From assembly GCF_001428065.1 (NCBI RefSeq), contig NZ_LMSE01000002.1, forward strand, positions 729,690 to 793,689: a stretch of DNA of 64,000 nt, given 5' to 3'. The translations under genes were made by a program, and so were the position numbers. The notes under the pieces are model-generated. The model did not search any database. It saw only the letters and a list, made by a program, of their open reading frames with translations, and had not been told where the DNA came from. Below are positions 1 to 64,000 of the stretch, piece after piece (position 1 is the stretch's first letter; the number at the start of each line of letters is the position of its first letter). Origin of the DNA: Nostocoides sp. Soil756. GTDB lineage: Bacteria > Actinomycetota > Actinomycetes > Actinomycetales > Dermatophilaceae.

Positions 1-174
1 GGTGACGGCCTCGAAGCCCGCGACCGCCCGCGCGACCGCCGACCAGGTGCGGTACGCGTCCTCGGCCTCCTCCGGGGTGTCGCCGAGCGTGTAGCCGGCG
101 GTCGGCCACGCCATCCAGGTGCGCTCGTGCGGTGCCCACTCCGCCGGCATCCGCCGGGCGCCGGTGCCCTCCAC
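1..174 (-). CDS. aguA: Agmatine deiminase, N-terminal part (runs off window)
   Basis: Only the first 58 codons lie in the window; the gene continues beyond base 1. The reverse-strand reading contains the agmatine deiminase N-terminal signature MPAEWAPHERTWMAWP. AguA hydrolyses agmatine to N-carbamoylputrescine in the cytoplasm. The GTG at 174 is preferred over the ATG at 150 because a GGGGAG ribosome-binding site lies just before it and family members usually carry about eight residues ahead of MPAEW. The gene starts 3 nt after the stop of the N-carbamoylputrescine amidase gene on the same strand, so the two consecutive steps of the pathway form one operon. The catalytic cysteine lies outside the window. 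Confidence 0.85.
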   Translation of the reverse strand, partial: MEGTGARRMPAEWAPHERTWMAWPTAGYTLGDTPEEAEDAYRTWSAVARAVAGFEAVT

Positions 175-176
175 CG

Positions 177-1145
177 CTACTCCCCGCGCCGGTGCTCGGC
201 CCGCACCGGCTCGGCCAGGACGCCGTACGCATCGGGCCGGCGGGTGGCCAGGAACGGGAAGAGGGCGAGCCAGTCGTCGCGCTGGGCCAGGTCGAGGTCG
301 GCGACCAGCACCGCGCTCTCGTCGCGCGGGGCCCGCACCAGGACGCGGCCGTAGGGGTCGGCGATGAACGAGGAGCCGTAGAACGTGATGAGGCCCTCGG
401 TGCCGTAGCGGTTGGGGACCACCACGAAGACGCCGCTGGCGATGGCGTGCCCGACGATGGTGTGCTCCCACAGCGGGCGGGTGTCGAAGTCGGGGTGGTC
501 GGGCTCGGAGCCGATGGCCGTCGGGTAGGCGAGCACCTGCGCGCCGCCGAGGCTGTAGGCGCGGGCCACCTCGGGGAACCACTCGTCCCAGCAGGTCGGC
601 AGCCCCACCCGCATCCCGAGTTCGTCGAGGGCGTACACCGGGAAGGCGTCCTCGGGCGGCCCCGGGCGGAAGTACTTGTCCTCGTAGTAGCCGGCCGTCA
701 CCGGGATGTGCGTCTTGCGGGTGCGCCCGACCAGCGTGCCGTCGGGCGCGACGAGCACGGCCGAGTTGAAGCCCAGGCCGTCGTCGGTGCCGTCGGGGGC
801 GCCGGCCTTCTCGTAGAGGCTGGCGTGCACGTAGGCGCCGGTGGCCGTGGCGGCCTCCCGGGCCAGCGCCACGGTTGGCCCGTCCTCGAGCGACTCGGCG
901 GTGACGTCGGGGCGCCCGCTCGGCAGGGTGTCGGCCGGGTAGCGCGACAGGGTGAGCTCGGGGAGGAAGACGACCCGGGCCCCGGCGTCGGCGGCGGTGC
1001 GGATGCCGTCGAGCAGCGTCGCGCGCAGCCGGTCGGCGTCCTCGTCCCACGCGTGCTGGACCAGCCCGACGCGCACCGGCGCGTCCTTCGGCTCGTGGAC
1101 CCGGGCGAGCGACGGCGGGACCCCGTCGGCGGTGATGAGGCGCAT
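177..1145 (-). CDS. aguB: N-carbamoylputrescine amidase
   Basis: A nitrilase-superfamily carbon-nitrogen hydrolase of 322 residues. It should cleave N-carbamoylputrescine to putrescine, CO2 and ammonia. The Glu-Lys-Cys triad is visible: E63 in FLPEL, K144 in RKTHIP and C185 in GLPTCWDEWFPE, the last being typical of the plant/bacterial AguB group. The partner gene aguA follows 2 nt downstream, which supports putrescine synthesis over a general nitrilase role. The reading frame stays open upstream to about 1400, but the ATG at 1145 is chosen because a -10-like CATACT (1153-1158, reverse strand) ends 7 nt before it and because the upstream extension overlaps the divergent DUF3046 gene. Confidence 0.88.
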   Translation of the reverse strand: MRLITADGVPPSLARVHEPKDAPVRVGLVQHAWDEDADRLRATLLDGIRTAADAGARVVFLPELTLSRYPADTLPSGRPDVTAESLEDGPTVALAREAATATGAYVHASLYEKAGAPDGTDDGLGFNSAVLVAPDGTLVGRTRKTHIPVTAGYYEDKYFRPGPPEDAFPVYALDELGMRVGLPTCWDEWFPEVARAYSLGGAQVLAYPTAIGSEPDHPDFDTRPLWEHTIVGHAIASGVFVVVPNRYGTEGLITFYGSSFIADPYGRVLVRAPRDESAVLVADLDLAQRDDWLALFPFLATRRPDAYGVLAEPVRAEHRRGE

Positions 1146-1205
1146 GCCGGTCAGTATGCCGTCCGTCCCGGTAGGGGCGTCAGCGGTGGCGTCTACCATC
1201 GGGCC

Positions 1206-1430
1206 GTGCGACATTCGAAGTTCTGGGAGCTCATGGCCGGCGAGTTCGGCGCCGCCTACGCGCCCACCCTCGCGCGCTCGCACGTGCTCGCCGCCCTCGG
1301 GGGTCGCACCCCCGACGAGGCGCTGCGCTCCGGGATGTCCCCGCGCGAGGTGTGGGAGGCCCTGTGCGAGGACCAGGACGTCCCCGAGAGCCGGCGGCAC
1401 GGCCTCGACCCGGCGCCTCGCCGGCCCTGA
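1206..1430 (+). CDS. DUF3046 family protein
   Basis: A 74-residue protein matching the actinobacterial DUF3046 family, which typically sits near recA. Visible hallmarks are the N-terminal VRHSKFWELM segment and the GMSPREVWEALCEDQDVPE segment. Function is unknown. The GTG start is preceded by the hexamer TACCAT (1194-1199) ending 6 nt before it, with no Shine-Dalgarno sequence, so the mRNA is probably leaderless. It diverges from aguB; the two start codons are 61 bp apart and the promoters must lie side by side. Confidence 0.85.
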   Translation: MRHSKFWELMAGEFGAAYAPTLARSHVLAALGGRTPDEALRSGMSPREVWEALCEDQDVPESRRHGLDPAPRRP

Positions 1431-1504
1431 CCCCCGACGCGGCGGTCGGCGGGCCGGGCGATAACCCGTGGCCGGTGTCGGCGCGCTGGTCTAGGTTCCT
1501 GCTC

Positions 1505-2431
1505 GTGGATGACGTGCTGCTGCGCGCCCGGGGGCTGCGCAAGACCTTCGGCGACTTCGTGGCCGTCGACGGCATCGACGTCGAGGTCCGGCGCGGCGAG
1601 GCCTTCGGGTTCCTCGGGCCCAACGGCGCCGGCAAGTCCTCGACGATGAAGATGGTCGGCTGCGTCTCGCCGGTCTCCGGCGGCGAGCTCAGCATCCTCG
1701 GCCTCGACCCCGCCACCGACGGCGCGGCCATCCGGGCCCGGCTGGGCGTGTGCCCGCAGCAGGACATGCTCGACGAGGACCTGTCGGTCGAGGAGAACCT
1801 CTGGGTCTACGGCCGGTTCTTCGGCCTCTCCAAGCGCGAGGTGCGCGCCCGGGCCGAGGAGCTGCTCGAGTTCGCGCAGCTCACCGAGCGCCGCCACGAC
1901 CGGGTCGAGCCGCTCTCGGGCGGGATGAAGCGCCGGCTCACCATCGCCCGGGCGCTGGTCAACAACCCCGAGGTCCTGCTCCTCGACGAGCCGACCACCG
2001 GTCTCGACCCGCAGGCGCGCCACGTCCTCTGGGACCGGCTCTACCGCCTCAAGCGCGACGGCGTCACCCTCATCATCACCACGCACTACATGGACGAGGC
2101 CGAGCAGCTCTGCGACCGGCTCGTCGTCATGGACCACGGGCGCATCGTCGCCGAGGGGAGCCCGCGCGAGCTCATCGACCGGCACTCCACCCGTGAGGTG
2201 GTCGAGCTGCGCTTCCCCGTCGACGAGCAGGAGCGCCACGTCGAGGCGGCCCGCGCCGTCGCCGACCGGGTCGAGGTGCTGCCCGACCGGCTGCTCGTCT
2301 ACACCGCCGACGGCGACGACGCGCTGGCCGCCCTGCACGGGCGCGGCATCCAGCCGCTGTCGGCCCTGGTGCGCCGGTCGACCCTCGAGGACGTCTTCCT
2401 CCACCTCACCGGCCGGACCCTGGTCGACTGA
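1505..2431 (+). CDS. ABC-2 type exporter, ATP-binding subunit
   Basis: A 308-residue ABC ATPase of the DrrA/NodI-like export class. Walker A GPNGAGKS is at residues 38-45, the signature LSGGM at 137-141 and Walker B LLLDEP at 158-163. A C-terminal extension of about 90 residues is typical of these exporters. The hexamer TAGGTT (1492-1497) ends 7 nt before the GTG, suggesting a leaderless transcript. The stop overlaps the start of the first permease gene (TGATG), and a second permease follows with a GTGA overlap. The three genes thus encode a heteromeric exporter resembling NodIJ, with one ATPase and two different permeases. The substrate cannot be told from sequence. Confidence 0.9.
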   Translation: MDDVLLRARGLRKTFGDFVAVDGIDVEVRRGEAFGFLGPNGAGKSSTMKMVGCVSPVSGGELSILGLDPATDGAAIRARLGVCPQQDMLDEDLSVEENLWVYGRFFGLSKREVRARAEELLEFAQLTERRHDRVEPLSGGMKRRLTIARALVNNPEVLLLDEPTTGLDPQARHVLWDRLYRLKRDGVTLIITTHYMDEAEQLCDRLVVMDHGRIVAEGSPRELIDRHSTREVVELRFPVDEQERHVEAARAVADRVEVLPDRLLVYTADGDDALAALHGRGIQPLSALVRRSTLEDVFLHLTGRTLVD

Positions 2432-3288
2432 TGTCGCTCGTCCCGCCCCCGACCGCCCCGACCGCCGACGCCGGGGGCAGCGGGCGTCTGGCGGCCGGGC
2501 CGCGGCGTCCCCTGGGGCGCGGGGAGCGCGTGGCGGCGGCGATGGCGCACCACGTCCTGGTCTACCGACGCACCTGGCGCGGCTCGGTCATCAGCCGGTT
2601 CCTGTCGCCGCTGTTCTTCCTGGCTGCGCTGGGCCTGGGCCTGGGCTCCCTGGTCGATGCCGGCAGCGGCGGGGTCGGGCAGCAGTCCTACCTGCAGTTC
2701 GTCGTACCCGGGATCATCGCCTACCAGGGGGCGCTGCTCGGGTTCGGCGACGCCACCTACCCGGTGCTCGGCTACATCAAGTGGAACCGCATGTACTCGG
2801 CCACGCTGGCGACGCCGCTGGGCGTCACCGACGTGCTGGTCGGTCACCTCACCGTCCTGGCCGCGAACCTGGCCGTCGCGACCGCCGTCTTCGTCGCGGT
2901 GGCCGCGCTGTTCGGGGCCTTCGCCTCCTGGTGGGTGCTGCTGGCGGTGCCCGTGGGGATGCTCACCGGCCTCGCCTTCGCGGTGCCCACGTTCGCGGTC
3001 AGCGCCACCATCCTCACCGACAACGTCTTCGGCGTCCTCTACCGCTTCGTGCTCACCCCGGTCCTGCTCTTCTCGGGCACCTTCTTCCCGCTGGAGCAGC
3101 TGCCCGGTTGGCTCCGGCCCGTCGCGTGGGTCACCCCGCTGTGGCACGGGGTCGTCCTGGCGCGGGCCGCCGCCGCGGGGGAGTGGCCCGGGGCGGTGGG
3201 GCTGGTGCACCTCGGGGTCATCGCCCTCTTCATCGGGGTCGGCTGGGTCGTGGCCCACCGTGCGTTCACCCGGCGGCTGCTGTCGTGA
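2431..3288 (+). CDS. ABC-2 type exporter permease (NodJ-like)
   Basis: A 285-residue integral membrane protein with about six hydrophobic segments and an ABC2_membrane layout. The segment LLFSGTFFPLEQLP, followed by WVTPLWHGVVLAR, is characteristic of NodJ-type permeases. The first 45 residues are a Pro/Gly-rich cytoplasmic tail. It overlaps the ATPase gene by one base upstream and the second permease gene by four bases downstream, so the three are translationally coupled. It should form half of the membrane channel for the ATPase encoded at 1505-2431. Confidence 0.88.
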   Translation: MSLVPPPTAPTADAGGSGRLAAGPRRPLGRGERVAAAMAHHVLVYRRTWRGSVISRFLSPLFFLAALGLGLGSLVDAGSGGVGQQSYLQFVVPGIIAYQGALLGFGDATYPVLGYIKWNRMYSATLATPLGVTDVLVGHLTVLAANLAVATAVFVAVAALFGAFASWWVLLAVPVGMLTGLAFAVPTFAVSATILTDNVFGVLYRFVLTPVLLFSGTFFPLEQLPGWLRPVAWVTPLWHGVVLARAAAAGEWPGAVGLVHLGVIALFIGVGWVVAHRAFTRRLLS

Positions 3289-4103
3289 GCACCTCCGCGC
3301 CCCCGCGCCGGGGCCCGCGCGTCCTGCCGTTCCCGGCGGCGGCAGGGCTGGCCCGCTTCGTCGTCGCCCGCAACGCCACCGCCTTCCGGCGGGCCTGGGT
3401 GCTGCTGCTCAGCGGCTTCGTCGAGCCGGTGTTCTACCTGTTCTCGCTGGGCGTCGGGCTCGGCGCCCTGATCGGCCGGGTCACCACCGACGGCGGCTCG
3501 GTCGTCGAGTACGCGGCTTTCGTCGCCCCGGGCCTGCTGGCCGCGTCGGCGATGAACGGGGCGATCTTCGACGCCACCTTCAACGTCTTCTTCAAGCTGC
3601 GCTACCAGCACCTGTACGACGCCATGCTCGCGACACCGATCGGCCCGCGCGACATCGCGGTCGGCGAGATCACCTGGTCGCTGCTGCGGGGTTCGCTCTA
3701 CTCGGGGATGTTCCTCGTCGTGGCGCTGGTCGCCGGCCTCGTGCGGTCCTGGTGGGCGCTGCTGGCGCTGCCGGCGGCGGTGCTCATCGGGCTGGCCTTC
3801 GGGGCGGTCGGGATGTTCACGACCACCTACCTGCGCTCGTGGCAGGACTTCGACTACGTGACCCTGGCCATCCAGCCGATGTTCCTGTTCTCCGCCACCT
3901 TCTTCCCGCTGAGCACCTACCCGGACGCCCTGCAGTGGCTGGTGCGGCTGACCCCGCTCTACCACGGGGTCGCGCTCGAGCGCGGCCTCATGCTGGGCGA
4001 GGTGTCGTGGGGGCTGCTGTGGCACGTCGCGTACCTGCTGGTGCTGGGCGTCGTGGGGGTCGTCGGCACCTCCCGGCGCATCGCCACGCTGCTGCTCACC
4101 TGA
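3285..4103 (+). CDS. ABC-2 type exporter permease (second subunit)
   Basis: A 272-residue membrane protein paralogous to the preceding permease. It carries the matching segment FLFSATFFPLSTYP followed by RLTPLYHGVALERG, and about six transmembrane segments. Start is the GTG in the GTGA overlap with the upstream gene. The two permeases are clearly related but not near-identical, which fits a heterodimeric channel. The operon ends here; recA follows after a 243-bp regulatory gap. Confidence 0.88.
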   Translation: MSTSAPPRRGPRVLPFPAAAGLARFVVARNATAFRRAWVLLLSGFVEPVFYLFSLGVGLGALIGRVTTDGGSVVEYAAFVAPGLLAASAMNGAIFDATFNVFFKLRYQHLYDAMLATPIGPRDIAVGEITWSLLRGSLYSGMFLVVALVAGLVRSWWALLALPAAVLIGLAFGAVGMFTTTYLRSWQDFDYVTLAIQPMFLFSATFFPLSTYPDALQWLVRLTPLYHGVALERGLMLGEVSWGLLWHVAYLLVLGVVGVVGTSRRIATLLLT

Positions 4104-4155
4104 GCGACCGGGCGGGGTCGGGTGTGTCGGCGTGTCGCGGCGCGTCGGCGCCACG

Positions 4156-4171
4156 TCGAACACGTGTTCGT
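4156..4171. promoter_or_regulatory. LexA-binding SOS box of recA
   Basis: TCGAACACGTGTTCGT matches the actinobacterial/Gram-positive LexA operator (TCGAAC-N4-GTTCGA) with one deviation, and CGAACACGTGTTCG within it is a perfect palindrome. It lies 176 bp before the recA start. A TACGCT hexamer at 4173-4178 immediately downstream could be the -10 element of the controlled promoter, which would place the operator over the promoter spacer. The rest of the 243-bp gap (4104-4346) shows no ORF I can support. Confidence 0.88.
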
Positions 4172-4346
4172 CTACGCTCGTCCACAGGTGGCGGTTCCGG
4201 CCGCACCCGTCCACAGGCCCCACGGCGGCCCGTGACGGCTGTCGGTGCCTCCACCTAGCGTCTGACCAGACCTCGCGACGAGACCGACTGCGGGAGCTGG
4301 TCGCCGGTGGACGCGATCGATGACGACACGAAGGAACAGGTGTGAC

Positions 4347-5450
4347 ATGGCTGGACCCAACGGATCTCGCGGCGCCGTCCTCACCGCCCCCGCGGTGAAC
4401 ACCAAGGGCAACGGTGGCGGTGAGCGCGACAAGGCCATCGCCTCGGTGATGGCCCAGATCGAGAAGCAGCACGGCAAGGGTGCGGTCATGCGCCTCGGCG
4501 ACGACGTCCGCCCGCCCATCGCCGTCATCCCCACGGGCTCCATCGCCCTCGACGTCGCGCTCGGCATCGGTGGCCTGCCCCGCGGTCGCGTCGTCGAGAT
4601 CTACGGCCCGGAGTCCTCCGGTAAGACGACCGTCGCGCTGCACGCGGTGGCCAACGCCCAGCGAGCCGGCGGCATCGCGGCCTTCATCGACGCCGAGCAC
4701 GCGCTCGACCCCGAGTACGCCAAGGCTCTCGGCGTCGACACCGACGCCCTGCTGGTCTCCCAGCCCGACACGGGGGAGCAGGCGCTCGAGATCGCCGACA
4801 TGCTGATCCGTTCCGGCGCCCTCGACATCATCGTCATCGACTCCGTCGCGGCTCTGGTGCCCCGGGCCGAGATCGAGGGCGAGATGGGCGACAGCCACGT
4901 CGGCCTCCAGGCCCGCCTGATGTCGCAGGCACTGCGCAAGATCACCGGTGCCCTCAACACCACCGGCACCACCGCGATCTTCATCAACCAGCTGCGCGAG
5001 AAGATCGGCGTGATGTTCGGCTCGCCCGAGACCACCACCGGTGGCAAGGCGCTGAAGTTCTACGCCTCGGTCCGTCTCGACGTCCGCCGCATCGAGACTC
5101 TCAAGGACGGCACCGACCCGGTCGGCAACCGCACCCGCTGCAAGGTCGTCAAGAACAAGGTGGCCCCGCCGTTCAAGCAGGCCGAGTTCGACATCCTCTA
5201 CGGGCAGGGGATCTCCCGCGAGGGCGGCCTCATCGACATGGGGGTCGACCACGGCTTCGTGCGCAAGGCCGGCGCTTGGTACACCTACGAGGGCGACCAG
5301 CTCGGCCAGGGCAAGGAGAACGCCCGCCAGTTCCTCAAGGACAACCCCGAGCTCGGCGTCGAGCTCGAGAAGAAGATCAAGGAGAAGCTCGGCATCGGGG
5401 TCCCGCGCCCCGAGGAGCCGGTCGCGGCTGACGTCGCCGTCGACTTCTGA
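4347..5450 (+). CDS. recA: Recombinase RecA
   Basis: A 367-residue RecA. It forms filaments on single-stranded DNA, drives strand exchange and triggers LexA self-cleavage. Walker A GPESSGKT is at residues 87-94, and [22 protein letters not shown] and [12 protein letters not shown] regions match the family. The frame is open to an ATG at 4320, but the start at 4347 is chosen because AAGGA and AGG lie 7-16 nt upstream and because the extra residues do not look like RecA. About 20 extra N-terminal residues precede the conserved core. No intein is present. recX follows 10 bp downstream. Confidence 0.97.
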
Positions 5451-5460
5451 GCCGAGCACC

Positions 5461-6090
5461 GTGGCGTTCGCTGACGGCACGGGCCCGCCGCCCTCCTGGG
5501 CGGCGGGGCCGGCCCCGTCCTCTCCCGCCCGCGCCCCGCGGTCGGGGGCCTCGGGCGCGCCGGCGCCGCCGGACCCCGAGGCCGACCCCCGCACCCGCGG
5601 TGACGCCGTCGACCCGCACGACTGGGCCCGTCAGATCGTCCTGCGCCAGCTGACGGCCGCACCGCGCAGCCGGGCCCAGCTCGCGCAGGCCCTGCGCCGC
5701 AAGCAGTGCCCCGACGAGGTCGCGACCGCGGTGCTCGACCGGATGGAGGAGGTCGGCCTCGTCGACGACGAGGCCTACGCCGGGATGCTCGTGCGCAGCC
5801 AGCAGGCCGGTCGCGGCCTGGCCCGGCGCGCGCTGCGCCGGGAGCTGCGCACGAAGGGGGTCGACGACGAGACGGCCCAGGCCGCCCTCGACGCGGTCGA
5901 TCCGCACGCCGAGGAGGAGCGCGCGCGCGAGCTCGTCGCCAAGAAGCTGCGCACCCTGCACGGCCTCGAGCCGGTGGTGCAGACCCGGCGCCTGGCCGGC
6001 CTGCTGGCGCGCAAGGGCTACGACGGCGAGCTGGCCATGCGAGTGGTCCGCGAGGCCGTGCGCGATGCCCCCGAGCACCGGCGAGACTGA
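5461..6090 (+). CDS. recX: Regulatory protein RecX
   Basis: A 209-residue RecX, which inhibits RecA filament extension and ATPase activity. The conserved region begins near residue 55 (DWARQIVLRQLTAAPRSRAQL) and contains the family motif DDEAYAGMLVRSQQAGRGLARRAL region and a C-terminal ARKGYDGELAMRVVREA. The first 50 residues are Pro/Ala-rich and probably disordered. The start is GTG, 10 bp after the recA stop, so co-transcription with recA is likely. Confidence 0.93.
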   Translation: MAFADGTGPPPSWAAGPAPSSPARAPRSGASGAPAPPDPEADPRTRGDAVDPHDWARQIVLRQLTAAPRSRAQLAQALRRKQCPDEVATAVLDRMEEVGLVDDEAYAGMLVRSQQAGRGLARRALRRELRTKGVDDETAQAALDAVDPHAEEERARELVAKKLRTLHGLEPVVQTRRLAGLLARKGYDGELAMRVVREAVRDAPEHRRD

Positions 6091-6206
6091 CGCCCCGGTG
6101 CGGTGCAGCCGGCTCGGCCCCGGAAAGCCGTGGCCGTTGTCGGGGGCCTCTCCTAGAGTTCCCTCAGGCGTCGAGACCCCGGCGCCGCGACAGGGAGGGG
6201 TGCACC

Positions 6207-7286
6207 GTGTCCGACGCGGTCCTGGCCGAAGGGCTCACGAAGGTCTACGGGAAGGGCGAGAGGCAGGTGCGCGCCCTCGACGGGCTCGACCTCACCGTCG
6301 CCGAGGGCACGGTGGTCGGCCTGCTGGGCCCCAACGGGGCGGGGAAGACGACCACCATCAAGGTCCTCACCACCTTGCTGGTCCCCGACGGAGGCCGGGC
6401 CCGGGTGCTGGGCACCGACGTCCTGGGGCACCCGGCGAAGGTCCGGTCCACCATCGGCGTCAGCGGCCAGTACGCCGCGGTCGACGAGTACCTCACCGGC
6501 TTCGAGAACCTCGACATGGTCGGGCGGCTCTACCACCTGGGCGCGAAGGCGTCGCGGGCGCGGGCGCGCGAGCTGCTCGAGCAGTTCGACCTCGCCGACG
6601 CCGCCGACCGCCAGGTCAAGGGGTACTCCGGCGGGATGCGCCGCCGGCTCGACCTCGCGGGCGCGCTGGTGGCCCACCCGCCGATCCTCTTCCTCGACGA
6701 GCCCACCACCGGCCTCGACCCGCGCTCGCGGCTCGGGATGTGGGCGGTCATCGGCGACCTCGTGCGCGCCGGCACCACGCTGCTGCTCACGACGCAGTAC
6801 CTCGAGGAGGCCGACCAGCTGGCCGACCGCATCGCCGTGATCGACCACGGCCGGGTCATCGCCGAAGGCACCGCCGACGAGCTCAAGGAGCAGGTGGGCG
6901 GTGAGCGGGTCGAGGTCGTGGTGGCTCACGAGGCCGACCTCGACCGGGCCCGCGAGGTGCTCTCGGGCGTCGGGATCGGCGCGCCGGTGCTCGAGCGCCG
7001 CGGGCGGCGCGTCACGGTGCCGGTCAGCGGCGGAGCGGGCGTCCTGGTCGAGGTCGTCCGCCGGCTCGACGACGCCTCTATCCCGGTCTCCGACCTCGCC
7101 CTGCGCCGGCCGACACTCGACGACGTGTTCCTCAGCCTCACCGGGCACGCCTCCGCGAGCCCCGACGACACCGACGCCGACGACACCGACGCCGGCGACG
7201 CGGGCGGCGAGCCGGGCGGCGTCGACGACAGCGCCTCGCGCCGCGCGGGCCCCGAACCCACCACCTCCGGAAAGGGCCGACGATGA
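6207..7286 (+). CDS. DrrA-type ABC exporter ATP-binding protein
   Basis: A 359-residue ABC ATPase of the daunorubicin-resistance (DrrA) class. Walker A GPNGAGKT is at residues 41-48, with YSGGMRRRLD as signature and LFLDEPTTGLDP as Walker B. The RPTLDDVFLSLTGH motif typical of DrrA C-termini occurs near residue 300. A strongly acidic Asp/Thr repeat tail follows. A GGGAGGGG ribosome-binding site ends 6 nt before the GTG start. The stop overlaps the following permease start (ATGA). DrrAB-type systems export drugs or lipids; the substrate here is unknown. Confidence 0.92.
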   Translation: MSDAVLAEGLTKVYGKGERQVRALDGLDLTVAEGTVVGLLGPNGAGKTTTIKVLTTLLVPDGGRARVLGTDVLGHPAKVRSTIGVSGQYAAVDEYLTGFENLDMVGRLYHLGAKASRARARELLEQFDLADAADRQVKGYSGGMRRRLDLAGALVAHPPILFLDEPTTGLDPRSRLGMWAVIGDLVRAGTTLLLTTQYLEEADQLADRIAVIDHGRVIAEGTADELKEQVGGERVEVVVAHEADLDRAREVLSGVGIGAPVLERRGRRVTVPVSGGAGVLVEVVRRLDDASIPVSDLALRRPTLDDVFLSLTGHASASPDDTDADDTDAGDAGGEPGGVDDSASRRAGPEPTTSGKGRR

Positions 7287-8092
7287 GCACCCTCGGTCAC
7301 ACCGTCGGCGACGCCGTCACGGTCACTCGGCGCAACCTCATCAAGATCAAGCGCGTCCCCGACCTGCTGGTCTTCACGACGCTGTCGCCGATCATGTTCG
7401 TCCTGCTCTTCGCCTACGTCTTCGGCGGCGCCATCGGGTCGCAGAACACCGGCGTCGACTACAAGGAGTTCCTCATCGCGGGGATCTTCGCCCAGACCGT
7501 GGTGTTCGGCAGCACCTTCACCGGCTTCAGCCTGGCCGAGGACCTGCAGAAGGGCGTCATCGACCGCTTCCGCACCCTGCCGATGGCGCCGTCGGCGATG
7601 CTCTTCGGGCGCACCCTGTCCGATGTCGTCAACAACGTCATCAGCCTCGTCGTCATGGGCCTGACCGGCCTCCTGGTCGGGTGGCGGATCCGCAGCAACC
7701 CGCTCGACGCCCTGGCCGGGGCGTTGGTGCTGCTGTTCTTCGCCTACGCGATCTCCTGGATCATGGCCTACGTCGGGCTCATCGTGCGCACCCCGGAGGT
7801 CGTCAACAACGCGAGCTTCATCGTGATCTTCCCGTTGACCTTCATCGCCAACACCTTCGTCAGCCCCGAGTCGCTGCCCACCGTGCTGCGGGTCTTCGCC
7901 TACTGGAACCCGGTCTCGAGCGTGACCCAGTCCGCGCGCGAGCTCTTCGGCAACACCAACCCGGCGTTCCCGCCGCCGGAGGTGTGGCCGCTGCAGCACC
8001 CGGTGCTGTACTCGCTGCTGTGGTCGGTGGCGGTGCTGGTGGTCTTCGTGCCCCTGTCGATCCGGCAGTACCAGCGCACCACCTCGCGCTGA
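7283..8092 (+). CDS. DrrB-type ABC-2 exporter permease
   Basis: A 269-residue integral membrane protein of the DrrB/ABC-2 permease family with about six transmembrane segments. The loop [18 protein letters not shown] and the [17 protein letters not shown] segment near the end are family signatures. It overlaps the ATPase gene by four bases and forms the membrane half of that exporter. No other genes appear to belong to the unit; the next gene (miaB) has its own promoter-like TACCCT hexamer at 8157-8162. Confidence 0.92.
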
Positions 8093-8171
8093 CCCGTCGA
8101 GGGTCCCGGCGCCGCCCGCGGCGGCGGGTGCGTTTCGCCGCGCCGTCGGGCCCGCCTACCCTGGAGCGGCC

Positions 8172-9689
8172 ATGACTGCAGCCAAGACCTACGACGTGCG
8201 CACCCACGGGTGCCAGATGAACGTCCACGACTCCGAGCGCCTGGCGGGCCTCCTCGAGACCGCCGGCTACGTCGACCTCGCGAGCATCCCGGCCGGTGAG
8301 CGCCCCGACGTCGCCGACGTCGTCGTGTTCAACACCTGTGCGGTGCGCGAGAACGCCGACAACAAGCTCTACGGCAACCTCGGCCAGCTCCGCCCGGCCA
8401 AGACCGCCAACCCCGACCTCCAGATCGCCGTCGGGGGCTGCATGGCCCAGAAGGACCGCGAGACCATCGTGGCGCGGGCGCCCTGGGTCGACGTCGTGTT
8501 CGGCACCCACAACATCGGCAGCCTCCCGGCCCTGCTCGACCGCGCCCGGCACAACAAGCGGGCCGAGGTCGAGATCCTCGAGTCGCTCGAGACCTTCCCC
8601 TCCACCCTGCCCACCCGGCGCGACTCGGCGTTCGCGGGCTGGGTGTCGATCTCGGTGGGCTGCAACAACACCTGCACCTTCTGCATCGTGCCGAGCCTGC
8701 GTGGCAAGGAGCAGGACCGGCGGCCGGGCGAGATCCTGGCCGAGATCGAGGCCCTCGTGGCGCAGGGGGTGCTCGAGGTCACCCTGCTGGGGCAGAACGT
8801 CAACACCTACGGCGTCGAGTTCGGCGACCGGCTGGCCTTCGGCAAGCTGCTGCGGGCCTGCGGCGACATCGAGGGCCTCGAGCGGGTCCGCTTCACCAGC
8901 CCGCACCCGGCCGCGTTCACCGACGACGTCATCGCCGCCATGGCCGAAACCCCCAACGTCATGCCGAGCCTGCACATGCCGTTGCAGTCCGGCTCCGACC
9001 GCGTGCTCAAGGCGATGCGGCGCTCCTACCGCAGCGAGAAGTTCCTCGGCATCATCGACAAGGTCCGCGCGGCCATCCCCGACGCCGCCATCACCACCGA
9101 CCTCATCGTGGGCTTCCCCGGCGAGACCGAGGAGGACTTCGCCGAGACGCTGCGGGTGGTCGAGGCCTCCCGGTTCTCCAGCGCCTTCACCTTCCAGTAC
9201 TCCATCCGGCCCGGCACCCCGGCCGCGACGATGCCCGACCAAGTGCCCAAGGCCGTGGTGCAGGAGCGCTTCGACCGGCTCATCGCGCTCCAGGAGCGGG
9301 TGTCGTGGGCGGGCAACCGTGAGGTCGAGGGTCGTGAGGTCGAGGTCCTGGTCGCACCGGGCGAGGGCCGCAAGGACGGCGAGACCTCGCGGATGAGCGG
9401 GCGGGCCCGCGACAACCGGCTGGTGCACTTCGCCGTGCCCGACGGCGCCGAGCGTCCGCGTCCCGGCGACGTCGTCACGGTGGCCGTCACCTACGGGGCG
9501 CCGCACCACCTCGTCGCCGACAGCGGCGTCGCCGGTGGGGTCTACGGGGTCCGGCGCACCCGCGGGGGCGAGGCATGGGAGTCGCTGCAAGGGGCGGCGG
9601 TGCCGGGCAAGCCGGCGGTGTCGCTCGGGATGCCCGCGGTCGGGCGCCCCGCGGCAGCGGCGGTGTCGGCGCCGTCCTGCGCGCTCTGA
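8172..9689 (+). CDS. miaB: tRNA-2-methylthio-N6-dimethylallyladenosine synthase MiaB
   Basis: A 505-residue methylthiotransferase that adds the methylthio group to i6A37 of tRNA. The N-terminal UPF0004 domain has cysteines 14, 56 and 90 for the auxiliary Fe-S cluster, and the radical-SAM motif is C164-N-N-T-C168-T-F-C171. A TRAM domain follows near residue 390. The last 45 residues are Gly/Ala-rich and not conserved. The i6A37 substrate is made by MiaA, encoded 1.3 kb downstream, an arrangement usual in actinobacteria. GGAGCGG precedes the ATG. Confidence 0.95.
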
Positions 9690-9704
9690 GCGCGCGGGTG
9701 CGGG

Positions 9705-9908
9705 TCAGGCCGAGAGGGCCATCGCACCCATGACCATCGCCACCAGGGCGAACAGGCCCACGACGGCGAGGACAGGACGCAGGAACGTCCGGCGCCGCGT
9801 CTCGATCTCCTGGCGCTCGCGGTTGGTCTGCTCGACGGCCTCGTACAGCGGGGTCGGGTCGAACGGGGTGATGTCGAGCTTGGGGAGCCCAGAGGTCCAG
9901 TGCGACAC
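9705..9908 (-). CDS. Small single-pass membrane protein
   Basis: A 67-residue protein starting at GTG 9908, supported by an AAGGA ribosome-binding site about nine nt upstream. The N-terminal 40 residues are hydrophilic with a likely helical Glu/Arg-rich stretch (EAVEQTNRERQEIETRRR). One hydrophobic segment (LRPVLAVVGLFALVAMVMG) ends the protein. No family is recognised. It lies tail to tail with miaB, 15 bp away. Confidence 0.6.
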   Translation of the reverse strand: MSHWTSGLPKLDITPFDPTPLYEAVEQTNRERQEIETRRRTFLRPVLAVVGLFALVAMVMGAMALSA

Positions 9909-10038
9909 GGGTTCGTCCTTCCGGGTGGTGCGGTACGAGTTCCCGTCACGGTAGTGACGGGCCGCGCCCGGCCGCAGCGGAAACGCCGAGCTGCGGCGAG
10001 CCGGGGCCGAACGCGCCGCGCATCGTGTCCGAACGGAC

Positions 10039-10072
10039 GAGACCCCCGGCCGGTTCTCCGGTCGGGGGTCTC
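10039..10072 (-). terminator. Intrinsic-type terminator hairpin
   Basis: Arms GAGACCCCCGGCCGG and its complement enclose a TTCT loop, giving a 15-bp stem with one G-T wobble. It sits 15 bp beyond the stop of the MT0933-like gene on the reverse strand. There is no clear T-tract, as is common for high-GC actinobacterial terminators. Confidence 0.7.
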
Positions 10073-10087
10073 GGTGCCGGGGCGCGC

Positions 10088-10279
10088 TCAGCGCTCGCCG
10101 ACCGCCTCGTCGGCGCGGAGCTGGGCTCCGTCGACCTGGTCGGCGTACTTGCCACCCGTCGCTCCGTCGACGGCGTCGCCGCCGCGCGCGATGGCCTGGT
10201 CGCTCAGCGACTCGACCTGGTCCGGGTGCTGCTCGGCGAGCTCGGTGAGCTTGTCCTTGGCACTGTCGAGAAAACCCAT
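10088..10279 (-). CDS. MT0933-like antitoxin family protein
   Basis: A 63-residue acidic protein that begins MGFLDSAKDKLTELAEQH and contains DAVDGATGGKYADQVD, which matches the small MT0933-like antitoxin family (Rv0909 type). A GGAGG ribosome-binding site lies six to nine nt before the ATG. No toxin gene is adjacent: the next gene downstream on the same strand is an unrelated membrane protein, and upstream lies divergent def. In many actinobacteria this family occurs without a toxin, so a toxin-antitoxin role is not implied by the context. A hairpin terminator follows. Confidence 0.8.
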   Translation of the reverse strand: MGFLDSAKDKLTELAEQHPDQVESLSDQAIARGGDAVDGATGGKYADQVDGAQLRADEAVGER

Positions 10280-10426
10280 CGGCCACCTCCTTCGGTTCGG
10301 GGACGTCGGTCCGCTCCCCGGGGGGAGCCCCTCCAGTCCACACCCGTCGGGCCGTCTGCGCCAGCCCTTTCTCGTGGGTCCGTGGCCAGGGGCGGACGGC
10401 TCGGCGGTTCTGGAAGAATCGCGCCC

Positions 10427-11032
10427 ATGACCATCCGCCCCGTCACCATCACCGGCGACCCCGTCCTGCACCGTCGCGCCGCCCGCGTCGAGGTCATCGA
10501 CGACGGCATCCGTGAGCTCGTCGCCGACATGTTCGAGACGATGGACGCGGCCCGGGGCGTCGGCCTGGCCGCTCCGCAGGTGGGGGTGGGGCTGCGGATC
10601 TTCACCTGGCAGCTGGCCAACGACGACGGCATCCCGCCGCGGGGCGTGGTCGTCAACCCCTACGTCGTCGCGGCCAAGCCTCTGGTCGGCGACCCCGACC
10701 CGCACGAGGAATCCGAGGGCTGCCTGTCAGTGCCGGGAGAGTCCTTCCCGCTGCGTCGCGGCGCGTCGGCGGTGCTCACCGGGCAGGGCCTCGACGGCGA
10801 CGAGCTGCGCTACGAGGCGACCGGCTGGTTCGCCCGGATGCTCCAGCACGAGTACGACCACCTCAACGGCTTCCTCTACGTCGACCGCCTCGACGCGAAG
10901 TGGGCGCGCAAGGCCAAGAAGGCCGTCCGCGCCCACGGCTGGGGGACCCCGGGGCAGACCTGGATGCCGGGCGAGGACCGTGACCCCTTCGGGCACGACG
11001 ACGACACCCCCGACGACGAGCGCTCCGACTGA
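10427..11032 (+). CDS. def: Peptide deformylase
   Basis: A 201-residue metalloenzyme that removes the formyl group from nascent N-terminal methionine. The three motifs are intact: GVGLAAPQ (44-51), EGCLS (97-101) and HEYDH (141-145); C99, H141 and H145 bind the metal. The C-terminal 35 residues are acidic and family-variable. The frame is open further upstream, but the ATG at 10427 fits the conserved N-terminus (PVTITGDPVLH). AAGAAT at 10414-10419 is a candidate -10 seven nt before the ATG. miaA starts 5 bp downstream. Confidence 0.95.
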   Translation: MTIRPVTITGDPVLHRRAARVEVIDDGIRELVADMFETMDAARGVGLAAPQVGVGLRIFTWQLANDDGIPPRGVVVNPYVVAAKPLVGDPDPHEESEGCLSVPGESFPLRRGASAVLTGQGLDGDELRYEATGWFARMLQHEYDHLNGFLYVDRLDAKWARKAKKAVRAHGWGTPGQTWMPGEDRDPFGHDDDTPDDERSD

Positions 11033-11037
11033 GCGCC

Positions 11038-12021
11038 GTGCCCGTGGACCCGCTCGAGGAGAGCCCCCGGGCGCCGGGCCGGCCCGCGCCCGGGCTGGTC
11101 GTCGCCGTCGTCGGTGCCACCGCCACCGGCAAGTCCGACCTCGCCGTCGCGCTCGCCCGGCGGTTCGACGGGGAGGTGGTCGGGGCCGACGCCTCCCAGC
11201 TCTACCGGGGGATGGACATCGGCACGGCCAAGCTCACCCCGGACGAACGCGCCGGGGTACCCCACCACCAGATCGACGTCCTCGACGTCCGCGAGGAGGC
11301 GACCGTCGCCGCCTACCAGCGGCACGCCCGGGCCGACGTCGCGGCCGTGCTGGCGCGCGGCCGGGTGCCGGTGGTCGCCGGCGGGTCGGGCCTCTACGTG
11401 CGGGCGCTGCTCGATCGGCTCGACATCCCGCCCACCGACCCGGAGGTGCGGGCCCGGCTCGAGGCGCGCCTGGCCGTGGAGGGGCCGGCGGCCCTGGTCC
11501 GCGAGCTGGCCGCGGCCGACCCCGTGGCCGCGGCTGCCATCGAGCCCGGCAACACGCGCCGGGTCGTGCGTGCCCTTGAGGTCATCGAGCTCACGGGGCG
11601 GCCGTTCAGCGCGACGATGCCGACCCGAGAGCTCCTACGCCCGACCGTGATCGTGGGGCTGCGGCTCGAGCGCGGCGTCCTCGACCGACGCGTCGAGCGC
11701 CGCACCCGCGCCATGTTCGACGCCGGCCTGGTCGACGAGACCCGGGCCCTGGTCGACCTCGGCCTGCGCGAGGGGCGCACCGCCAGCCGCGCGGTGGGGT
11801 ACGCCCAGGCCCTCGGGGTGATCGACGGGCGCTGGGGCGTGGACGACGCGGTGGCCGACACCGCCCAGCGCACCCGGCGGCTGGTCCGCCGGCAGGAGTC
11901 GTGGTTCGGGCCGGACCCCCGCATCCACTGGGTCGACGCTGCCGCGCCCGATCTGGTCGAGCGGGTCGCCGCCCTCGTGGCCGAGCAGCCGCAGCCCCGG
12001 GCCGGGTCGGCGGGTCGCTAG
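11038..12021 (+). CDS. miaA: tRNA dimethylallyltransferase MiaA
   Basis: A 327-residue enzyme that transfers the dimethylallyl group to A37 of tRNA, the substrate step before MiaB. The P-loop GATATGKS is near residue 26 and is followed by DASQLYRGMDIGTAK and VVAGGSGLYVRALLD, both family motifs. The conserved RAVGYAQALG segment lies near residue 258. The start is GTG 11038 or GTG 11044; the first is kept because of its position 5 bp after def. Confidence 0.95.
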   Translation: MPVDPLEESPRAPGRPAPGLVVAVVGATATGKSDLAVALARRFDGEVVGADASQLYRGMDIGTAKLTPDERAGVPHHQIDVLDVREEATVAAYQRHARADVAAVLARGRVPVVAGGSGLYVRALLDRLDIPPTDPEVRARLEARLAVEGPAALVRELAAADPVAAAAIEPGNTRRVVRALEVIELTGRPFSATMPTRELLRPTVIVGLRLERGVLDRRVERRTRAMFDAGLVDETRALVDLGLREGRTASRAVGYAQALGVIDGRWGVDDAVADTAQRTRRLVRRQESWFGPDPRIHWVDAAAPDLVERVAALVAEQPQPRAGSAGR

Positions 12022-13721
12022 ATCAACCCGTCGCGCACCGCGCGCAGGGCGGCGGCGCCGCGGGTCGGCTCGCCCAGCCGGGTCAGGATGTTCGCCACGT
12101 GCCGGTGCACGGTGTGCTCGCTGACGACCAGCTCGCGCGCGATCCGGGCGTTGCTGGCCCCCCCGGCCACCAGCCGCAGCACCTCCACCTCGCGCGGTGT
12201 GAGCACCGGTGAGCCCGCCGGGTGCGCCGACCCGCCACCCGCGGCCCCGTCGGCCCCGTCGGCCCCGTCGGCCCCCAGCATCCCCCGTGCCTGCGCCAGC
12301 ACCTCCGGCGCCTCCACCGCCTCGAGGGTGGTGACGGCCCAGCGCACCTCGTCGGCCGCGGACCCCGGCTCGTCGGCGGCCAGCAGCCGGGCCAGGGCGA
12401 GGTGGGCCTCGGCGGCCTCGACCGGCAGGGCCGCGGCGTGGAAGGAGCGCGCGGCCGCCCGCCACGCACTGCGCGCCGCGTCGGGGCCCTCCGTGCCGCG
12501 CGCCCCGGCCGGCGCCGCCACGAGCGCCCGCGCCACGGCGGCGCTGCCCCGGGCCGCGTCGGTGCCCAACCGGGCGGCCAGGTCGGCGAGCTCGCCGGCA
12601 CCGCGCTCGGCCTCGTCGTGCCGACCGGCGGCGACCGCGCAGCGCACCACCGGCAGCAGCACGGCGGCCCGGGTCATCAGGTCGGTCGGCGCGACGTCCT
12701 CGAGCAGGCCCGCCACCAGGGCCCAGGCCGGTGCCGGCTCGCCCCGCGCCAGGCGCACCAGGGCGCGCCCCACCAGCGCGCCGGGGGTGTACCCGGCCTG
12801 CGCGTAGAGCGCATCCGCCTCGGCCAGGCGACCCTGCCGCCGGCGCAGGTGCCCGAGCTGGACGACCGCGTCGGCCCGGGTCGCTCGCCGGGAGTCACGC
12901 ATCCGCTCCAGCGCGGCGACCAGCTCCACCTCGGCGTCGAGCCAGTGGCCCCCGGCCAGGCGCACCGAGGCGTACTGGATCCGGCACGCGGTGAAGAGGG
13001 GCGCGAGGTCCCGCTCGCGGCACAGGGCGTCGACCCGCTCGCACCACTCGACGGCGCGGGCGAGGTCCTGCGCCTCGCGGCAGGCGCCCACCAGCCAGCA
13101 GCACACCTTGCCCACCCACATGACGTCGCCGACCTCGCCGCTCAGGGCCCCCGCCACCGCGGCGTCGAGCAGCTCCATCCCCGCGTCGACCCGGCCCCGG
13201 GTGACCTCGACCAGGCCGAGCAGCCCCAGGCCGACGTGCTCGATGTCGGCGCGGCCCAGGGACCGCCCCACGGCGACCGCCTCGGTGGCGGCCTCGTGCG
13301 CGGCGTCCGGCCGGTGCGTCACCTGGAGGGCCAGCTCGGCCTCGCGCACCGCCAGCCAGCCGTGCTCGGGCAGCGGCCCGTCGACCTCCGCGAGGAGCCG
13401 GCGCGCCCGGGCGAGCCATCCGGACGCGACGGAGGCCCCCTGCCCGAAGAGGGCGCTGTCGTAGCCGAGGGCGCTCGCGGCCGCGGCGGCGCCGCGCACG
13501 TCACCGGCCTCGCGGTACAGACGGTAGGCCGCCTCGCGCGCGACCAGGCAGGCGCTCCCGTCGTCCAGCCACCAGGCGGCCTCGGCCAGCAGGTCCCAGG
13601 CCGGGGCGCCCTCGGCCTCCGCCACGGGGCGCAGCAGGCCCCGCGCCCGCGCCCACTGCGCCTCGTCCAGCGCCCGCCGGGCGGCGGCGAGGGCGGGGGA
13701 GTCGGGCGGGGGCGGACGCAT
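12018..13721 (-). CDS. LuxR-family regulator with TPR-like repeats
   Basis: A 567-residue protein made almost wholly of Ala-rich helical repeats resembling the TPR part of MalT-type regulators. It ends in a LuxR/GerE helix-turn-helix (LTPREVEVLRLVAGGASNARIARELVVSEHTVHRHVANIL, residues ~500-540). No N-terminal P-loop ATPase is present, unlike full-length LAL regulators. A Gly-Ala-Asp linker encoded by short tandem repeats lies just before the HTH. It overlaps the 3' end of miaA by 4 bp, tail to tail. Target genes are unknown; the tautomerase gene upstream on the same strand is a neighbour of unproven relevance. Confidence 0.82.
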   Translation of the reverse strand: MRPPPPDSPALAAARRALDEAQWARARGLLRPVAEAEGAPAWDLLAEAAWWLDDGSACLVAREAAYRLYREAGDVRGAAAAASALGYDSALFGQGASVASGWLARARRLLAEVDGPLPEHGWLAVREAELALQVTHRPDAAHEAATEAVAVGRSLGRADIEHVGLGLLGLVEVTRGRVDAGMELLDAAVAGALSGEVGDVMWVGKVCCWLVGACREAQDLARAVEWCERVDALCRERDLAPLFTACRIQYASVRLAGGHWLDAEVELVAALERMRDSRRATRADAVVQLGHLRRRQGRLAEADALYAQAGYTPGALVGRALVRLARGEPAPAWALVAGLLEDVAPTDLMTRAAVLLPVVRCAVAAGRHDEAERGAGELADLAARLGTDAARGSAAVARALVAAPAGARGTEGPDAARSAWRAAARSFHAAALPVEAAEAHLALARLLAADEPGSAADEVRWAVTTLEAVEAPEVLAQARGMLGADGADGADGAAGGGSAHPAGSPVLTPREVEVLRLVAGGASNARIARELVVSEHTVHRHVANILTRLGEPTRGAAALRAVRDGLI

Positions 13722-13753
13722 GCCTCGATGGTGGACCGTCCCCGCCCGCGGCA

Positions 13754-13978
13754 CTAGACCTTGGCCCCCGCCGCCAGCGCCTTGACGTCCGCGGTCGTCA
13801 GCGGGTTGCCGGCGATGGCCCAGTCGCCGGAGCGCACCTCCTCGATGACGCACCACGTGACCGGCCGCATCGCCTCGCCCTCGACGCGGACCATGGCGTC
13901 GGTGAGCTCGCGCACGATCTGGCCCTTCTGCTCGCTGCTGAACACGTTCTCGATCACCTTGACCTGGATGAACGGCAT
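13754..13978 (-). CDS. 4-oxalocrotonate tautomerase family protein
   Basis: A 74-residue member of the tautomerase superfamily. Members use the N-terminal proline exposed after Met removal; here the start is MPFIQVKVIENVFSSEQK, so Pro2 is present. A ribosome-binding site AAGGAG lies 9 nt before the ATG. No degradation-pathway genes are nearby, so the substrate is unknown. It may be co-transcribed with the LuxR-type gene that starts 33 bp downstream. Confidence 0.85.
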   Translation of the reverse strand: MPFIQVKVIENVFSSEQKGQIVRELTDAMVRVEGEAMRPVTWCVIEEVRSGDWAIAGNPLTTADVKALAAGAKV

Positions 13979-14148
13979 GTCGACCCACTCCTTCTGACGA
14001 TGTCCGCCGCGGGTGCGGGGACTGCTCCCAGGCTCCGCCGCGGCGGTGGGGGCCCGCATCGCCCGGTCCGGCCATCCGGGGCTCGACCGGGCCCGACCCG
14101 TCCGGGCCATGGCGGAGGTCAGGCGGGCGGGATGGGACCATGGGGCGC

Positions 14149-15027
14149 ATGGCTGACGTGCTGGCGTTCACGAAGGGGCACGGGACCGAGAACGACTTCG
14201 TCCTCGTGCCCGACCTCGACGGCTCCCTCGGGCTCTCGCCCGCCCGGGCCGCGTTCCTCGCCGACCGTCGGGCCGGCATCGGCGGCGACGGGGTCATCCG
14301 CGTCGTGCCCACCGTGCACGCCGACGAGGACTCGGTGCGGGCCCAGGCCGAGCAGGCGCGCTGGTTCATGGACTACCGCAACGCCGACGGCTCCGCGGCC
14401 GAGATGTGCGGCAACGGGACCCGCGTGTTCGCCGCGTACCTGCGCCGTGAGGGGCTCGAGACCGCCGACGAGTTCGTCATCGCCACCCGGGCCGGCGCCA
14501 AGCGGGTGCGCGCCGAGGGTGACGGCTGGGCGGTCGGGATCGGCCCCTGGCGGCTCACCGACGCCGCGGCCGCCGAGCGCGACGGTGTCGACGCGCTCGT
14601 GCACCTGGGGGAGGGCGACCCCTACTCGGCGGTGTCGGTCGACCTCGGCAACCCGCACACCGTCGTGGCCCTGCCCGAGGAGGTCGACCTCGAGAGCGTC
14701 GACCTGAGCCGCCCCCCGGTGGTGCGCCCCGAGCCCTCGCACGGCACCAACGTCGAGGTCGTCCGCCCGATCGGGCCCGGGCACATCGCGCTGCGCGTCC
14801 ACGAGCGTGGGGTCGGCGAGACGCGCTCGTGCGGCACCGGGGCCTGCGCCGCCGCGGTGGCCACCAGCTTCTGGGCGGGCTCGCTCGACACCGGCTCGAC
14901 CTGGACCGTCGACGTCGCGGGAGGCCGGCTCACGGTGCGGCTCCTGGCCGACCACGGCGTCGAGCTCGCCGGGCCGGCCGTGCTGGTCGCCGACGGCACG
15001 CTCCCCCTGGCCACGCTGCCGGCCTGA
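14149..15027 (+). CDS. dapF: Diaminopimelate epimerase
   Basis: A 292-residue PLP-independent epimerase that interconverts LL- and meso-diaminopimelate for lysine and peptidoglycan synthesis. Both catalytic cysteines are present, C87 in EMCGNGTR and C228 in RSCGTGACAA. The family N-terminus FTKGHGTENDF is intact. An in-frame ATG nine bases earlier (14140) is an alternative start. The position after miaA and before hflX is the usual actinobacterial order. Confidence 0.95.
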   Translation: MADVLAFTKGHGTENDFVLVPDLDGSLGLSPARAAFLADRRAGIGGDGVIRVVPTVHADEDSVRAQAEQARWFMDYRNADGSAAEMCGNGTRVFAAYLRREGLETADEFVIATRAGAKRVRAEGDGWAVGIGPWRLTDAAAAERDGVDALVHLGEGDPYSAVSVDLGNPHTVVALPEEVDLESVDLSRPPVVRPEPSHGTNVEVVRPIGPGHIALRVHERGVGETRSCGTGACAAAVATSFWAGSLDTGSTWTVDVAGGRLTVRLLADHGVELAGPAVLVADGTLPLATLPA

Positions 15028-15051
15028 ACCGAGCCCGTACCGGCGGGTGCC

Positions 15052-15660
15052 TCAGCCCTGGTGGGTCACGGCGAGGACGCGGAAGCCCTTGACCGACGTC
15101 AGCCGCTCGCACCGCATCCCGAGGTCGGCCTCGATCCACCGCTGCAGCGAGTCCGACCCGAGGTTCTTCTGCACCACCAGGTAGGCCGCACCGCCCGGCG
15201 CGAGCCGGGGCAGCCAGGTCGCCAGCAGCTCGTGCAGGGCCGCCTTGCCGACGCGGATCGGCGGGTTGGACCAGATGAGGTCGAAGCGCACGTCGGCCGG
15301 CACGTCGGCGGCGACCCCCGCCCGCACCCCGTCCAGGCCGAGGGCGGCGGCGTTGCGGCGGCACAGGTCGAGGGCGCGTTCGTTGACGTCGACGGCCCAC
15401 ACCGTGGCCCCGGGCGAGCGCAGCCCCAGGGTCAGTGCCACCGGGCCCCATCCGCACCCGAGGTCGAGGAACGTGCCCGACGGCGGGGGAGCGGGAGCCT
15501 GCGCCAGCAGCACCGCCGTCCCCTTGTCGATGCTCCCGGGGGAGAAGACGCCGCGGGCCACCTCGACCTCGAGGGTGCGCCCCGCGAGCCGCACCCGCAG
15601 CGGGCGGCGCTCGCCGTCGCTGGCGGGCGCGGCGGTGAAGTAGTGGTCGGGCTCGCTCAT
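15052..15660 (-). CDS. Class I SAM-dependent methyltransferase (RsmC-like)
   Basis: A 202-residue protein with the MTS methyltransferase fold. The SAM-binding DLGCGWGPVALTL motif is near residue 67 and the N6/N2-methylase signature NPPIR near residue 132. It corresponds to the catalytic half of RsmC/RlmG (16S/23S rRNA guanine N2) enzymes, and lacks the duplicated N-terminal domain. The exact substrate is not certain. TAGCCT at 15669-15674 (reverse strand) ends 8 nt before the ATG, suggesting a leaderless mRNA. Confidence 0.85.
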   Translation of the reverse strand: MSEPDHYFTAAPASDGERRPLRVRLAGRTLEVEVARGVFSPGSIDKGTAVLLAQAPAPPPSGTFLDLGCGWGPVALTLGLRSPGATVWAVDVNERALDLCRRNAAALGLDGVRAGVAADVPADVRFDLIWSNPPIRVGKAALHELLATWLPRLAPGGAAYLVVQKNLGSDSLQRWIEADLGMRCERLTSVKGFRVLAVTHQG

Positions 15661-15752
15661 CGCACGGAAGGCTATCGGGCGCCGGGCCGCCGGCCGTTCC
15701 CGGAAGAATCCGGTCGCCCCGGCGCGTTGACCAGTGAGACCCTAGGGAGAAC

Positions 15753-17213
15753 ATGACTGCACGCGACTTCCTCTCCGGGCGGGCCGAAGCGCTCGCCGAC
15801 GCCCCCCTCGACGACTCCGGCTTCGTGCTGGACGACGACGCCCTGACCTACGACGGCGACCAGCTCGACCGCGAGGAACGCGCCTCGCTGCGCCGCGTCG
15901 CGGGCCTCTCGACCGAGCTCGAGGACGTCACCGAGGTCGAGTACCGCCAGCTGCGTCTCGAGCGCGTCGTTCTCGCCGCCGTCTGGTGCGAGGGCACCGC
16001 CGAGGACGCCGAGAACTCGATGCGCGAGCTCGCCGCCCTCGCCGAGACCGCCGGCTCCGAGGTCCTCGCCGGGGTCGTCCAGCGCCGCGCCAACCCCGAC
16101 CCCGCCACCTATCTGGGCAAGGGCAAGGCGGCCGAGCTGCGCGACATCGTCGTCGCCGAGGGCGCCGACACCGTCATCTGCGACACCGAGCTCGCCCCCA
16201 GCCAGCGCCGCGCCCTCGAGGACGTCGTCAAGGTCAAGGTCATCGACCGCACCGCGCTGATCCTCGACATCTTCGCCCAGCACGCCAAGAGCCGGGAAGG
16301 CAAGGCCCAGGTCGAGCTCGCCCAGCTGCAGTACCTGCTGCCCCGCCTGCGCGGCTGGGGCGAGTCGATGTCGCGCCAGGCCGGTGGCCAGGCGGCCGGC
16401 GGCCAGGGCATGGGCTCGCGCGGCCCCGGTGAGACCAAGATCGAGCTCGACCGGCGCCGCATCAACACCCGGATGGCCAAGCTGCGCCGCGAGATCAAGG
16501 ACATGAAGACCGTCCGCGACACCAAGCGCGGCGGCCGCAAGGCCAACCAGGTGCCCAGCGTCGCCATCGCGGGCTACACCAACGCCGGCAAGTCGAGCCT
16601 GCTGAACCGGCTCACCGGCGCCGGCGTCCTGGTCGAGAACCAGCTCTTCGCGACGCTGGACCCCACCGTGCGCCGGGCCGAGACCCCCGACGGGCGCCTC
16701 TACACGCTGGCCGACACCGTGGGTTTCGTCCGCCAGCTGCCGCACCAGCTGGTCGAGGCCTTCCGCTCCACCCTCGAGGAGGTGGCCGAGGCCGACCTGC
16801 TGCTGCACGTGGTCGACGGCTCGCACCCCGACCCCGAGGGCCAGATCTCCGCGGTCCGGTCCGTCCTCTCCGACGTCGAGGCCACCGACGTCAAGGAGGT
16901 CATCGTCATCAACAAGGCCGACCTGGCCGACCCCGAGGTCATCGACCGGCTGCGCCGGCACGAGAAGCACTCGATCGTCGTATCGGCCCGCACCGGCGAG
17001 GGGATGGAGCAGCTGCGCGCCCTCATCGGTGACGAGCTGCCCCAGCCCGACATCGACGTCGACGTTCTGGTGCCCTACGACCGCGGTGACCTCGTGAGCC
17101 GCGTCCACGAGACCGGCGAGGTCCTCACCAGCGAGCACGTCGCGGAGGGCACCCGGCTCACCGCGCGGGTCGACGCCGAGCTGGCCGACGACCTGTCGTC
17201 GTACGCGGTCTGA
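15753..17213 (+). CDS. hflX: Ribosome-associated GTPase HflX
   Basis: A 486-residue GTPase that binds the 50S subunit and splits stalled or hibernating ribosomes. The N-terminal HflX domain contains the nucleotide-binding LGKGKAAEL segment. A Gly/Gln-rich helical linker (RQAGGQAAGGQGMGSRGPGETKIELDRR region) precedes the G domain, with G1 GYTNAGKS at about 274-281, G3 DTVG and G4 NKAD. About 60 extra N-terminal residues precede the usual start of homology. GGGAGA precedes the ATG. Confidence 0.95.
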   Translation: MTARDFLSGRAEALADAPLDDSGFVLDDDALTYDGDQLDREERASLRRVAGLSTELEDVTEVEYRQLRLERVVLAAVWCEGTAEDAENSMRELAALAETAGSEVLAGVVQRRANPDPATYLGKGKAAELRDIVVAEGADTVICDTELAPSQRRALEDVVKVKVIDRTALILDIFAQHAKSREGKAQVELAQLQYLLPRLRGWGESMSRQAGGQAAGGQGMGSRGPGETKIELDRRRINTRMAKLRREIKDMKTVRDTKRGGRKANQVPSVAIAGYTNAGKSSLLNRLTGAGVLVENQLFATLDPTVRRAETPDGRLYTLADTVGFVRQLPHQLVEAFRSTLEEVAEADLLLHVVDGSHPDPEGQISAVRSVLSDVEATDVKEVIVINKADLADPEVIDRLRRHEKHSIVVSARTGEGMEQLRALIGDELPQPDIDVDVLVPYDRGDLVSRVHETGEVLTSEHVAEGTRLTARVDAELADDLSSYAV

Positions 17214-17223
17214 CCCCGGCCGG

Positions 17224-18324
17224 ATGGCACCGAGCCCTCGCACCGTCACCACGGCCCGGCTCCGGGTCCGCCCGCTGACCGACGCCGACCGCGACCTCTG
17301 GGTCCGGTTGCACACCGACCCGGCGCAGTATCCCTTCGCCCCGTGGGCGGTCGCCCCGGACGCGGCAACCGCCGAGGGGACGCTCGAGCGGGCGCTGACG
17401 CACTGGGCCGAGCACGAGTTCGGCTACGGCGTCGTCGAGGACCGGGGGAGTGGGGAGGCCCTGGGCGTCGCCGGGCTGATCCACGGGCGTGAGCGCGAGC
17501 ACCTGAACCTCTACTACCGGTTCGACCGGCCGCACCACGGCCGCGGGCTCGGCCCCGAGGTCGCCCGCGCCCTGGTGGCCGACGCCGTCGAGCACGGGCC
17601 CGGACTCCCGCTGACCGCCACCGCGCGCCCCGACCACCGCGCGTCCATCCGCACCGCCGAACGGGCGGGGCTGACCCTGCTGGGCGCCGCCGAGCCCGAC
17701 GTCGTGTTCCCGGGCGTCCCGCGCGCGGTGGCCGAGCGGGCCCGCGCCGCCGACCCGGCCGACGTCCCGGCCCCGGTCGTGCTGCTCGCGCCCGCGGTCG
17801 AGGTGCACCGCGAGCCCTTCGACGCCCCGACCCGCGAGCAGGTGCTGGACCTCTGGTGCGCGACCAACGACGCCGGCGGCGCGGTGGGCTTCGTCCCCGG
17901 GGCGCCGCGGGCCGCGGTGTCGGCCGCCCTGGCCGCTCACGAGCAGCAGATGGCTGCCGGGCTGGCCGTCGCGGTGCTGCTGCGCGACCCGGACCGGTGG
18001 GTCGCGGCGCTCGCGTGGTGGGGCGGCGACGCCAACCCGCTGCGGGCCCACCGCCGCACGGCCTACCGCGTGATGTCCGACCCGCAGCGGCGGGGCCGCA
18101 ACCTGGGCCGCCTGCTCATGGCGGCGATGCACCGGGTCGCGCGCGAGGACGGGGTGGCCCTGGCCGAGCTCACGGTCCGCGGGGGCACCGGGGTCGAGGC
18201 CTTCTACGCCGGCCTGGGGTACACCGAGGTGGGGCGGCTGCCCGGCGGCATCCGGCTGTCCGCGGCCGACGAGCGTGACGAGATCCGGATGGCGCGGCGC
18301 CTCGACGGGCGCCCGCTCAGCTGA
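17224..18324 (+). CDS. Protein with two GNAT acetyltransferase domains
   Basis: A 366-residue protein with two tandem GNAT-like halves. The first (1-165) contains [23 protein letters not shown], with a Q/R-x-x-G-x-G/A-type acetyl-CoA loop. The second (180-366) has [19 protein letters not shown], the same loop, and [13 protein letters not shown] near the end. Such double-GNAT proteins act on small molecules or proteins, but the substrate is unknown. It starts 10 bp after hflX and its 3' end overlaps fhs by 8 bp tail to tail. Confidence 0.82.
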
Positions 18325-20020
18325 GCCCGAGGATCCGCCCGTCGTCGTCGACGTCGATGTGGCCCGCCGCCGGCTCCTTGGGGAGCCCCGGCATCGTCAG
18401 CACGCTGCCGGTGATGGCGACCACGAACCCGGCGCCGGCCGACAGCCGCACCTCGCGCACGTCGACGGTGTGCCCCTCGGGGGCACCGCGCAGCGTGGGG
18501 TCGGTCGAGAACGAGGACTGGGTCTTGGCGATGCACACCGGCAGCCGGCCGTGCCCCTCGGCCTCGATCCGGGCCAGCGCCTTGCGGGCGGCCGGGGCGA
18601 AGGTGACGCCGTCGGCGCCGTACACGGCCGTGGCGACGGCCTCGACCTTGTCGGCCAACGGCAGGTCGTCGGGGTAGACGAAGGTCATCTCGGAGGTCCC
18701 GGCGGCCACGGTCTCGACCACCCCGCGGGCCAGGGCCTCGGCGCCGGCGCCGCCGTCGACCACGTGGGTGGCCGCGTAGGCCGCGACGCCCTCGTCGCCG
18801 GAGAGCCGGACCACCGCGTCGACCTCGGCGTCGGTGTCGCTCGGGAAGCGGTTGACCGCCACCACGGGGGTGAGCCCGAAGACGTCGCGGACGTTGTGCA
18901 GGTGACGGCGCAGGTTGGCCATCCCCTTCTCGAGGGCGCCGAGGTCCTCGACGGCGAGGTCGGCCACCGCCACCCCGCCGTGGTACTTCAGCGCCCGCAC
19001 GGTGGCCACGACGACCACCACGTCGGGGCGCAGGCCCGAGAGCCGGCAGGTGATGTCGACGAACTTCTCGGCGCCCAGGTCGGCGCCGAAGCCGGCCTCG
19101 GTGACGACCCAGTCGGCCAGGCCGAGCGCGGCCCGGGTGGCCATCACCGAGTTGGCGCCGTGGGCGATGTTGGCGAACGGGCCGCCGTGCACGAAGGCCG
19201 GGGTGTGCTCCAGGGTCTGGACCAGGTTGGGGGCCAGGGCGTCGCGCAGCAGGACCGTCATCGAGCCCTCGGCGCCGAGGTCACGGGCCGTGACGGGCGC
19301 GCCGGCGCGGGTGTGTGCCACCACGACGTCACCGAGGCGGCGCTTGAGGTCGGCCAGCGACGTCGCGAGGCAGAGGATGGCCATCACCTCGGAGGCCACC
19401 ACGATGTCGAAGCCGTCCTCGCGGGGCACGCCGTTGCTGGTGCCGCCGAGGCCGATGACGATCTCGCGCAGCGCCCGGTCGTTGAGGTCGAGCACTCGCT
19501 TCCAGGTGACCGTGCGGGGGTCGATGTCGAGCGCGTTGCCGTGGTGCAGGTGGTTGTCGAGCAGCGCCGACAGCAGGTTGTTGGCCGCCGCGATGGCCGC
19601 GAAGTCACCGGTGAAGTGCAGGTTGATGTCGGTCATCGGCACCACCTGGGCGTAGCCGCCGCCGGCCGCCCCGCCCTTGATGCCGAAGACCGGGCCCATC
19701 GACGGCTCGCGCAGGGCCACCACCGTGCGCTCGCCGAGGCGCGAGAGCCCGTCGGCGAGGCCCACCGAGGTGGTCGTCTTGCCCTCGCCGGCCGGCGTCG
19801 GCGACATCGCCGTGACCAGCACCAGGCGCCCCTGCGGCCGGTCGGCCAGCGACGCGACGAACGGCAGCGAGACCTTGGCCTTGGTGTGGCCGTAGGGCAC
19901 GAGGGCGTCGGCGGGGATGCCGAGCCGGTCGCGCGCGAGCTCGGCGATGGGCAGGATCTCGGCCGCCTCGGCGATCTCGATGTCGGTGGGGAACGGGGTG
20001 CGCTCGGGCTCGGAGGTCAC
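18317..20020 (-). CDS. fhs: Formate-tetrahydrofolate ligase
   Basis: A 567-residue ATP-dependent enzyme that makes 10-formyltetrahydrofolate from formate. The P-loop [10 protein letters not shown] follows VTAMSPT, and [23 protein letters not shown] and [13 protein letters not shown] are family signatures. The upper frame limit is an ATG at 20041, but the GTG at 20020 ([20 protein letters not shown]) with GGGGG just upstream gives the usual length. It is monocistronic, divergent from the DinG-type helicase and convergent with the GNAT gene. No other one-carbon gene is in the window. Confidence 0.95.
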
Positions 20021-20091
20021 GCCCCCATCGTGCACCCTCACCCGGCACGTCGGAGGGGAGGACGGCCCGACCGAACGCCTAGGCTGCTGCG

Positions 20092-22350
20092 GTGCCCTCC
20101 CTCGACGACCTGCTCCACGCCGCGGTCGCCTCGGTGGGCGGCACCGAGCGGCCCGGGCAGGTCGAGATGGCCCACGCCGTGGCCGACGCGGTCGAGCGTG
20201 GCGAGCACCTGCTGGTGCAGGCCGGCACCGGCACCGGCAAGTCGCTGGCCTACCTCGTACCGGCGGTGCAGCACGCGATCGACACCGGGCGCCCGGCGGT
20301 CGTGGCCACCGCGACTCTGGCCCTGCAGGCCCAGATCGTCGACCGCGACATGCCCCGCCTGGCCGAGGCGCTGACCCCGGTCCTCGGCCGCCGCCCGACC
20401 TACGCGCTGGTCAAGGGCCGGCGCAACTACGTGTGCCTGCACAAGCTCGAGGGCGGCTTCCCCGACGACGACGCCGACACCCTGATGACGGTGGGCGACG
20501 TCGACCGGGCCGCGTCCCGGCTGGGCCAGGAGGTCGTGCGGCTGCGCGAGTGGGCCGCCTCCACCGAGTCCGGCGACCGCGACGAGCTGGTGCCCGGTGT
20601 CTCCGAGCGTGCCTGGCGGCAGGTGTCGGTCAGTGCCCAGGAGTGCCTCGGGTCGCGCTGCCCGATGGCCGCCGAGTGCTTCGTCGAGCGCTCGCGGGAG
20701 GCCGCGCGCGACGTCGACGTCATCGTCACCAACCACTCGTTCATGGCCATCGACGCCTTCGAGGGCCGCCAGATGCTGCCCGAGCACGACGTCCTGGTCG
20801 TCGACGAGGGCCATGAACTCGTCGACCGCGTCACCTCCACCATCACCGACGAGCTGACCCCCGGCACCGTGCGCGCCGCCGCCAAGCGGGCGGGTCGCCA
20901 GGCCGACGCCGCCGACGCGCTCGACGACGCCGCCACCCTCCTGGAGTCGGTGCTCGAGCCGATGCCGGAGGGCCGGCTCACCGGCGTGCCCGACGCGCTC
21001 GCGACCGCGCTGGGCCGCATCCGCGACGTCGCCCGTGCCGCCCAGACCGAGCTCAAGCCGCAGCAGGGCGAGGAGCCCGACGCCGGCCGCCAGGTGGCGC
21101 GGGCGGCGGTCGACGAGCTGTTCGAGAACGCGGCCCGGATGCTCGAGGAGCGCGAGCTCGACGTCGTGTGGCTCTCGAAGGACCCGCGGCGCGGCCCGGT
21201 GCTGCGCGTGGCGCCGATGAGCGTCGCGATGATGGTGCGCGACAAGGTGTTCGACGACCGCACGGTCGTCATCACCTCGGCCACCCTCGAGCTGGGCGGC
21301 ACCTTCGACGCCGTGGCGGGCACCATCGGGCTGCGCGGCGAGGGCGCGCCGGCGTGGCGCGGGCTCGACGTCGGCAGCCCCTTCGACTACCCCAAGCAGG
21401 GCATCGCCTACGTCGCGAGCCACCTGCCGCCCCCGGGCCGCGACGGCACCGCGCCGCAGACCCTCGACGAGATCGAGGCCCTGGTGCGGGCCGCCGGCGG
21501 GCGCACCCTCGGCCTGTTCTCGTCGATGCGGGCGGCGAAGGAGGCCACCGAGGTGATGCGCGAGCGCCTCGAGGACACCGACATCGTCGTGCTCTGCCAG
21601 GGCGAGGACCAGATCTCCACCCTCGTGCGCGAGTTCGCCAAGGACCCGGCCACCTGCCTGTTCGGCACGCTGTCGCTGTGGCAGGGCGTCGACGTCCCCG
21701 GGTCGTCGTGCCAGCTGGTGATCATCGACCGCATCCCCTTCCCGCGCCCCGACGACCCGCTGGCCTCGGCGCGCTCGCAGGCCATCGCCCGCATGGGCGG
21801 CAACGGCTTCATGGCGGTTTCGGCCACCCACGCGGCGCTGCGGCTGGCCCAGGGCGCCGGGCGCCTCATCCGCCGGTCCGATGACCGGGGGGTCGTGGCG
21901 TTCCTGGACCCGCGGATGATGTCGGCGCGCTACGCCGGCTTCCTGCAGCGGTCGCTGCCGCCGTTCTGGCCGACGGCCGACCGGGCGATGGTGCTCGCGG
22001 CGCTGGCGCGCCTCGACGAGACCGCGCCGCCGCCGCTGCCGGTGGCCGAGCCGGCGCTGCGCGGGCTCACCGGGGCCGTCGCGGGCACCACCATGGTCGA
22101 GGCCACCCCGGCGGCGGACGAGCGGCCGGTCGCCCATCCGCCGCCGCCCCCGGAGTCCTCGCGCACCGCGGTCACCCAGGGCCACGCGTGGACGACCCAG
22201 GAGGACGAGGAGCTGCGCGACGGCGTCGAGCTCGGCCTCTCGCTCGACGAGCTCGCCGAGTCGATGGAGCTGCCCGGTGAGGTCGTGCAGGCGCGGCTGA
22301 AGGGCCTGGGGCTCGAGGCCGGCCGCGGCCCCACCCTCACCTTCGACTGA
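20092..22350 (+). CDS. dinG: DinG/XPD-type ATP-dependent DNA helicase with HTH-like tail
   Basis: A 752-residue superfamily 2 helicase. Walker A AGTGTGKS is at 44-51 and DEGH at 238-241. Four cysteines (115, 185, 190, 196) fit the Fe-S cluster of DinG/XPD helicases, so 5'-3' unwinding of R-loops, D-loops or replication intermediates is expected. After the helicase core (about residue 640) there is a Pro-rich linker and a roughly 45-residue segment starting [17 protein letters not shown] that resembles a Myb/SANT-like or HTH module. TAGGCT (20080-20085) ends 6 nt before the GTG start; no Shine-Dalgarno is seen and no LexA box was found. Confidence 0.9.
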
Positions 22351-22378
22351 GCGGGGCGGTGGTGGTGGCAGAGCCGGG

Positions 22379-22942
22379 TCAGGCGGCCGCGGCCCGCTCC
22401 AGCGACCGCAGCCACGCCTCGGCCGCCTGCGGGTCGGTGAAGCGCAGCACGGGCGGCCCGTCGGCGGCCTCCGACCAGGCGGCGATCTCGTGGCGCTTGC
22501 GCTCGAAGGAGCGGAAGTGCCAGGCGACGATCGAGTCGCGCGAGAGCGTCTGGCGCCACGACTCGGTGTTGCCGCCGCAGATCTCCTCGTGGTCGCGCAG
22601 CCGGTGCAGCGTGCGGTTGAGCAGCCGGCCGAGGCTGACCCGGCGCGGGTAGTCGAGCGCCACCACGAGGTCGGTGCGGGGGAGGACGACGTCGCGGGTC
22701 GAGCGCCACAGCGCATCCATCACCCACGCCGGGTCCTGGGCCACCGGGCGGATGGCCTCGACCTGCTCCTCGGCCGAGAGCTGCACCCACCCCGGCCGCC
22801 ACATCAGGTCGTCGACGGCGATGTGCGGCATCCCCCCGACGGTGGCCAGCCGCACGGCCATCGACGACTTCCCCGAGCCGGTGACCCCGTGGATGACGAT
22901 GCGCCGGTGCCGCGACAGGTCCGGGGGAGGGTCGAGGAGCAC
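22379..22942 (-). CDS. P-loop NTPase, topology-modulation/adenylate kinase-like
   Basis: A 187-residue protein with Walker A GVTGSGKS at 19-26, followed by a MPHIAVDDLMWRPGW region seen in FlaR/topology-modulation-like kinases. The segment RTLHRLRDHEEICGGNTESWRQTL is also typical of that group. Function is not established; nucleotide or small-molecule kinase activity is only inferred. The GTG start is preceded by TAGGAT (reverse strand, 22949-22954) ending 6 nt before it. It is divergent from the MFS gene. Confidence 0.75.
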   Translation of the reverse strand: MLLDPPPDLSRHRRIVIHGVTGSGKSSMAVRLATVGGMPHIAVDDLMWRPGWVQLSAEEQVEAIRPVAQDPAWVMDALWRSTRDVVLPRTDLVVALDYPRRVSLGRLLNRTLHRLRDHEEICGGNTESWRQTLSRDSIVAWHFRSFERKRHEIAAWSEAADGPPVLRFTDPQAAEAWLRSLERAAAA

Positions 22943-22985
22943 CGCAGCATCCTAGGCAGCGGCGGGGCCCGGGTAGCCTCGCCGG

Positions 22986-24236
22986 GTGCGGATCGGGAGC
23001 CTCGGAGCGGACGGGTCGCGTGACGCCCGGCTGATGCTCTCGGCCTCGGCCCTGACCGCGCTCGGTGCGCTGCCGCCGTTCCTGCTAGGGGCCCAGGCGG
23101 TGCGGGTGCGCCCCGACCTCGGCATCGGGCTGGGCGTGCTGGGGGCCGCCGTCAGCACCTTCTTCGCCGCCGCCGCCCTGGGGTCGTTCGCGGCCGGGCC
23201 GCTGTTCGACCGCACCGGGCGTCGGGTCGCGGTGGCGCTCGCCGGCGGGTTCGTGGCGCTCGGCGGTGCTCTGATGGCCGGCCTGGTCCGCGGGCCGGAG
23301 TCGCTGCTGGCGGTCATGGTGGTGCTCGGCCTCGGCAACGCCTGCTGCCAGAGCGCGTCCAACAGCTCGATGGCGCGGGTGGTGGCACCGTCGCGGCGGG
23401 GCCTCGGCTTCGGGGTGAAGCAGTCGGCGGTGCAGGTCGCGATCATGGTCGGCGGTATCGCCGTGCCCACCCTGGGGCGCTGGCTGGGCTGGCGCAGCAC
23501 CTTCGCGACCTCGGCCGCGGTGGGGGCCCTCGTCGTGGCGCTGGCGCTGGTGCGCGTCCCGGCCGGGCGCGCCGTCGCCGCCGCGACCACGGGGGCCCTC
23601 GACCGTCCCCCCTGGGCACCCCTGCTGGTCAGCGGGCTGGCCATCATGTTCGCGAGCGCGGCGGCCAACTTCGTCGGGTCCTTCATCGCCTCGTGGGGCT
23701 TCGAGGTCGGGCTCACCACCACGGCCACCGGTCTGCTCATGGCGGTCGGGTCGGCCGCCTCCATCACGGTGCGGGTGCTCGCCGGCTGGCGCGCCGACCG
23801 GCGGCACGGAGGCAACCTGCCCCGGGTCGCGGCCCAGATGTTCGCCGGGGCGGTGTGCCTCGTGGGCGTGGCCTGGGGGATGCCCTGGGCCGTCGTGGTG
23901 TTCGGCTTCCTGGCGTTCGCGGTCGGCTGGTCCTGGCCCGGGTTGCTGCTGTTCGCGGTGGCGCGGGTCGGGCGCGACAGCCCGGCCCAGGCCTCCGGCG
24001 TCATCCAGGCCGGGGCGTTCGTCGGGGGAGCGGCGGGCCCGCTGCTGCTCGGCACGATGGCGGGCGCCGTGGGGTTCCGACCCACCTGGCTGGTGGCCGC
24101 CGGGCTGTTCGTCGTGGCGGGGGTACTGGTCCTGGTGTCGCGGCGTGGGTTCCGCGCCGACCTGATGGCGCGACCGCCGCGCGAGCCGGTGACCTGGGGC
24201 GGCGCCCGGGTCGAGCCCTCCACCCCGCGCGGCTGA
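22986..24236 (+). CDS. MFS transporter
   Basis: A 416-residue major facilitator with twelve predicted transmembrane segments. The A-like motif FDRTGRRVA lies between helices 2 and 3 and RADRRHGGN in the corresponding loop of the second half. It is closest in style to CynX/NimT-like permeases, but the substrate is unknown. TAGCCT (22974-22979) ends 6 nt before the GTG start, so a leaderless transcript is likely. It precedes holA with a 35-bp gap. Confidence 0.88.
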   Translation: MRIGSLGADGSRDARLMLSASALTALGALPPFLLGAQAVRVRPDLGIGLGVLGAAVSTFFAAAALGSFAAGPLFDRTGRRVAVALAGGFVALGGALMAGLVRGPESLLAVMVVLGLGNACCQSASNSSMARVVAPSRRGLGFGVKQSAVQVAIMVGGIAVPTLGRWLGWRSTFATSAAVGALVVALALVRVPAGRAVAAATTGALDRPPWAPLLVSGLAIMFASAAANFVGSFIASWGFEVGLTTTATGLLMAVGSAASITVRVLAGWRADRRHGGNLPRVAAQMFAGAVCLVGVAWGMPWAVVVFGFLAFAVGWSWPGLLLFAVARVGRDSPAQASGVIQAGAFVGGAAGPLLLGTMAGAVGFRPTWLVAAGLFVVAGVLVLVSRRGFRADLMARPPREPVTWGGARVEPSTPRG

Positions 24237-24271
24237 ACCGCCTGTCCGGGCGGGATGGCAGCATGGCGCCC

Positions 24272-25267
24272 ATGACCGAGGACCTGGTGGCCGTCGCGCA
24301 CGGCGTGCCGCCCTACGTCCTGGTCTCCGGCCCCGAGTCGGTGCTGGCCGAGCGCGGACTGGCCGAGGTGCTCGACCGGCTGCGGGTCGCCGAGCCCGGG
24401 CTCGAGGTCATCCGCCTCTACGCCGGCACCTACGAGGGCGGCGAGCTGGTGCTGCACACCAGCCCCTCCCTGTTCGGCGGGGCCAAGTGCGTGGTGGTGC
24501 ACGACGTCGACGAGGCGAGTGACGAGCTCCAGGCCGACCTGCTCGCCTGCATCACCGACCCGCCCGAGCCCGACCTCACCCTCGTCGTCCTGCACAAGAG
24601 CGGCCAGCGCGGCAAGCGGGTCCTCGACGCGCTGCGTGGCGCCCGCGCCCGCGTCGTCGACGCTCCGGCCATCAAGACCGACCGCGACAAGACCGACTTC
24701 GCCGCCCACGAGTTCCGCCGGGCCCGCCGCAAGGCCACCCCCGAGGCCGTGCACGCGCTCGTCGAGGCGGTGGGCAAGGACGTGCGCGAGCTGGCGGCGG
24801 CCTGCCAGCAGCTGGTCGACGACACCACCGGCGTCATCGACGAGAACACCGTGCTCACCTACCACGGGGGCAAGGTCGAGGCCACGGGCTTCCGGGTGGC
24901 CGACGCCGCCCTGTCCGGCGACACCGCCGAGGCGCTGCGGCTGCTGCGGCACGCCATCGGGGTGGGCGTCGACCCCGTCCCCATCGTCGCCGTGCTGGCC
25001 CAGCAGGTGCGCCAGCTCATCCGGGTCGGGTCGGCCGGGCGGGGCCGGTCGGCCGACATCGCCCGCGACGTGGGGATGGCGCCCTGGCAGGTCGACCGTG
25101 CCCGCCGGGCCCTGGCCGGCTGGAACGGCGAGACCCTCGCCGTGTGCCTCCAGGCGCTCGCCGCCGCCGACGCCGAGGTCAAGGGCGGCGGCCGCGACCC
25201 GGTCTACGCCGTCGAGCGGGTGGTGCTCACCATCACCCGCCAGCACGCCCGCCACCGCGAGGGCTGA
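24272..25267 (+). CDS. holA: DNA polymerase III delta subunit
   Basis: A 331-residue clamp-loader delta subunit. Landmarks are the N-terminal VLVSGPESVLAERGLAEV (degenerate P-loop region), the SLFGGAKCVVVHDVDEA segment and a C-terminal AVLAQQVRQLIRVG helix. The protein opens the beta clamp as part of the clamp loader. The ATG at 24263 is an alternative start three codons earlier. The gene directly precedes rpsT, the standard order in actinobacteria. Confidence 0.92.
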   Translation: MTEDLVAVAHGVPPYVLVSGPESVLAERGLAEVLDRLRVAEPGLEVIRLYAGTYEGGELVLHTSPSLFGGAKCVVVHDVDEASDELQADLLACITDPPEPDLTLVVLHKSGQRGKRVLDALRGARARVVDAPAIKTDRDKTDFAAHEFRRARRKATPEAVHALVEAVGKDVRELAAACQQLVDDTTGVIDENTVLTYHGGKVEATGFRVADAALSGDTAEALRLLRHAIGVGVDPVPIVAVLAQQVRQLIRVGSAGRGRSADIARDVGMAPWQVDRARRALAGWNGETLAVCLQALAAADAEVKGGGRDPVYAVERVVLTITRQHARHREG

Positions 25268-25277
25268 CGGCACCGTT

Positions 25278-25306
25278 TTGGCCGCCCCCGCGAGCGCTGG
25301 TACCTT
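25278..25306 (+). promoter_or_regulatory. Promoter of rpsT
   Basis: TTGGCC (25278-25283) and TACCTT (25301-25306) are separated by 17 bp, a good housekeeping-sigma promoter. Transcription should begin near 25313, giving a leader of about 135 nt. Within it, GTGCGCG (25317-25323) can pair with CGCGCAC (25334-25340) to form a hairpin, which might serve ribosomal-protein autoregulation. Confidence 0.65.
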
Positions 25307-25447
25307 TGGGGATTGCGTGCGCGTGTGGTCGCGCGCGCACGAGCAGCACCCAGCGCGAGTCAACCACGGGCCCCCCACGCTCGGTCCCGACCCGCGTCTG
25401 CCGCCCTCTAACGGCAACCGAACCGACGACCGAAGGCATACGAACCA

Positions 25448-25708
25448 GTGGCGAACATCAAGTCCCAGCTCAAGCGCATCAAGACCAACCGGCTCGCGAC
25501 CGAGCGCAACAAGGCGATCAAGTCCGAGGTCCGCACCTCGATCCGTCGCTTCCGCGAGGCCGCGGCCTCCGGCGACACCGCTCAGGCGGCCTCGGCCCTC
25601 CAGGCCGCGTCGACCAAGCTCGACAAGGCCGTGAGCAAGGGCGTCATCCACAAGAACCAGGCCGCGAACAAGAAGTCCGCGATGGCCAAGAAGGCCGCTC
25701 AGCTCTGA
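25448..25708 (+). CDS. rpsT: 30S ribosomal protein S20
   Basis: An 86-residue, Lys/Arg/Ala-rich ribosomal protein S20, which binds 16S rRNA early in 30S assembly. The start [21 protein letters not shown] and the end [17 protein letters not shown] are diagnostic. The start codon is GTG with a weak AAGG about 11 nt upstream. Codon use is strongly biased to C-ending codons, as in highly expressed genes. A strong bidirectional terminator follows. Confidence 0.97.
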
Positions 25709-25725
25709 GCCGAGCCGAGCCGCAT

Positions 25726-25769
25726 GCACGAGGGCCCGTCACCGCATCCCGGGTGACGGGCCCTCGTGC
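25726..25769. terminator. Bidirectional terminator hairpin after rpsT
   Basis: GCACGAGGGCCCGTCACC and its exact complement form an 18-bp perfect stem with an 8-nt loop. It lies 17 bp after the rpsT stop and 9 bp beyond the stop of the convergent PemK-like gene, so it can end transcription from both sides. Confidence 0.85.
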
Positions 25770-25778
25770 GTGCGGGGG

Positions 25779-26348
25779 TCAGTTGCCGCGGACCGCGGCG
25801 GCGACCTCGTCGAAGCGCTCGCGGGCCAGGACCGCACCCTCGCGGCGCACGGCGCCCGGGTCGACCCGGACGACGCGGTTGACCCGTACCTCGCTCGGGC
25901 GCCCCCGCGAGTCCCACGGCCCGGAGCCGACGTCGACCCAGCGCCGACCCGCCCGGCGCTCCTGCTCGGCGTCGCGGTCGTGGTCCTTGCTGGTCAGCTG
26001 CAGGGCCAGCAGCCAGGGGCCGTCGCGGCCGACGAGCAGCACCGGGCGGTCCTTGCCGCGGGTGTGGTCCTCCTCGTAGGGCACCCACGTCCAGACGATC
26101 TCGCCCGGGTCGGGGCGGCCGTCGGGCTGCGGGGCGTAGACGGGGTCGAGCGGGCCGGTCCAGTCGCCGGGGTAGTCGGCGCCGGCCGGGGGAGGGGTGG
26201 CGGCGTCGCGGGGGGTGCCAGCGGGGGCGCGGCCCGGGCCCGACCGGCGCGGCGACGTCGTGCCCGCCCGGCCCTGCCGGCTCAGCGCGCGGCCGACCTC
26301 GCGGACGGCGGTGTCGACGATCGGTCGCAGGACGCGTTGCCAGTTCAT
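25779..26348 (-). CDS. PemK/MazF-like domain protein
   Basis: A 189-residue protein. The first 80 residues are Arg/Pro-rich and variable; the C-terminal 100 match the PemK/MazF-like fold: [27 protein letters not shown] is the typical opening, followed by [14 protein letters not shown]. MazF toxins are endoribonucleases, but this long actinobacterial form has no antitoxin gene beside it, so toxin activity should not be assumed. TAGGGT (reverse strand, 26355-26360) ends 6 nt before the ATG. Confidence 0.75.
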
Positions 26349-26498
26349 CCCCCGACCCTACTGAGGAGGCCCCCGTCCACCGGCCGGTGGACGCCGGGTC
26401 CACGGCTCGGGCGACGGGTGCCGGGCGCGGGCTCGCCTACGGTGGAGGGACGGCAGCGGGGGAATGCGCCGGACACCGACGACCGAGGGGCAGCCACG

Positions 26499-27134
26499 AT
26501 GCAGGACCGAACGACCGTGACGCGCAGGACGACCGGCGGGACCGCCGGGGCCGAGGGGGCCCGGGACGCCATGGGCGCCACGGCGCCGAGCCGCGGGGTG
26601 CAGCAGCTGCTGCACCCGGTGGTGCTCGGCAGCATCATCGGGTCCGCGGGGGCGTCGGCCTTCGTGCACGTCAACCGGGGCCTGCTGCCGGGCTACGGGC
26701 CGACCGTGGCCCTGGTGGCCTGGGCCGTCGCGCTCGCTGTCGTGGTGTGGGTCGTGCTCCTGCGCCCGCGGACCCTCCCGCGGACGCCCGCGCCGGCTCC
26801 GCGGGCCGGGCTGGTCTACGTGGCCGCCGTCGTGGGGATGCTGGTCCTGATGTCGCTCGGCCGGCTGGCGCTCGCGGCCCTCGGCCACGAGGACCTGCAG
26901 CCGGCCGTCGTCGTGCTCGCCGTCGGCCTGCACTTCGTGCCGTTCGCTCGGGCCTTCCGGGCGCCGGTCTTCGGCACGCTGGGTCTCGTCGTGGCCGCCC
27001 TGGGGGTGCTCGGCCTCGTCGCCGGCCTGGTGGCCGGGGCCGTGCTCGCGGCCGCCGCCGCCGTCCTCACCGGCCTGGTGATGCTGGCCGTCATCGCGCT
27101 CGACCAGCTGCGCGCCGCCCCGACGGCGGCCTGA
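26499..27134 (+). CDS. Hypothetical integral membrane protein
   Basis: A 211-residue protein with a 35-residue hydrophilic N-terminus and six or so hydrophobic segments, Ala/Val/Leu-rich. No family was recognised. The ATG at 26499 has GAGGGG eight nt upstream. It lies between the PemK-like gene (divergent) and lepA, and may be transcribed with lepA, although 176 bp separate them and a GAGAAT-type -10 is present just before lepA. Confidence 0.6.
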
Positions 27135-27310
27135 CCGGTACGCACCAACCGGCAGAGGCCGCCCCCCGGCCCCGCCCGCGCCGGCCCGGGCGGCTTCTGC
27201 CGGTCACAGCGCCCGGCGCGGGCCCCGGCCGCCGGTTCGGGGACGCGGCGCGGTCGTGGGAGAATGGGAGGCAGTGCCCTGACCGCCCCGATCCCGAGGA
27301 ACCGTCACCC

Positions 27311-29163
<1,853 letters not shown>

Positions 29164-29167
<4 letters not shown>

Positions 29168-29877
29168 CCGCGGCCCTCACCACCGCCGTCACCGCCGACG
29201 CACCCCCCACCCGGAGCCTGCTCCAGGGGTCGGCCCTGCTCTGGGGCACCCAGTTCGCCTTCCTGAACCCCGCGATCGGGCTGCTCCTGGTCACCCTCTA
29301 CGACGCCACGCCGGCCCAGGTGGGGCCGGCGCTGGCGGCCTACAACGCCAGCGGCCTGGCTCCCGCTGGCGGTGCTGGCCCTGGTGGCGCTCGGCGGCCC
29401 GGCCGGCGCCGGGATCGGGCTGATCTTCGCCTACCAGCGCTACACCGGCGCGACCTCGTCCCAGGTCATGCGCACGCGGGCCGTGGTCTCGTTCGCGTGG
29501 GTGGGCGGCCCGCCGCTCACGGCCTTCCTGATGGGCTTCTTCGGCAGCCGCTCGATCCTGTGGGCGGTGGCGGGCATCGGGGTGTCGGCGATGCCGCTGT
29601 TCGTCACCCAGCGCCTCGGGCTCGGGGTCGAGTGGAGCGGGGTGGCCCTCGGCACCTGCGCCGCCCTCGAGATCCCGATCCTCATCGCGCTCGGCCGGCT
29701 CGTGGCCCGCTTCGGGCATGTCGGGGGTCGGGCTTGTCGAGCCTCGGCTACGCCGGCGTGTTCGCCGGGTGTGCGGGGCTGGTGGCCGCCGGGTTCGCGG
29801 TGCTGGTGGGGGCCCGGCTCGGTCCGCTCAGCCGGCAGCCGGCGCAGCCAGCAGGTGGGCGTCGCCGCGGACCGTGA
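29164..29877 (+). pseudogene. Decayed SetA-like MFS efflux transporter
   Basis: Three blocks of one MFS protein are found in two frames. Block 1 (from GTG 29164, overlapping the lepA stop, to about 29356) encodes ALLWGTQFAFLNPAIGLLL and ends at YNASG. Block 2 continues in the next frame from 29357 (WLPLAVLALVALGGPAG) to about 29725 (IALGRLVARFG). Block 3 returns to the first frame (SLGYAGVFAGCAGLVAAGF). Comparison with the usual layout of sugar-efflux MFS proteins implies two internal deletions: about 30-40 codons at the first junction and about 100 at the second. Total length is about 240 codons against roughly 400 for the family. It cannot encode a working transporter. The 3' end overlaps fbpC on the other strand. 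Confidence 0.8.
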
Positions 29878-30877
29878 CCGACACCTCGTCGCCCGCCACC
29901 GGCGGGGGCGCGCCGGTGATGCGAGCGCGCAGGACCGGCGCCCGGTCACCGTCCAGACGCAGCTCGACGAGCGCGTCGTGGCCGAAGTACTCGGTGCGCG
30001 TCACCACACCGTGGGCGATGCCGGAGGCCACCGGGCCCAGGACCAGCTGCTCGGGGCGCAGCACCACCTCGCACGGCCCGGACCCGGAAGCGCCGGGGGC
30101 CGCGAGCCGGCCGAGGGCGCACCGCACCACGCCGTCCTCGAGCACACCGGGCAGGAAGCACGCCTCGCCCAGCGACACCGCCGAGCGGCGGTCGGACGGG
30201 GCGGTGTAGACCTCCGGCGGCGCGCCCACCTGGACCAGGCCGCCGTCGTGCAGCACGGCCACCTGGTCGGCGAAGGACAGGGCCTCGGCGTGGTCGTGGG
30301 TGACCAGGACGACGGTGGCCCGCTCGTGGCGCAGGGCGGCGGCCACGGCATCGCGGGTGGCGACCCGCAGCTCGGGGTCCAGGGCCGAGAAGGGCTCGTC
30401 GAGCAGCACGATGCCCGGGCGACGGGCCAGGGAGCGGGCCAGCGCCACTCGCTGCTGCTGGCCGCCCGAGAGCTGGTCGGGGCGGCGCCCCGCGAGGTCG
30501 GCGGGCAGCCCCACGACCTCGAGCAGCTCGGCCACCCGGCCCCGCGCTCGGCGCTCGGCCCGTGGGAGGCCGTAGGAGATGTTCGCGGCGACGTCGAGGT
30601 GGGGGAAGAGGTTGCCCTCCTGCGCCACGTAGCCGAAGCCGCGTCGCTCGGGCGGCACCCAGGTGCCGGGGCCGGCCACGACCTCGTCACCGAGACGCAC
30701 CGTGCCGGTGTCGGGACGCATGAAGCCCGCGACCACCCGCAGCAGCGTCGTCTTGCCGCAGCCCGACGGACCGAGCACGGCCGTGGTGGTGCCCGAGGCG
30801 ACGGTGAGGTCGATGTCGTGCAGCACCGGCGTCCGGGGATGGGACGCGCTGATGCCCTCGAGCCGCAGGGTGGTCAT
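29828..30877 (-). CDS. fbpC: Fe(III) ABC transporter ATP-binding protein
   Basis: A 349-residue ABC ATPase of the FbpC/ferric-iron class. Walker A GPSGCGKT is at 36-43, signature LSGGQ at 136-140 and Walker B IVLLDEP near 157-163. The C-terminal third is a TOBE-like regulatory domain (PEQLVLGP onward). It overlaps the permease gene upstream by ATGA and completes a substrate-binding protein/permease/ATPase operon. Iron as substrate is inferred from the binding protein and from the iron box upstream of the operon. Confidence 0.88.
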
Positions 30878-32460
30878 GGGCGGGGCTCCTCGTGGCCGCC
30901 GCGCAGCAGCAGCCAGGTCAGGGGGGCGGACAGGACGACCATCGCGGCCGCGAACGGCGCTGCGGCGGCGTAGTCGAGGGAGGCGCTGGCGTCCCAGAAC
31001 GCCGTGGCCAGGGTACGGGTGCCGGTGGGCGCCAGCAGGAGGGTGGCGGTGAGCTCGGTGGTGACGGCGACGAAGACCAGCGCCGTCCCGGCGAGGGTGC
31101 CGCGCAGCATCAGCGGCGCCTGCACCCGGACGAAGGTGCGCACCGGTCCGTCGCCCAGGGCGCGCGCGGCGTCGGCCAGCTCGGGGCGGACGGTGGCGAT
31201 CGCGGCCCGGGTCGAGACCATCGCCAGGGGGATGAAGAGCACGACGTAGGCCACGACCAGGGCCGTGGTGGTCTGGTAGAGCGGCCGCGCGAAGCCGATG
31301 GTGAGCGTGATGAGCGCCAGCGCCACGACCACCCCGGGCAGCGACGCGGCGAGGTAGGTGACCCGCTCGAGCAGCAGCGCCACCCGCGAGCGGCTGCGCG
31401 CGACCAGCCAGGCGGCCGGCAGGGTGGCGGCGGTGGTGACCAGGGCGGCGACCAGGCCGAGCACGAGGGTGGAGCGCAGGGCCGGGCCCAGGGCCACCGG
31501 CTCGAGCGCCTGGTCGGCGCGGCCCAGCCACGTGCCGATGCTCCACAGCGGCACGCCCAGGGCGAGCACGGCCAGCGCGGCCAGTCCGAGCAGCGCGGCT
31601 GGGAGGGCGCGCCCCAGACTTGCCCGCGTCGGTCGCCGGGCCGCCCCCGAGCCCACGGCGACGTACCGCGTCCGTCCGCGGGCGAGGACCTCGAGGGTGA
31701 GCAGCAGGGTGGCCAGGCCGATGAGTACCACCGCCAGCACGCTGCCGGAGCGGCTGTCGAAGGCGACCTCGAACTGGTCGAGGATCGCCGTCGTGAAGGT
31801 GGGGAAGCGCAGCATCTCGAGGGCACCGTACTCGGCCAGGAGGTGGAGCAGCACCAGCAGGACGCCGCCGAGCAGGGCCGGGCGGACCTGCGCCAGCCCG
31901 ACCCGGGCGAAGGTGCGCCACGGCCCGTTCCCCAGCGCGCGCGAGGCCTCCTCGAGCCCGGGGTCGGTCGAGCGCAGCAGCGCGGCCACCGGCAGGAAGA
32001 CGAAGGGGAAGTAGGACAGCGTGGTGACGATGACCGCCCCGGCCAGACCCTCGAAGCCGGGGACCAGCGAGGACCAGGCGAAGCTGTTGACGAAGGCGGG
32101 CACGGCCAGCGGCGCCACGAAAGCCACCCGCCACAGCCCGGCCCAGGGCACCGCGGTGCGCTCGACCAGCCAGGCCGCCCCGACCCCGAGCACGGTCGCC
32201 AGCACGCCGGTGAGCGCGAGCAGCGAGAGCGTGTTGCGCATCAGCTCGCCGACCCGAGGGCGCCACACCAGCGAGAAGGCCTCGCCGGCACCGGCCTCCA
32301 GCGCCTTGGCCAGCACCACGACCAGCGGCAGGAGGCACAGCAGCGCCACCAGGACGGCGGCCACCTGCAGCGCGCGCGGCGGACGGGGCGTCCTCGAGGA
32401 CGCCGAGGACGGTGCCGGCCCGGGGCGGGTCGGCACCGTCGCGCTCGGCGTGGTGCTCAC
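30874..32460 (-). CDS. fbpB: Fe(III) ABC transporter permease (FbpB-like)
   Basis: A 528-residue fused permease with two homologous halves and about twelve transmembrane segments. Each half carries a binding-protein-dependent transport loop: EASRALGNGPWRTFARVGLAQVRPAL in the first and DAARALGDGPVRTFVRVQAPLMLRG in the second. This duplicated layout is typical of FbpB/SfuB ferric-iron permeases. The GTG start lies directly beside the stop of the binding-protein gene, with none or one base between; the stop overlaps fbpC. Confidence 0.9.
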   Translation of the reverse strand: MSTTPSATVPTRPGPAPSSASSRTPRPPRALQVAAVLVALLCLLPLVVVLAKALEAGAGEAFSLVWRPRVGELMRNTLSLLALTGVLATVLGVGAAWLVERTAVPWAGLWRVAFVAPLAVPAFVNSFAWSSLVPGFEGLAGAVIVTTLSYFPFVFLPVAALLRSTDPGLEEASRALGNGPWRTFARVGLAQVRPALLGGVLLVLLHLLAEYGALEMLRFPTFTTAILDQFEVAFDSRSGSVLAVVLIGLATLLLTLEVLARGRTRYVAVGSGAARRPTRASLGRALPAALLGLAALAVLALGVPLWSIGTWLGRADQALEPVALGPALRSTLVLGLVAALVTTAATLPAAWLVARSRSRVALLLERVTYLAASLPGVVVALALITLTIGFARPLYQTTTALVVAYVVLFIPLAMVSTRAAIATVRPELADAARALGDGPVRTFVRVQAPLMLRGTLAGTALVFVAVTTELTATLLLAPTGTRTLATAFWDASASLDYAAAAPFAAAMVVLSAPLTWLLLRGGHEEPRP

Positions 32461-33492
32461 CTAGAGCAGACCGGCCTTGGTCATCAGGTCGATGACCTTG
32501 GGCCCGTTGAGGGTGAACGGGTCGATCCGCGGTGCTTCGAGCGAGTCCAGCGGCGGCAGGGCGGGGTCGGAGGCAGCGCCCTTGCCGACGGCGTACTCCT
32601 TGACGTCGGTGGTGCGCAGCAGCTTCTGGCCCTGGGGGCCGGTGACGAACGCGAGGAACTTCTGGGCGTCGGCGGCGTGCTTGCTGCTCTTGAGGACCCC
32701 GCCCCCGCTGAGGCTGACGAAGGCTCCCGGGTCCTGGTTCTTGAAGTAGTGCAGCTTCGTGTTGCCGCTGCTGCTCTTCTGGAGAGCCTGGTCGCGGTAC
32801 CAGTAGTAGTGGTAGATGATGCCCATCGCCGACTGCCCGGCGTTCACGGCCTTCATCGTGGCGATGTTGTTCTGGTAGATCTTCGCGTTCGACTTCAGGG
32901 CCCGCAGCCAGGCCTCGGTCTTCTGCTCGCCCTCCTGCGCCAGCACGGCCGACACGATGGCCTGGAAGTCGGCCCCGCCGGCGGCCGCGCCCCACTGGCC
33001 CGCGTACTTGGGGTCGGCGAGGTCCATCAGCGAGGCCGGGAGGTCGGCCTCCTTGATCTTGCTCGGGTTGTAGACCAGCACGGTCGCGCGGGCGGCGATC
33101 CCGACCCAGTCCTTCGACGACGGGACGTAGGCGTCGCCGACCTGGGCCAGCGTCGCCGGGTCGACCGGCGCGAGCAGCCCCGCCTGCTCAACGGTCGTCA
33201 TCGCGGGGGAGTTCTCGGTGAGGAAGACGTCGGCGGGGGAGCCGGCGCCCTCCTCGACGATCTGCGCGCCCATCGAGGAGTCATTGCCGTAGCGGATCTG
33301 GACGTCGATGCCGGTCTCCTTCTGGAACTCCTCGCCCCAGGCCTGCGTGAGGTTCTTGTGCTGCGCGCTGTAGATCGTCAGCTTCGAGCCGTCGAGGTCG
33401 CCGGTGGCCTCCAGGCTGCCGTCTCCACAGGCCGAGAGCCCCAGGGTGGCGGCGGCCACCGCCGCGGCGATCAGGGTGGTGCGTCGTCTCAC
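32461..33492 (-). CDS. fbpA: Fe(III) ABC transporter substrate-binding lipoprotein
   Basis: A 343-residue secreted lipoprotein. The signal peptide (residues 1-21) ends in a LGLSAC lipobox with C22 for lipid attachment. The mature part is a family-1 binding protein (LTIYSAQHKNLTQAWGEEF). The segment IIYHYYWYRD has the adjacent tyrosines (Y229, Y230) that coordinate ferric iron in FbpA-type proteins. GGAG lies 7 nt before the GTG start. The upstream sequence has an AGGC-AA-GCCT-type half-matching iron box (33532-33547), and the better iron box at 33605 is 112 bp away, so iron repression is likely. Confidence 0.88.
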   Translation of the reverse strand: MRRRTTLIAAAVAAATLGLSACGDGSLEATGDLDGSKLTIYSAQHKNLTQAWGEEFQKETGIDVQIRYGNDSSMGAQIVEEGAGSPADVFLTENSPAMTTVEQAGLLAPVDPATLAQVGDAYVPSSKDWVGIAARATVLVYNPSKIKEADLPASLMDLADPKYAGQWGAAAGGADFQAIVSAVLAQEGEQKTEAWLRALKSNAKIYQNNIATMKAVNAGQSAMGIIYHYYWYRDQALQKSSSGNTKLHYFKNQDPGAFVSLSGGGVLKSSKHAADAQKFLAFVTGPQGQKLLRTTDVKEYAVGKGAASDPALPPLDSLEAPRIDPFTLNGPKVIDLMTKAGLL

Positions 33493-33531
33493 GAGGGTCT
33501 CCGGCTCCGTTCGGGGTCATCGGGTGAAGGG

Positions 33532-33547
33532 AAGGCTTGCCTAACTC
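33532..33547. promoter_or_regulatory. Weak iron-box-like repeat upstream of fbpA
   Basis: On the reverse strand this reads GTTAGGCAAGCCTTC, with AGGC/GCCT arms that match part of the IdeR/DtxR consensus (about 12 of 19 positions when extended). It lies 40-55 bp before the fbpA start, where a repressor would block the promoter. Confidence is limited because the match is partial. Confidence 0.45.
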
Positions 33548-33599
33548 CGAGTTCCACGGTAGCCCACTCCGGCCGATGCGCCACATTCGGGTCCGGCGG

Positions 33600-33627
33600 T
33601 TGCATTAGGTGTGCCTAACCTTATTTA
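33600..33627 (+). promoter_or_regulatory. IdeR/DtxR-type iron box and promoter
   Basis: TTAGGTGTGCCTAACCTTA at 33605-33623 agrees with the IdeR/DtxR consensus at about 15 of 19 positions, including both half-sites. A candidate promoter surrounds it: TTGCAT (33600-33605) and TATTTA (33622-33627) with a 16-bp spacer. The transcription start would then fall at or just before the GTG at 33636. IdeR with Fe(II) would block this promoter, so the downstream gene should be expressed when iron is scarce. The box could also serve the divergent fbpABC operon. Confidence 0.8.
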
Positions 33628-33635
33628 CTGACGCG

Positions 33636-36353
33636 GTGACTACGTCGGTGGATGCCCCGCTCCGTGCCTGCGCCCTGCCCTGGGTGGGGCGCCTCGCCGA
33701 GCACGGTGACCGGGCCGCGCTGCACGCTCCCGAGGGGACCGTCACCCACGCCCAGCTGGCCGCGCGGGTCGCCGCGACGTGCGAGCGGCTGTCCGGGCCC
33801 CGCCGCCTCGTGCAGGTCGAGGGGTCGGGCACGGTCGCGGGCGTCGTCTCGCTCCTGGCCGCCCAGGCCGCCGGCCACGTGGTGCTGCTCGTCCCGCCCG
33901 GAGCCTCGGCGGCCGCGCTGCGCGGCGCCTACCGGCCCGACGTCGTGATCGGTGCCACCGGCGAGGTCGAGGTGCTGCGCACCGAGCCCGCGCACGAGCT
34001 CCATCCCGACCTCGCCCTGCTGCTGAGCACCAGCGGCTCCACCGGCTCGCCCCGGCTGGTGCGGCTCTCGGCCGCCAACCTGGTCGCCAACGCCGCGCAG
34101 ATCACCGAGGCCCTCGGGGTGCGCCCCGACGACTGCGCCGCGCTCACCCTGCCGCTGACCTACTGCTACGGGCTCTCGGTGCTGACGACCCACCTGGCCG
34201 CCGGTGCCTCACTGCTGCTCACCGACACCTCGGTGGTCGACGAGTGTTTCTGGCGCGCCGCAGCCGACGCCGGGGTGACCACGCTGCCCGGGGTGCCGCA
34301 CACCTTCGAGCTGCTCGAGCGCAGCGGGTTCGCCGAGCGCGACCTGCCCCGGCTGCGGACCCTCACCCAGGCCGGCGGCCGGATGGACCCCGAGCGGGTG
34401 CGCCGCTTTGCCGAGCTGGGCCGGCGGCGCGGCTTCGACCTCGTGGTGATGTACGGCCAGTGCGAGGCCACGGCGCGGATGACCGTGCTGCCGCCCGCGC
34501 TGGCCGCGTCCCATCCCGACACCGTGGGCCGCCCGGTGCCGGGCGCCAGCATCGACCTCGACGACGGCGAGATCGTCTTCCGCGGGCCCAACGTCATGCT
34601 CGGCTACGCGCACGCCCCCGCCGACCTCGCGCTGGGGCGCACCGTCGACATGCTGCGCACCGGCGACCTGGGCGAGCGCACCCCCGAGGGGCTGCTGCGG
34701 GTCGTCGGGCGCCGGGCGCGGTTCGTCAAGGTGCTCGGCCACCGGGTCGACCTGGACTGCCTCGAGCAGCGGCTGCGCGACGGCGGGATTGACGCGCGCT
34801 GCGCCGGTCGCGACGGCCTCGTGGTCGTGGGGGCGCGCGGGGTGTGCGGCGTCGCGGAGGCCGAGCGGGTGCGCCGCACGGCCTCGGTGCGCTCGGGCGT
34901 GCCGCGCGACGCCGTGACGGTGGTGCCGGTCACCGAGCTGCCGCTGCTCGAGAACGGCAAGCCCGACGCCGCGGCGCTGCTCCGCCTGGCCGAGCCGGCC
35001 GACGGCGGCCGCTCCCGGGGCGACACCGGCGGGGTCGGCGCGCTCTACCGGGACCTCCTCGGTGGCCCGGTGGCTCCGGACGCTTCCTTCGTCAGCCTCG
35101 GCGGTGACTCGCTGTCGTACGTGGAGGTCTCCATCCGGCTGGAGGCGCTCCTCGGCCGGCTCCCGGCCGGGTGGCACCGGATGCCGGTGACCGAGCTCGA
35201 GGCGATCCGGGTGCAGGAGGCGGTCGAGACCTCGCCCGGGGACAGCCGCCGCGCTCGGCCCCCGCGCCGCTGGGTGACTCTCGAGACCAGCATCTGGCTG
35301 CGAGCGCTGGCCATCGTGCTCGTCGTCGGCACCCACGCCGACCTGTTCACCCTGCAGGGCACCGCCAACGCCCTCCTGGTGCTGGCGGGCTACCAGCTGG
35401 CGCGCTTCCAGCTGGCCGGGCTCGACCCCGGCGGGCGCTCCCGGCGGGCGCTCGGGGCCGCGGTGCGGGTCGCGGTGCCGAGCGTGGCCGTCATCGCGGT
35501 CGCCTACCTCGTCGGCGGCTACTACGAGCCACGCAACCTCTTGCTGGCCAACTGGGTGCTGGGCGAGGCGCGGCTGGGGCCCCCCTGGCGGTTCTGGTTC
35601 GTCGAGGCCCTGGTCTTCGCCCTGGTCGTCGTGGCCCTCCTGGTGCGGACCCGGGTGGTCGCCCGGCTCGACGCGCGCTTCCCGTTCGCCCTGCCGCTGG
35701 CGCTGTGCGTGGCCGCGTTCGTCGTCTTCCGCATCCCGTGGCTCCCGCTGCCGGTGCCGCGGATGCAGGGCTCGGCCCTGGTCGTCCTGCACCTGTTCCT
35801 GCTCGGCTGGGCGCTGGCCCGCGCGCGGGGCGCCCGGCAGCGACTGGTGGGCACCGCGGTCGTGCTGGTCATGGTCGGCACCTTCTCGGGCAACCACCTG
35901 CGCGACGGGCTGACCATCGCCGTCGTCCTCGCGCTGCTATGGCTGCCGACGTCGCGGGTCCCCGCGATGGTGGTGCCGGTGGTGCGGGTCCTGGCGGCCG
36001 CCTCGCTGTACGTCTACGTCATCCACTGGCAGGCGCTCGAGCTGCTGTGGGGGCACCCGGCCGCGGCCTTCGCCGGCTCGCTCGCCCTCGGCGTCGCCTA
36101 CTGGTGGGTGTGGACCCGCTGGGTCACCCGCGCCGCCCGAGCGGCGACCGCCCGGTGGCGGGCTCAGAGGGGGACCGAGGACTCCTCGACGCGCGGGCCA
36201 CGCAGAGCGCCGTCGGCCCAGTCGGCCGGGCGGTCGGCGAGGTCGAGCAGCGCGAGCACGTCGGCGGGCCAGATCTCGTCGGTGGCCGCGGCGAGCTCGG
36301 CGCGCGCCCACCAGCGGGTCTCGGCGATGCAGAGCCGCTCCTCCTCGGTGTAG
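33636..36353 (+). CDS. Adenylation-carrier-acyltransferase membrane fusion protein
   Basis: A 905-residue three-part protein. Residues ~1-455 are an AMP-forming adenylation domain: STSGSTGSPR (from 131), MYGQCEAT (near 272), RTGDLG (341-346) and ENGKPD with the catalytic lysine K442. Residues ~465-535 are a carrier domain with GGDSLS; S492 would carry phosphopantetheine. Residues ~545-840 form a multi-pass membrane domain of the acyltransferase-3 type (WLRALAIVLVVGTHADLF, LVLAGYQLARF). The likely chemistry is activation of a carboxylic acid, loading on the carrier and transfer to a membrane or extracellular acceptor. Substrate and acceptor are unknown. The last ~62 residues are encoded opposite the NUDIX gene and may be meaningless read-through. 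The GTG lies beside an iron box and may be leaderless; GTG 33648 is an alternative. Confidence 0.75.
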   Translation: MTTSVDAPLRACALPWVGRLAEHGDRAALHAPEGTVTHAQLAARVAATCERLSGPRRLVQVEGSGTVAGVVSLLAAQAAGHVVLLVPPGASAAALRGAYRPDVVIGATGEVEVLRTEPAHELHPDLALLLSTSGSTGSPRLVRLSAANLVANAAQITEALGVRPDDCAALTLPLTYCYGLSVLTTHLAAGASLLLTDTSVVDECFWRAAADAGVTTLPGVPHTFELLERSGFAERDLPRLRTLTQAGGRMDPERVRRFAELGRRRGFDLVVMYGQCEATARMTVLPPALAASHPDTVGRPVPGASIDLDDGEIVFRGPNVMLGYAHAPADLALGRTVDMLRTGDLGERTPEGLLRVVGRRARFVKVLGHRVDLDCLEQRLRDGGIDARCAGRDGLVVVGARGVCGVAEAERVRRTASVRSGVPRDAVTVVPVTELPLLENGKPDAAALLRLAEPADGGRSRGDTGGVGALYRDLLGGPVAPDASFVSLGGDSLSYVEVSIRLEALLGRLPAGWHRMPVTELEAIRVQEAVETSPGDSRRARPPRRWVTLETSIWLRALAIVLVVGTHADLFTLQGTANALLVLAGYQLARFQLAGLDPGGRSRRALGAAVRVAVPSVAVIAVAYLVGGYYEPRNLLLANWVLGEARLGPPWRFWFVEALVFALVVVALLVRTRVVARLDARFPFALPLALCVAAFVVFRIPWLPLPVPRMQGSALVVLHLFLLGWALARARGARQRLVGTAVVLVMVGTFSGNHLRDGLTIAVVLALLWLPTSRVPAMVVPVVRVLAAASLYVYVIHWQALELLWGHPAAAFAGSLALGVAYWWVWTRWVTRAARAATARWRAQRGTEDSSTRGPRRAPSAQSAGRSARSSSASTSAGQISSVAAASSARAHQRVSAMQSRSSSV

Positions 36354-36736
36354 CCCGAGCTGTCCACCTCGAAGGCCGGCAGCCGGACCGCGAAGAACAC
36401 CTCGGTCTGGTCGACGACCTTGTCGCTGTAGCCGTGCACCACCTGTCGCTCCAGCAGCGGGCCGCGCACCTGCGCGCGCTCGACGTGCTGCCCGGTCTCC
36501 TCCGCGAGCTCGCGCACCACGGCGTCGAGGTCGTCCTCGCCGGCATCCACGCCACCCCCGGGGGTGTCCCACCAGTGCGCCACCGGGTCGAGCCCGAGGT
36601 CGGAGTCGAGGAAGAGCAGCAGACGGTCGTCCTCGTCGAGCACCAGGACCCGGACGGCGCGGCGGGCGAACCGCTGACGGTCCTCGGGGGCGGGCACGAC
36701 GAAGCCCGGCTGCCCGGGCAGGGGAGGGGTGGCCAT
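36164..36736 (-). CDS. NUDIX hydrolase
   Basis: A 190-residue NUDIX protein. The box G-x5-E-x7-REL-x-EE-x-G is complete (GGVDAGE...RELAEETGQ, about residues 62-84). Such enzymes hydrolyse nucleoside diphosphates linked to other groups; the substrate is not evident. TAGCGT (reverse strand, 36743-36748) ends 6 nt before the ATG at 36736, so this is preferred to the GTG at 36742. Its -10 overlaps that of the divergent amidohydrolase gene. The 3' end overlaps the fusion gene by 190 bp. Confidence 0.85.
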   Translation of the reverse strand: MATPPLPGQPGFVVPAPEDRQRFARRAVRVLVLDEDDRLLLFLDSDLGLDPVAHWWDTPGGGVDAGEDDLDAVVRELAEETGQHVERAQVRGPLLERQVVHGYSDKVVDQTEVFFAVRLPAFEVDSSGYTEEERLCIAETRWWARAELAAATDEIWPADVLALLDLADRPADWADGALRGPRVEESSVPL

Positions 36737-36742
36737 GTCCAC

Positions 36743-36752
36743 ACGCTAGCCT
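36743..36752. promoter_or_regulatory. Divergent promoter with overlapping -10 elements
   Basis: On the plus strand TAGCCT (36747-36752) ends 6 nt before the ATG at 36759. On the minus strand TAGCGT (36748-36743) ends 6 nt before the ATG at 36736. The two hexamers share the TA/TA at 36747-36748, so a single symmetric core could serve both directions, with start codons only 22 bp apart. Confidence 0.6.
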
Positions 36753-36758
36753 CGCCAG

Positions 36759-38375
36759 ATGCCCGAGACCGTGTGGGTCGGCCCGGCCTGGTGCCCCGAG
36801 CAGGGGCGGCTCGACGCCGTGCTGGCGGTGGACGGCCGCATCGCCGCCGTGGGTGGCGCGGCCGCGGCGCGAGCCGGGCAGCCCGGCGTCCAGGTCGTCG
36901 ACGTCGGCGACGGGCTCCTGCTGCCGGGCTTCGGCGACGGGCACGCCCATCCGCTGTTCGGGGGGCTCGAGGCCGAGGGGCCGGCGGTGAGCGGGCTCAC
37001 GAGCGTCGAGGCCGTGGTGGCCGAGGTCGCGCGGTGGGCGGCCGAGCATCCCGAGGCCGCGTGGGTGCAGGCGGCGTCCTACGACTCGACCCTGGCCCCC
37101 GACGGGCTCTTCGACGCCCGCTGGCTCGACGCCGCCGTCCCCGACCGGCCGGTGATGCTGCGGGCCGGCGACTACCACACCGCGTGGGTCAACAGCCGGG
37201 CCCTCGCGCTGGCCGGCATCGACGCGACCACGCCCGAGCCCGCCCTCGGTGAGATCCCGCGCCGGCCCGACGGCACGCCGCTCGGCACGCTGCGCGAGTG
37301 GGGGGCCGTCGACCTGGTGGCCGCCGTCGTGCCGGACCGTCCCCTCGAGGCGCGGGTGCTCGCTCTGGAGCGCGCCACTCGCCACCTGGCCGGGCTGGGC
37401 GTCACGTGGGTGCAGGACGCCTGGGTCGAGGCCGGCGACGTCGAGGCGTACCTCGCCGCGTCCGGGCGGGGCGCCCTGCACTGCGCGGTCAACCTGGCGC
37501 TCTACGCCGACCCGCGGCGCGGCCTGCACCAGGTCGAGGCGCTGGTGCGGCTGCGCGAGCGGGTCCGGGCGCACGCCGACCCGCTGCTCACCGCCGAGAC
37601 CGTCAAGCTCTTCGCCGACGGGGTGGTCGAGGGCGGTACCGCCGCGCTCCTCGAGCCCTACCAGGGGACGGGCTGTGCGCACACCGGGATGCTGGTCTGG
37701 GCCCCCGACGAGCTCGCCGCTGTCGTGACGGCGCTCGACGCCCAGGGCTTCCAGGCTCACGTGCACACCATCGGCGACCGGGCGGTGCGGGTGGCCCTGG
37801 ACGCCCTCGAGCACGCGGCGCGGGTCAACGGGCCGCGGGACCGGCGCCCGGTGCTGGCCCACCTCCAGCTCGTCGCCGAGGAGGACCGGGCCCGGCTGGC
37901 CGCGCTGGGGGTCGTCGCCAACGCCGAGCCGCTCTGGGCACAGCTCGACGCCGTGATGCAGGACCTGACCGTGCCGAGACTCGGGGCGGAGCGGGCCGCG
38001 GCGCAGTACCCGTGGGCCACCCTCACCGCGCTGGGCACGACCCTGTCGTTCGGGTCGGACTGGCCGGTGAGCTCGGCCGATCCCCTCGAGGGCGTGGCCG
38101 TCGCGTGCTCGCGCCAGACCGACGCGCGGGTGCCTGCGGGCGGCTGGACGCCGGCCGAGCGGCTCGGGCTGGAGGCGGCCCTCACGGCGTACACCCGGGG
38201 CACCGCACACCAGGCGTTCCGGCGCGCCGGCACCCTGCGGGTCGGTGCCGACGCCGACCTGGTGCGCCTGGACCGGGACCCGTTCTCGGTGGCCGAGCCG
38301 CGCGACCTCGACACGGTGCGCGTCACCGCCACCTGGCTGCGCGGCGTGCCGGTGGGCGCCGTCAGGGGCGGGTGA
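36759..38375 (+). CDS. YtcJ-like amidohydrolase
   Basis: A 538-residue metal-dependent hydrolase of the amidohydrolase superfamily, YtcJ/LAF3-type. Visible metal-site features are GDGHAHPLFGG (H-x-H, near residue 66), VKLFADGVVEGGTAAL, VHTIGDRAV with its histidine, and FGSDWPVSSADPL with the catalytic aspartate. These enzymes hydrolyse amide or formyl groups, but natural substrates are mostly unknown. It is divergent from the NUDIX gene and overlaps the phosphatase gene by 14 bp tail to tail. Confidence 0.88.
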   Translation: MPETVWVGPAWCPEQGRLDAVLAVDGRIAAVGGAAAARAGQPGVQVVDVGDGLLLPGFGDGHAHPLFGGLEAEGPAVSGLTSVEAVVAEVARWAAEHPEAAWVQAASYDSTLAPDGLFDARWLDAAVPDRPVMLRAGDYHTAWVNSRALALAGIDATTPEPALGEIPRRPDGTPLGTLREWGAVDLVAAVVPDRPLEARVLALERATRHLAGLGVTWVQDAWVEAGDVEAYLAASGRGALHCAVNLALYADPRRGLHQVEALVRLRERVRAHADPLLTAETVKLFADGVVEGGTAALLEPYQGTGCAHTGMLVWAPDELAAVVTALDAQGFQAHVHTIGDRAVRVALDALEHAARVNGPRDRRPVLAHLQLVAEEDRARLAALGVVANAEPLWAQLDAVMQDLTVPRLGAERAAAQYPWATLTALGTTLSFGSDWPVSSADPLEGVAVACSRQTDARVPAGGWTPAERLGLEAALTAYTRGTAHQAFRRAGTLRVGADADLVRLDRDPFSVAEPRDLDTVRVTATWLRGVPVGAVRGG

Positions 38376-39147
38376 GCCGGGCCCGCAGGCCCTCGACCTC
38401 GTCGGCGCTCCAGCCCTGGTCGCGCAGCCAGCCCGCCGCCCCACCCCAGCCGTCGGTGACGGCGTCGAGGATCGCCTCCATGGTCTCGGCCCGCGGGGTC
38501 TGGTCGGCGATGGCCTGCTTGGCCAGCCACGGCCCGTGCGAGTCGGTGCCCGCGATGCGGGCGATGATCGCCTCGATCCGCTCGGCCGAGAGCGCATAGT
38601 CGGCGACGATCGCCTCGCGGGGGACGCCCGCCACGTCGAGGGCCATCGCCACGACGGTCCCGGTGCGGTCCTTGCCGGCCGCGCAGTGCACGACCGCCGC
38701 GCCGCGAGCGCCGGCGACGACCCGCAGGGCCGCCGACATCGAGTCGGGGCGCTGGTCGAGGTAGCCCAGGTAGTGCCGCGCCCAGAAGGTCGCGTCGCGC
38801 GCCTCCTGCGCCTCGCGCGCGGGCAGGGCCAGGGCCCGGGCCGCGATCTCGTCGGCCGACTCCGGTGGCCGGGCCGGGAACAGGGAGTGGTGGTGATGGG
38901 TCACGGCGTCGACACGGCGGAGCGGGCCCGCACCCTCGAGGTGCAGCTCGGTCTCGGAGCGCAGGTCGATGATGTCGGTCACCCCGAGCTCCTCGACGAC
39001 GCGCCGGACGTCGGCGTCGGTGAGGTCCTGCAGGTTGTCCGAGCGGATGAGGCGCCGCGGCACCACCGCGCCGCCGTCGCGCGTGGGCAGGCCGCCCAGG
39101 TCGCGCATGTTGACGAGGCCGTCGAGGTCGATCCAGCGTTCCGTCAC
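38362..39147 (-). CDS. Tyrosine/dual-specificity protein phosphatase family
   Basis: A 261-residue protein with the Y_phosphatase3 layout: NMRDLGGLP near the N-terminus, RSDNLQDLT, then the catalytic loop HCAAGKDRTG with C155 and R161. Homologues include secreted PtpB-like enzymes, but no signal peptide is seen here. The frame opens at ATG 39156, but that ATG lies inside the hexamer TAGCAT (39160-39155), which ends 7 nt before a GTG at 39147; that GTG also fits the conserved N-terminus, so it is chosen. Confidence 0.85.
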   Translation of the reverse strand: MTERWIDLDGLVNMRDLGGLPTRDGGAVVPRRLIRSDNLQDLTDADVRRVVEELGVTDIIDLRSETELHLEGAGPLRRVDAVTHHHHSLFPARPPESADEIAARALALPAREAQEARDATFWARHYLGYLDQRPDSMSAALRVVAGARGAAVVHCAAGKDRTGTVVAMALDVAGVPREAIVADYALSAERIEAIIARIAGTDSHGPWLAKQAIADQTPRAETMEAILDAVTDGWGGAAGWLRDQGWSADEVEGLRARLTRP

Positions 39148-39205
39148 GTCCTCCATGCTAGGAGCCCGGCGCGGGGCGCCGGTCGGCGGGCGTGACAATG
39201 GGACG

Positions 39206-40426
39206 GTGCCCCGACTTCCCGACGGCGAGCCCGCGCCGCCGAGCGGCGAGCTGCCGCCCGACGCCCTGGCCCGCCTCGGCGAGCGCCCCTTCGGCATCTA
39301 CCTGCACGTGCCCTTCTGCGCGGTCCGCTGCGGCTACTGCGACTTCAACACCTACACCCTGCCCGAGCTCGGCCCCGGGGCGTCCACCGACGACTTCGCC
39401 GACACCGCCCTGCGCGAGCTCGACCTCGCCCGGCGGGTGCTGGGCGACGCGGCCCCGGTCGTCGACACCGTCTTCGTGGGAGGTGGCACCCCCACCCTGC
39501 TGGCCGCGGCCGACCTGGTCCGCCTGCTCGACGGCGTGCGCGACCGGTTCGGCCTCGCGCCCGGCGCCGAGGTGACCACCGAGGCCAACCCCGACTCGGT
39601 CACGCCCGCCTCCCTCGAGACCCTGGCCGCGGGCGGCTTCACCCGGGTGAGCATCGGGATGCAGTCGGCCGTGCCCCACGTGCTGGCCACCCTCGACCGC
39701 ACCCACGACCCGGCGCGCGTCGGCGCCGCCGTCGCCGCCGCCCGCGCCGCCAGGCTCGCGACCAGCCTCGACCTCATCTACGGGACGCCGGGGGAGTCCC
39801 TCGACGACTGGCGCGCCAGTCTCGAGGCGGCCCTGGCGCACGAGCCGGACCACGTGTCGGCCTACGCGCTGGTGGTCGAGGAGGGCACCCGGATGGCGGT
39901 GCAGGTGCGGCGCGGCGAGCTGCCGATGCCCGACGGTGACGACGAGGCCGAGAAGTACGAGCTGGCTGACACGCTGCTGGCGGCGGCGGGCTACGACTGG
40001 TACGAGGTCAGCAACTGGGCCCGCACCCCGGCCGACCGCTGCCGCCACAACGAGGGCTACTGGCGCGGCGGCGACTGGTGGGGCGTCGGGCCTGGTGCGC
40101 ACGGGCACGTCGGCGGCGTGCGCTGGTGGAACGTCAAGCACCCGCGCGCCTACGCCGCCCGGCTGGCCGCGGGGGAGTCGCCGGCCGCCGGCCGTGAGGT
40201 CCTGACCGACGAGCAGCGCCTCGACGAGGACGTGCTGCTCGGGGTGCGCCTGCGCGAGGGGCTCGACCTGGCCCGGCTCGAGGACGCGGGGCGGCTGGCC
40301 GTGGCGGGGCTGGTGGCCGACGGCCTGCTCGACGGCGCGGCGGCGGTGCGGGCGCGCCGGGCGGTGCTGACCCGGCGGGGCCGGCTGCTCGCCGACACCG
40401 TCGTGCGCCGGCTGCTCGGCCTCTGA
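39206..40426 (+). CDS. hemW: Heme chaperone HemW
   Basis: A 406-residue radical-SAM protein. The cluster motif is C38-A-V-R-C42-G-Y-C45, followed by GGGTPTLL and EANPDSVT. The extra cysteine after CxxxCxxC that marks true coproporphyrinogen oxidase HemN is replaced by DFNTY, as in HemW, which inserts heme into target proteins. The start is GTG 39206, with GACAAT (39194-39199) ending 6 nt before it. It normally follows lepA; here the pair is split. Confidence 0.93.
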   Translation: MPRLPDGEPAPPSGELPPDALARLGERPFGIYLHVPFCAVRCGYCDFNTYTLPELGPGASTDDFADTALRELDLARRVLGDAAPVVDTVFVGGGTPTLLAAADLVRLLDGVRDRFGLAPGAEVTTEANPDSVTPASLETLAAGGFTRVSIGMQSAVPHVLATLDRTHDPARVGAAVAAARAARLATSLDLIYGTPGESLDDWRASLEAALAHEPDHVSAYALVVEEGTRMAVQVRRGELPMPDGDDEAEKYELADTLLAAAGYDWYEVSNWARTPADRCRHNEGYWRGGDWWGVGPGAHGHVGGVRWWNVKHPRAYAARLAAGESPAAGREVLTDEQRLDEDVLLGVRLREGLDLARLEDAGRLAVAGLVADGLLDGAAAVRARRAVLTRRGRLLADTVVRRLLGL

Positions 40427-40468
40427 GGGTCGGCAGCCGGCGCACGGGGCGGTGCGAGAAGCGCTCGG

Positions 40469-41074
40469 TCAGCGCACGAAGGTGGGGACCAGCGGGGGCG
40501 TCCACCATTCGCCGTTGTTGGCCTTGACGGCACCGAGCACGTGCAGGATGAGGGCGCCGACGAACACGACGATCAGGATCGGGATGCCGATGATGGCGCC
40601 GATGATCGTGATCGTGAGGATCCAGCCGATGACCGAGCCGATGAAGGCCGCGATCTGCACGTTGAGCGAGTTCGCCGCGTGGGCCCGCACGAAGGGGCCG
40701 CGGTCCTTGTACATCACGTAGATGACCAGGCTGCCGACGAACCCCAGGAAACCGGCCGAGGCGACCATCGCGATGGCGCCGATGACGTGGCTGAGCATCC
40801 CCCAGGTCTTCTCCTCCTGCGGGGAGATGGGAGCGGCGGGCGGCGCGTAGGCGGGCGGCGCGACCGGGGGCGGGAGCTGCTGCCCCGTACCGTGCGGCGG
40901 CGGCGGGGGCGGGGTGGAACCGCTGGGCGTCGCGAAGGGCGGCGGCAGCGGGGGTGCGTCGGCGGTCTTGCCGAGCTCCACCCGGTCGGATGCGGGCGGC
41001 GGCGGGGGCGGCGGGGTCACGACCTCGGTCGGCTCGCCGTGGGGGCGGTCGTCGTGCGGCGTGGTGTCGCTCAT
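40469..41074 (-). CDS. DUF4870 domain membrane protein
   Basis: A 201-residue protein. The first 95 residues are a Pro-rich cytoplasmic stretch with repeated proline runs. The C-terminal half has the DUF4870 pattern: TWGMLSHVIGAIAM, YKDRGPFVRAHAANSLN and several membrane segments (three or four). Function is unknown. A GAGGAGGA ribosome-binding site precedes the ATG at 41074. It is convergent with hemW and lies downstream of DUF3097. Confidence 0.85.
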   Translation of the reverse strand: MSDTTPHDDRPHGEPTEVVTPPPPPPPASDRVELGKTADAPPLPPPFATPSGSTPPPPPPHGTGQQLPPPVAPPAYAPPAAPISPQEEKTWGMLSHVIGAIAMVASAGFLGFVGSLVIYVMYKDRGPFVRAHAANSLNVQIAAFIGSVIGWILTITIIGAIIGIPILIVVFVGALILHVLGAVKANNGEWWTPPLVPTFVR

Positions 41075-41184
41075 GTGTTCCTCCTCGAAGGGGTCTGGAC
41101 CCATCACACACCCGACGCGCCCCGGGAGGCGACGGTTCCGGGGGCGCGTCGGGGTCGGGCTCGGGGTCGGGTCAGGGCGCACCC

Positions 41185-42060
41185 CTACTCGGGGGCGGTC
41201 ACGAAGTCGATGAGCTCCTCGACCCGCCCGAGCAGCTCGGGCTCGAGGTCGGCGTAGGAGCCGACCGTGGCGAGGATGCGCTGCCAGGCCCGCGCGATGT
41301 CGGCCTGGGTGCGGTGCGGCCAGCCCAGGTGGGCGCAGATCCCGTGCTTCCACGAGGTACCACGCGGGATGACCGGCCAGGCGTCCATCCCCAGCCGCTG
41401 CGGCTTCACCGACTGCCACACGTCGACGTAGGGATGCCCGACCACCAGGACGTGGTCGGCGTAGGGGCGCACCCGACGCGCCTCGTCGACGACCCGCGAC
41501 TCCTTGGTGCCCGGGACGAGGTGGTCGACGAGCACGCCCATCCGTCGCCCGGGCTCCGGGGCGACCTCGCGGATGACGGCGGCCAGGTCGTCGACGCCGT
41601 CGAGCATCTCGACGACCACCCCCTCGACCCGCAGGTCGTCGCCCCACACCTTCTCGACCAGCTCGGCGTCGTGCTTGCCCTCGACGTACAGGCGCGACCC
41701 GCGGGCCACCCGGGCCCGGGCCCCCGCGACGGCCACCGAGCCGCTGGCGGTGCGGGCGGACGCGGCCCGGGCGGTGGCCAGGCGGGCGTCGGCGGCGACC
41801 CGCGGTGGCACCAGCGTGACGGGCGCGCCGTCGACCAGGAAGCCCGGCCCGAGGGGGAAGCCCTTCAGCCGGCCGTGCCGGTCCTCGAGGTGCACCACGT
41901 GCACCCCGCCGGCCTTCTCGACGCGGACGACCGCCCCCACCCAGCCGGTCTCGACGTCCTCGACGACCGTGCCGGGCTCGGCCGCGAGCTCGACCGAGCG
42001 CCCGCGCGGGGGCCGCTTCCAGTCGCCCGCGAGCACGTCGGCGCCATACCTGTCCACCAC
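41185..42060 (-). CDS. DUF3097 family protein
   Basis: A 291-residue actinobacterial protein of the DUF3097 family ([18 protein letters not shown] at the start). The central part contains LYVEGKHDAELVEKVWGDDLR, a TOPRIM-like glutamate-containing motif, followed by LDGVDDL and LVDHLVPGTKESRV with acidic residues, so a nucleic-acid-related role is possible but unproven. TAGCGT (reverse strand, 42068-42073) ends 7 nt before GTG 42060; GTG 42057 is an alternative. It is divergent from hrcA, as is common in the group. Confidence 0.85.
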   Translation of the reverse strand: MVDRYGADVLAGDWKRPPRGRSVELAAEPGTVVEDVETGWVGAVVRVEKAGGVHVVHLEDRHGRLKGFPLGPGFLVDGAPVTLVPPRVAADARLATARAASARTASGSVAVAGARARVARGSRLYVEGKHDAELVEKVWGDDLRVEGVVVEMLDGVDDLAAVIREVAPEPGRRMGVLVDHLVPGTKESRVVDEARRVRPYADHVLVVGHPYVDVWQSVKPQRLGMDAWPVIPRGTSWKHGICAHLGWPHRTQADIARAWQRILATVGSYADLEPELLGRVEELIDFVTAPE

Positions 42061-42147
42061 GGCGGCGACGCTAGTGCGCGACGGAGCCGACGCGGGGGAG
42101 CGGCGCGCGGGCCTTCGACGGCTTTCGCGTTGTCGGGGGTGGAGTCG

Positions 42148-42179
42148 TAGGATTGGCACTCGGGCCACGAGAGTGCCAA
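42148..42179. promoter_or_regulatory. CIRCE operator and -10 of the hrcA operon
   Basis: TTGGCACTC (42153-42161), nine bases, and GAGTGCCAA (42171-42179) form the CIRCE inverted repeat with fully complementary arms. The hexamer TAGGAT (42148-42153) immediately before it is a good -10, so transcription would begin inside the repeat and HrcA binding would block it. The mRNA leader also carries the repeat. Confidence 0.93.
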
Positions 42180-42246
42180 CGCGAGTGCCGCCGCGCACCC
42201 GGGCCCGACCAGCCCCGACGGACCCGACCGGGAGGAGTGCCCACCG

Positions 42247-43278
42247 ATGACCGAGGACCGCCGGCTCCGGGTGCTCCGGGCCATCGTCCAGGACTACGTC
42301 GAGACCTCCGAGCCCGTGGGCTCCAAGTCGCTCCTCGAGCGGCACGCCCTCGGTGTCTCGGCCGCCACCGTGCGCAACGACATGGCCGCGCTCGAGGAGG
42401 AGGGACTCATCGCGGCCCCCCACACCAGCGCCGGCCGCATCCCCACCGACGCCGGCTACCGCGTCTTCGTCGACCGGCTCAGCCAGATCAAGCCGATGAC
42501 CCCCGCCGAGCAGCGCGCCATCGGCCACTTCCTCGAGGGCGCCGTCGACCTCGACGACGTCGTCGACCGCACGGTGCGGCTGCTGGCCTCGTTGACCCGG
42601 CAGGTCGCGGTCGTCCAGTACCCGTCGCTGTCGCGCTCGTCGGTGCGCCACGTCGAGCTCGTGCCGATCGGTGGGCCGCGCCTGCTGGTCGTGCTCATCA
42701 CCACCACCGGCCGGGTCGAACAGCGGGTGGTCGACGCCGGCTGCGACCTCCTCGACGAGGCCGGCGAGGCCACCCTGGCCGCCCTGCGCACCGAGCTCAA
42801 CGCCGCCACCGCGGGCCGCACCCTGGCCGACGCCTCCACCGAGCTGGCCGCCGTCCCCGACCGGGTCGACCCGAGCCGCCGCGAGGTCGTGCGGGCCGTG
42901 GTCGCCGCGCTCGAGGAGTCGCTCGACGAGGAGCGCGAGGAGCGCGTGGTGCTGGCCGGCACCGCCAACCTCGTGAAGTCCGGCGGTGACTTCTCGGCCA
43001 GTATCGCCCCGGTCCTCGAGGCCCTCGAGGAGCACGTCGTGCTGCTCAAGCTGCTCGGCACGGTGGCCGAGCAGGGTGGCACCCTGGCCGTGCGCATCGG
43101 CGCCGAGAACCCCTACGCCGGGCTGCGCTCGACCTCGATGGTGACCACCGGCTACGGCGCGGGCAGCGACCTCGTCGCGGGCCTGGGGGTCGTCGGCCCC
43201 ACCCGGATGGACTACGCGGGGGCCATGGCCTCCGTGCGCGCCGTCGCCACCTACGTCTCCCGGATCCTCGCGGACTGA
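42247..43278 (+). CDS. hrcA: Heat-inducible transcriptional repressor HrcA
   Basis: A 343-residue repressor of class I heat-shock genes. The winged-helix N-terminus includes [30 protein letters not shown] and [18 protein letters not shown], and the C-terminal half holds the GAF-like sensing domain. It binds CIRCE, found 68 bp upstream, so it represses its own operon. GGGAGGAG precedes the ATG. dnaJ follows after 55 bp. Confidence 0.97.
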
Positions 43279-43333
43279 CCGCCAGCGACCCGCCCCGCCC
43301 ACCGACCCACCCCTGCCGGAGGACCCACCACCC

Positions 43334-44461
43334 GTGAACGACTACTACGCCGACCTCGGAGTCGCCCGTGACGCGAGCCCCGAGGACATCAAGCGCGCCT
43401 ACCGCAAGGCCGCCCGGCGCCTGCACCCGGACGTCAACCCGGGGGCCGAGGCCGAGGAGCAGTTCAAGAAGGTCTCCCAGGCCTACGACGTCCTCTCCGA
43501 CGCCGAGAAGCGCCGCGCCTACGACACCGGCGCCGACCCCTACGCGGGGGCGGCGGCGGGCTTCGGCCAGGGCTTCTCGTTCAGCGACATCATGGACGCC
43601 TTCTTCGGCGGCCAGGGCGGCCCCGGGGGGCCGGGCCCCCGCTCGCGCCAGACCCGCGGCCAGGACGCCCTGGTGCGGCTCGACATCGACCTCGCCGACG
43701 CCGTCTTCGGGGCCGAGAAGCAGCTGACCATCGACACCGCCGTGGCCTGCGGCACCTGCCACGGCGAGGGGATGCAGCCCGGCACCTCGACGCGCACCTG
43801 CGACGTATGCGAGGGCCGCGGCGAGATCCGCCAGGTCCAGCGCAGCTTCCTCGGCAACGTCATGACGAGCCGCCCGTGCATGACCTGCCAGGGCTTCGGC
43901 CAGGTCATCACCGACCCCTGCTACGAGTGCTCCGGCGACGGCCGGGTCCGCACCCGCCGCACCCTGACCCTCAAGGTGCCCGCGGGCGTCGACACGGGCA
44001 CCCGCATCCAGCTGGCCGGCGAGGGCGAGGTCGGCCAGGGCGCCGGCCCCGCCGGTGACCTCTACGTCGAGGTCGCGGTGCGCAAGCACGGCACTTTCCA
44101 GCGCCGCGGCGACGACCTGCACGCCACCATCGAGGTGCCCATGACGGCGGCCGCGCTGGGCGCGAGCCTCGCCATGGAGACCCTCGACGGCAGCCGCGAC
44201 CTCGACATCGTGCGCGGCACCCAGTCGGGCGACACCATCACCCTGCGCGGGCTGGGCGTCACCCACCTGCGCGGCGGCGGCCGCGGCGACGTCATCGTGC
44301 ACACCATGGTGCAGACGCCCACGCGGGTCGACGCCGAGCAGGAGGAGCTGCTGCGGCGGCTCGCGGCCCTGCGCGGTGAGGAGCGCCCCGAGGGCCGCGT
44401 CGCCAACCCCGGCGACGGCTCGCTCTTCGGCAAGCTCCGCGACGCGTTCAAGGCCCGCTGA
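43334..44461 (+). CDS. dnaJ: Chaperone DnaJ (type I, zinc-binding)
   Basis: A 375-residue Hsp40. The J domain has HPD at 31-33. A Gly/Phe-rich linker (72-100) precedes four CxxCxGxG zinc repeats, with cysteines 139/142, 156/159, 182/185 and 196/199. The C-terminal substrate-binding domains follow. Placement after hrcA rather than after grpE marks it as the second actinobacterial DnaJ (DnaJ2). The start is GTG. It is probably co-transcribed with hrcA and rsmE and so under CIRCE control. Confidence 0.95.
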
Positions 44462-44470
44462 GGCCCGGCC

Positions 44471-45214
44471 ATGACCCTGCCCGTCCACCTCGTGCCCGCG
44501 GCCGCGCTCGCCGGGCGCGGCCCGGGTGACACGGTGCGCCTCGACGGGCCCGAGGGGCGGCACGCCGTGGCGGTCCGGCGGACCCGGGTGGGGGAGCGGC
44601 TGGTCCTGGCCGACGGCGGTGGCCGGGCGGTCGAGGGGGAGGTGGTGGTGGTCGGGCGCGACGAGCTCGACGTGCGGGTCGATGCCGTGCGCGACGAGCC
44701 CGAGCCCAGCCCGCGGTTCGTGCTGGTGCAGGCGCTCGCGAAGGGCGGGCGCGACGACCAGGCCATCGAGGCGGCCACCGAGTGCGGGGTCGACGAGGTC
44801 GTCCCCTGGCAGGCCGCGCGCAGCATCGTCCAGTGGCGCGGCGAGCGGGGCGAGAAGGCCCGGCGCGGCTGGGACGCCGTGCTCGTCGCCGCGACCAAGC
44901 AGTCGCGCCGCACCCGGCGGCCGGTGCTGGGCCCCACGGCATCCACGGCCGACCTGGCCGAGCGGGTGCGGGGCGCCGCGGCCGCCTACGTGCTGCACGA
45001 GGACGCCGCCGAGCCGCTGGCCGGCGTCACCCTCCCCGAGGCCGGCGACGTGGTCCTCGTGGTAGGCCCGGAGGGCGGCATCGCGCCCGACGAGGTGGCC
45101 GCGCTCGAAGCGGCCGGGGCGCGCACCGTGCGGCTCGGGGCCACCGTGCTGCGGGCCTCCAGCGCCGGGCCGGCCGCGCTGGCGGTCCTCAGCGGGATGG
45201 GCCGCTGGCGCTGA
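44471..45214 (+). CDS. rsmE: 16S rRNA m3U1498 methyltransferase RsmE
   Basis: A 247-residue SPOUT-class methyltransferase. The N-terminal PUA-like part includes GPEGRHAVAVRRTRVGE. The C-terminal knot has VVLVVGPEGGIAPDEVAALEAAG and RLGATVLRASSAGPAAL, which bind S-adenosylmethionine. RsmE modifies U1498 of 16S rRNA. It starts 9 bp after dnaJ, the usual actinobacterial order. Confidence 0.94.
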   Translation: MTLPVHLVPAAALAGRGPGDTVRLDGPEGRHAVAVRRTRVGERLVLADGGGRAVEGEVVVVGRDELDVRVDAVRDEPEPSPRFVLVQALAKGGRDDQAIEAATECGVDEVVPWQAARSIVQWRGERGEKARRGWDAVLVAATKQSRRTRRPVLGPTASTADLAERVRGAAAAYVLHEDAAEPLAGVTLPEAGDVVLVVGPEGGIAPDEVAALEAAGARTVRLGATVLRASSAGPAALAVLSGMGRWR

Positions 45215-45238
45215 GGTCCCGTCCGGGCGCGCGCTCCC

Positions 45239-46285
45239 TCAGCGGACGGTGAACGTCACGACGTCGGAGGCCGAGACCGAGCCGTCCTTCGGGCTGAGGG
45301 CCTCGACGGCCACGGTGTAGGTGCCGGGGTCGAGGCGCCCGAGGTCGACCGAGTACGTCCCGCGGGCCGGGGCGCCGGCCGAGGCCGTCAGCGAGCCCGA
45401 CCGGACGGTGGTCCCGCCCCGCTGGAGCGTCCAGGTGAGGGCGGCCTCGAAGACCGAGGCCTCGCCGCGGACCACGACGGGGCCGGCCGCCGGGACGACG
45501 GCCCCCTCGGTCGGGCTGGTGACCCACACGTCGGCGAGCACCGACCACCACTCGTCGGCGGCCGGCCGGGTGACGACGCGCAGCACCTGTCCGCCCGACC
45601 GCACCGTGACCGGGAGGTTGCCGCGGCCGAGCACCGCCTGGGCGGTCCAGCCCACCTGGTCGAGCGCGAGGGTGTCGACGGACTCCGAGACCGGCTGCGG
45701 CCGCCCGGTCAGGTCGACGGTGACCCCGTTGGTGCTCACCCGCACCGCGGCGACGTCGACGCCCTCCCACGGCGGAGTGTCGACGATGGGCACGGGCGCG
45801 TCGAGCGCCGCGTCGACGGCGGCCCGGACCCGCTGGTCCGCCGCCGTCGCCGTGGAGGCCATCCAGGTGCGGCGCAGGCCGAAACGGCCGTCCGGGACCT
45901 CGGCCACCTCGGAGCCGATGACGTAGACCGGGAGCGGGGTGCCGGCCACGGGCGTGGTCGTGGTGGGCGTCGTGCTCGGCGACGGAGCGGGCGAGGACGG
46001 GGAGGACGCCGAGGGAGACGACGCCGACGGGGAGGACGCGGCCGAGGGGCCCGGCAGTGCCGGGGTGGCGGCCCGCTCGGGGCCGAACGGGTGCACGACC
46101 CACACGCCGCCCACCACCGCGGCCACGGCGGCGGCGGCCAGCAGCGGGCCCCACCGCCGCGCCCGCCCGGTGCGCGCTGCCTCGAGCACCTCGTCGAGCC
46201 GGTCGCGCGGGTCGACCAGGTCGGCCCGACCGCGCAGCGCCGCGCGCAGCCGCTCCTCGTCGCGTGAGGTGGTCATCGGGTCCAT
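45239..46285 (-). CDS. GerMN/Gmad2-domain membrane protein, sigma partner
   Basis: A 348-residue protein with a 45-residue cytoplasmic N-terminus, one transmembrane segment (GPLLAAAAVAAVVGGVWVV), a Ser/Pro/Thr-rich linker, a GerMN-like domain (about 125-240) and an immunoglobulin-like Gmad2 domain (VTSPTEGAVVPAAGPVVVRGEASVFEAALTW, to the end). The start ATG shares a base with the stop of the sigma-factor gene, so the pair is translationally coupled. This makes an anti-sigma or sensor role likely, although the N-terminus has no recognisable zinc-binding anti-sigma motif. It is predicted to face the cell exterior. Confidence 0.78.
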   Translation of the reverse strand: MDPMTTSRDEERLRAALRGRADLVDPRDRLDEVLEAARTGRARRWGPLLAAAAVAAVVGGVWVVHPFGPERAATPALPGPSAASSPSASSPSASSPSSPAPSPSTTPTTTTPVAGTPLPVYVIGSEVAEVPDGRFGLRRTWMASTATAADQRVRAAVDAALDAPVPIVDTPPWEGVDVAAVRVSTNGVTVDLTGRPQPVSESVDTLALDQVGWTAQAVLGRGNLPVTVRSGGQVLRVVTRPAADEWWSVLADVWVTSPTEGAVVPAAGPVVVRGEASVFEAALTWTLQRGGTTVRSGSLTASAGAPARGTYSVDLGRLDPGTYTVAVEALSPKDGSVSASDVVTFTVR

Positions 46286-46803
46286 CACCGCTCCTGTCCG
46301 GACCGCAGCGCGGCGAGGCCGCGGTGGGCGTGGGTCTTGACCGAGCCCGGCGAGATGCCCAGGGCGTCGGCGATCTCGGCCTCGGAGAGGTCGAGGTAGT
46401 ACCGCAGCACGAGCACCTCGCGCTGACGCTGCGGGAGCCGGGTCAGGGCGCCCACGAGCTGGTCGCGCTGCTCGGCGGCCACCACGGTGTCGGAGGGGGA
46501 GAGCGCCACCACCACGCGCTCCGCGGCCAGCGCGGCGGCGTACCGCTCGCGGACCCCGCGCCGGCGCAGGGCCGACCGGGCCCCGTTGACCACCGAACGC
46601 CGCAGGTAGGCCGCCGCGGCAGCCGGGTCGTCGAGCCGCCCCCAGCGCCGGTGCAGAGCCACGAAGGCGTCCTGCACCACCTCCTCGGCGTCCTGCTCGT
46701 CGTGCAGCAGCAACCAGGCGAGCCGGACCAGGCCGCGCGCGTGCGCGGCGTACAGGTCGCCGATCGCGAGGTCGACCCCGCGGCGCTGGTCCACGGCTGC
46801 CAT
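46285..46803 (-). CDS. SigE-family ECF RNA polymerase sigma factor
   Basis: A 172-residue extracytoplasmic-function sigma factor. Region 2 shows DLYAAHARGLVRLAWLLLHDEQDAEEVVQDAFVALHRRW, and region 4 shows LPQRQREVLVLRYYLDLSEAEIADALGISPGSVKTHAHRGLAAL. It fits the actinobacterial SigE-family group. The ATG at 46803 has GGGG 7 nt upstream; an ATG six bases earlier is possible. It is followed, with a one-base overlap, by the GerMN membrane protein that may control it. Its target promoters are unknown. Confidence 0.88.
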   Translation of the reverse strand: MAAVDQRRGVDLAIGDLYAAHARGLVRLAWLLLHDEQDAEEVVQDAFVALHRRWGRLDDPAAAAAYLRRSVVNGARSALRRRGVRERYAAALAAERVVVALSPSDTVVAAEQRDQLVGALTRLPQRQREVLVLRYYLDLSEAEIADALGISPGSVKTHAHRGLAALRSGQER

Positions 46804-46893
46804 TGTCATACCCCACTGACGCGCGCGGGGGGCATCCGGTTGACACGGGGTGGCGCCCGGGCCGGCCCCGGGCCCGGCGTCTAGGGTCGGGGG

Positions 46894-47244
46894 ATGACCG
46901 AGACGGCCGCCGACTGCCTGTTCTGCCGGATCGTGGCGGGGGAGATCCCCGCCACCGTCGTCGCCGAGACCGAGCACTCGTTCGCGTTCCGCGACATCGC
47001 CGCTCAGGCGCCCACCCACGTCCTGGTGGTCCCGCGCCGGCACGTGCCCGACGCCGCGTCGCTCGCCGCCGCGTCGGCCGCCGAGCTGGCCGACATGGTG
47101 ACCCTGGCCGCGCGGGTGGCGGCCGAGGAGGGCCTCGAGGGCTACCGCCTGGTCGCCAACACCGGCGCCGCCGCCCAGCAGACCGTCTTCCACGCGCACC
47201 TGCACGTCCTGGGTGGTCGCGAGCTCACCTGGCCGCCGGGCTGA
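46894..47244 (+). CDS. HIT family protein
   Basis: A 116-residue histidine-triad protein. The motif is H100-A-H102-L-H104 and the N-terminus DCLFCRIVAGEIPA is typical of the HinT branch, which hydrolyses adenosine phosphoramidates. C8 and C11 match the zinc-type pair in related proteins. TAGGGT (46882-46887) ends 6 nt before the ATG, consistent with a leaderless mRNA. phoH follows 64 bp later. Confidence 0.92.
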   Translation: MTETAADCLFCRIVAGEIPATVVAETEHSFAFRDIAAQAPTHVLVVPRRHVPDAASLAAASAAELADMVTLAARVAAEEGLEGYRLVANTGAAAQQTVFHAHLHVLGGRELTWPPG

Positions 47245-47308
47245 GGCCCCGGTCCGCGCGGGTTCCCGGATGCCCGCCGTCGGTCCGGGCCTCTAGACTG
47301 GGAGCACG

Positions 47309-48418
47309 ATGACAGACGCCTCCACCGACGAGCCCCTGGCCACCGCGGCGACCGGCGCCGCGCCGCCCCACGTGCCCCAGCACACGGTCACGATCCCGGC
47401 CGACGTCTCGATGGTCTCGCTCCTCGGGCCGCGTGACGAGCTGCTGCGCACCATGGAGCGGATGTTCCCGCTGGTGCAGCTGCACGTGCGCGGCAACGAG
47501 TTCCACATCGGGGGTCCCAGCGCCGAGGTCGCGCTCGTCGAGCGCCTGCTCGACGAGCTGCTGCTCGTCCTCGACGGCGGCCAGCCGCTCAACCGCGACG
47601 CGGTAGAGCGCTCGATCATGATGCTGCGCAGCCAGACCGTCGAGCGCCCCGCCGACGTGCTGACGATGAACATCGTCAGCAACCGCGGGCGCACCATCCG
47701 GCCCAAGACCCTCGGGCAGAAACAGTACGTCGACGCCATCGACGCCAACACCGTGGTCTTCGGCATCGGCCCGGCCGGCACCGGCAAGACCTACCTGGCG
47801 ATGGCCAAGGCCGTGGCGGCGCTGCAGGCCAAGCAGGTCAACCGGATCATCCTCACCCGCCCCGCGGTCGAGGCCGGCGAGCGGCTGGGGTTCCTCCCCG
47901 GCACCCTCAACGACAAGATCGACCCCTACCTGCGCCCGCTCTACGACGCGCTGCACGACATGGTCGACCCCGAGTCCATCCCGCGCCTGCTGGCGGCCGG
48001 CACCATCGAGGTCGCACCGCTGGCCTACATGCGCGGGCGCACCCTCAACGGCGCGTTCATCATCCTCGACGAGGCGCAGAACACCTCGCCGGAGCAGATG
48101 AAGATGTTCCTCACCCGGCTCGGGTTCGGCTCCAAGATGGTCGTCACCGGCGACGTCACCCAGGTCGACCTGCCGGGCGGTACCCAGAGCGGGCTGCGCG
48201 TGGTGCGCGACATCCTGCTCGACATCGACGACGTGCACTTCAGCGAGCTCACGGCCGTCGACGTCGTGCGCCACCGCCTGGTCGGCGACATCGTCGACGC
48301 GTACGGCCGCTGGGACGCCGTGCAGCAGCGCCACCAGGGCCGCTTCGTCCGCGACGGGCAGCCGCGCCGCCTGCCGGCGCGGGCCCGCTCCGCCGAGCAG
48401 GACCGGCCCGACGCGTGA
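47309..48418 (+). CDS. phoH: PhoH family protein
   Basis: A 369-residue PhoH-like ATPase. The P-loop [16 protein letters not shown] is near residue 153, followed by [15 protein letters not shown] and [23 protein letters not shown], the family signatures. An N-terminal KH-like segment precedes the ATPase core. PhoH proteins are linked to RNA metabolism, and the next gene is the rRNA-processing endonuclease ybeY, with which it overlaps (GTGA). TAGACT (47294-47299) is a likely -10. Confidence 0.93.
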
Positions 48419-48882
48419 GCATCGACGTCCTCAACGAGACCGAGTTCGTCCTCGACGAGCTCGAGCTCGTGGCGTGTGCCCGCTACGTGCTCGAGTCGAT
48501 GCGGGTCCACCCCCGGGCCGAGCTGTGCCTGCGCCTCGTCGACGAGCCGGCCATGGAGACCCTGCACGTGCAGTGGATGGACCTGCCTGGCCCCACCGAC
48601 GTCATGAGCTTCCCGATGGACGAGCTGCGGCCGGGGCGTGACGGCGTCCCCCCGCAGGAGGGCGTCCTCGGTGACATCGTGCTGTGCCCCAGCGTGGCGG
48701 CCAAGCAGGCCCGCGAGGCCGGGCACGCTCCCGAGGAGGAGCTGCTGCTCCTCACCACGCACGGCATCCTGCACCTGCTCGGCTTCGACCACGCCGAGCC
48801 CGACGACGAGAAGGAGATGTTCGAGCTGCAGCGTCAGCTCCTGCTCACCTTCCTCGCCACCCGCGGCCGCCCGGGCGCCTGA
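48415..48882 (+). CDS. ybeY: Endoribonuclease YbeY
   Basis: A 155-residue metalloprotein needed for 16S rRNA 3' maturation and ribosome quality control. The zinc motif H116-x3-H120-x5-H126 is complete (HGILHLLGFDH). The segment PTDVMSFPMDE is also conserved. The GTG start overlaps the phoH stop. The order phoH-ybeY-CNNM-era is widespread. Confidence 0.96.
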   Translation: MSIDVLNETEFVLDELELVACARYVLESMRVHPRAELCLRLVDEPAMETLHVQWMDLPGPTDVMSFPMDELRPGRDGVPPQEGVLGDIVLCPSVAAKQAREAGHAPEEELLLLTTHGILHLLGFDHAEPDDEKEMFELQRQLLLTFLATRGRPGA

Positions 48883-48892
48883 GCCGGTCGTC

Positions 48893-50185
48893 ATGGTCCG
48901 CTTCGTCCTCGCGGCGCTCGCCGCCACCGTCCTGGCCTTCCTCATCTCGATGGCCGAGTCGGCCTTCCAGCGGATGTCGCGGGTGCGGGCCGAGGAGCTC
49001 GAGGACGAGGGGCGCCCGGGGGCCACGGCCCTGGTGCGCGTCGTCGGCGACACCGCGGCCTACCTGTCGGTCCTGTCGTTCCTGCGGGTCATCGCCGAGT
49101 CCACCGTGGCCGTCATGGTGACCCTCGCCGCCGTCGACGCCGTCGAGGGCACGGCGCTGCCGTTCCTCGTGGCGATCGGGGTGATGGCGCTCATCTCGTT
49201 CGCGATCGTCGGGGTCTCACCCGGCACCCTCGGGCGCCAGCACAGCACCCGGGTCGCGCTGCTGGCCGCTCCCGTGGCCATCTGGCTGCGCCGGGTGCTG
49301 GGGCCGTTCTCGCGGCTGCTCATCGCCCTCACCAACGCCGTCACCCCCGGCACGGGCTTCCGCGACGGCCCGTTCGAGAGCGAGTCCGAGCTGCGCGACC
49401 TGGTCGACGTGGCCCGGGACAACCGGCTCATCGAGGCCGACGAGCGGGCCATGATCCATTCCGTCTTCGAGCTGGGCGACACCTACACGCGCGCGGTCAT
49501 GGTGCCGCGCACCGACATGGTCGCCATCGAGGACGACCGCCTGCTGCGCCAGGCCATGAAGCTCTTCCTGCGCTCGGGCTTCTCGCGCATCCCCGTGGTC
49601 GGCGACAGCCTCGACGACGTCGTGGGCATCCTCTACCTCAAGGACGTCATCGAGCGCACCAACGCCGACCCCGACGCCGAGACCCTCCCCGTCACCGAGC
49701 TGATGCGGCCGGCGCGCTTCGTCCCCGAGAGCAAGCCGGTCGACGAGCTGCTGCGCGAGATGCAGCTCGAGCAGACCCACCTCGGCGTCGTCGTCGACGA
49801 GTACGGCGGAACCGCCGGCATCGTGACGATCGAGGACATCCTCGAGGAGATCGTCGGCGAGATCACCGACGAGTACGACCGCGAGGCCCCAGAGGTCGAG
49901 GTGCTGCCCGACGGGCGCATCCGGGTCGCGGCCACGATGCACGTCGACGACCTCGTCGAGCTCTTCGACCTCGACCTCGACGAGGACGAGGTCGACACCG
50001 TCGGGGGCCTCATCGGCAAGGCCACCGGCCTGGTGCCGATCCTGGGCTCCACCTGCGAGGTGGCGGGGCTGCGCCTCACCGCCGAGCGGATGTCCGGGCG
50101 GCGCCACCGGGTGGCGACCGTGCTCGTCGAGCGTGTCGTGGCCGCACCGGCCGAGAACCACGAGCTCGAGGAGCGGGTCGGATGA
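48893..50185 (+). CDS. CNNM/CorC-type transporter with CBS domains
   Basis: A 430-residue membrane protein. The DUF21 transmembrane part covers roughly residues 1-170; two CBS domains follow (MVPRTDMVAIEDD and VTELMRPARFVPESKPVDELL), then VVVDEYGGTAGIVTIEDILEEIVGEI and a C-terminal CorC_HlyC domain. Such proteins are implicated in Mg2+/Co2+ efflux and are often mislabelled hemolysins. It starts 10 bp after ybeY and overlaps era by 4 bp. Confidence 0.93.
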   Translation: MVRFVLAALAATVLAFLISMAESAFQRMSRVRAEELEDEGRPGATALVRVVGDTAAYLSVLSFLRVIAESTVAVMVTLAAVDAVEGTALPFLVAIGVMALISFAIVGVSPGTLGRQHSTRVALLAAPVAIWLRRVLGPFSRLLIALTNAVTPGTGFRDGPFESESELRDLVDVARDNRLIEADERAMIHSVFELGDTYTRAVMVPRTDMVAIEDDRLLRQAMKLFLRSGFSRIPVVGDSLDDVVGILYLKDVIERTNADPDAETLPVTELMRPARFVPESKPVDELLREMQLEQTHLGVVVDEYGGTAGIVTIEDILEEIVGEITDEYDREAPEVEVLPDGRIRVAATMHVDDLVELFDLDLDEDEVDTVGGLIGKATGLVPILGSTCEVAGLRLTAERMSGRRHRVATVLVERVVAAPAENHELEERVG

Positions 50186-51135
50186 GCAGCCAGCACACGA
50201 CGGCCGGAGACGGCCCCGGGACCAGCGGCTACGTCGCGGGGTTCGCCTGCCTGATGGGGCGCCCCAACGCGGGCAAGTCGACCCTCACCAACGCCCTGGT
50301 CGGCCACAAGGTCGCCATCACCTCGAGCAAGCCGCAGACGACCCGGCACACCATCCGCGGCGTCGTCACCACCGAGGGCAGCCAGCTGATCCTGGTCGAC
50401 ACCCCGGGCCTGCACCGGCCGCGTACCCTGCTGGGCGAGCGGCTCAACGACCTGGTGCGCGAGACGCTGCTGGAGGTCGACGTCATCGGGTTCTGCCTGC
50501 CGGCCGACCAGCGGGTGGGGCCCGGCGACCAGTACATCGCCGCCGAGCTGGCCGAGCTGCAGCGGGCCAAGCGCACCCCGGTGGTGGCGCTGGCCACCAA
50601 GTCCGACACCGTCTCGAAGCAGCGCCTGGCCGAGCACCTGATCGCGATCGACCAGCTGGGCAGCTGGGACGCGATCGTCCCGTGCTCCGCGACCAAGGAC
50701 GACCAGGTGGACGTCGTCGCGCGCGTGCTGTCCGGGCTCCTGCCGCCCTCGCCCGGCCCGCTCTACCCCGACGGTGTGCTCACCGACGAGCCCGAGGCCG
50801 TCATGGTCGCCGAGCTGGTCCGCGAGGCCGCCCTCGAAGGGGTGCGCGACGAGCTCCCGCACAGCCTCGCCGTGGTCGTCGACGAGATGGTGCCGCGCGA
50901 GGGTCGCCCGGCCGACGACCCGTTGCTCGACGTACGCGTGCACGTCTTCGTCGAGCGCGACAGCCAGAAGGCGATCGTCATCGGCCGTGGTGGCTCCCGC
51001 CTTCGGGAGGTGGGCACCAACGCCCGGCTCGGCATCGAGGCCCTGCTGGGACAGCGGGTGCACCTCGACCTGCACGTGAAGGTCGCCAAGGACTGGCAGC
51101 GAGACCCCAAGCAGCTGCAGCGCCTCGGCTTCTGA
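50182..51135 (+). CDS. era: GTPase Era
   Basis: A 317-residue Ras-like GTPase needed for 30S maturation. G1 GRPNAGKST is at 26-34, G2 is in the RHTIRG segment, G3 is DTPG and G4 is TKSD, where the usual NKxD has a Thr in first place, a common variant. The C-terminal KH domain has VIGRGGSRLREVG for 16S rRNA 3'-end binding. It overlaps the CNNM gene. In relatives leuA or recO comes soon after; here an accessory block intervenes. Confidence 0.96.
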   Translation: MSSQHTTAGDGPGTSGYVAGFACLMGRPNAGKSTLTNALVGHKVAITSSKPQTTRHTIRGVVTTEGSQLILVDTPGLHRPRTLLGERLNDLVRETLLEVDVIGFCLPADQRVGPGDQYIAAELAELQRAKRTPVVALATKSDTVSKQRLAEHLIAIDQLGSWDAIVPCSATKDDQVDVVARVLSGLLPPSPGPLYPDGVLTDEPEAVMVAELVREAALEGVRDELPHSLAVVVDEMVPREGRPADDPLLDVRVHVFVERDSQKAIVIGRGGSRLREVGTNARLGIEALLGQRVHLDLHVKVAKDWQRDPKQLQRLGF

Positions 51136-51144
51136 CGCGCCCGG

Positions 51145-51843
51145 TCAGCGCGTGCCGCCGCCGATGAGGGCGATGGCGTGCGATCGGTTGCGGGCTCCGA
51201 GCCGGCGGACGATCTCGGCGACCTCGGCCGAGACGGTGCGGGCCGAGACGCCGAGCTCGCGGGCGATCTCGGCGTCGGTGGCACCGTCGGTGAGCAGGAA
51301 GCCGATCTCGACCATGCGGGGGCTGAAGGTCGGTTCCTCGCCCGGTTCGTGCACCGCCTCGGATGCGGCCCACACGGCCTCGAAGCAGGCGGCCGCCGCG
51401 CCGACCACGGCCGGTGAGGTGCTGCGCCAGACCTGGCCGGCCTGCGGGTCGCCGTGCGGTGCGCCGACGAACACCACGCGGGCGTCGACCAGGAGCAGGG
51501 GCCCGACCACGTGGGCCACTCGTCCCAGGGGGTGCAGGCTCCCCAGCATCGGGAGACGGGTCAGGCTGCGAGGGTCGGTGACGTAGCGAGTGTCGAGGTC
51601 GCGACGATCCTCGAGGGTGGCCAGGGCGCGGGCGGCCCGCGCCTCCTGCCAGTGCGGCACCTGGGTCACGTGCCACACGCTGCGACGGACCGAGGTGGCC
51701 AGGGCTTCGACCCCCGCGGCCAGGGAGGCCTCCACGGTCCCGAGCTGGACGAAGCGCTCGTCGCCGGCGCGCAGCCGGGAGTGGACCCACCGGAAGAAGT
51801 CGCGTTGGCCGCCGGGGCTCACCGCGGCGCTGCCCCGGCTCAT
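51145..51843 (-). CDS. LuxR-type regulator (second of tandem pair)
   Basis: A 232-residue protein with a C-terminal LuxR/GerE HTH (MVEIGFLLTDGATDAEIARELGVSARTVSAEVAEIVRRLG). The N-terminal 160 residues resemble the effector part of actinobacterial single-HTH LuxR regulators that carry a PLD/TrmB-like sensor region: SVWHVTQVPHWQEA, RYVTDPRSLTRLP and DARVVFVG segments. No receiver aspartate or kinase partner is seen. It overlaps the upstream paralogue by ATGA, so the two proteins are made together and may form a heterodimer. Targets unknown. Confidence 0.8.
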   Translation of the reverse strand: MSRGSAAVSPGGQRDFFRWVHSRLRAGDERFVQLGTVEASLAAGVEALATSVRRSVWHVTQVPHWQEARAARALATLEDRRDLDTRYVTDPRSLTRLPMLGSLHPLGRVAHVVGPLLLVDARVVFVGAPHGDPQAGQVWRSTSPAVVGAAAACFEAVWAASEAVHEPGEEPTFSPRMVEIGFLLTDGATDAEIARELGVSARTVSAEVAEIVRRLGARNRSHAIALIGGGTR

Positions 51844-52529
51844 CCGCTGCCGCCGACGAGTACGGCGATGGCGTGGCCCCGGCTGCGGGCCCCGCACCAC
51901 TGGATCACCCGGCGGACCTCGGCGGAGGTGGTGCGGGCTCCGATGCCGAGCTCGTCGGAGATCTCACGGTCACTGCTGCCATCGGCCAGCGCCAGGGCGA
52001 CGTCGAGGAGACGGCCGGTCAGCAGCGGCCGGGTCGTGACGTCGGTGACGGGGCGGCCGGCGTGCCAGGACAGCAGGAACCCCTCACGGGCCCACGCGAC
52101 GATCGTGGGGTCGGTGGTCTCCCAGAGGGTGGGGGCCAGCGAGGAGCCGGGCGGCCCGGTGAGGAAGGCGTGCTCGTCGTCGGTGATGACCATCGGCCCC
52201 GGCGCCGGGCCCACTCGCGCCGCGGGGACCAGGCTCGCCAGCAGCGGGCACAGCCGCTCGGCGCGTGGGGAGAAGACATGGCGGTGCTCGGGGACCGGAT
52301 GGCGCCGGGCCTCCTCGCGCCCGGACCGCAGGCCGCTCAGCGTGGTCTCGGTGTGCAGGCCCCAGACCCGCGTGGTCACCTGGCCCGCTCGGCGCAGGAT
52401 GAGCTCGTTCGCGTCGACGGACGACCCGAGCAGGCGGAAGCGGTCGTCGCCGGCCAGCATGAGGTCGGCCACCCGGTGCAGGAACGCCGCGGCGTCCACG
52501 CTCTGCGACCCCTGACGCGCCGTCGACAC
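51840..52529 (-). CDS. LuxR-type regulator (first of tandem pair)
   Basis: A 229-residue paralogue of the following gene with the same plan: a sensor-like N-terminus (RVWGLHTETTLSGLRSGREEARRH, MVITDDEHAFLTG) and a C-terminal HTH (ALADGSSDREISDELGIGARTTSAEVRRVIQWCGARSRGHAIAVL). The GTG start has AGGAGG 7 nt upstream. A TACAGT -10 (reverse strand, 52574-52579) and a 16-bp palindrome at 52606-52621 suggest autoregulation. Overall identity to its neighbour is modest outside the HTH, so the duplication is old. Confidence 0.78.
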   Translation of the reverse strand: MSTARQGSQSVDAAAFLHRVADLMLAGDDRFRLLGSSVDANELILRRAGQVTTRVWGLHTETTLSGLRSGREEARRHPVPEHRHVFSPRAERLCPLLASLVPAARVGPAPGPMVITDDEHAFLTGPPGSSLAPTLWETTDPTIVAWAREGFLLSWHAGRPVTDVTTRPLLTGRLLDVALALADGSSDREISDELGIGARTTSAEVRRVIQWCGARSRGHAIAVLVGGSG

Positions 52530-52605
52530 CTGCTGACCTCCTTGCCGCTCCGCGCCCCGCGCGGTCCGCCGCCACTGTAACGGGAACCACCCACCTCACC
52601 CCCGC

Positions 52606-52621
52606 TTGCGAGTTCTCGCAA
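52606..52621. promoter_or_regulatory. Palindromic operator candidate before tandem LuxR genes
   Basis: TTGCGAGTTCTCGCAA has 7-bp perfect arms and a 2-bp spacer. Relative to the reverse-strand promoter with -10 TACAGT (52579-52574), its centre lies about 46 bp upstream of the expected transcription start. That is close to where LuxR-type activators bind. Confidence 0.5.
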
Positions 52622-52765
52622 TGTCGCTGGCGTCTCACCGCGCCGGGAGTGCACTGTGGTGGCGCACGCGACGGTCCGGTGGCCGTCGACACGCGATGGT
52701 CTCCGGGGCGGAGGGCAGGCGTGGCCGGGCGGCTGTCCACGGGTGGGAGCAGCCCGGCCACGCCA

Positions 52766-52813
52766 GGTCGGCCGCTCGGATGGTCGGTCGCTCGGATGGT
52801 CGGTCGCTCGGAT
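52766..52813 (+). repeat. Three 16-bp tandem repeats upstream of asd
   Basis: The unit GGTCGGTCGCTCGGAT occurs three times head to tail (52766, 52782, 52798); the first copy has one change. CCGCTCGGATG in the first unit is exactly complementary to CATCCGAGCGG at 52832-52842, just before the asd -10, so a hairpin or alternative pairings with each unit are possible. Slippage expansion or a multi-site regulator target are both reasonable explanations. Confidence 0.8.
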
Positions 52814-52818
52814 GGTGA

Positions 52819-53895
<1,077 letters not shown>

Positions 53896-53897
53896 GG

Positions 53898-54700
53898 TCA
53901 CCCGCCCCGAGGGGGTCGTGGGCCAGCCCCGCGAGGCGTTCCTCGGCCCGCCGCAGCCACGGCAGGAAGCCGGCGCGCCGGTTCGTCTCCACCGCCAGGC
54001 GGTACGCCGCGGCGGCCGCCTCGCGCTCGCCGAGGGCCTCCCGGCCACACCCGACGAACTAGGCCACCGACCCGGCGCAGTCGTTGGACCCGTAGCTGAC
54101 GATCTCGTGCTGCCAGGGCTCGACGCGCTGCAGGACCGCGCGTGCCCCCTCGGTGTCCCCGAGCATGGCCAGGACCTCGAGCTGCAGACACTCCCCGTAT
54201 CCGGCACCGGTGAGCCGAGCCCGGCACTCCGCAGGGACGCCAGGGCGCGGAGCTCGTCGAGGCCCACGAGCAGCCGCCGGGCCACCTCGACCGCGCGGGC
54301 GGAGTAGCCCTCGGCCTCGGCCAGGCGCCACTCGTAGGCCATCTCGAGGCTGAGGCTGGCGAGCACCTTGGCCTGGAGGGGGCCCGGTCCGAGCTGCGCC
54401 AGGCACTCGGCGAGGGTGGCGATCATGTCGCCGTCGCTGGTCCCTAACTCCCGCCAGCGCCAGACGCCGGCACCCCTGAAGCTCGCCGCGGCGTGGGCCA
54501 CGAGCTCCACGTCGCCCAACGCCGACCCGAGGGCGACGGCGGCATCCAGCGCCGTGCGGGCCCCCACGACATCCCCGGTGCGGTAGCGGGCCATGGCCAG
54601 CCCGAGGAGGAGACCGACTCGGCGCCGCTCGTCCTGCTCGAGGGCTCGGTCGTCGACCGCGAGCGCCTCGTCCCAGTTGCCCGCGCGTACGGCGAACACC
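53898..54700 (-). pseudogene. Remnant of a TPR-containing LuxR/SARP-type regulator
   Basis: The reverse strand holds pieces of an Ala-rich helical-repeat protein. The first frame gives AGNWDEALAVDDRALEQDERRR through ASLSLEMAYEWRLAEAEGYSARAVEVARRL to about 54230; the sense then moves to another frame (GYGECLQLEVLAMLGDTEGARAVLQRVEPW), meets a TAG at 54060 and continues after it as FVGCGREALGERE and RRAGFLPWLRRAEERLAGLAHDPL. Neither an N-terminal ATPase nor a C-terminal HTH is found. It is therefore a truncated relic with at least one frameshift and one in-frame stop. Confidence 0.65.
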
Positions 54701-55230
54701 TGGCTGCCCTCTACCTGAGCCACCGGCCGGCCCGCGAGCCCATCCTGCTGTGCGCCTCCGGCTACCTGTCGATCACGCCTGCCGCACACGCCGTCCTTCC
54801 CTCGATGGGGGCAGCGCTCCGGGCGGCGGGAACCCCGGTTCACCCGCTCACAGTCCATCGCGCCAACGTGAGCGACGGGGACTACGCGGTCATGGACGCC
54901 GCGCAGCGCGCGCGCACCGTCACCGACGCCCACGACGTGCGCGATGACCCTCGTGCCGAAGGACTGCTCAACGCTGCCGCGGTCACGACCGTTCACGATC
55001 TGCTGGGCCTTGCAAACACGAGCACGTTCGTGCCGAATGCGCGCTTCTGCAAAGCCACCCTGCTCATGTCCGCTGGCGACCGCGACCTGTTCATCAGCCG
55101 AGCGCCGGAGGGCCTGGTCGACTACGTCGTGGCCGCGATCCGGTCGGAAGGCTTGGTCGGCGTCCCCGCCTACGCGAGTGCCGCATCGGCGCTACTCTGC
55201 GTCAGGGCTCCGACAACCTCCGTTGCGTGA
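54493..55230 (+). CDS. Unrecognised ORF, possibly a gene fragment
   Basis: An open frame of 245 codons. Its first ~60 codons lie opposite the regulator remnant and are probably not real coding sequence. From about 54700 to the stop the translation looks protein-like (LLCASGYLSITPAAHAVLPSMGAALRAAG and FVPNARFCKATLLMSAGDRDLFISRAPEGLVDYVVAAIRSEGL). No convincing start codon, Shine-Dalgarno or family was found. The third codon position here is less GC-rich than in neighbouring genes, which suggests foreign or decaying DNA. Confidence 0.35.
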   Translation: MGHELHVAQRRPEGDGGIQRRAGPHDIPGAVAGHGQPEEETDSAPLVLLEGSVVDRERLVPVARAYGEHLAALYLSHRPAREPILLCASGYLSITPAAHAVLPSMGAALRAAGTPVHPLTVHRANVSDGDYAVMDAAQRARTVTDAHDVRDDPRAEGLLNAAAVTTVHDLLGLANTSTFVPNARFCKATLLMSAGDRDLFISRAPEGLVDYVVAAIRSEGLVGVPAYASAASALLCVRAPTTSVA

Positions 55231-55368
55231 GGACTCCGCGGCCTTCCAGCGCGCGGCCACCTGATCGCGTGTCGGGCAGGGCTGATGTCCGCGCCAATCC
55301 GCAAGCGGCCATAACGCAGCAAACCTCGACCTCGTTGCCCTGTCGGTGGTCGCGTCTAGGTTTGGTCC
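55231..55368 (+). promoter_or_regulatory. HNH gene upstream region with promoter
   Basis: A 138-bp stretch less GC-rich than its surroundings. TTGCCC (55335-55340) and TAGGTT (55357-55362) are 16 bp apart, and the -10 ends 6 nt before the ATG at 55369. Confidence 0.6.
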
Positions 55369-56802
55369 ATGGAGGGGATCCGCAGCGCAGCGCTCGACCG
55401 GGGGACGGCCGAGCGTGGCACGTGCGTCGGGGTGGAGCGGGTGGCACGGTTCCGGGAGTCGTTGGCGGACATCGACATCCGCGCGATGAGCGACCACGAC
55501 CGGCTGGCGCTGGTCGCCGAGCTGGAGCGGCTGAAGGGCAGTGCCAGCGCGTGCCAGATGCGCGCCACGGATGCGGTCCGGGTGGCCCGCGAGCAGTCGT
55601 CTCCGCAGGACGCGGGCAGGTCGGTGGGGTCCGAGGTCGCGCTCGCGCGGCGGGAGTCGCCGAGTCTGGGGGACCGGTTCGTGGGGGTGTCGCGGGCGTT
55701 GGTGGAGGAGATGCCGGCGACGTTGGCGGCGCTGACGGCGGGTGAGGTGGGGGAGCGGCACGCGGTGGAGCTGGTGCGGGAGACCGCGACGTTGTCGCGG
55801 GAGGACCGGGTGGAGGTCGACCGTCGGCTGGCGGGGGTGCTGCCAGGGTTGGGGTGGCGGGCCGCCGGGCGGGCTGCTCGCCGGGTGGCTGCGGAGCTGG
55901 ATGCGGCGAGCGTGGTGCGGCGGATGGAGACGGCGGTGCGCTCGCGCCGGGTGTCGGTGCGGCCGGCGCCGGACGGGATGGCGTACCTGACGGTCCTGGG
56001 CCCGCTGCGGGAGGTGGTGGGGGCGTACGCCGCCGTCCAGGGCCGGGCTCGTTCGGTGGTGGGTGGTCAGTGCGACGACGAGGGCGCGGACGGTCGCGGG
56101 GTGGGGGCGGTGGCCGCCGACACCGCGCTGCGACTGATGGCGGGTCTGGCACCGGGGCAGGTGCAGCCGGTGGAGGTGCAGCTGGTGGTGACCGACCGGG
56201 CGCTGCTGGGCACCGGCGACGGTGCGAGGTCGGTGTTCGAGCCGGCGCGTGTCCCGGGGCAGGGGAGTGTGCCGGCGCCGGTGGCGCGGTCGTGGGTGCG
56301 GGAGGCGGGGCCGGCGTCGGTGTGGTTGCGGCGGTTGTACACCTCGCCCGGCGGTCGGGACCTGGTGGCGATGGACTCGCGGCGGCGGCTCTTCGGTGGT
56401 CTGCTGCGGCGGATGCTGGTGCTGCGCGACGACGTGTGCAGCACCCCGTGGTGCGACGCGCCGATCGTGCACGCCGACCACACGCGCCCGGTGCACGCTG
56501 GTGGAGTGACGAGCTTCGGCAACGGCGGCGGTCGGTGCGCTCGCTGCAACGGGGTCAAGGAGGCCGAGGGGTGGCGGGTGCGGGTGGTGGCAGGCTCGGT
56601 GTGCGGGGCCTCCCCGTTGGTCCTGGAGACGGTGACCCCGAGCCGCCACCGGTACCGCTCGACGTCCCCGCCGCTGCTCGGGTGGGGCAGCGACCCACCG
56701 AAGGTCGCGACGAACGCCCCGCCACCACCGACCCGGCGCGGAGCGGACCCACCGACCCCGTCACCGCTGGAACGACATCTCGAGGCGCTCCTGGGCGCCT
56801 GA
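55369..56802 (+). CDS. DUF222/HNH endonuclease, 13E12 repeat family
   Basis: A 477-residue protein of the actinobacterial 13E12 family. A long helical DUF222-like domain (about 20-330) is followed by an HNH nuclease motif: CSTPWCDAPIVHADHTRPVHAGGVTSF, then GRCARCNGVKEAEGW, with two CxxC-like cysteine pairs for zinc and the catalytic His of ADH. The C-terminal 50 residues are Pro-rich. Family members occur in many scattered copies in actinobacterial genomes and are thought to be mobile or selfish, but no inverted repeats or target duplication could be defined here. Confidence 0.88.
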   Translation: MEGIRSAALDRGTAERGTCVGVERVARFRESLADIDIRAMSDHDRLALVAELERLKGSASACQMRATDAVRVAREQSSPQDAGRSVGSEVALARRESPSLGDRFVGVSRALVEEMPATLAALTAGEVGERHAVELVRETATLSREDRVEVDRRLAGVLPGLGWRAAGRAARRVAAELDAASVVRRMETAVRSRRVSVRPAPDGMAYLTVLGPLREVVGAYAAVQGRARSVVGGQCDDEGADGRGVGAVAADTALRLMAGLAPGQVQPVEVQLVVTDRALLGTGDGARSVFEPARVPGQGSVPAPVARSWVREAGPASVWLRRLYTSPGGRDLVAMDSRRRLFGGLLRRMLVLRDDVCSTPWCDAPIVHADHTRPVHAGGVTSFGNGGGRCARCNGVKEAEGWRVRVVAGSVCGASPLVLETVTPSRHRYRSTSPPLLGWGSDPPKVATNAPPPPTRRGADPPTPSPLERHLEALLGA

Positions 56803-56834
56803 GGGGACGAGGGGAGCGGGCCTACAGTGGCGGC

Positions 56835-57092
56835 ATGACCACCGAGGACGAGTTCCGGGCTGCGGTCGCGTCGGTCTCCGGGCTGACCCAGGACCCCGGC
56901 AACGACACCAAGCTGCGCCTGTACGCGCTCTACAAGCAGGCCACCGAGGGCGACGTCACCGGCGAGCGTCCCGGCTTCATGGACTTCGTCGGCCGCGCCA
57001 AGTACGACGCGTGGGCCGGCGTGCGCGGGATGGACGCCGAGGCTGCTCGGGCCCGGTACGTCGACCTGGTGGCAGGACTCTCCCGGGCCTAG
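56835..57092 (+). CDS. Acyl-CoA-binding protein
   Basis: An 85-residue four-helix ACBP. The ligand-binding signature KLRLYALYKQATEGD and GFMDFVGRAKYDAWAGVRGM are present, including the conserved Tyr/Lys of YKQAT and the Lys-Tyr of AKYDAW. It binds long-chain acyl-CoA esters in the cytoplasm. ACBPs are common in eukaryotes and scattered in bacteria. TACAGT (56823-56828) ends 6 nt before the ATG, so the mRNA may be leaderless. No lipid gene lies next to it. Confidence 0.92.
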   Translation: MTTEDEFRAAVASVSGLTQDPGNDTKLRLYALYKQATEGDVTGERPGFMDFVGRAKYDAWAGVRGMDAEAARARYVDLVAGLSRA

Positions 57093-58049
57093 TCAGGCGG
57101 TGGAGGGCCCGTCCGCCGCCTCGTGGTCGTGCACCAGGTGCACCCAGGTGGCCGCGACCCGCATCCCCACCCGTTGGTAGAGGCCCAGCGCCCCGGTGCG
57201 GCTGTCGGTCGACAGCTCGCTGCGCACCGCGCCGTGCTCACGCGCTCCCCGGAAGCCGTCGGCCAGCAGCGCCTGCGCGAGCCCGCGCCCCCGGTGCTCG
57301 CGCGCCACCGCCACCTGGCCGATGAAGCCGCACCCGCGTTCGTCGACGACGGTGAAGCAGGCCCCCACCACCACGTCCTGGACGACCACCACCCGCAGGT
57401 TCCACGGCTCGAAGCCCGGCCGGCGCACCGTCCCCGCGGCCCACTCCTCGAACGTCTCACCGGTGCGGTCCGACCACTCCCCGAACGCCGTCTGGATGAC
57501 CTCGTACGCCCCCTCCAGGTCGCGCGACGTCTCGGCCGTGCGCACCGAGTACCCCTCGGGCAGCGCGCGGTCGGTGATCTCGGCCCCTTCCGGCAGCTCG
57601 AGCACCCACGACGTCCACCCGGGCCGGTACCTGCGTCCCTCGAGCAGCCGCTGCCCGGCCGAGCCCCGCGGCACGGTCTGCCCCACCGAGGCCGCGCCGA
57701 CCGCCGCCGACCGGCGCTCGGCCCATCCCGCCAGCCACGTCCCGACCCCGAGCCCTCGCGCGGCCGGCGTCACCGCCGCCTCGGCCCGCGTCCCCCGCCG
57801 CGCCACCTCGACCGCCCCCACCAGCACCCCAGCGGCGTCGAGTACCCCCACCGTGTCGTGCGCCAGGTCCATGCTCGGCCGCGACCAGTCGGACTCGATG
57901 TCGGCCCGCTCGAGCGCGACCATCCCGCTGTCCGCGACCTGCGCCGCCGCGTAGACCGCGTACGCGGCGTCGAGGTCGGCGAGCCCGAGCGGACGGGCGG
58001 TGTATCCGGCGGGCAGGGCGTCGCTCAGCACGTGGGTCGGGTCGCTCAC
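57093..58049 (-). CDS. GNAT family acetyltransferase (double domain)
   Basis: A 318-residue protein of two GNAT-like halves. The second half is the clearer one: VAVAREHRGRGLAQALLADGFRGAREHGA contains the R-x-x-G-x-G/A acetyl-CoA loop, followed by LYQRVGMRVAATWVHLVH. The first half includes VTPAARGLGVGTWLAGWAERR. Substrate unknown. Start at GTG 58049 or 58055; the former has AGG at a better distance. It is convergent with the ACBP gene (no gap) and divergent from the ACC deaminase gene. Confidence 0.82.
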   Translation of the reverse strand: MSDPTHVLSDALPAGYTARPLGLADLDAAYAVYAAAQVADSGMVALERADIESDWSRPSMDLAHDTVGVLDAAGVLVGAVEVARRGTRAEAAVTPAARGLGVGTWLAGWAERRSAAVGAASVGQTVPRGSAGQRLLEGRRYRPGWTSWVLELPEGAEITDRALPEGYSVRTAETSRDLEGAYEVIQTAFGEWSDRTGETFEEWAAGTVRRPGFEPWNLRVVVVQDVVVGACFTVVDERGCGFIGQVAVAREHRGRGLAQALLADGFRGAREHGAVRSELSTDSRTGALGLYQRVGMRVAATWVHLVHDHEAADGPSTA

Positions 58050-58113
58050 GCCCACCAGCCTGACGGACGGCGTGCCGGTCCCGCACCCGCATTACCGGTG
58101 GTAGACCAGCACC

Positions 58114-59139
58114 ATGCGACTGCCCGAGATCCCGAGGTACCCCCTCACCTTCGGCCCCAGCCCGGTGCACCCGCTGAAGCGGCTGAGCGAGCACCTGGGC
58201 GGCGCGCAGGTGTGGGCCAAGCGGGAGGACGTCAACAGTGGCCTCGCCTTCGGCGGCAACAAGGTGCGCAAGCTCGAGTACATCGTCCCCGACGTCCTCG
58301 CCAGCGGCGCCGACACCCTGGTCTCCATCGGCGGCTACCAGTCGAACCACACCCGCCAGGTGGCCGCCGTGGCCGCCCACCTCGGCCTGATGTGCCGCCT
58401 CGTGCAGGAGAACTGGGTCCCCTGGGACGACCCGGTCAACGACAAGGTCGGCAACATCCTGCTGAGCCGGATGATGGGCGCCGACTCCCGGCTCGACCCG
58501 GCCGGGTTCGACATCGGCATCCGCGACTCGTGGAAGGACGCCCTGCGCGAGGTCGAGGAGGCCGGCGGCACCCCGTACGCCATCCCGGCCGGGGCCAGCG
58601 AACACCCCCTCGGGGGAGTGGGTTTCGCCAACTGGGCCTTCGAGGTCGCCGAGCAGGAGAAGGCGCTCGGCGTGCACTTCGACACCATCGTGGTCTGCAC
58701 CGTCACGTGCTCGACCCACGCCGGGATGGTCGCCGGGTTCGCGGCGCTGGAGGACCTCACCGGCGTGCGTCGCCGCGTCATCGGCATCGACGCCTCCGCC
58801 ACCCTCGAGAAGACCCGTGCGCAGCTCGAGCGCATCGCCCGCCGCACGGCCGAGGTCATCGAGCTCGGCCGCGAGCTGCGCGACGACGAGCTCACCCTCC
58901 TGCCCGACTGGGCCGGCGACCTCTACGGCATCCCGGTCGACTCGACGATGGAGGCCATCCGTCTCGGCGCCGAGCTGGAGGCGATGATCACCGACCCCGT
59001 GTACGAGGGGAAGTCGCTGGCCGGCCTGGTCGACCTCGTCCGCAGCGCCGACATCCCGAAGGACTCCACGGTCCTCTACGCCCACCTCGGCGGCCAGCCC
59101 GCGATCAACGCCTACCACTCGCTGTGGCCGGGCCGGTGA
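58114..59139 (+). CDS. acdS: 1-aminocyclopropane-1-carboxylate deaminase
   Basis: A 341-residue PLP enzyme. It closely follows Acd[23 protein letters not shown] at the start, K50 in [11 protein letters not shown] as the PLP lysine, and [19 protein letters not shown] at the end. The residues that separate true ACC deaminase from D-cysteine desulfhydrase, Tyr294, Glu295 and Leu322 in the Pseudomonas enzyme, are present as Y297, E298 and L325. It should convert ACC to 2-oxobutyrate and ammonia, a trait of plant-associated bacteria. No AcdR/Lrp-type regulator is beside it. Confidence 0.9.
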
Positions 59140-61095
<1,956 letters not shown>

Positions 61096-61096
61096 C

Positions 61097-61723
61097 TCAG
61101 CGGACGCCGCGGACGCGGAACTGGATGCTGATCCGCGGGCCGACGGGTTTGGCGGTCTTGGGCACGCAGTGGTCCCAGGTGCGCTGGCACGACCCGCCCA
61201 TCACGACCAGGTCGCCGTGCCCCGCCGGCACCCGCACCGACTCCCCGCCCTCGCGCGGGCGCAGCAGCAGGTCGCGGGGCGAGCCGACCGAGAGGATGGC
61301 GACCATGGTGTCCTGCTCGCGGCTGCGCCCGATGCGGTCGCCGTGCCATGCGACCGAGTCCTGGCCGTCGCGGTAGAGGCACAGCCCGGCGGTGACGAAC
61401 GGCTCCCCGAGCTCGGCCGCGTAGTGCGCCGAGAGGGCCTCGCGGCACTCCTCGAGCGCCAGGTGCGGCAGCGGGTCACCCTCGCCGTAGAAGCTGAGCA
61501 ACCGCGGCACGTCGACGATGGAGTCGTACATCTGGCGCCGCTCGGCGAACCACGGCACCTCGCGGCGCAGGACCTCGTAGAGCTCGTCGGCCCCGCCCAC
61601 CCAGGCCGTGCGCTGGTCGACCCAGGCGCCGTGCGTCAGGGCGCGCCGGGTGACGGTGGCGCCGAGGGGGCGCACCTCGATCCCGTCGGCGAGGTCGAGG
61701 AGGGAGCCCTGGAGGACGGCCAT
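61097..61723 (-). CDS. alkB: AlkB-like 2-oxoglutarate/Fe(II) dioxygenase
   Basis: A 208-residue protein. The iron ligands H127 and D129 (WHGDR) and H185 (WDHCVPKT) are present, as are R197 and R203 (GPRISIQFR) for 2-oxoglutarate and Asp binding. AlkB repairs N1-methyladenine and N3-methylcytosine by oxidative demethylation. TAGGCT (reverse strand, 61730-61735) ends 6 nt before the ATG. It lies close to an AlkA-type glycosylase gene, so the two may work as an alkylation-repair set, though no Ada regulator is visible. Confidence 0.9.
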   Translation of the reverse strand: MAVLQGSLLDLADGIEVRPLGATVTRRALTHGAWVDQRTAWVGGADELYEVLRREVPWFAERRQMYDSIVDVPRLLSFYGEGDPLPHLALEECREALSAHYAAELGEPFVTAGLCLYRDGQDSVAWHGDRIGRSREQDTMVAILSVGSPRDLLLRPREGGESVRVPAGHGDLVVMGGSCQRTWDHCVPKTAKPVGPRISIQFRVRGVR

Positions 61724-61829
61724 GGGGCCAGCCTAGGGGGGAATCGAACGCGTGTCCAGGGTTGGACGAGCCGGCGGCCCGGCGGCGGGTGTGGCCCCGA
61801 GGGGGCGCGCCAAGCGGTGGAGTGTCCCC

Positions 61830-62516
61830 ATGAGTGCGCACCCGCTGTCCGGAGCCGTCGTCGCCGTGGTGGGGGCCTCGGGGGTGCTCGGCTCGCACCT
61901 CGCGCGCGGGGCGGCCGCCCGCGGGGCCACCGTCGTCCTCGTCGGGCGCGACGGGCAGCGGCTGCGGGCGGTGCTCGACGGCGCCGAGGTCGTCGTGGGC
62001 GAGCTCGCCGACGCCACCCTGGGGGAGCGGCTGGTCGAGACCGCCACCCGCGCGCACGGGCGCCTCGACGGCGTCGTGAACGCCGCCGGGGTCGCGGCCT
62101 TCGGGGCGCTCGTGGACACGCCGGACGCCGTGGTCGAGGAGCTCTTCCTCACCAACGTCGTCGGGCCGCTCTTCCTCGCGCGCCGGGTCGTGCCGACACT
62201 CGCCGAGACCCGCGGCTTTCTGGTGAACCTCAGCGCCGTCCTGGCCGAGCAGCCCATGGCGGGGATGACCGCCTACTCGGCGACCAAGGCCGCGCTGACC
62301 GCCGCCGACCGCGCGCTGGTGAAGGAGCTGCGGCGCACCGGCGTCGACGTCATCGACGTGCGGCCGCCCCACACCGAGACCGGGCTGGTCGGGCGCGGCC
62401 TCTCGGGCGAGGCGCCGCGCCTGCCCCAGGGCCTCGAGCCGTCGGTCGTGGCCGAGGCCGTGCTGGACGCCCTCGAGGCGGGCTCGCGCGAGCTGGCCTC
62501 GACCGACTTCGGCTGA
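61830..62516 (+). CDS. Short-chain dehydrogenase/reductase
   Basis: A 228-residue classical SDR. The NAD(P) motif is VGASGVLGSHLA (near residue 16), NAAG is present, and the catalytic S and YSATK are in LSAVLAEQPMAGMTAYSATKAAL. The substrate is unknown. It sits between alkB and the alkA-like gene; this is probably coincidence, as no repair-linked SDR role is known to me. The frame opens earlier at 61752, but the ATG at 61830 fits the family N-terminus. Confidence 0.88.
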   Translation: MSAHPLSGAVVAVVGASGVLGSHLARGAAARGATVVLVGRDGQRLRAVLDGAEVVVGELADATLGERLVETATRAHGRLDGVVNAAGVAAFGALVDTPDAVVEELFLTNVVGPLFLARRVVPTLAETRGFLVNLSAVLAEQPMAGMTAYSATKAALTAADRALVKELRRTGVDVIDVRPPHTETGLVGRGLSGEAPRLPQGLEPSVVAEAVLDALEAGSRELASTDFG

Positions 62517-62558
62517 CCGGCCGCGGGGCCTGACGCGGGCATCCGGTTGGATGGGACC

Positions 62559-63461
62559 GTGTCGGGCGACGGCGCCGTGGCGGCGATGGGCGGGGCGGTG
62601 GTGGAGGAACGGGTCGAGGCCGCCCTCGACCTGGCCGGCGTGCGGGCCTGGCTGGTCGCCCACGCGGTGCCCGGGGTCGACACCATCGACCCCGATGTGG
62701 ATGGCGGAACGCGGCACCGCCGCCGGGTGCGCAGTCCTGAGGGTGGCGCGGTCCTCGAGGTCGTGCTGCCGGGCTCCGGTGGGGCCGTCCTGCGGGCGAG
62801 CGGGGCCGGGGCCGCGCAGGCGCTCGCCGTGGGGCGCCGGTGGCTGGGGCTCGACCTCGACCCGGAGCCCGCGGCGGCCACCCTGGCCGCCGATCCGGAC
62901 CTGGGTCCACTCGTGCGCGCCCGGCCGCTGCTGCGCGTCCCGGGCGCCCCGGACCCCTTCGAGGCGGCCGCCAACGTCGTCCTGGGGCAGCACGTGTCGG
63001 TGGCCGCAGGGCGACTGTTCGCCGGCCGGCTGGCCACGGTCGCCGGGGTGGACGGTGGCCCGGCCGAGGCCGGCCGGGTGGCCGGCATCGACCCCGACGA
63101 CCTCCAGGGGGCGACCGGCGTCACCGGCGCCCGGGCCGGCACCCTCGTGGCCCTGGCCCGCGCGGTCGTCGACGGCCTCGACCTCGGCCCGTCCCCGGAC
63201 GACGACGCCCGCGCCGCCACCCGGGCGGCGCTGCTGGCGCTGCCCGGCGTCGGCCCCTGGACCGCCGACCTCGTGGCGATGCGCTGCCTGCGCGACCCCG
63301 ACGTCTTCCTGCCCGGTGACCTGGTGCTGCGCCGCGCGATGGGTGGGGTCACCGCGGCCGAGGCCGGCCGCCACGCACGGGCCTGGGCGCCGCACCGCAG
63401 CCTGGCCGTGGTGCACCTGTGGACCCACCACGCCCTCGACCCGGCGCCCGTGCGGACCTGA
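62559..63461 (+). CDS. DNA-3-methyladenine glycosylase II (AlkA-like)
   Basis: A 300-residue base-excision glycosylase. The helix-hairpin-helix LPGVGPWTADLVAMRCLRDPDVFLPGD is complete, and the final Asp (about residue 254) is in the catalytic position. The N-terminal half has the beta-rich AlkA domain pattern (AANVVLGQHVSVAAGR follows it). It lacks the Ada methyl-transfer/HTH part. Start among GTG 62559, ATG 62586 and an upstream TTG is uncertain. It removes alkylated purines, complementing the nearby AlkB. Confidence 0.87.
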   Translation: MSGDGAVAAMGGAVVEERVEAALDLAGVRAWLVAHAVPGVDTIDPDVDGGTRHRRRVRSPEGGAVLEVVLPGSGGAVLRASGAGAAQALAVGRRWLGLDLDPEPAAATLAADPDLGPLVRARPLLRVPGAPDPFEAAANVVLGQHVSVAAGRLFAGRLATVAGVDGGPAEAGRVAGIDPDDLQGATGVTGARAGTLVALARAVVDGLDLGPSPDDDARAATRAALLALPGVGPWTADLVAMRCLRDPDVFLPGDLVLRRAMGGVTAAEAGRHARAWAPHRSLAVVHLWTHHALDPAPVRT

Positions 63462-63532
63462 GTGGTCCGACCTGAGACCTCCGCGCGGCGGGGGAGCGCG
63501 GCCCTGTCGGCATCACCCCCGACAATGGAGGC

Positions 63533-64000
63533 GTGCCCCTCTACCGCGACGAGGCGATCGTCCTGCGCACCCACAAGCTGGGTGAGGCCGACCGCATCGT
63601 CACCGTCCTCTCGCGCCGCCTCGGTAAGCTGCGGATGGTCGGCAAGGGCGTGCGCCGCACCAAGTCCCGCTTCGGCGCGCGGCTCGAGCCCGGGATGCAC
63701 ATCGACGTCCAGTGCTACGAGGGCCGCAACCTCGACACCGTGACCCAGGTCGAGACCCTCGACTCGTGGGGCGAGACGATCTCGCGCGACTACCGGTCGT
63801 GGACCTCGGCGGTGGCCGTGCTCGAGACCTGTGACCGGCTCACCGAGGAGCGCGAGCCGGCGCTGCAGCAGTACCTGCTGCTGTCGGGCGCGCTGCGCGC
63901 GATGGCCGAGCGCGACCACGACGCCGGTCTGGTCCTCGACGCCTACCTGCTGCGCGCCATGGCCATCGGTGGGTACGCCCCCAGCTTCCACGACTGCGCC
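63533..64000 (+). CDS. recO: DNA repair protein RecO, N-terminal part (runs off window)
   Basis: 156 codons are present and open to the window end. The OB-fold start [33 protein letters not shown] is the RecO hallmark, with [17 protein letters not shown] after it. RecO loads RecA onto SSB-coated DNA as part of RecFOR. The start is GTG 63533, with GACAAT (63521-63526) ending 6 nt before it. The zinc-binding region lies beyond the window. Confidence 0.93.

Follow-up and report, generated by a model that had tools for sequence, protein, structure and literature searches.

An adenylation domain, a phosphopantetheine carrier domain and an AT3/TmAT membrane acyltransferase domain are joined in one chain, the A-T-AT3 fusion protein, in the window (the whole stretch of 64,000 nucleotides that was analysed). 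This protein is very probably an iron-regulated enzyme of acyl activation and transfer that is functionally tied to the FbpABC importer. The features of the fusion gene and of the importer genes are detailed in Table 1.

Table 1. Features of the fusion gene, its upstream region and the adjacent importer genes, with positions in the window.
Feature	Position	Strand	Details
IdeR/DtxR-type iron box TTAGGTGTGCCTAACCTTA	33605..33623	.	16/19, between -35 and -10 of the fusion gene
Second, weaker iron box	33526..33544	.	13/19, fbpA side
Putative promoter	33600..33629	+	TTGCAT (33600-33605), 18 bases, TTTACT (33624-33629)
A-T-AT3 fusion protein	33636..36353	+	905 aa, GTG start, stop 36353
Conserved part of the fusion	to about 36170		residues 10-845
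AMP-forming adenylation domain	33678..34985	+	residues ~15-450
Adenylation pocket			C177 Y178 S181 H222 T244 Q245 A246 M272 A280 R281; catalytic K442
Phosphopantetheine carrier domain	35031..35228	+	residues ~466-531; attachment Ser492, codon 35109-35111
AT3/TmAT membrane acyltransferase domain	35256..36170	+	10 helices
AT3 residues			R556 (35301-35303)-X10-H567 (35334-35336); S790xxxY794
fbpA	32461..33492	-	Fe(III)-binding lipoprotein (SfuA/HitA type), divergent partner
fbpB	30874..32460	-	fused two-half permease
fbpC	29828..30877	-	ATPase, 349 aa, ATG at 30877

Fusion gene and domain organization

The source genome has a size of 3.47 Mb; Phycicoccus, Pedococcus and Intrasporangium rank as its nearest named relatives. 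The reading frame of the fusion gene is open across 33609-36353. GTG 33636 is most likely the true start, because the iron box, a -10-like sequence and this codon lie at near-equal spacing in eight related loci. At the other end of the gene, the codons for residues 846-905 lie on the strand opposite to a convergent NUDIX gene (36164-36742), with the two genes overlapping at 36164-36353, about 190 bases; the overlapping C-terminal tail is common to a 91%-identical congener and absent from the other homologues checked.

The original prediction had read an adenylation domain, a carrier domain (S492) and an AT3 membrane domain in a single ORF, and the Pfam searches agree. AMP-binding was detected in the window protein (E=4e-38) and in 56 of 57 homologues. 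PP-binding, with 20.3 bits just under its cut-off of 20.8 in the window protein alone, was present in 54/57 homologues (best 1.8e-11), and Acyl_transf_3, with 24 bits under its 31-bit cut-off in the window protein alone, in 44/57 (best 3e-15). As the sub-threshold domains recur across the 57 homologues, all three domains are real. The structure model of the whole protein had a mean pLDDT of 90. The prediction had named no characterised protein of this order, and none with the A-T-AT3 architecture was found in the open-access literature, nor were biochemical or genetic data on any member.

The catalytic motifs of the adenylation domain (P-loop GSTG, Asp344/Arg359 and Lys442) are present. Its pocket residues C177, Y178, S181, Y/H222, T244, A246, M272, A280 and R281 are nearly invariant among the 57 homologues and correspond, in order, to PheA 235, 236, 239, 278, 299, 301, 322, 330 and 331, a correspondence assigned manually with the alignment and the established A-domain motifs as guides. 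NRPS A domains that activate amino acids bind the amino group through an Asp at pocket position 235. This Asp is absent, which argues against an amino-acid substrate; the equivalent residue is Cys177 in 54/57 homologues and Ser in rhizobia. Judged from the pocket, the activated substrate is probably a small carboxylic acid and not an amino acid. It is probably also a common metabolite drawn from primary metabolism, since no biosynthetic gene recurs beside the fusion. Arg281 was set aside as proof of a dicarboxylate, as an Arg is also found in VinN and may be structural.

Amino-acid specificity, whether NRPS-like or Dlt-like, was rejected on account of this Cys. A Dlt-like aminoacylation, by which one chain would attach D-Ala, or some other amino acid, to a wall polymer, shares with the fusion the logical order of activation, carrier and membrane transfer, and DltA-type chains were among the weaker sequence matches, but with the amino-group Asp replaced and a membrane domain of the AT3/TmAT and not the MBOAT type it is very improbable.

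The carrier serine S492, within the motif GGDSL, is kept in 56/57 homologues, and the carrier-domain helix is predicted to begin at this residue in the structure model. The source genome has one phosphopantetheinyl transferase gene.

A separate model of the membrane domain shows ten helices (pLDDT 90). Human HGSNAT was its only confident fold match in the PDB (probability 1.00, E=0.024, TM 0.42), and the AT3 part had no PDB match when searched by sequence. HGSNAT is a transmembrane acetyltransferase of solved structure and belongs to the TmAT superfamily, which includes AT3 (PMC12423673). R-X10-H is conserved in TMH1 (R556 in 55/55, H567 in 56/56) and SxxxY in TMH9 of the Actinobacteria (S790 in 56/56, Y794 in 55/56); rhizobial homologues retain the Tyr of TMH9, their Ser being variable. 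G585 and G724 are invariant or nearly so. The Pfam matches across homologues, the fold match and the conserved motifs relate the membrane part to AT3, as had been proposed.

Neither the Asp of DxxR nor the Phe of FxxxxG is conserved in the AT3 domain of the family. RxxR, at the cytosolic end of TMH3, was not found in the fusion family, where R611 occurs in 39/57 homologues and position 608 appears not to be Arg among the residues listed, and it is likewise missing from the rhizobial homologues. Conservation in TmAT proteins is strongest among the residues that line the acyl-CoA site, chiefly towards its cytosolic end, and the DxxR Asp, the FxxxxG Phe and RxxR sit at this CoA-binding end (PMC12423673). 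Loss of the motifs of the CoA end, together with retention of the catalytic end, therefore fits a donor arriving on a carrier arm. Such a donor would be new, as published work on AT3 indicates acyl-CoA donors (PMC9558356).

Iron box and promoter

An IdeR/DtxR-type box had been predicted at about 15/19, 13 bp ahead of the gene. The box is present, with a score slightly higher (16/19) and a spacing of 12 bases to GTG 33636. It is the sole match with three or fewer mismatches in the window, 100 shuffles giving none; genome-wide, no other site lies within two mismatches of a degenerate consensus, and the reversed-pattern control also gave one. A box arising by chance was ruled out by the shuffles and by its recurrence across the surveyed loci. 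One gene for a DtxR-type repressor was found in the source genome. The promoter elements were read by eye and aligned in eight loci, and their layout with respect to the GTG codon predicts a leaderless transcript.

The box at 33526-33544, on which the original prediction was silent, has the second best score in the window, and a comparable second site was found in several of the loci of the closest relatives.

In the surveyed loci, the best box 5' of the first gene mostly scored 13-16, where the mean expected by chance is about 10. In most loci its placement follows the gene order: between the genes in divergent loci, before the fusion in fusion-first loci, and before fbpA but absent ahead of the fusion in fbpABC-first loci (Mycobacterium, Nocardioides, Lentzea and Amycolatopsis). 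No iron box was seen in a few loci of the survey (Nocardia, Actinomycetospora).

Linkage to the FbpABC importer

FbpA matched SfuA, YfuA and HitA, ferric-binding proteins of solved structure, at 271-391 bits, which confirms the divergent neighbour as the predicted Fe(III) ABC importer. An fbpA gene was found nearby in 48 of 62 loci, mostly adjacent, and FbpA, FbpB and the ATPase region are the only widely recurring neighbours in these loci. Most of the surveyed homologues thus combine iron boxes with fbp linkage. Among 188 genomes of the family of the window, 67 have the fusion and 75 have FbpA; the two occur together in 53 genomes (odds ratio 17, p=2e-16, an optimistic value because the genomes are related); the fusion is present in 49/52 genomes of this family with a close FbpA, several of them with the two on different contigs. 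Three gene orders were distinguished (divergent, fusion-first and fusion-last), and mapping the layouts onto a tree of 59 proteins required at least 11 changes. The pair of fusion and fbpABC is also carried on plasmids of Rhodococcus and Mycolicibacterium.

An alternative is that a lipid or wall polymer is decorated at low iron, altering permeability or protecting the envelope, with no binding of iron by the product and with the link to fbpABC due to shared regulation. AT3 proteins mostly acylate surface glycans (PMC9558356), solitary iron-boxed copies of the fusion exist, and the rhizobial copies do not lie beside fbp genes. Adjacency to FbpABC, however, outlasts many changes of layout, and the fusion and a close FbpA co-occur even when unlinked, so a shared task fits better than shared regulation alone, and such envelope remodelling is considered unlikely.

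Solitary copies of the fusion were found in some actinobacterial loci, for example on an Arthrobacter plasmid. In two Actinomycetospora loci (L071, 7135-7968; L078, 7189-8004) a gene for a membrane protein (DUF347 in L071) precedes the fusion and overlaps with it, and no iron box or fbp genes were found nearby. The plasmid units of fusion and fbpABC (L119, L128) lie beside a cadmium resistance transporter, a P-type ATPase, an ArsR regulator and lspA. In the window, the gap between a lepA-like GTPase gene and fbpC (29164-29880) holds fragments in two frames resembling a major-facilitator transporter, possibly a decayed gene; the Pfam search of both fragments gave no family.

Siderophore background

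NRPS, condensation and siderophore-synthesis genes had been described as lacking near the fusion. For condensation domains and IucA/C synthetases this holds genome-wide, as neither was found in the source genome, so that the two main classes of siderophore synthetase have no recognised representative there. One Peripla_BP_2 protein is encoded. Across the 188 family genomes the fusion showed no association with NIS siderophore genes (IucA/C; 10/67 vs 18/121, p=1).

These data bear on the possibility that the fusion is a minimal siderophore synthase, its AT3 domain acylating a small soluble amine or alcohol to give a diffusible chelator that is imported by FbpABC, with no transfer to the envelope. 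Iron control, the fbp partner and the lack of another synthetase of the two classes tested are in accordance with it, as is the modification of antibiotics by some AT3 proteins (PMC7448272). In the surveyed loci, however, neither exporter nor precursor genes recur. The classical partners in Fe(III) binding by Fbp systems are small anions, not large siderophores, which also speaks against this possibility, and it is regarded as rather improbable.

Distribution and regulation in rhizobia

In a sample covering the Actinomycetes, homologues were found in 71/395 genomes (about 18%), belonging to 29/138 genera, a few of these matches spanning the adenylation part only. A local oddity or chance fusion was ruled out by the occurrence in 67/188 genomes of the family and 71/395 of the class.

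The same three-domain protein, of 841-885 aa, is present in Alphaproteobacteria, mainly Rhizobium and Sinorhizobium. The alphaproteobacterial loci read have neither an IdeR box nor fbp neighbours. A TGA-N9-TCA RirA operator, following the IRO definition (PMC6386902), was found within 120 bp upstream, one each, in 8/8 Rhizobiales-type loci, which represent about four independent groups; TGA/TCA at spacers 5-8 and 10-14 occurred in 0/8. The Sinorhizobium meliloti homologue appears to be SMc00592, an assignment by synteny (gene order, with ndk as SMc00595). SMc00592 is listed in an array study as a hypothetical transmembrane protein with an M-value pattern like those of hmuV, hmuT, exbD and SMb21432, and follows the induction of the hmu/fhu/exb iron-uptake genes (PMC2848241, Table 2).

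Homologues of Leisingera and Rhodobacter (L124, L132, L127) are without the TGA-N9-TCA operator; the Leisingera pair has a different conserved stretch, TTGACAAAATTAGTAAATTAAATTA, ahead of the start. Two records (L087/L121) are probably mislabelled: a Rhodococcus MAG placed under Cyanobacteriota in the taxonomy of the tree tool, and an 'UNVERIFIED_ORG' Roseateles plasmid with a locus closely like that of Shinella.

Proposed mechanism

We lean towards a single-chain enzyme of acyl loading and transfer, induced by iron starvation and acting together with the Fe(III) importer FbpABC. As long as iron is available, IdeR/DtxR bound to the box between -35 and -10 would block transcription, and at low iron the enzyme would be made. 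The adenylation domain would activate one small acid and load it on the phosphopantetheine arm of Ser492, which would hand the thioester directly into the ten-helix AT3/TmAT domain. R556/H567 and Y794 would then pass the acyl group through the membrane to an acceptor at the outer face, which may be a lipid, a wall glycan or a small exported molecule, and the acylated product may help to hold or present Fe(III) to FbpA. Moderate confidence is placed in the crossing of the membrane by an acyl group coming from the carrier; for the product itself helping to bind Fe(III), the chances appear close to balanced, or slightly lower. The original prediction of a self-contained low-iron machine, in which an acid is activated and transferred to an acceptor lying within or outside the membrane, gains support from the AT3 identity, the boxes and the fbp linkage. 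The published S. meliloti array data and the conserved operators bear indirectly on the predicted response of expression to iron.

In its broadest form the proposal is tentative: an iron route without a classical siderophore synthetase or transferrin piracy, in which a carrier-fed transmembrane acyltransferase could make an iron-holding product, placed on the surface or exported, for FbpABC. The route would be widespread in Actinobacteria and, under a different regulator, in rhizobia, and its enzyme would be the first AT3/TmAT protein with a carrier-borne donor. Many importers of the Fbp type sit in bacteria without an evident dedicated source of chelated Fe(III), and a conserved enzyme under an iron switch that accompanies the importer, plasmids included, is a concrete and testable candidate for this missing step. 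If the carrier-fed mechanism is true, the known range of AT3/TmAT proteins widens. The annotated plasmid homologues are named almost only 'AMP-binding protein', and owing to these near-uniform labels the family is invisible in current annotation.

Comparison with known systems

Stand-alone AMP ligases of Firmicutes and Deinococcus have an adenylation domain 33-43% identical to that of the fusion and nearly the same pocket, but their carrier is separate, an AT3 domain is lacking, no association with iron was seen and the gene context differs. These ligases (L097, 7989-9407; L112, 7989-9419; L125, 5944-7353) cluster with ACP, short-chain dehydrogenases and LuxE-/LuxC-like genes, and in Firmicutes additionally with transketolase halves. 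As a pointer to the acid, the Firmicutes context failed to identify it.

With the A-T loading modules and the VinN-, MenE- and oxalate-CoA-ligase-like domains, the fusion shares the AMP-forming core, the catalytic Lys and a carrier fused behind; it differs in its single near-invariant pocket without Asp235, and in that no condensation, thioesterase or reductase domain follows the carrier. In Dlt D-alanylation, activation, carrier and membrane transfer are the tasks of DltA, DltC and DltB, respectively. The fusion, in contrast, is one chain, with an AT3 and not an MBOAT domain, iron control and a pocket not of the amino-acid type. The neighbouring importer is a clear member of the FbpABC/SfuABC/HitABC Fe(III) importers; to our knowledge, no dedicated acyl-transfer enzyme stands alongside the known systems.

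AT3/TmAT proteins (OafB, OatA, HGSNAT) resemble the membrane domain in the 10-helix fold, R-X10-H, the SxxxY of TMH9 and the conserved Gly of helix 6. The fusion differs from them in having its own activating and carrier domains in front and in lacking the DxxR Asp, the FxxxxG Phe and RxxR. The AT3 papers covered by the search describe acyl-CoA donors and AT3-only, SGNH-, NRF- and racemase-fused architectures, none of them with A-T (PMC9558356, PMC7448272, PMC12423673). Each domain of the fusion is thus of a known kind, and what is new is their combination, regulation and partnership.
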